Source: an uncultured Pseudomonas sp.
Lineage (GTDB): Bacteria > Pseudomonadota > Gammaproteobacteria > Pseudomonadales > Pseudomonadaceae
Direction of reading: 5' to 3'
Assembly (NCBI GenBank): GCA_946886875.1
Contig: CAMPJN010000044.1
Coordinates: 1-16,155, forward strand
Length of the DNA stretch: 16,155 nt
Made by a program: the position numbers and the translations under genes. Every line of letters starts with the position of its first letter. Positions within the stretch are counted from its first letter, which is position 1. The notes under the pieces are model-generated. The model searched no databases and had not been told where the DNA came from. It saw nothing but the letters and a program-made list of their open reading frames with translations. Below, piece after piece: positions 1-16,155 of the stretch.

Positions 1-2
1 TG

Positions 3-260
3 GCGCTTATCCGCGAGGCATTGAAGAAGCAGCAACCCTGCCGGCAGATCATCCGCAACTATCGCAAGGACGGCAGCCTGTTCTGGAACGAGTTGTCGAT
101 CACTCCGGTATTCAATGCCGGCGACCAACTGACCTATTACATCGGCATCCAAAAGGACGTGACCGCCCAGGTGCTCGCCGAACAGCAGGTCAAGCACCTG
201 GAGGATGAATTGGCGGCATTGAAGGCCGAACTGGCGGCACTGCGCGCTAACCCGCAATAA
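3..260 (+). CDS. Short LOV blue-light photoreceptor, C-terminal part (5' end outside window)
   Basis: The open frame continues to the left edge, so the gene starts outside the window and the TTG at 21 is not its start. The 85 visible residues are the second half of a PAS/LOV domain. They include the segment FWNELSITPV, whose Asn contacts the flavin in LOV proteins, and the strand YYIGIQKDVT, whose Gln rearranges on photoexcitation. A short leucine-rich helix (KHLEDELAALKAELAALR) follows and then a stop, with no output domain. This is the layout of the short LOV proteins of Pseudomonas, and the sequence closely resembles P. putida PpSB1-LOV as I remember it. Those proteins bind FMN, dimerise through the terminal helices and act on partner regulators. 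The photoactive Cys (NCRFLQ motif) lies upstream of the window and cannot be checked. The nearby MerR-type regulator at 1062-2051 is the likely partner (inference). Confidence 0.85.
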   Translation, partial: ALIREALKKQQPCRQIIRNYRKDGSLFWNELSITPVFNAGDQLTYYIGIQKDVTAQVLAEQQVKHLEDELAALKAELAALRANPQ

Positions 261-361
261 GCGGTGAATACGGGCAGTTCGTCACGTAATTGCGCGTGAT
301 AGCTAACAAAGCACGAACTCTGTTGTCAGAATGGCTTACGCAACCTGCGCAGAATTCGACG

Positions 362-973
362 ATGCACGATCAACCGCTTCTCACCTCATCCGAACTGGAG
401 TTTCTCCGCCTGCTTCACCAGCAACCAGGCGGGCCGGATAACCTCCCCACGACCCATTTGCAGGTTGAAGCCGGCGTGCAGTTCGAGGGTTTGCTCGCCG
501 GCTGCGCGGCCAAGGAAAAACTGACCATCGAAGCGCATTTCGCCAACCAGCGCCTGACCTTCACCCCGGAGCTGGTGGAGGACGAGCAGCACGCACATCA
601 CCTGCGCCTGGGCACACCGCTGATTTTCGATGAAGGCGACACCCTGCGCGCCTGGCGTTCGCCATTACCGCAGCCCATTGCCCTGCAGCAACCGAATACG
701 GAGCAGAGCGATATGTGGCTGCATGAGCTGTCGATGAGCGGGCTATTGCTCGAGCAGCGCACTCCACGCGCCACGCCGCCCGAGCATCTGCGCATGACCT
801 TGCCACTTGCCGAGCACCCGCCCATCGCCATCAGCGGCAGTTTTGTGCGCAAGACCGAAGATGGCTTTTTGGCCTATCGCCTGGCGCCACTCGATGAACA
901 CAGCCAGGCGCGCCTGCGGCAATTCATCTATCAGCAACACCGCAATCACTATCCGCAAGCCCATCGCGCCTGA
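362..973 (+). CDS. PilZ-like protein of unknown function
   Basis: 203-residue cytoplasmic protein with no signal peptide or membrane segment. I chose ATG 362. The frame is open back to a TTG at 290, but those 24 extra codons have no visible ribosome site and an unremarkable sequence. The C-terminal half (from about residue 85) has the look of a PilZ beta-barrel. There is an arginine-rich stretch (LRAWRS), then ELSMSGLLL at residues 122-130, matching the second PilZ signature [D/N]xSxxG except for Glu in place of Asp/Asn. The N-terminal half resembles the preceding domain of two-domain PilZ proteins. PilZ domains bind cyclic di-GMP through RxxxR and [D/N]xSxxG. The degenerate motif leaves binding uncertain. 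The gene lies 101 bp downstream of the LOV gene in the same direction and converges on the regulator gene. The family assignment is moderate, and I do not know a specific function. Confidence 0.6.
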   Translation: MHDQPLLTSSELEFLRLLHQQPGGPDNLPTTHLQVEAGVQFEGLLAGCAAKEKLTIEAHFANQRLTFTPELVEDEQHAHHLRLGTPLIFDEGDTLRAWRSPLPQPIALQQPNTEQSDMWLHELSMSGLLLEQRTPRATPPEHLRMTLPLAEHPPIAISGSFVRKTEDGFLAYRLAPLDEHSQARLRQFIYQQHRNHYPQAHRA

Positions 974-1061
974 AGCGTACAGGTCACTCCCAAGCAAACA
1001 GCCATGCGTCAGCGCACCAGCCGAACGGGTGGGCAACGCTTGAACAGCAAAGGGGTGAGGA

Positions 1062-2051
1062 TCAGGTATCCAGGTGGCCGGCGAGAAACTGCTGCAAACG
1101 GCGCTGCATCAGTCGGCCTTCGTTGCCTAGACAAGCGATCGGCGAACCACTCAAGTACTCTTCCGCCAAATCGGCACCATCGCCAGCCAACAACAACGGG
1201 CAATCCAGCGCCAGCGCCAGCCGCTGCAATACCCGCGGCAGGTCGCCGCCAAGCGGCTGATTGGAAAACAGCACCAGGGCTTGCGGTCGCATCCGCTCGC
1301 ACACCAGGGTCAGCTCTTCGAGGGGCTGCCCCAAGCCGAGGAGGCTGATGGCGTTATCCGTACCGCTGAGTAGCAGCGCGGCGACCAGCAGCTCCAGTTC
1401 GCGGCAGTGCCCCGGTAATGCGGCCAATAACACCCGCTCCTCGCTCTGCGTCCTCACCAGTTGCAAGCGCTGCAGAATGCGCGCCCGCAAAAAGGTATCG
1501 AGGAACAGCCATTCGCTGGTCTGGCCGAACTCATCCTGGCGCAGCAGCAGTTCCTGCCACAGCGGCAACAGAATGTCCTGAAACACCACCGCCAGCGGGT
1601 AGCTGGAAAAGACCTGGCCGTATAAACGATCCAGCTTGACCTCATCGAAGGCACCAACGGCGTTGCGCAACTGCGCCTGCCATTCGGCCCATTCGTTGAT
1701 AGCGGTTTCTTGATAGACCGGAGCGCTGGCTGCTTTGATCGAATCGCTGCGGGCCAGGATCTTGCCCACCTTGCTGACCGCCACGCCGCGTTCGATCCAC
1801 GCCAGAATGCTGCGCACCGATTCGATATCGGCCTGGGAATAAAGACGATGACCGCTATCGGTGCGGGTCGGCTGGATCAGACCATAGCGTCGCTCCCAGG
1901 CCCGCAACGTCACGGGGTTGACCCCGGTCAGGCGGGAGACTTCGCGTATGGGGAACAACTCTTCCTGCTTGAGAGCACTCGAAACGAGAGACGAAGCACC
2001 AACGAGATTGGACATGGGCAGAGAGTTCACGGGGGCAAATGTTGTCGGCAT
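1062..2051 (-). CDS. MerR/LitR-family regulator lacking cobalamin ligands (class II LitR, PplR-like)
   Basis: 329 residues. Residues 33-103 form a MerR-type winged helix (IREVSRLTGVNPVTLRAWERRYGL, then SGHRLYS). The rest follows the CarH/LitR plan of a helical bundle and a Rossmann-like domain. In CarH the bundle has a Glu-His pair and the Rossmann part has a His ligand. Here the matching positions read SEW (Trp181) and PGHCRELE (Arg217), so neither expected histidine is present. That fits class II LitR, which does not sense light through adenosylcobalamin. In P. putida the PplR proteins of this class work with PpSB1-LOV to control light-induced genes (established knowledge, from memory). ATG 2051 gives the longest product. 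An in-frame ATG at 2015 (residue 13) is an alternative, and neither has a strong ribosome site. The gene is divergent from folM across a shared 354-bp control region and convergent with the PilZ-like gene. It is probably a repressor of the fol operon. Confidence 0.8.
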   Translation of the reverse strand: MPTTFAPVNSLPMSNLVGASSLVSSALKQEELFPIREVSRLTGVNPVTLRAWERRYGLIQPTRTDSGHRLYSQADIESVRSILAWIERGVAVSKVGKILARSDSIKAASAPVYQETAINEWAEWQAQLRNAVGAFDEVKLDRLYGQVFSSYPLAVVFQDILLPLWQELLLRQDEFGQTSEWLFLDTFLRARILQRLQLVRTQSEERVLLAALPGHCRELELLVAALLLSGTDNAISLLGLGQPLEELTLVCERMRPQALVLFSNQPLGGDLPRVLQRLALALDCPLLLAGDGADLAEEYLSGSPIACLGNEGRLMQRRLQQFLAGHLDT

Positions 2052-2175
2052 TGTAACTCAGCTTATAGCGCCACACCTTATACCGGGCCTATACACCAGG
2101 CATGAGGAAAGCAACTAAACGTCGAGCATCGAACCAACTACAGCTGCAGGATTTATGGGTACCAGCCAGACAAAC

Positions 2176-2202
2176 CTATACCAATAAATAAAATTTGTAT
2201 AG
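2176..2202. promoter_or_regulatory. Inverted repeat CTATAC/GTATAG, second candidate LitR/PplR site
   Basis: CTATAC at 2176-2181 and GTATAG at 2197-2202 are perfect inverted arms around a 15-bp A/T-only core except for its first base. Read as the operator form TRTACA...TGTAYA it gives TATACC, a 13-base gap, then TGTATA. That is one base longer than the 12-base spacing I remember. It is possibly the regulator's autoregulatory or auxiliary site. Confidence 0.4.
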
Positions 2203-2242
2203 CTTATGAACAGCTTTAAAAATTTTATCACTCTGCTAAAAA

Positions 2243-2277
2243 TCCATGAAAGCCAATGAAATCGGACACTTCATGGA
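2243..2277. repeat. 8-bp perfect inverted repeat TCCATGAA / TTCATGGA
   Basis: TCCATGAA at 2243-2250 is repeated in inverse at 2270-2277 with a 19-base spacer. It lies 31 bp upstream of the folM promoter elements. There is no T tract after it, so it does not look like a terminator. An activator or repressor site is possible. Confidence 0.35.
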
Positions 2278-2307
2278 AATAACCGCATATCCACACAGCG
2301 CCAATGG

Positions 2308-2334
2308 TTGTACAAGCCAATCGACTGGTATAAC
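2308..2334 (+). promoter_or_regulatory. folM-folE-folX promoter with overlapping LitR/PplR-type operator
   Basis: TGTACA at 2309-2314, 12 bases, then GGTATA at 2327-2332 matches the PplR1 consensus as I remember it (T(G/A)TACA-N12-TGTA(C/T)A) in 11 of 12 fixed positions. The same bases form a promoter: TTGTAC (2308-2313) as the -35, and an extended -10 TGGTATAAC with hexamer TATAAC at 2329-2334. The spacer is 15 bp, which is short. The right operator half lies on the -10, so bound regulator would block polymerase. A transcript would start near 2341, giving a leader of about 65 bases before folM. The overlap is visible in the sequence. The repressor identity is inferred. Confidence 0.6.
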
Positions 2335-2405
2335 TTTGCCGCACGGTCACCACCCATCAGCCACCTGATGCCTGAGCCACCCACACCAGCAGACCCGAGC
2401 CGATC

Positions 2406-3116
2406 ATGAGCGCAAGCGCAGCACCCATTTTAATTACCGGCGCCGGCCAGCGTGTCGGTTTGTACTGCGCCGAACGCCTGCTCGACGACGGTCATGCGCT
2501 GATCGTGACCTATCGTCGCGAGCGCGAAGCATTGCAACGCCTGCGCCAGCGTGGCGCGCTGACCCTGCAAGCAGATTTTTCCAGTGAAGCGGGCATCCTC
2601 GCCTTCATCGCCGAGCTGAAAAGCCACAGCGACAGCCTGCGTGCCATCGTCCACAACGCGTCCGACTGGCGCAGCGAAAGCCCAGGCACTGAAGCAGCGG
2701 ACTTTCAACAGCTGTTCAACGTGCACATGCTCGCGCCTTATCTGATCAACCTGCATTGCGCCGAGCTGCTGCAGCGCTCGACGCCCGCCGACATTGTGCA
2801 TATCAGCGACGATGTGGTGCGCAAAGGCAGCGCCAAGCATCCGGCGTATTGCGCCAGCAAAGCCGGCCTGGACAGCCTGACCCTGTCGTTCGCCAGCAAA
2901 TTTGCGCCAACTATCAAGGTCAACGGCATCGCTCCCGCACTGATCATGTTCAACCAGCAGGACGACAGCCAATACCGGCAGAAGACCCTGGCCAAGTCCG
3001 CGCTGGGCATAGAGCCCGGTGCCCAGGTGATTTACCAAAGCCTGCGCTATTTACTGGATAACCCCTACGTAACCGGCACCACCCTTACCGTCAACGGCGG
3101 CCGCCATCTCAAGTAG
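2406..3116 (+). CDS. folM: Dihydromonapterin reductase FolM (short-chain dehydrogenase)
   Basis: 236 residues, the usual FolM length. It has the Rossmann NADPH motif TGAGQRVG at residues 11-18, HNAS at 83-86, Ser134 in HISDD, the catalytic YCASK (Tyr148, Lys152) and the terminal VNGGRHLK typical of FolM. The enzyme reduces 7,8-dihydromonapterin to tetrahydromonapterin with NADPH, with weak activity on dihydrofolate. Tetrahydromonapterin serves phenylalanine hydroxylase in Pseudomonas (family knowledge). It is the first gene of the folM-folE-folX operon, 22 bp before folE, behind the promoter at 2308-2334. The start at ATG 2406 puts the NADPH motif at the expected distance. Its ribosome site is weak. 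Confidence 0.9.
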
Positions 3117-3138
3117 CGCCTGCCGCGAGGATCGAACG

Positions 3139-3699
3139 ATGAACCAACAACTGCCCAATCATTACCGGGAGATCCTTCTTGGCGTCGGCGAAAACCCGGA
3201 GCGCGAGGGCTTGCTCGATACCCCTCAGCGTGCGGCCAAAGCCATGCAGTACCTTTGCCACGGCTACCAGAAGAGCCTGGAAGAGGTGGTCAACGGCGCG
3301 CTTTTCGCCTCCGATAACGACGAGATGGTGATCGTCAAGGACATCGAGCTGTATTCGCTATGCGAGCATCACCTGCTGCCTTTTATCGGCAAGGCGCACG
3401 TCGCCTATATCCCGACCGGGAGAGTGCTGGGCCTGTCGAAGGTGGCGCGCATCGTCGATATGTATGCGCGGCGCCTGCAGATTCAGGAGAACCTCACACG
3501 GCAGATCGCCGATGCGATCCAGAGCGTTACCAACGCAGCCGGCGTGGCGGTGGTGATCGAAGCCAAACACATGTGCATGATGATGCGCGGGGTCGAGAAG
3601 CAGAATTCGGTGATGAATACCTCGGTGATGCTTGGCGCCTTCCGCGAGTCCTGCAACACTCGCCTGGAATTTTTGCAATTGATTGGACGGAGCAAGTAA
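3139..3699 (+). CDS. folE: GTP cyclohydrolase I FolE
   Basis: 186 residues with all hallmarks of type IA GTP cyclohydrolase. The zinc ligands are Cys75 and His78 in [10 protein letters not shown] and Cys146 in KHMCMMMRG, with His144 beside the third. [17 protein letters not shown] lies at 98-114 and the substrate-contact segment [13 protein letters not shown] follows. It converts GTP to 7,8-dihydroneopterin triphosphate, the entry to all pterins. ATG 3139 follows a GAGG ribosome site at 3127-3130. It lies 22 bp after folM and 2 bp before folX. Pseudomonas genomes usually hold a second folE copy for general folate synthesis. This operon-linked copy matches the light-induced folE reported in P. 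putida (from memory), so it is probably the inducible paralogue. Confidence 0.95.
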
Positions 3700-3701
3700 G
3701 C

Positions 3702-4076
3702 ATGCCGCGACTGGAGCCAGGAATGGCGCGGATTCGGGTCAAGGATCTGCGCCTGCGCACCTTCATTGGGATCAAAGAAGAAGAGATCAACAACAAGCAG
3801 GATGTGCTGATCAACCTGACCATCCTCTACCCCGCGGTGGAAGCTGTGCGCGATAACGATATCGACCACGCGCTGAACTACCGCACCATCACCAAGGCGA
3901 TCATCCAGCATGTCGAAGGCAATCGCTTCGCCCTGCTCGAACGTCTGACCCAGGAAATTCTCGACCTGGTGATGGCCAATCAGGCGGTACGTTACGCCGA
4001 GGTGGAAGTCGACAAACCCCACGCCCTGCGCTTCGCCGAGTCGGTATCGATCACCCTGGCCGGGCACCGCGACTGA
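3702..4076 (+). CDS. folX: Dihydroneopterin triphosphate 2'-epimerase FolX
   Basis: 124 residues, close to E. coli FolX (120). It shares the segment [15 protein letters not shown], the ALNYRT...IIQHVE stretch, catalytic-type Glu80 ([11 protein letters not shown]) and Lys105 in [12 protein letters not shown]. The enzyme epimerises dihydroneopterin triphosphate to dihydromonapterin triphosphate, supplying FolM after dephosphorylation. ATG 3702 lies 2 bp after the folE stop, with GGAG at 3689-3692. An in-frame ATG at 3723 is a weaker alternative that still keeps the whole domain. FolB (neopterin aldolase) is the close relative, but the sequence follows FolX more closely. The operon therefore encodes three of the steps from GTP to tetrahydromonapterin. 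Confidence 0.93.
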
Positions 4077-4104
4077 TTGCTGGCCAACAGCCGCTGGCCG
4101 GGCC

Positions 4105-5094
4105 TCAGAGCCATAGCCAGAGCAGGGCGAGCAGCAGCGCCAGCAGGCCGATCGACAGACTGCGACGGTGCAGGGTCCAGCGCAACTGCCAGCTGTGGTT
4201 ACGCGCCTGAGCATCGAAGCGACCGTGGCTACCCATATCCCGGTTGACCGCGCTGAACAGATTCTCCGCGCGATCGGCCGGCCGGGGTTGCTCGCCTTGC
4301 TGGCCATCGAAGGCCTGGCGACACAGCACCCAATCGGCAAATCCCGGTAGCAGCTTATTGCCGATTATGGCTTTGACCGCAGGAAACCCTACATAGAGTT
4401 CGCGCCTGCGGTGATAGGCGGCCCAGACGATGCCGCGCGCCGCCACTTCCGGCTGGAAGATCGGCGGCAGCGGTTGTGGCAGACGCGGCATGCGCGTGCG
4501 CGCCCAATCGAACTGCGGGGTATTGAAGGCCGATAGATGCACCATGGTCAGGTGGATCCTGCTGTGCTCATGCATCAGCTCGACGCGCAGCGCATCGGTG
4601 AAACCCCTACAGGCGAACTTCGCCCCGCAATACGCCGACTGCAAGGGAATCGCTCGATAAGCCAGGGCCGAACCGACCTGCACGATGGCGCCGCGGTTGC
4701 GCGCGCGCATGTACCGTAGCGCGGCGCAGGTGCCGTGCACCGTGCCCAGATAGCTGACTTCGGTAACCCGCCGATACTCCTCTGCGCTCATTTCCACGAC
4801 CGGGGAAAACACCGTGACCATGGCATTGTTGACCCAGATATCGATGGCGCCCAGTTCGCTTTCGATACGCGCGGCGGCGGCGTCCACCTGGGCCGCATCG
4901 GCGACATCCACAACCTGGACCCAGGCGGTGCCGCCAACGGCCTCGACCTCAGCCTTGGCGCCCAGCAGACCGGCCTCGCCGCGCGCCAGCAAAGCCACCT
5001 TGGCGCCGCGCCGGGCAAAGGCGACAGCGGTCGCCCGGCCGATCCCCGCAGAGGCGCCGCAGATCACCACGACCTCCTGACGGCGCCGGCTCAT
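4105..5094 (-). CDS. Short-chain dehydrogenase/reductase with C-terminal membrane anchor
   Basis: 329 residues. Classical SDR elements are present: GASAGIG at 13-19, NNA at 89-91, Ser142 (GSALAYRAIP), and Tyr155/Lys159 in YCGAK. The fold ends near residue 260. A basic linker and a hydrophobic tail (about 314-329, SIGLLALLLALLWLWL) follow, which should anchor the enzyme to the inner membrane with the catalytic domain in the cytoplasm. Such tails occur in bacterial SDRs thought to act on lipidic substrates. The substrate here is unknown. The gene converges on folX with a 28-bp gap and lies upstream of nothing else on its strand, so it is probably monocistronic. The start at 5094 is the only ATG close to the Gly motif. 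No operator like those at 2176-2334 is visible upstream. Confidence 0.85.
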   Translation of the reverse strand: MSRRRQEVVVICGASAGIGRATAVAFARRGAKVALLARGEAGLLGAKAEVEAVGGTAWVQVVDVADAAQVDAAAARIESELGAIDIWVNNAMVTVFSPVVEMSAEEYRRVTEVSYLGTVHGTCAALRYMRARNRGAIVQVGSALAYRAIPLQSAYCGAKFACRGFTDALRVELMHEHSRIHLTMVHLSAFNTPQFDWARTRMPRLPQPLPPIFQPEVAARGIVWAAYHRRRELYVGFPAVKAIIGNKLLPGFADWVLCRQAFDGQQGEQPRPADRAENLFSAVNRDMGSHGRFDAQARNHSWQLRWTLHRRSLSIGLLALLLALLWLWL

Positions 5095-5299
5095 AGCACT
5101 GCCCCGCTTGCTGCGGCCGGCTCAATGCAGGCATTCGAGGGGAAGGATAAAGGCATGTCGCATGGCCTCCTGGTTGGCTCTCGACAGGCGCGGCGGCATA
5201 ACCGCGCTCGTTCAAGTGACCGACGCCATTTTGCCTAAGTTCAGCCTTTTGCCGGTTCACGCGCCCATGCTGGCTCTGTGCCGAGAGCGGCGAGCGGAG

Positions 5300-5305
5300 T
5301 ATTAT
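5300..5305 (+). promoter_or_regulatory. Candidate -10 for the DUF1244/HopJ operon
   Basis: TATTAT differs from TATAAT by one base and lies 60 bp upstream of the DUF1244 start. No good -35 is visible at 16-18 bp. The 271-bp gap 5095-5365 holds nothing else I recognise. Confidence 0.3.
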
Positions 5306-5365
5306 CGGGCCGCGGCGACCAGAGCCTGGGCCGCGTCCTATCGTCCACCATCGCCGAGCATTCCC

Positions 5366-5686
5366 ATGACCGAGCAAGAACGCCTTGAATTGGAAGCCGC
5401 CGCCTTCCGCAGCCTGCTGCAGCACCTGCGCAGCCGCCCAGACGTCCAGAATATCGACATGATGAACCTGGCCGGTTTCTGCCGTAATTGCCTGTCCAAA
5501 TGGTTCAAAGCCGCCGCCGACGACATCGGCGTGGCGGTGACCCCGGAGCAGGCCCGCGAGGAGATCTACGGCATGCCCTACAGCGAATGGAAAAACAAAT
5601 ACCAGAAGGAAGCCAGCCCCGAGCAGCAGGCCGCCTTCAGCAAGCAAACCGGCAAAGACCAGAGCGACAAAGGCGGCCAGGCATGA
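5366..5686 (+). CDS. DUF1244 family protein
   Basis: 106 residues, soluble and charged. The conserved core GFCRNCLSKWF (Cys39, Cys42), followed by ADDIGV and EEIYGMPYSEWKNKYQ, identifies the DUF1244 family, widespread in proteobacteria and without a known function. The two cysteines in a CxxC spacing could bind metal or be redox active (inference). The frame is open further upstream, but ATG 5366 gives the family's usual N-terminus. The stop overlaps the next gene's start (ATGA at 5683-5686), so the two are translationally coupled and probably work together. Confidence 0.88.
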   Translation: MTEQERLELEAAAFRSLLQHLRSRPDVQNIDMMNLAGFCRNCLSKWFKAAADDIGVAVTPEQAREEIYGMPYSEWKNKYQKEASPEQQAAFSKQTGKDQSDKGGQA

Positions 5687-6024
5687 CCGCGCTCGGTGCT
5701 TTTCGCGCGCGCCTGCATAGCGACCAGTTCACCTTTGCCGAAACCCTGGCCTTTATCGCCGAGCACTACGACTACAGCCAGAGCGCCTTCGACAACGGCG
5801 CCGTGAGCAATGCCGCGGGGCAGAACGAAGGCTCGTGCAAGACCCTGGGCCTGGCGTTGCTCGAAGGCCTGAGCCTGGAAGAGACCCTACGCTGCTTCGG
5901 CGAGCACTACCGCAGCGTGCTGGCCAGCCCGCATGGCGACGACCACGGCAATATCCGCGCACTGATGAGCACCGGCCTGGCCGGGGTACGTTTCGAGCAA
6001 GCGCCGCTGACCCGCAAAGCCTGA
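5683..6024 (+). CDS. HopJ family protein
   Basis: 113 residues matching the HopJ family (FAETLAFIAEHYDYSQSAFDNG, NEGSCKTLGLALLE, FGEHYRSVLASPHGDDHGNIRALMSTGL). It is named after a P. syringae protein once listed as a type III effector. The family also occurs widely in non-pathogens and here sits in a housekeeping context with no secretion genes nearby, so an effector role is unlikely (inference). It starts inside the stop codon of the DUF1244 gene (ATGA). Its biochemical role is unknown. Confidence 0.88.
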   Translation: MTALGAFRARLHSDQFTFAETLAFIAEHYDYSQSAFDNGAVSNAAGQNEGSCKTLGLALLEGLSLEETLRCFGEHYRSVLASPHGDDHGNIRALMSTGLAGVRFEQAPLTRKA

Positions 6025-6089
6025 CCCGGGCGGCCTCGCGGGCGCGCAGAAAGTTGCGCACTGGCGGCAAAAGCTGACAGACGTCACAG

Positions 6090-6139
6090 GAATATCGGGA
6101 TATTCTTCACGCCAATACGGGAATACCAGGGAGGGTATT
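6090..6139. promoter_or_regulatory. Two palindromes upstream of the glycolipid-binding gene
   Basis: GAATATCGGGATATTC at 6090-6105 has two perfect 7-bp arms around GG. AATACC at 6122-6127 and GGTATT at 6134-6139 form a second dyad. Both lie in the 179-bp gap between the HopJ gene and the glycolipid-binding gene. They look like operator half-sites. I cannot name the protein. Confidence 0.4.
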
Positions 6140-6203
6140 TCGTGCGCCGCCGCGCTGCCCTCTCCTGTCCCGGTCGTCCCTTACCTGGCTTGGAGTCGCA
6201 TCT

Positions 6204-6791
6204 ATGCAGCAAACCTTGGTATGGAAACCATGGCATAACCCCGGCGTGGAAAACCTGCGACTGCACATGGACGAGCATGGCATACACGCCAGCAGTCATC
6301 TGATGCAAAGCGTGCAGGGCAATAGCATCGCCGCCACCTACATCTTCAATTGCGATCCGCTCTGGCGCTTCCGCCGCCTCTGGCTGAAAGTCGACAACCA
6401 TGGACAGCGCAGCCTCAACGTGCGCCGCGACATCCGCGGCAACTGGTTCCACAACGGCGAACCGCGCCCCGATCTGCAGCAATGCCAGCATGTCATGCTG
6501 TCCGCCTCGCCCTTTACCCATACGCCGGTATTGCAACGTTGCGCCCTGGAAGTGGGCCAGAGCGAGCAGGTGCAAGTGGCCTATATCGACTTGCTCACGC
6601 TGAAGATAGAGGCCCGCAGCCAGCGCTATCGGCGCCTGCGCCAACTCGGCCGCGAAGCCCTTTACAGCAGCGAAACGCAAGGCAACAACAGCAACCAGCT
6701 GACCGTCGACGAACACGCGCTACTGATGAGCGCCAGCGATCAATACGTGCGCATGAGTTCCCATGGTTTGAAGCTCAATACCTGGGTGTAA
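6204..6791 (+). CDS. Putative glycolipid-binding protein (DUF1089 family)
   Basis: 195 residues without signal peptide or membrane segments. The start (VWKPWHNPGVENLRL), the centre (SIAATYIFNCDPLWRFRRLWLKVDN, then RDIRGNWFHNGEPRPDLQQCQHVMLSASPFTHTPVLQR) and the end (YRRLRQLGREALYSS, LTVDEHALL) match the putative glycolipid-binding family, a beta-barrel fold. The name rests on structural resemblance to lipoprotein-localisation folds and no ligand is established to my knowledge. ATG 6204 has GGAG at 6192-6195. It stands alone on its strand, behind the palindromes at 6090-6139. A link to the glycolipid glycosyltransferase at 11210 is possible but unsupported. Confidence 0.82.
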   Translation: MQQTLVWKPWHNPGVENLRLHMDEHGIHASSHLMQSVQGNSIAATYIFNCDPLWRFRRLWLKVDNHGQRSLNVRRDIRGNWFHNGEPRPDLQQCQHVMLSASPFTHTPVLQRCALEVGQSEQVQVAYIDLLTLKIEARSQRYRRLRQLGREALYSSETQGNNSNQLTVDEHALLMSASDQYVRMSSHGLKLNTWV

Positions 6792-6811
6792 AGGCGACGG
6801 ACAGACTGATC

Positions 6812-6859
6812 ATTCCAACGCTCCAGCGTGGGAATCCAGCCTGTGACGCTCCACGTCAC
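6812..6859. repeat. Two adjacent palindromes, REP-like
   Basis: 6812-6835 is a 24-bp palindrome (arms ATTCC-ACGCT / AGCGT-GGAAT) with one mismatched pair. 6843-6859 is GTGACG, 5 bases, CGTCAC. They lie between the convergent ends of the glycolipid-binding gene and trxB. This is the type of short palindromic unit scattered in Pseudomonas genomes and may also end transcription. Confidence 0.55.
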
Positions 6860-6902
6860 CGACTATAGAGGCGGAGCGACAAGTCTTTATCCATCAGCCG
6901 CT

Positions 6903-6936
6903 GTGTTGGGCTTCGCTGCGCTCAGCGCCAACCTAC
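6903..6936. repeat. Pseudomonas intergenic repeat (GTTGGGCTTCGC...CCAACCTACG type)
   Basis: The segment running TGTTGGGCTTCGCTGCG into CTCAGCGCCAACCTACG is an imperfect palindrome (TTGGGC / GCGCCAA). I recognise it as a unit that recurs between genes in many Pseudomonas genomes. Copy number in this genome cannot be judged from the window. Confidence 0.5.
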
Positions 6937-6964
6937 GGTGCCTGGTGCCGAGGCAACGGCGTTT

Positions 6965-8026
<1,062 letters not shown>

Positions 8027-8094
8027 TCAAATGCCCTTTGCCAATGCGCCGAATAGCTATTGCCTATCGTCTGCGATCTTGCGCATCCCCTGTC

Positions 8095-8100
8095 TATACT
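8095..8100 (+). promoter_or_regulatory. Candidate -10 for the diguanylate cyclase gene
   Basis: TATACT lies 30 bp upstream of ATG 8131. The only -35 at 18 bp is poor (CTGCGA at 8071-8076). The element is a guess from the -10 alone. Confidence 0.3.
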
Positions 8101-8130
8101 GCTGCTGTCGCTTTCTTACAGTTGATCGGC

Positions 8131-10122
8131 ATGACTCTGCGTAAACGCCTGTTCTGGCTGTTCCTCCCGTTGCTCGCGCTTACTCTGCTGATCGTCAACG
8201 GTCTGTCGGAGCGTATCCTGCTGACGCGCTTCGACAACGAAGACCGCAGCCGATTGCTGATCCATACCGAACAAGTGCGCGCCGTGCTCGGCCAGAGCCT
8301 GCAACGCAGCATGATCCTGTCGCGCAGCTACGCCTGGTGGGACGACAGCTACAACTTCGTCAAGCAGGGCCAGCCGCCGGACTTCGCCCAGCGCAACCTC
8401 GACGCCACCCGCCTGGCCAACCTGGATTTCGACTTCATGATGTTTCTCGACAGCCAGGATCGCGTGGTGGCAGAGCAATGGGTGTTGCCGGACTTCACCG
8501 ATATGCGACCGGTTGGCCTGGATCAACCGCGCAGCCAGGCCAGCCTGCGTGCCGACATTCTCAGCCGCAGCCGCGCCACCGGTAGCCTGGAGCATGCGAG
8601 CAACCCGACCAGCCTGTCCGGGCAAATCCTCTTGATCCAGGGCGTACCGCTGTTGCTGGTCAGCCATGCGATAAGCAATAGCCAGGGCAATGCCGAACCT
8701 GCCGGCACCCTGCTACTCGGCAATTTTCTCGACGGCCAGCGCCTCGATAACCTGCAACGCCAGCTCAATGCCCGCCTCAGCCTGCACCCGCCCGGCGCCG
8801 CACAAAGCACCTGGAAGGTGCTCGACACCAGCCAGTACGCCCCCGATATGCACCTGAGTCGGAGCCCACTACGCTGGCTGGACGAAAAAAACATGCAGGT
8901 CGAACTGCTGCTGAGCAGCGCCACTGGCGAGCCGGCCTTGCGCCTACAGATCACCAAGGAGCGCACCCTCTACCAGCAGGGCCGTCAGGCCATCCGTTAC
9001 TTTCTCGCGGTCGCCCTGCTGGTCGCCTTTGCCGCCATGCTGGTGATCTACCTGAGCCTGGAGTTCTCGGTGTTACGGCGCATCCAACGCATCCAGCGAG
9101 AAGTCTCGTTGATCGGTCACGATGCCTCCTTGCCGCGCCTGACCGACCTCGGCCGCGATGAGATCGGGCAGCTGAGCGGCGCGCTCAATAATATGCTTGA
9201 GCGCCTGGAGCAGAGTGAAGCCCGCGACCGAGCGATCCTCGATTCCATCCAGGATGGTTATTTCGAGATCAACGCCAGCGGCGTCATTCTCACGGTCAAC
9301 CGGGCGCTGGAACAGTTGCTCGGTTACCCGCAGGGACAGCTGCTCGGGTGCTCCTTCGAGGAAGTCCTCAGCGACGACGAAATCGCCCGTGCGCGCAAGC
9401 AGTTCGCCCAGGGGCGCCATTCGCGCGATAAAAACACCAGCACCTTCGCCGCCGCATTCAAACGCCGCGATGGCAGTCTGGCCCATTTCGAAACCCGTTT
9501 TTCCCTGGTCGAGGACGCCCATGGCGAGTTCGCCGGTTACCGCGGCATCCTGCGTGACATCAGCGAACAGGTGGCCTACCAGAACAGCTTGCTGGACATG
9601 GCCTACCGTGACACCCTGACCGACCTGGGCAACCGCAAGGCCTTCGCCGAACAGCTGGCCAATGCTCTGCAGCAGGCGCAACGGCAACACAATCAACTGG
9701 CGCTGCTGTACCTGGATCTGGATCGTTTCAAGGAGGTCAACGACCGCTTCGGCCATGACGTCGGCGATGCCTTGCTGATGGCGCTCGCCGAGCGTATGCG
9801 CAACACCCTGCGCCACCCGGACCGGCTGTATCGCATCGGCGGAGACGAATTCACCCTGCTGATGCCCAATACCCATATGGAAGCGGCGCAGAAGCTGGCC
9901 GAACGTTTGCTGACGGCGCTAAACAAACCGGTGATCCTCGACAATACCGCCATCGACTTCGTCACCCCGAGCATCGGCATCGCCCTCTACCCCGAGCATG
10001 CGCTGAACGCCCAGGACCTGATCAAAGCCGCCGACAGCGCCATGTACCAGGCCAAACAGCAGCGCAACTGCGCCCAGCTGTACAACTCCGACACGCCGCT
10101 ACGGCTCGACCAGCGTGGCTGA
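8131..10122 (+). CDS. Membrane diguanylate cyclase: CHASE4-HAMP-PAS-GGDEF
   Basis: 663 residues. First membrane helix at about 6-24. Periplasmic CHASE4 sensor domain up to about residue 285, with the signature YAWWDDSYNFV. Second helix at about 289-311, then HAMP (to about 364), PAS (about 366-485, ending YRGILRDISEQ) and GGDEF (about 490-655). The active-site GGDEF is intact at 570-574. The product-inhibition site RxxD is present as RHPD at 561-564, exactly five residues before it. There is no EAL domain, so it should make cyclic di-GMP from two GTP in response to an unknown periplasmic ligand. ATG 8131 was chosen because the membrane helix follows at once. The frame is open back to 7942. 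It is divergent from trxB and 163 bp upstream of cysZ, and resembles PA0847 of P. aeruginosa as I remember it. Confidence 0.92.
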   Translation: MTLRKRLFWLFLPLLALTLLIVNGLSERILLTRFDNEDRSRLLIHTEQVRAVLGQSLQRSMILSRSYAWWDDSYNFVKQGQPPDFAQRNLDATRLANLDFDFMMFLDSQDRVVAEQWVLPDFTDMRPVGLDQPRSQASLRADILSRSRATGSLEHASNPTSLSGQILLIQGVPLLLVSHAISNSQGNAEPAGTLLLGNFLDGQRLDNLQRQLNARLSLHPPGAAQSTWKVLDTSQYAPDMHLSRSPLRWLDEKNMQVELLLSSATGEPALRLQITKERTLYQQGRQAIRYFLAVALLVAFAAMLVIYLSLEFSVLRRIQRIQREVSLIGHDASLPRLTDLGRDEIGQLSGALNNMLERLEQSEARDRAILDSIQDGYFEINASGVILTVNRALEQLLGYPQGQLLGCSFEEVLSDDEIARARKQFAQGRHSRDKNTSTFAAAFKRRDGSLAHFETRFSLVEDAHGEFAGYRGILRDISEQVAYQNSLLDMAYRDTLTDLGNRKAFAEQLANALQQAQRQHNQLALLYLDLDRFKEVNDRFGHDVGDALLMALAERMRNTLRHPDRLYRIGGDEFTLLMPNTHMEAAQKLAERLLTALNKPVILDNTAIDFVTPSIGIALYPEHALNAQDLIKAADSAMYQAKQQRNCAQLYNSDTPLRLDQRG

Positions 10123-10123
10123 T

Positions 10124-10221
10124 TAGCAGGCCGTTGAAAAACCTAGGCGACGACTGCATGGATGCAGGAGGTAGGGCGACGCAGGAAGCCCGAGCCGAGA
10201 TAGTTTTTCAACGGCCTGTTA
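10124..10221. repeat. MITE-like 98-bp element with 16-bp perfect terminal inverted repeats
   Basis: CAGGCCGTTGAAAAAC at 10127-10142 is perfectly inverted at 10203-10218. TTA/TA outside extends the pairing after one wobble position. Inside is a perfect hairpin CTGCAT-GG-ATGCAG (10154-10167). The element starts one base after the cyclase stop codon, so the RNA would fold directly behind the gene, and the T5 in the right arm may help termination. I recognise this type (ends in TTTTTCAACGGCCTG) as a recurrent intergenic repeat of Pseudomonas. It has no room for a transposase. Confidence 0.75.
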
Positions 10222-10285
10222 GAGGCTTTCCCCGGCCAGGCAAACTAGGTAAGGTCGGCGCGACTTTCATTTCGCGGAGAACCCC

Positions 10286-11017
10286 ATGCCTGCTGCTCCC
10301 GTACTTTCCGGTCCGCAGTACCTCAAAGAAGGCCTGCGACTGGTGCTGAGCCCCGGTTTGCGCCTGTTCGTGCTGCTGCCTCTGGCGATCAATCTGATTC
10401 TGTTCGTTGCCATGATCTATTTCGCCGTGCAGCAGTTCGGTGGCTGGGTCGATACCTTTATGCCGAACCTGCCGAGTTGGCTGAGCTTTCTCGAATACAT
10501 CCTCTGGCCACTGTTCGTCGTACTGGTGCTGCTGATGGTGTTTTTCACTTTCACCATGCTGGCCAATATCATCGCCGCGCCCTTCAACGGTTTTCTCTCG
10601 GAGAAAGTCGAGGTTGTAGTGCGCGGCGAAGATACCTTTCCGCCCTTCAGCTGGGCCGAGCTGATCGCCATGGTGCCGCGCACCCTTGGCCGTGAGCTGC
10701 GCAAACTCGGTTACTTCCTGCCGCGCGCCATTGGCCTGTTGATTCTTACCTTTATCCCGGTGGTCAACCTGGTCGCCACGCCACTGTGGCTGCTGTTCGG
10801 CGTGTGGATGATGGCCATCCAGTACATCGACTACCCGGCGGACAACAACAAGATGAGCTGGCAGGACATGCTCGCCTGGCTGCGCGAGAAACGCTGGCAG
10901 AGCCTGGGCTTCGGCGGCATCACCTACGCGGTACTGCTGATCCCCTTCGTCAACATCCTGATGATGCCGGCTGCCGTCGCCGGCGCCACCGTGTTCTGGG
11001 TGCGTGAGCGCGGTTAA
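10286..11017 (+). CDS. cysZ: Sulfate transporter CysZ
   Basis: 243 residues (E. coli CysZ 253). Several hydrophobic segments: about 25-50, 68-100, 146-180 and 208-238. Family features are present: [29 protein letters not shown] at the start, [17 protein letters not shown] in the centre, and [14 protein letters not shown]. It imports sulfate across the inner membrane for cysteine synthesis. ATG 10286 has GCGGAGA at 10274-10280. It follows the cyclase after the MITE-like element, so the two may not share a transcript. It resembles PA0846 of P. aeruginosa (from memory). The placement near thioredoxin reductase fits sulfur assimilation, where thioredoxin supplies electrons to PAPS/APS reductase. 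Confidence 0.93.
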
Positions 11018-11062
11018 CCGACCTAAAACATTTATGTGCGCGTAGGGGGAACATGCCCAAGG

Positions 11063-11113
11063 CTTGTCCACCATTTGCATGCCAGCGGTGGACAAGGCTC
11101 CGCCATGTCCACC
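11063..11113. repeat. Three-armed palindromic repeat with mutually exclusive hairpins
   Basis: CTTGTCCACC (11063-11072) pairs perfectly with GGTGGACAAG (11087-11096). The first eight bases of that middle arm also pair perfectly with TGTCCACC (11106-11113), with an inner GGC/GCC. Only one of the two stems can form at a time. It lies between cysZ and the glycosyltransferase. It is either a cysZ terminator built from a Pseudomonas repeat, or an attenuator-like switch. Confidence 0.6.
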
Positions 11114-11148
11114 CTACAAAAGCGCAGTCCTTAGCGATCCGCAATCGC

Positions 11149-11188
11149 CGTCACAAATCCGCCACGTCTTTGTCACATTCGCTACATG
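11149..11188 (+). promoter_or_regulatory. Tandem Pho boxes (PhoB sites) upstream of the glycosyltransferase
   Basis: Four 7-mers stand at exactly 11-bp steps, each followed by 4 bases: CGTCACA (11149), CGCCACG (11160), TGTCACA (11171) and CTACATG (11182). The Pho box is two CTGTCAT/CTGTCAC 7-mers separated by 4 bp, so this is two boxes in a row. The first and third copies fit best and the fourth worst. The last copy ends 21 bp before ATG 11210. The orientation fits the downstream gene. Confidence 0.65.
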
Positions 11189-11209
11189 GCGGCAGCCGAC
11201 ACTGCTGTC

Positions 11210-12385
11210 ATGCACACACCTCTACGTATCGCGCTGATCAGCGAAACCTTCCCACCGGAAATCAATGGCGTGGCCAATACCTTGGGCCACCTGAGCGACG
11301 GCCTGCGGGCGCGTGGCCATCAGGTGCAATTGGTACGACCGCGACAGAGCGCCGATCCGCGCGGCGCTCAGGACGACCTGCTGCTGACCCGCGGCTGGCC
11401 CCTACCCGGCTACCCCGGCCTGCAGTGGGGCCAATCATCGCTGCACAAGCTGCTGCGCAGCTGGCAGCAACAGCGCCCCGACGTGCTCTATATCGCCACC
11501 GAAGGCCCGCTTGGGTTGTCGGCACTGCGCGCCGCTGGGCGTTTGCGGATTCCGGTGGTCAGTGGCTTTCACACCAACTTTCAGCAGTACACCGGGCATT
11601 ACGGCGTCAGCCTGTTGACCAGCGCCCTGACCGGCTACCTGCGCTGGTTCCACAACCGCACACGCATGACCCTGGTACCCAGCGCCAGCCAGCAGATGGC
11701 ACTGCAACGCCGCGGCTTCGAGCGCCTGCAAATGCTCGCCCGCGGCGTCGACAGCAAACTGTTCCACCCAACCAAACGTTGCGGCGCCCTGCGCCAAAGC
11801 TGGGGCCTGGACGACCAGGCGATCGCCGTGCTGCATGTCGGCCGCCTGGCCGCGGAGAAGAATCTCGGTCTGCTGTGCAGCAGTTTCCGCGCCTTGCAGC
11901 AGGCCTATCCGCAACGCCAGCTCAAGTTGATTCTGGTCGGCGACGGGCCACAACGCGCGAGCCTGCAACAACAGATGCCGGACGCGATATTTTGCGGCCT
12001 GCAGCGCGGCGAAGCGTTGGCGGCGCACTATGCCTCGGGCGACCTGTTCGTCTTCCCCAGCCTCTCGGAGACCTTCGGCAATGTCGTGCTCGAGGCCCTG
12101 GCCTCGGGTCTCGGCGTAGTCGCTTTCGACCAGGCCGCTGCAGCGCAGCATATCCGTCACGGGCACAGCGGCGCCCTGGCTTTGGAACAGCACGAGCAAA
12201 GCTTTATCGAGGCAGCGCTGTGGCTACTGGCCGAACCGGAAAACCTGCGCCGGGCGCGCCTGAATGCCCGGCAGCACGCCTCCCGGCAGAGCTGGGAGAC
12301 CATAGTCGAGCTGTTCGAACAGCACTTGCGCAGCGCTCTGCTGCCGCCTTTCGAGCTTCCCGCCGGTAGCTGCAAGAAGGGATAG
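11210..12385 (+). CDS. GT4-family glycosyltransferase, probable phosphate-starvation glycolipid synthase (Agt-like)
   Basis: 391 residues. The N-terminal glycine loop is SETFPPEINGVANTLGHL (11-28). VSGFHTNFQQYTGHYG and LARGVDSKLFHP follow, then the C-terminal Rossmann domain (VLHVGRLAAEKNLGLL, LILVGDGP). The EX7E catalytic pair is Glu287/Glu295 in SETFGNVVLEAL. Relatives transfer a sugar from a nucleotide donor to diacylglycerol. P. aeruginosa PA0842 (Agt2), near cysZ, was reported to make glycolipids that replace phospholipids when phosphate is short (from memory). The tandem Pho boxes directly upstream support that role. I chose ATG 11210. ATG 11186 in the same frame lies inside the last Pho repeat, and the first family residues begin just after 11210. 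No ribosome site precedes either, so the start is uncertain. A GDP-mannose-dependent transferase is the main alternative. Confidence 0.82.
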   Translation: MHTPLRIALISETFPPEINGVANTLGHLSDGLRARGHQVQLVRPRQSADPRGAQDDLLLTRGWPLPGYPGLQWGQSSLHKLLRSWQQQRPDVLYIATEGPLGLSALRAAGRLRIPVVSGFHTNFQQYTGHYGVSLLTSALTGYLRWFHNRTRMTLVPSASQQMALQRRGFERLQMLARGVDSKLFHPTKRCGALRQSWGLDDQAIAVLHVGRLAAEKNLGLLCSSFRALQQAYPQRQLKLILVGDGPQRASLQQQMPDAIFCGLQRGEALAAHYASGDLFVFPSLSETFGNVVLEALASGLGVVAFDQAAAAQHIRHGHSGALALEQHEQSFIEAALWLLAEPENLRRARLNARQHASRQSWETIVELFEQHLRSALLPPFELPAGSCKKG

Positions 12386-12395
12386 GAAAACCTGC

Positions 12396-12422
12396 CGCCC
12401 CTCCCATTCCGGGGCGTTCTCG
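12396..12422 (+). terminator. Weak terminator after the glycosyltransferase
   Basis: CGCCCC (12396-12401) and GGGGCG (12411-12416) form a 6-bp GC stem with a 9-base loop, followed by TTCTCGT. It starts 10 bp after the stop codon. The T tract is poor. Confidence 0.4.
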
Positions 12423-12446
12423 TCACCATTCCACGACCCCGCCCTA

Positions 12447-12500
12447 GGGTCTGTTGCCGTTTCGCAGCTACGCGGCTCGCGACGAAACGGCAACAGCCCC
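12447..12500. repeat. Long palindrome (14-bp perfect arms CTGTTGCCGTTTCG)
   Basis: CTGTTGCCGTTTCG at 12451-12464 is perfectly inverted at 12483-12496. GGG/CCC outside adds three pairs beyond one mismatch. The 18-base loop holds an AGC/GCT mini-stem. It lies between the glycosyltransferase and the Fur-type promoter and would insulate the two in either direction. The sequence style matches Pseudomonas intergenic repeats. Confidence 0.65.
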
Positions 12501-12575
12501 TTGCAAAGCCCTGCCTCCGCGGCCCATCGGCCGCCTTAGACCTGCACCACTCCAACGCAAAAGCGAATAAATACA

Positions 12576-12609
12576 TTTACAGCTCAAAACGATAAGCATT
12601 ATCATTTGG
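12576..12609 (+). promoter_or_regulatory. Fur-regulated promoter of the siderophore operon
   Basis: TTTACA at 12576-12581 (5/6 of the -35 consensus), an 18-bp spacer, then TATCAT at 12600-12605 (5/6 of the -10). Overlapping it, the 19 bases from 12591 (GATAAGCATTATCATTTGG) match the Fur-box consensus at 13 of 19 positions. Iron-loaded Fur would cover the -10 and block transcription. Expected start near 12612, about 24 bases before the first ATG. Confidence 0.75.
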
Positions 12610-12635
12610 CTATTGATTCGCATTGAGATTGGCTC

Positions 12636-13406
12636 ATGCTCCGTCACTCCCCCGTTTTTACGCGCCTGGCTCAAGGCGAAGAGGTCTATGGCCTCCTCAA
12701 CTCGGTGCCTTCGCCATTGCTCTGCGAAATGATCGGCTACGCCGGTTATCACTTCGTAATTCTCGATATGGAACACCTACTGCGTGGCGGCGATGAGCTG
12801 ATGCATTGCCTGCGCGCCTGCGAATCGGCCGGCGTCTCGCCCTGGGTACGCGTGCCGGAGGTCGACGAGAAGCTGATCGGCCGGCTGCTCGACGCTGGCG
12901 CCGAGGCCATAGTGTTGCCGCGGGTCGAAAGCGCCGCCGAGGTCACCCGCGCCATAGCCGCCGCGCAGTTCCCGCCGCTTGGCCGGCGTGGCATCAGCGG
13001 CGGGCGCAGCACCGGTTTCGGCACCTTGGCGCTGGGCCAGTACATCGAACTGGCCAACCGCCAGGCGTTCATCGTGCCGATGATCGAAAGCGCCGCCGGG
13101 ATCAAGGCGCTGCCGGAGATCCTCGCCCTGTCGGGGGTCGGCATGCTGCTCGAAGGCGCCCTGGATCTGGCCCTCGACCTGCAACTCGGCCCCGACCCGC
13201 TACACCCCGACGTCTGGCAAGCCCTGCAAGCCATGGCTGACGCCTGCAGCGCCGCCGGTATCTCCTTCTGCGCCAACCCGCGCACTGCCGAACAACAGCA
13301 GTACTGGCGCGCCCAGGGCGTGCGCAGCTTTCTCGCCGGCGAAGACCGCGGCCTGCTGCACAACGCCCTGAAGACGCGTCTGCATGACCTGAAAACCCAC
13401 CCCTAA
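12636..13406 (+). CDS. SbnG-like citrate synthase (HpcH/HpaI aldolase family)
   Basis: 256 residues, near the length of SbnG of staphyloferrin B synthesis. The N-terminal segment GLLNSVPSPLLCEMIGYAGYHFVILDMEHLL and the GRRGISGGRSTGFG loop follow SbnG rather than ordinary hydroxy-acid aldolases. Arg72 (WVRVPE), metal ligand Glu151 (VPMIES) and Asp177 (EGALDLALD) fall on the residue numbers I remember for the SbnG active site. SbnG condenses oxaloacetate with acetyl-CoA to citrate and so feeds siderophore synthesis when the TCA cycle is low in iron starvation (family knowledge). ATG 12636 follows TTGAGATTGG. It is the first gene after the Fur promoter and is 6 bp from the receptor gene. A plain HpcH-type aldolase is the alternative, made less likely by the iron context. 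Confidence 0.8.
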   Translation: MLRHSPVFTRLAQGEEVYGLLNSVPSPLLCEMIGYAGYHFVILDMEHLLRGGDELMHCLRACESAGVSPWVRVPEVDEKLIGRLLDAGAEAIVLPRVESAAEVTRAIAAAQFPPLGRRGISGGRSTGFGTLALGQYIELANRQAFIVPMIESAAGIKALPEILALSGVGMLLEGALDLALDLQLGPDPLHPDVWQALQAMADACSAAGISFCANPRTAEQQQYWRAQGVRSFLAGEDRGLLHNALKTRLHDLKTHP

Positions 13407-13412
13407 CCCCTG

Positions 13413-15509
13413 ATGAAGTCCTCTATGAATAACAATGCCCGTTTGTTTTCTCTGCCACTGAGCCTATTGTCGCTGGCCATCGCCCATTCCGCGTTCGCCG
13501 CAGAGCAGGAGGACCAGGCGACCCTGGCCCCCATGGTGATCAAGGGCGACGTACTGGGTAGCGCCAGCGATAAAGCAATGCGCAGCTACGCCGGCAGCCG
13601 CAGCCTGGTCGACAGCGAAGAGCTGAGCAAAGCCAGCGTGCGCGGTCTCGACGACGCCTTACAGCGCGTCCCCGGGATCAAGGTGTTCGACGAGACCGGC
13701 ACCGGCGCCCTGCCGCAGATTTCCGTGCGCGGCCTCTACGAGAGCCGCAGCGGCCGCGCCCAGGTGCTTTCCGACGGCATCCCGCTGTCGCTGGCGCCCT
13801 ACGGCCAGACCAGCCTCTCGCTGTTCCCGCAGACCCTGGCCACCGTCGAGCGCATCGATATCGTGCGCGGCGGCGCGGCGGTGCAGTACGGGCCTAACAA
13901 CGTCGGTGGGGTGATCAACCTGATCAGTAAACCGATCCCTCGCCAATGGCAGACCACCCTGCAGGAAAAGGCCACCTTCGCTCCCGGCGGACGCAGCCTG
14001 TGGGACAGCTACATCGGCACCGGCGGTTACCTGACCGACAACTTCGGCCTGCAACTGGACCTCAACACCGTCAGCGGCGAGTACGGCCGTGAGCACTCCG
14101 ACAGCGAAGTGCAGAACTACCGCCTGCGCGGTCAGTGGGACATCGACGACAGCCGCAGCCTGAGCTTCGGCGTGCAGCGCTATATCGCCGACCTGGACCT
14201 GGCCGGCGCTCTCAGCGTCGCCGACTACAAGGACGATCCACGCCAATCGACCCGCGACCTCGACCGTTTCGAAGGCGACACCGACCGCGTCTGGGGCACC
14301 TACAACCAGTACCTCGGCGCCATCGGCCCCTTCGATGCGGTGGAGTTCAGCTGGACCAACTTCGCCCACCACAGCTACCGCAACTTCCTGGTCGGCCTGC
14401 CTTTCACCCCGGACGCCACCCCGACCACCTTCCAGGACGCGCCGCGCGACTTCCGCGTCTGGGGCAGCGAGCCGCGCCTGAGCCTGAGCATCGACGGCGA
14501 TAGCGTCAGCCAGACCTGGCTGCTCGGCGCCCGCCTGGTCAAGGAAGACGTCGACTTCAAGGTCAACCGCGAGAACCTCAGCACCGGCGCCCACAGCGTG
14601 ATCCGCGACTGGACCTTCGACGACGAGGCCAAGGCGGTGTACCTGAGCAACGAAATCAAGCTGCTGAACGGCCGTCTGACGCTGACCCCCGGTGTGCGTT
14701 ATGAACACGCACGCATGGAATATGCCGATGGCGTCAGCGGCGTCGAGCGTGAAACCGTCGCCGAAGAGTGGCTGCCGGGCCTGAGCGCCGGCTACCAGCT
14801 CAGCGACCAGTGGTTCGTCTATGCCAACGCCCAGCGCTCGCTGCGCGTGCCGCAGATCACCTCGATCGTCAAGGACGGCGATGTCGCCGCCGAGCTGGCC
14901 TGGAACTACGAGAGCGGCGTGCGCTATACGCCCTGGAACGGCCTGCGCGTCGATCTCGGCCTGTACCGCATCGATTTCGACGATCAGATCGAATACAACC
15001 GCAGCAACGATCGCTTCGAGAACCTCGGCAGCACCCGCCATCAGGGCCTCGAAACCGAAGTGTTCTGGACCCCCGCCGCGCTGCCAAGTCTCGACCTGCA
15101 CGCCGGTTACGCCTACCTCGACAGCGAACAGCGCAGCGGCACCTTCAAGGGTAACGAAGTGCCCTTCGCCTCCGCACATCAACTCACCGTCGATGGCCGC
15201 TACCGCTTCGCCGAACACTGGACCTATACCCTCGATGGCCTCTACGTCAGCAGTGCCTACACCGACGCGGCCAACAGCCATGACGAGGATGCCGCCGCGA
15301 CCGTCGGCGAGTTGCCCGCCTACTGGCTGTGGAACACCGCCATCGAACGCGAATTCAAGCTCGACGACGGCAGCCTGCTGACCACCTCAGCCGGGGTCAG
15401 CAACCTGTTCAACCGCGAGTATTACTTCCGCGGCATCGACACCAGCCCCTGGGGCCGCCAGCCGGCACCCGGGCGCACTCTGACTCTGGGGGTCAACTAC
15501 AGCTTCTGA
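13413..15509 (+). CDS. TonB-dependent siderophore receptor
   Basis: 698 residues. A signal peptide runs to about residue 29 (hydrophobic LFSLPLSLLSLAIA, cleavage after AFA). A TonB-box-like TLAPMVI follows at 37-43. The plug domain covers roughly 60-180, with LDDALQRVPGIKVFDETG, ISVRGLYESRSGRAQVLSDGIPL and VERIDIVRGGAAVQYGPNNVGGVINLIS. The barrel then runs to the terminal Phe698 (LGVNYSF). There is no extra N-terminal signalling domain, so it is not a FecA-type transducer. It should import a ferric siderophore across the outer membrane. The closest impression is the FecA/PvuA type of citrate-based siderophore receptors (inference). It starts 6 bp after the SbnG-like gene with no clear ribosome site, so translation may be coupled. 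ATG 13425 in frame is an alternative start. Confidence 0.9.
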   Translation: MKSSMNNNARLFSLPLSLLSLAIAHSAFAAEQEDQATLAPMVIKGDVLGSASDKAMRSYAGSRSLVDSEELSKASVRGLDDALQRVPGIKVFDETGTGALPQISVRGLYESRSGRAQVLSDGIPLSLAPYGQTSLSLFPQTLATVERIDIVRGGAAVQYGPNNVGGVINLISKPIPRQWQTTLQEKATFAPGGRSLWDSYIGTGGYLTDNFGLQLDLNTVSGEYGREHSDSEVQNYRLRGQWDIDDSRSLSFGVQRYIADLDLAGALSVADYKDDPRQSTRDLDRFEGDTDRVWGTYNQYLGAIGPFDAVEFSWTNFAHHSYRNFLVGLPFTPDATPTTFQDAPRDFRVWGSEPRLSLSIDGDSVSQTWLLGARLVKEDVDFKVNRENLSTGAHSVIRDWTFDDEAKAVYLSNEIKLLNGRLTLTPGVRYEHARMEYADGVSGVERETVAEEWLPGLSAGYQLSDQWFVYANAQRSLRVPQITSIVKDGDVAAELAWNYESGVRYTPWNGLRVDLGLYRIDFDDQIEYNRSNDRFENLGSTRHQGLETEVFWTPAALPSLDLHAGYAYLDSEQRSGTFKGNEVPFASAHQLTVDGRYRFAEHWTYTLDGLYVSSAYTDAANSHDEDAAATVGELPAYWLWNTAIEREFKLDDGSLLTTSAGVSNLFNREYYFRGIDTSPWGRQPAPGRTLTLGVNYSF

Positions 15510-15527
15510 TCCATCCATTCACACCTC

Positions 15528-15600
15528 GGCCCCTTGTCCTGGGGGCCATAACCCCAACCCCCGCCACCCGCACCCGGTCGTCATCGACGACTCGGACGGG
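15528..15600 (+). other. Two hairpins between receptor and ATP-grasp gene
   Basis: GGCCCC (15528-15533) pairs with GGGGCC (15542-15547). GTCGTC (15577-15582) pairs with GACGAC (15586-15591) around ATC, extended by CCG/CGG past a bulged T and an outer CCCG/CGGG. There are no T tracts. They may trim expression of the distal genes or protect the receptor mRNA end. Confidence 0.45.
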
Positions 15601-15626
15601 AGGCGGCTGCCTCAAGGAGACTCGCC

Positions 15627-16155
15627 ATGCATAGCAGGACTGCTCAACAACGGCCCATTGTCATCCTCAGCCATATCGTCCACCTCGCCGTTACCGAGGG
15701 CTTTTTGCCCGCCGCGAGCAAGCGTGGCCAGCCGCTGCTGCTGATCACCGACCAGGCCCAGGAACATCGCCGGCAACTCGCCGCCACGGCGCTGGCGCCG
15801 GACGTGCAGATTCTCGAATGCGATGTATTCAACCCGCTGGCGGTGGTCGAATTGCTCAACGCCCATGACGTGCGCCCGGCGGCGGTGTTTTCCAACAGCG
15901 ATCATCTGCAAACCAGCACCGCGCTGGTCGCCGAACTGTTCGGCTGCCCCGGCAAGGACTGGCGGCTGTGCTACGCGGCGAAGAACAAGGCGGCGATGCG
16001 TGAGCGCCTGCAACGTCTGGGGCTGCCCAGCACCTGGTTCCAGGTGCTGACGCCGGGCGCCGAACTACCGAGCGACGCGCCCTACCCGCTGGTGGCCAAG
16101 CCGCGCGAAGGCGTCGCCAGCCTGGACGTGCGCCTGTGTCATAACGCCGCCGAAC
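15627..16155 (+). CDS. ATP-grasp ligase, PvsA-like siderophore synthesis enzyme (3' end outside window)
   Basis: 176 residues are visible, and the frame runs open off the right edge. ATG 15627 has a perfect AAGGAGA at 15614-15620. The N-terminal part (IVILSHIVHLAVTEGFLPAASKRG, then ILECDVFNPLAVVELL) is a pre-ATP-grasp alpha/beta domain. CYAAKNKAAMRERLQRLGLPSTWF followed by YPLVAKPREGVASLDVRL is the start of the ATP-binding subdomain with its conserved Lys and Gly-Ser loop. ATP-grasp enzymes join a carboxylate to an amine or thiol. Beside a citrate synthase and a receptor under Fur control, the best fit is PvsA of vibrioferrin synthesis (inference). The catalytic C-terminal half and the expected NIS synthetases lie outside the window, so this is not proven. 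Confidence 0.75.
   Translation, partial: MHSRTAQQRPIVILSHIVHLAVTEGFLPAASKRGQPLLLITDQAQEHRRQLAATALAPDVQILECDVFNPLAVVELLNAHDVRPAAVFSNSDHLQTSTALVAELFGCPGKDWRLCYAAKNKAAMRERLQRLGLPSTWFQVLTPGAELPSDAPYPLVAKPREGVASLDVRLCHNAAE

What the first reader, a model, noticed from the sequence alone, without database searches (positions are those of the whole stretch)
3..4076. Blue-light module: short LOV protein, PilZ-like protein, B12-less LitR and a pterin operon in one locus
The sequence shows a short LOV C-terminus, a MerR/LitR regulator without cobalamin ligands and a divergent folM-folE-folX operon. In P. putida the LOV protein and class II LitR proteins together control light-induced genes including folE (from memory). 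Here sensor, regulator and target are in one 4-kb block, with a PilZ-like protein between sensor and regulator that could tie in cyclic di-GMP.
Basis: partly seen in the sequence, partly recalled or inferred. Interest (0 to 1): 0.7.

Follow-up and report, generated by a model that had tools for sequence, protein, structure and literature searches.

The report
Known Pseudomonas blue-light pterin switch
This stretch is another copy of a blue-light switch already worked out in Pseudomonas mendocina, in which a light-sensing protein lifts a repressor off a pterin-making operon; the one little-explored part is a PilZ-fold protein that travels more with the pterin genes than with the light sensor.

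Summary
In detail: C-terminal half of a short LOV protein, a PilZ-fold protein, a B12-less class II LitR and a divergent folM-folE-folX operon. It is a new copy of a published locus. In P. mendocina (Maruyama 2022, PMC9758184) the same genes lie together, illuminated LOV inhibits the LitR protein PmlR2, PmlR2 binds the folM promoter, and folM/folE rise 1.6-3.3-fold in light. The window has the same operator form, TGTACA-N12-GGTATA, 97 nt before folM, the only match with up to 2 mismatches in 16 kb. The order holds in 38 of 44 loci found through the PilZ gene.

Beyond that paper: the gene between LOV and LitR has a PilZ fold but lacks the canonical c-di-GMP motifs. In 198 related genomes it lies near folM in 65 of 74 carriers and near LOV in 35 of 74; beside folM without LitR, folE and operator are missing (0 of 40). 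It looks like a companion of the pterin genes, not a light relay, but few of these changes are independent. The photoactive Cys lies outside the window.

The parts
3..260 (+). C-terminal 85 aa of a short LOV blue-light photoreceptor (5' part lies outside the window; photoactive Cys not visible)
   Evidence: closest listed relative P0112, 90% over 80 aa, has the CRFL motif
362..973 (+). PilZ-fold protein, 203 aa (ATG 362; the ORF listing begins at TTG 290)
1062..2051 (-). Class II LitR/CarH-family MerR regulator (PmlR2-like, B12 ligands missing); start could also be the internal ATG at residue 13
   Evidence: 71-72% identical to P. mendocina loci L026/L030
2309..2332 (+). LitR operator TGTACA-N12-GGTATA overlapping a putative extended -10 (TGGTATAAC), 97 nt upstream of folM ATG
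   Evidence: only site with up to 2 mismatches in 16 kb; flanks conserved with other loci; same sequence form reported upstream of P. mendocina folM
2406..3116 (+). folM, dihydromonapterin reductase (TGX3RXG and YX3K present)
   Evidence: NF005066 358.8 bits, cut-off 249; motifs as described in PMC13259868, read by eye from the translation
3139..3699 (+). folE, GTP cyclohydrolase I
   Evidence: TIGR00063 254 bits, cut-off 181.6
3702..4076 (+). folX, dihydroneopterin triphosphate 2'-epimerase (start 3702 read by eye; alternative start 3723)
   Evidence: NF008418 201.9 bits, cut-off 152 (scanned from 3711)

Best explanation
A pmlR2-type blue-light switch. In the dark the class II LitR sits on the operator at 2309-2332, which overlaps the putative folM promoter, and holds down folM-folE-folX. 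Blue light forms the Cys-FMN adduct in the short LOV protein, which then binds the LitR N-terminal domain and inhibits its DNA binding, so GTP cyclohydrolase I, the epimerase and the reductase make more (tetrahydro)monapterin. Shown in this window: genes, order, operator sequence. Shown in P. mendocina by others: light-dependent LOV-LitR binding, anti-repression, PmlR2 binding to the folM promoter, modest induction. Inferred for the window: the same chemistry and direction, and the rise in monapterin. The PilZ-fold protein is most likely an accessory of the monapterin genes (inferred from gene order), not a link in the light relay.
For: Same genes as the P. mendocina pmlR2 region, and the same operator form, reported there 95 bp upstream of folM and 97 nt here. 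In P. mendocina folM rises 2.4-2.5x and folE 1.6-3.3x in light, and PmlR2 gel-shifts the folM promoter; anti-repression in vitro. Site with up to 2 mismatches 82-119 nt before folM in 38 of 38 LOV+LitR loci (33 of them at 1 mismatch) and 0 of 4 loci without. In all fetched LitR-folM intervals, 41 of 56 hold a site with at most 1 mismatch against 0.23 expected from mononucleotide shuffles. LOV and LitR are adjacent in 121 of 136 LOV-bearing genomes of a 198-genome sample. PilZ near folM in 65 of 74 carriers, near LOV in 35 of 74.
Against: The photoactive Cys cannot be read in this window. 8 of 56 loci with LitR beside folM have no site with up to 2 mismatches within 300 nt of folM, so direct control is not universal. 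Induction of fol genes in P. mendocina is weak beside phrB and ufaM (25-33x), so folM-E-X may be a side target; pmlR2 and LOV themselves hardly respond to light. The P. mendocina work has loose ends: no in vivo mutants could be made, the E. coli two-hybrid signal was the same in dark and light, and in gel shifts the illuminated LOV-PmlR2 complex stayed on DNA, unlike in BIAcore. LitR, folE and operator covary, but only 3 well-supported independent pairs exist, too few for significance.
Confidence: 0.85

Rival explanations
1. The PilZ-like protein is a working part of the light relay (LOV-PilZ-LitR), feeding c-di-GMP into the switch.
For: It lies between LOV and LitR in 38 of 44 loci found with it, and the gene cluster pmlR2-PME15565-pmSB-LOV is called conserved in Pseudomonas. 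R96, W98, R99, R163 and Y172 are invariant in 90 of 90, so it is under selection.
Against: 59 of 121 genomes with adjacent LOV and LitR have no such gene at E<=0.001 (at most 16 candidates scored per genome). In 36 genomes it sits by folM without LOV nearby. The in vitro switch works without it. First Arg of RxxxR present in 3 of 90; D at the [DN]xSxxG position in 2 of 90, N in none.
Confidence: 0.12
2. The PilZ-like gene is only a syntenic neighbour of folM and LOV with an unrelated job (for example surface or motility control), kept by inheritance of gene order.
For: On the FolM tree few independent changes are seen (4 changes for PilZ). In 6 genomes it stays near LOV and not near a listed folM, and in 3 it is near neither.
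Against: It is directly upstream of and co-oriented with folM, with gaps of 33-214 nt, in 35 of 39 PilZ+folM loci that lack LOV/LitR (in one of the 35, L083, the 'FolM' is only a 42% relative), an operon-like arrangement.
Confidence: 0.35
3. The LitR here is a cobalamin photoreceptor itself and the neighbouring LOV is incidental.
For: Sequence relationship to CarH (5c8d, E 3.7e-20).
Against: No full B12-binding domain match, B12-binding_2 only at 0.068; the two CarH histidines are W and R; P. putida homologues need no B12 (stated).
Confidence: 0.02

Closest known systems
P. mendocina NBRC 14162 pmlR2 region (PmSB-LOV, PME15565, PmlR2, PME15555, folM-folE-folX), Maruyama 2022, PMC9758184
   Same: Same genes, B12-less LitR, short LOV, fol operon, operator form and distance. 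P. mendocina loci L026/L030 show the window's order and orientation; the paper's own figure is not held.
   Different: The window lacks the ABM-domain gene that lies between LitR and folM in L026 (presumably PME15555, inferred) and the second site near -250 seen in 17 of 18 loci of that group (L025-L042). Its PilZ protein is only 31-33% identical to those of L026/L030. The paper never uses the word PilZ in its main text; public databases already label several relatives 'PilZ domain-containing protein'.
P. putida KT2440 PplR1-3 / PpSB1- and PpSB2-LOV system
   Same: Class II LitR plus short LOV control light-induced genes including folE (stated in the PMC9758184 introduction; the original paper was not seen).
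   Different: Three LitR paralogues with 19 light-inducible genes; whether the genes sit in one block there was not examined here.
Agrobacterium PruA-PruR-DcpA pterin to c-di-GMP pathway (review PMC13259868, passages seen)
   Same: A FolM-type pteridine reductase product feeds c-di-GMP control; a precedent for a pterin/c-di-GMP link.
   Different: Uses a periplasmic pterin-binding protein and a DcpA enzyme; PilZ is not mentioned in the text. No PruR or DcpA gene was looked for here.
YcgR/MrkH/MapZ-type PilZ proteins
   Different: RxxxR and [DN]xSxxG motifs replaced by RxWR and mostly ExSxxG (canonical motifs recalled); N-terminal half modelled poorly.

Membership tests
Class II LitR (B12-less LitR/CarH) | N-terminal MerR HTH | tested here: met
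   PF13411 5.1e-16
Class II LitR (B12-less LitR/CarH) | Cobalamin-binding residues lost, only a remnant 4-helix domain | tested here: met
   No B12-binding domain, B12-binding_2 E 0.068; W131/H142/H177 of CarH align to L/W/R
Class II LitR (B12-less LitR/CarH) | Binds T(G/A)TACA-N12-TGTA(C/T)A | not testable with these tools
   A site with one mismatch exists before folM; binding not shown for this protein
Short LOV photoreceptor (PpSB/PmSB type) | LOV core with C-terminal J-alpha helix and no effector domain | tested here: inconclusive
   C-terminal half aligns to 7r5n over residues 2-83 of 85 and the frame stops at 260; N-terminal half is outside the window
Short LOV photoreceptor (PpSB/PmSB type) | Adduct-forming Cys | not testable with these tools
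   Outside the window; CRFL kept in 38 of 38 syntenic loci and 120 of 120 listed homologues
Tetrahydromonapterin operon folM-folE-folX | Three enzymes above curated cut-offs, co-oriented and adjacent | tested here: met
   coordinates
c-di-GMP-binding PilZ domain | PilZ fold | tested here: met
c-di-GMP-binding PilZ domain | RxxxR motif | tested here: not met
   window residue 95 is L; Arg there in 3 of 90; instead R96-x-W-R99 in 90 of 90
c-di-GMP-binding PilZ domain | [DN]xSxxG motif | tested here: not met
   window has ExSxxG; D in 2 of 90, E in 73 of 90
pmlR2-type light locus | LOV, LitR and fol operon together with operator before folM | tested here: met

The most novel reading that the evidence does not exclude
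The PilZ-fold protein is an uncharacterised member of the Pseudomonas-family monapterin pathway that binds c-di-GMP through a changed motif (RxWR...ExSxxG) or binds a pterin. Where it shares a locus with LOV-LitR it joins light, pterin level and c-di-GMP output, a Pseudomonas counterpart of the Agrobacterium pterin to c-di-GMP route.
Probability: 0.12. Interest if true: 0.6.

Novelty: new member of a known kind. Interest (0 to 1): 0.3.

Why it matters
It shows that the one-block blue-light/pterin switch of P. mendocina recurs in many Pseudomonas-family genomes, mostly with its operator, so light control of GTP cyclohydrolase I can be tested in many strains. It also points to a conserved PilZ-fold gene whose usual neighbour is folM more than LOV. 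In the library searched I saw no paper on a PilZ-LOV or PilZ-folM link in Pseudomonas (listings only), though databases already name some of these proteins PilZ.

Tried and rejected
LOV-PilZ as a fixed pair: rejected by the family-wide counts. Cobalamin sensing by this LitR: rejected. A strict rule that folE and operator come and go with LitR: the raw table looks clean (folE just behind folM in 55 of 56 LitR loci, and in the 56th, L061, the two overlap; 0 of 40 PilZ-folM loci without LitR). But the FolM tree gives only 3 well-supported independent pairs, sign test not significant, and 5 of 7 loci with neither LitR nor PilZ beside folM still have folE, 3 of them with an operator. Sequence search of the PilZ family against solved structures found nothing at E up to 1; only the fold comparison worked. 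Pfam PilZ falls below cut-off in one protein of the folM-only type (L101, E 0.027) and is absent in L022 (2 of the folM-only type scanned), so the family name there rests on alignment to members above cut-off. At most 16 (PilZ), 19 (LOV), 11 (LitR) and 14 (FolM) candidates were scored per genome, so absences are soft. The FolM match list was cut off (coordinates for 149 of 191 genomes with a match), so some folM neighbours are missed; for example G170 (L083) has a 42% FolM relative next to PilZ, and in G017, G098 and G105 (L081, L058, L082) folM is some 11-14 kb from PilZ.
Full report
WHAT IS THERE. Positions 3-4076 hold, in order: the last 85 aa of a short LOV protein (+), a 203-aa PilZ-fold protein (+), a LitR-type MerR regulator (-), and folM, folE, folX (+). 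The best solved relatives of the LOV end are 'sensory box' proteins (7r5n, 7a6p). FolM, FolE and FolX each pass NCBIfam equivalog cut-offs. LitR has a good MerR domain and no usable B12 domain; against the CarH of 5c8d the positions of W131, H142 and H177 hold L, W and R (numbering and roles recalled). The PilZ frame should start at ATG 362, where the aligned homologues start. The Cys that makes the LOV adduct lies outside the window. The CRFL motif is present in 38 of 38 loci with the same layout and in the 120 listed of 3,374 LOV homologues, the nearest being 90% identical over 80 aa.

PRIOR ART. Maruyama et al. 2022 (PMC9758184; outline with abstract, first three of eight parts of the text and the Discussion read; word search; figures and supplements not seen) describe this locus in P. 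mendocina. The pmlR2 region holds PmSB-LOV, PME15565, PmlR2, PME15555 and folM-folE-folX, and the cluster pmlR2-PME15565-pmSB-LOV is called conserved in Pseudomonas. Light raises folM 2.4-2.5-fold and folE 1.6-3.3-fold, while pmlR2 (1.4-1.5) and LOV (0.9-1.1) hardly change, and PmlR2 gel-shifts the folM promoter. Illuminated LOV binds the PmlR2 N-terminal domain and inhibits DNA binding and repression in vitro. Loose ends told there: no mutants could be made, two-hybrid signal in dark and light alike, gel shift and BIAcore disagree on whether the complex leaves DNA. The authors note TGTACA-N12-GGTATA 95 bp upstream of folM. The word PilZ does not occur in the main text.

THE OPERATOR. The window carries that same form at 2309-2332, 97 nt before the folM ATG. 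It is the only match with up to 2 mismatches to T(G/A)TACA-N12-TGTA(C/T)A in 16,155 bases. In 38 of 38 loci with LOV and LitR a site lies 82-119 nt before folM (1 mismatch in 33, 2 in 5); 0 of 4 loci without LOV/LitR have one. In 56 LitR-folM intervals, 41 have a site with at most 1 mismatch against 0.23 expected from mononucleotide shuffles. A search of 143 loci and the window with the core TGTACA...TG[GC]TATA found 51 places; around this core, which I imposed, the flanks agree as well: AtGGT before it and aCTTT after it. It reads as a -35-like element and an extended -10 covered by the operator (inference; the plain sigma-70 scan did not report it). Against: 8 of 56 loci with LitR beside folM have no site with up to 2 mismatches within 300 nt.

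CONSERVATION OF ORDER. A scan of the genome collection with an alignment of the PilZ family returned 44 loci. In 38 the order LOV, PilZ, LitR (reversed), folM, folE is kept (folX seen in 36; two run off the fetched DNA). In 4 (L021-L024) PilZ is followed by folM and folX without LOV, LitR or folE, with an ABM-like frame between PilZ and folM in the two inspected (L021, L022). The last 2 are distant. Between LitR and folM some lineages carry an ABM-domain or a DCC1-like gene; the window has neither.

THE PILZ GENE. In a 198-genome sample of the family of L007's genome, the PilZ-like gene is in 74 (E<=0.001), a close LOV in 136 (E<=1e-45), a close LitR in 127 (E<=1e-60) and a FolM-like protein in 191 (E<=1e-50, coordinates listed for 149). 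By coordinates within 8 kb, LOV and LitR are adjacent in 121 of 136. PilZ is near both LOV and folM in 29, near folM only in 36, near LOV only in 6, near neither in 3. So folM is its commoner neighbour (65 of 74 against 35 of 74), and 59 of the 121 LOV-LitR genomes lack it. All 36 folM-only loci were fetched: PilZ lies upstream of folM on the same strand, folX follows, folE is missing; in 34 of the 36 the gap is 33-214 nt, in two an ABM-type gene intervenes; no site with up to 2 mismatches lies within 400 nt before their folM. Of 103 loci with a true FolM, those with PilZ but no LitR nearby have folE in 0 of 40 and an operator in 0 of 40; those with LitR nearby have folE in 55 of 56, and in the 56th (L061) folE overlaps folM. 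In 9 of the 20 split genomes whose separate LOV-LitR locus I fetched (20 of 30 such genomes), that locus carries its own folE-folX with an operator upstream, while PilZ stays with folM-folX elsewhere; in the other 11 of 20 the fetched LOV-LitR stretch has no folE. These loci are related: on a FolM tree of 104 rows LitR changes 8 times, folE 6, operator 9, PilZ 4, with only 3 well-supported independent pairs for LitR, so the association is suggestive and not statistically shown.

READING. The window is a further copy of the pmlR2-type blue-light switch on the monapterin operon. The PilZ protein is best filed as an uncharacterised companion of the monapterin genes. A pterin to c-di-GMP route exists in Agrobacterium (PMC13259868, passages seen), which makes a c-di-GMP or pterin role worth a binding test, but nothing here shows it. 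Papers searched for a PilZ-LOV or PilZ-folM link: 12 listed, none on this locus by title or start of abstract; 0 found; 1 found, the review. Since databases name several relatives PilZ, the name itself is not new.

Noticed in passing
window 8128-10122 (+): CHASE4-HAMP-PAS-GGDEF diguanylate cyclase about 4 kb downstream of the fol operon, beside a thioredoxin-reductase-like gene; a possible c-di-GMP source, link to the PilZ gene untested.
   Followed up: no
window 5683-6024 (+): Small protein matching Pfam HopJ (3.5e-39) directly after a DUF1244 gene; a family name only. A similar pair of frames lies downstream of folX in L021 (seen by eye).
   Followed up: no
L104-L111, L115: In 9 of 20 fetched split genomes the LOV-LitR locus holds LitR, a DCC1-like gene, folE, folX and LOV with a site (1 mismatch) between the DCC1-like gene and folE, giving a second folX copy besides the one after folM elsewhere.
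   Followed up: partly
L009 9795-10220 and L026 7953-8519: A DCC1-like thiol-disulfide oxidoreductase (L009) or an ABM-domain protein (L026) lies between LitR and folM, and relatives of one or the other do so in other fetched loci; function in this context unknown.
   Followed up: no
L025-L042, about 250 nt before folM: A second class II LitR-type site (mostly TGTACA...CGTACA, at most 1 mismatch) in 17 of 18 loci of the P. mendocina-type group, absent in the window.
   Followed up: partly
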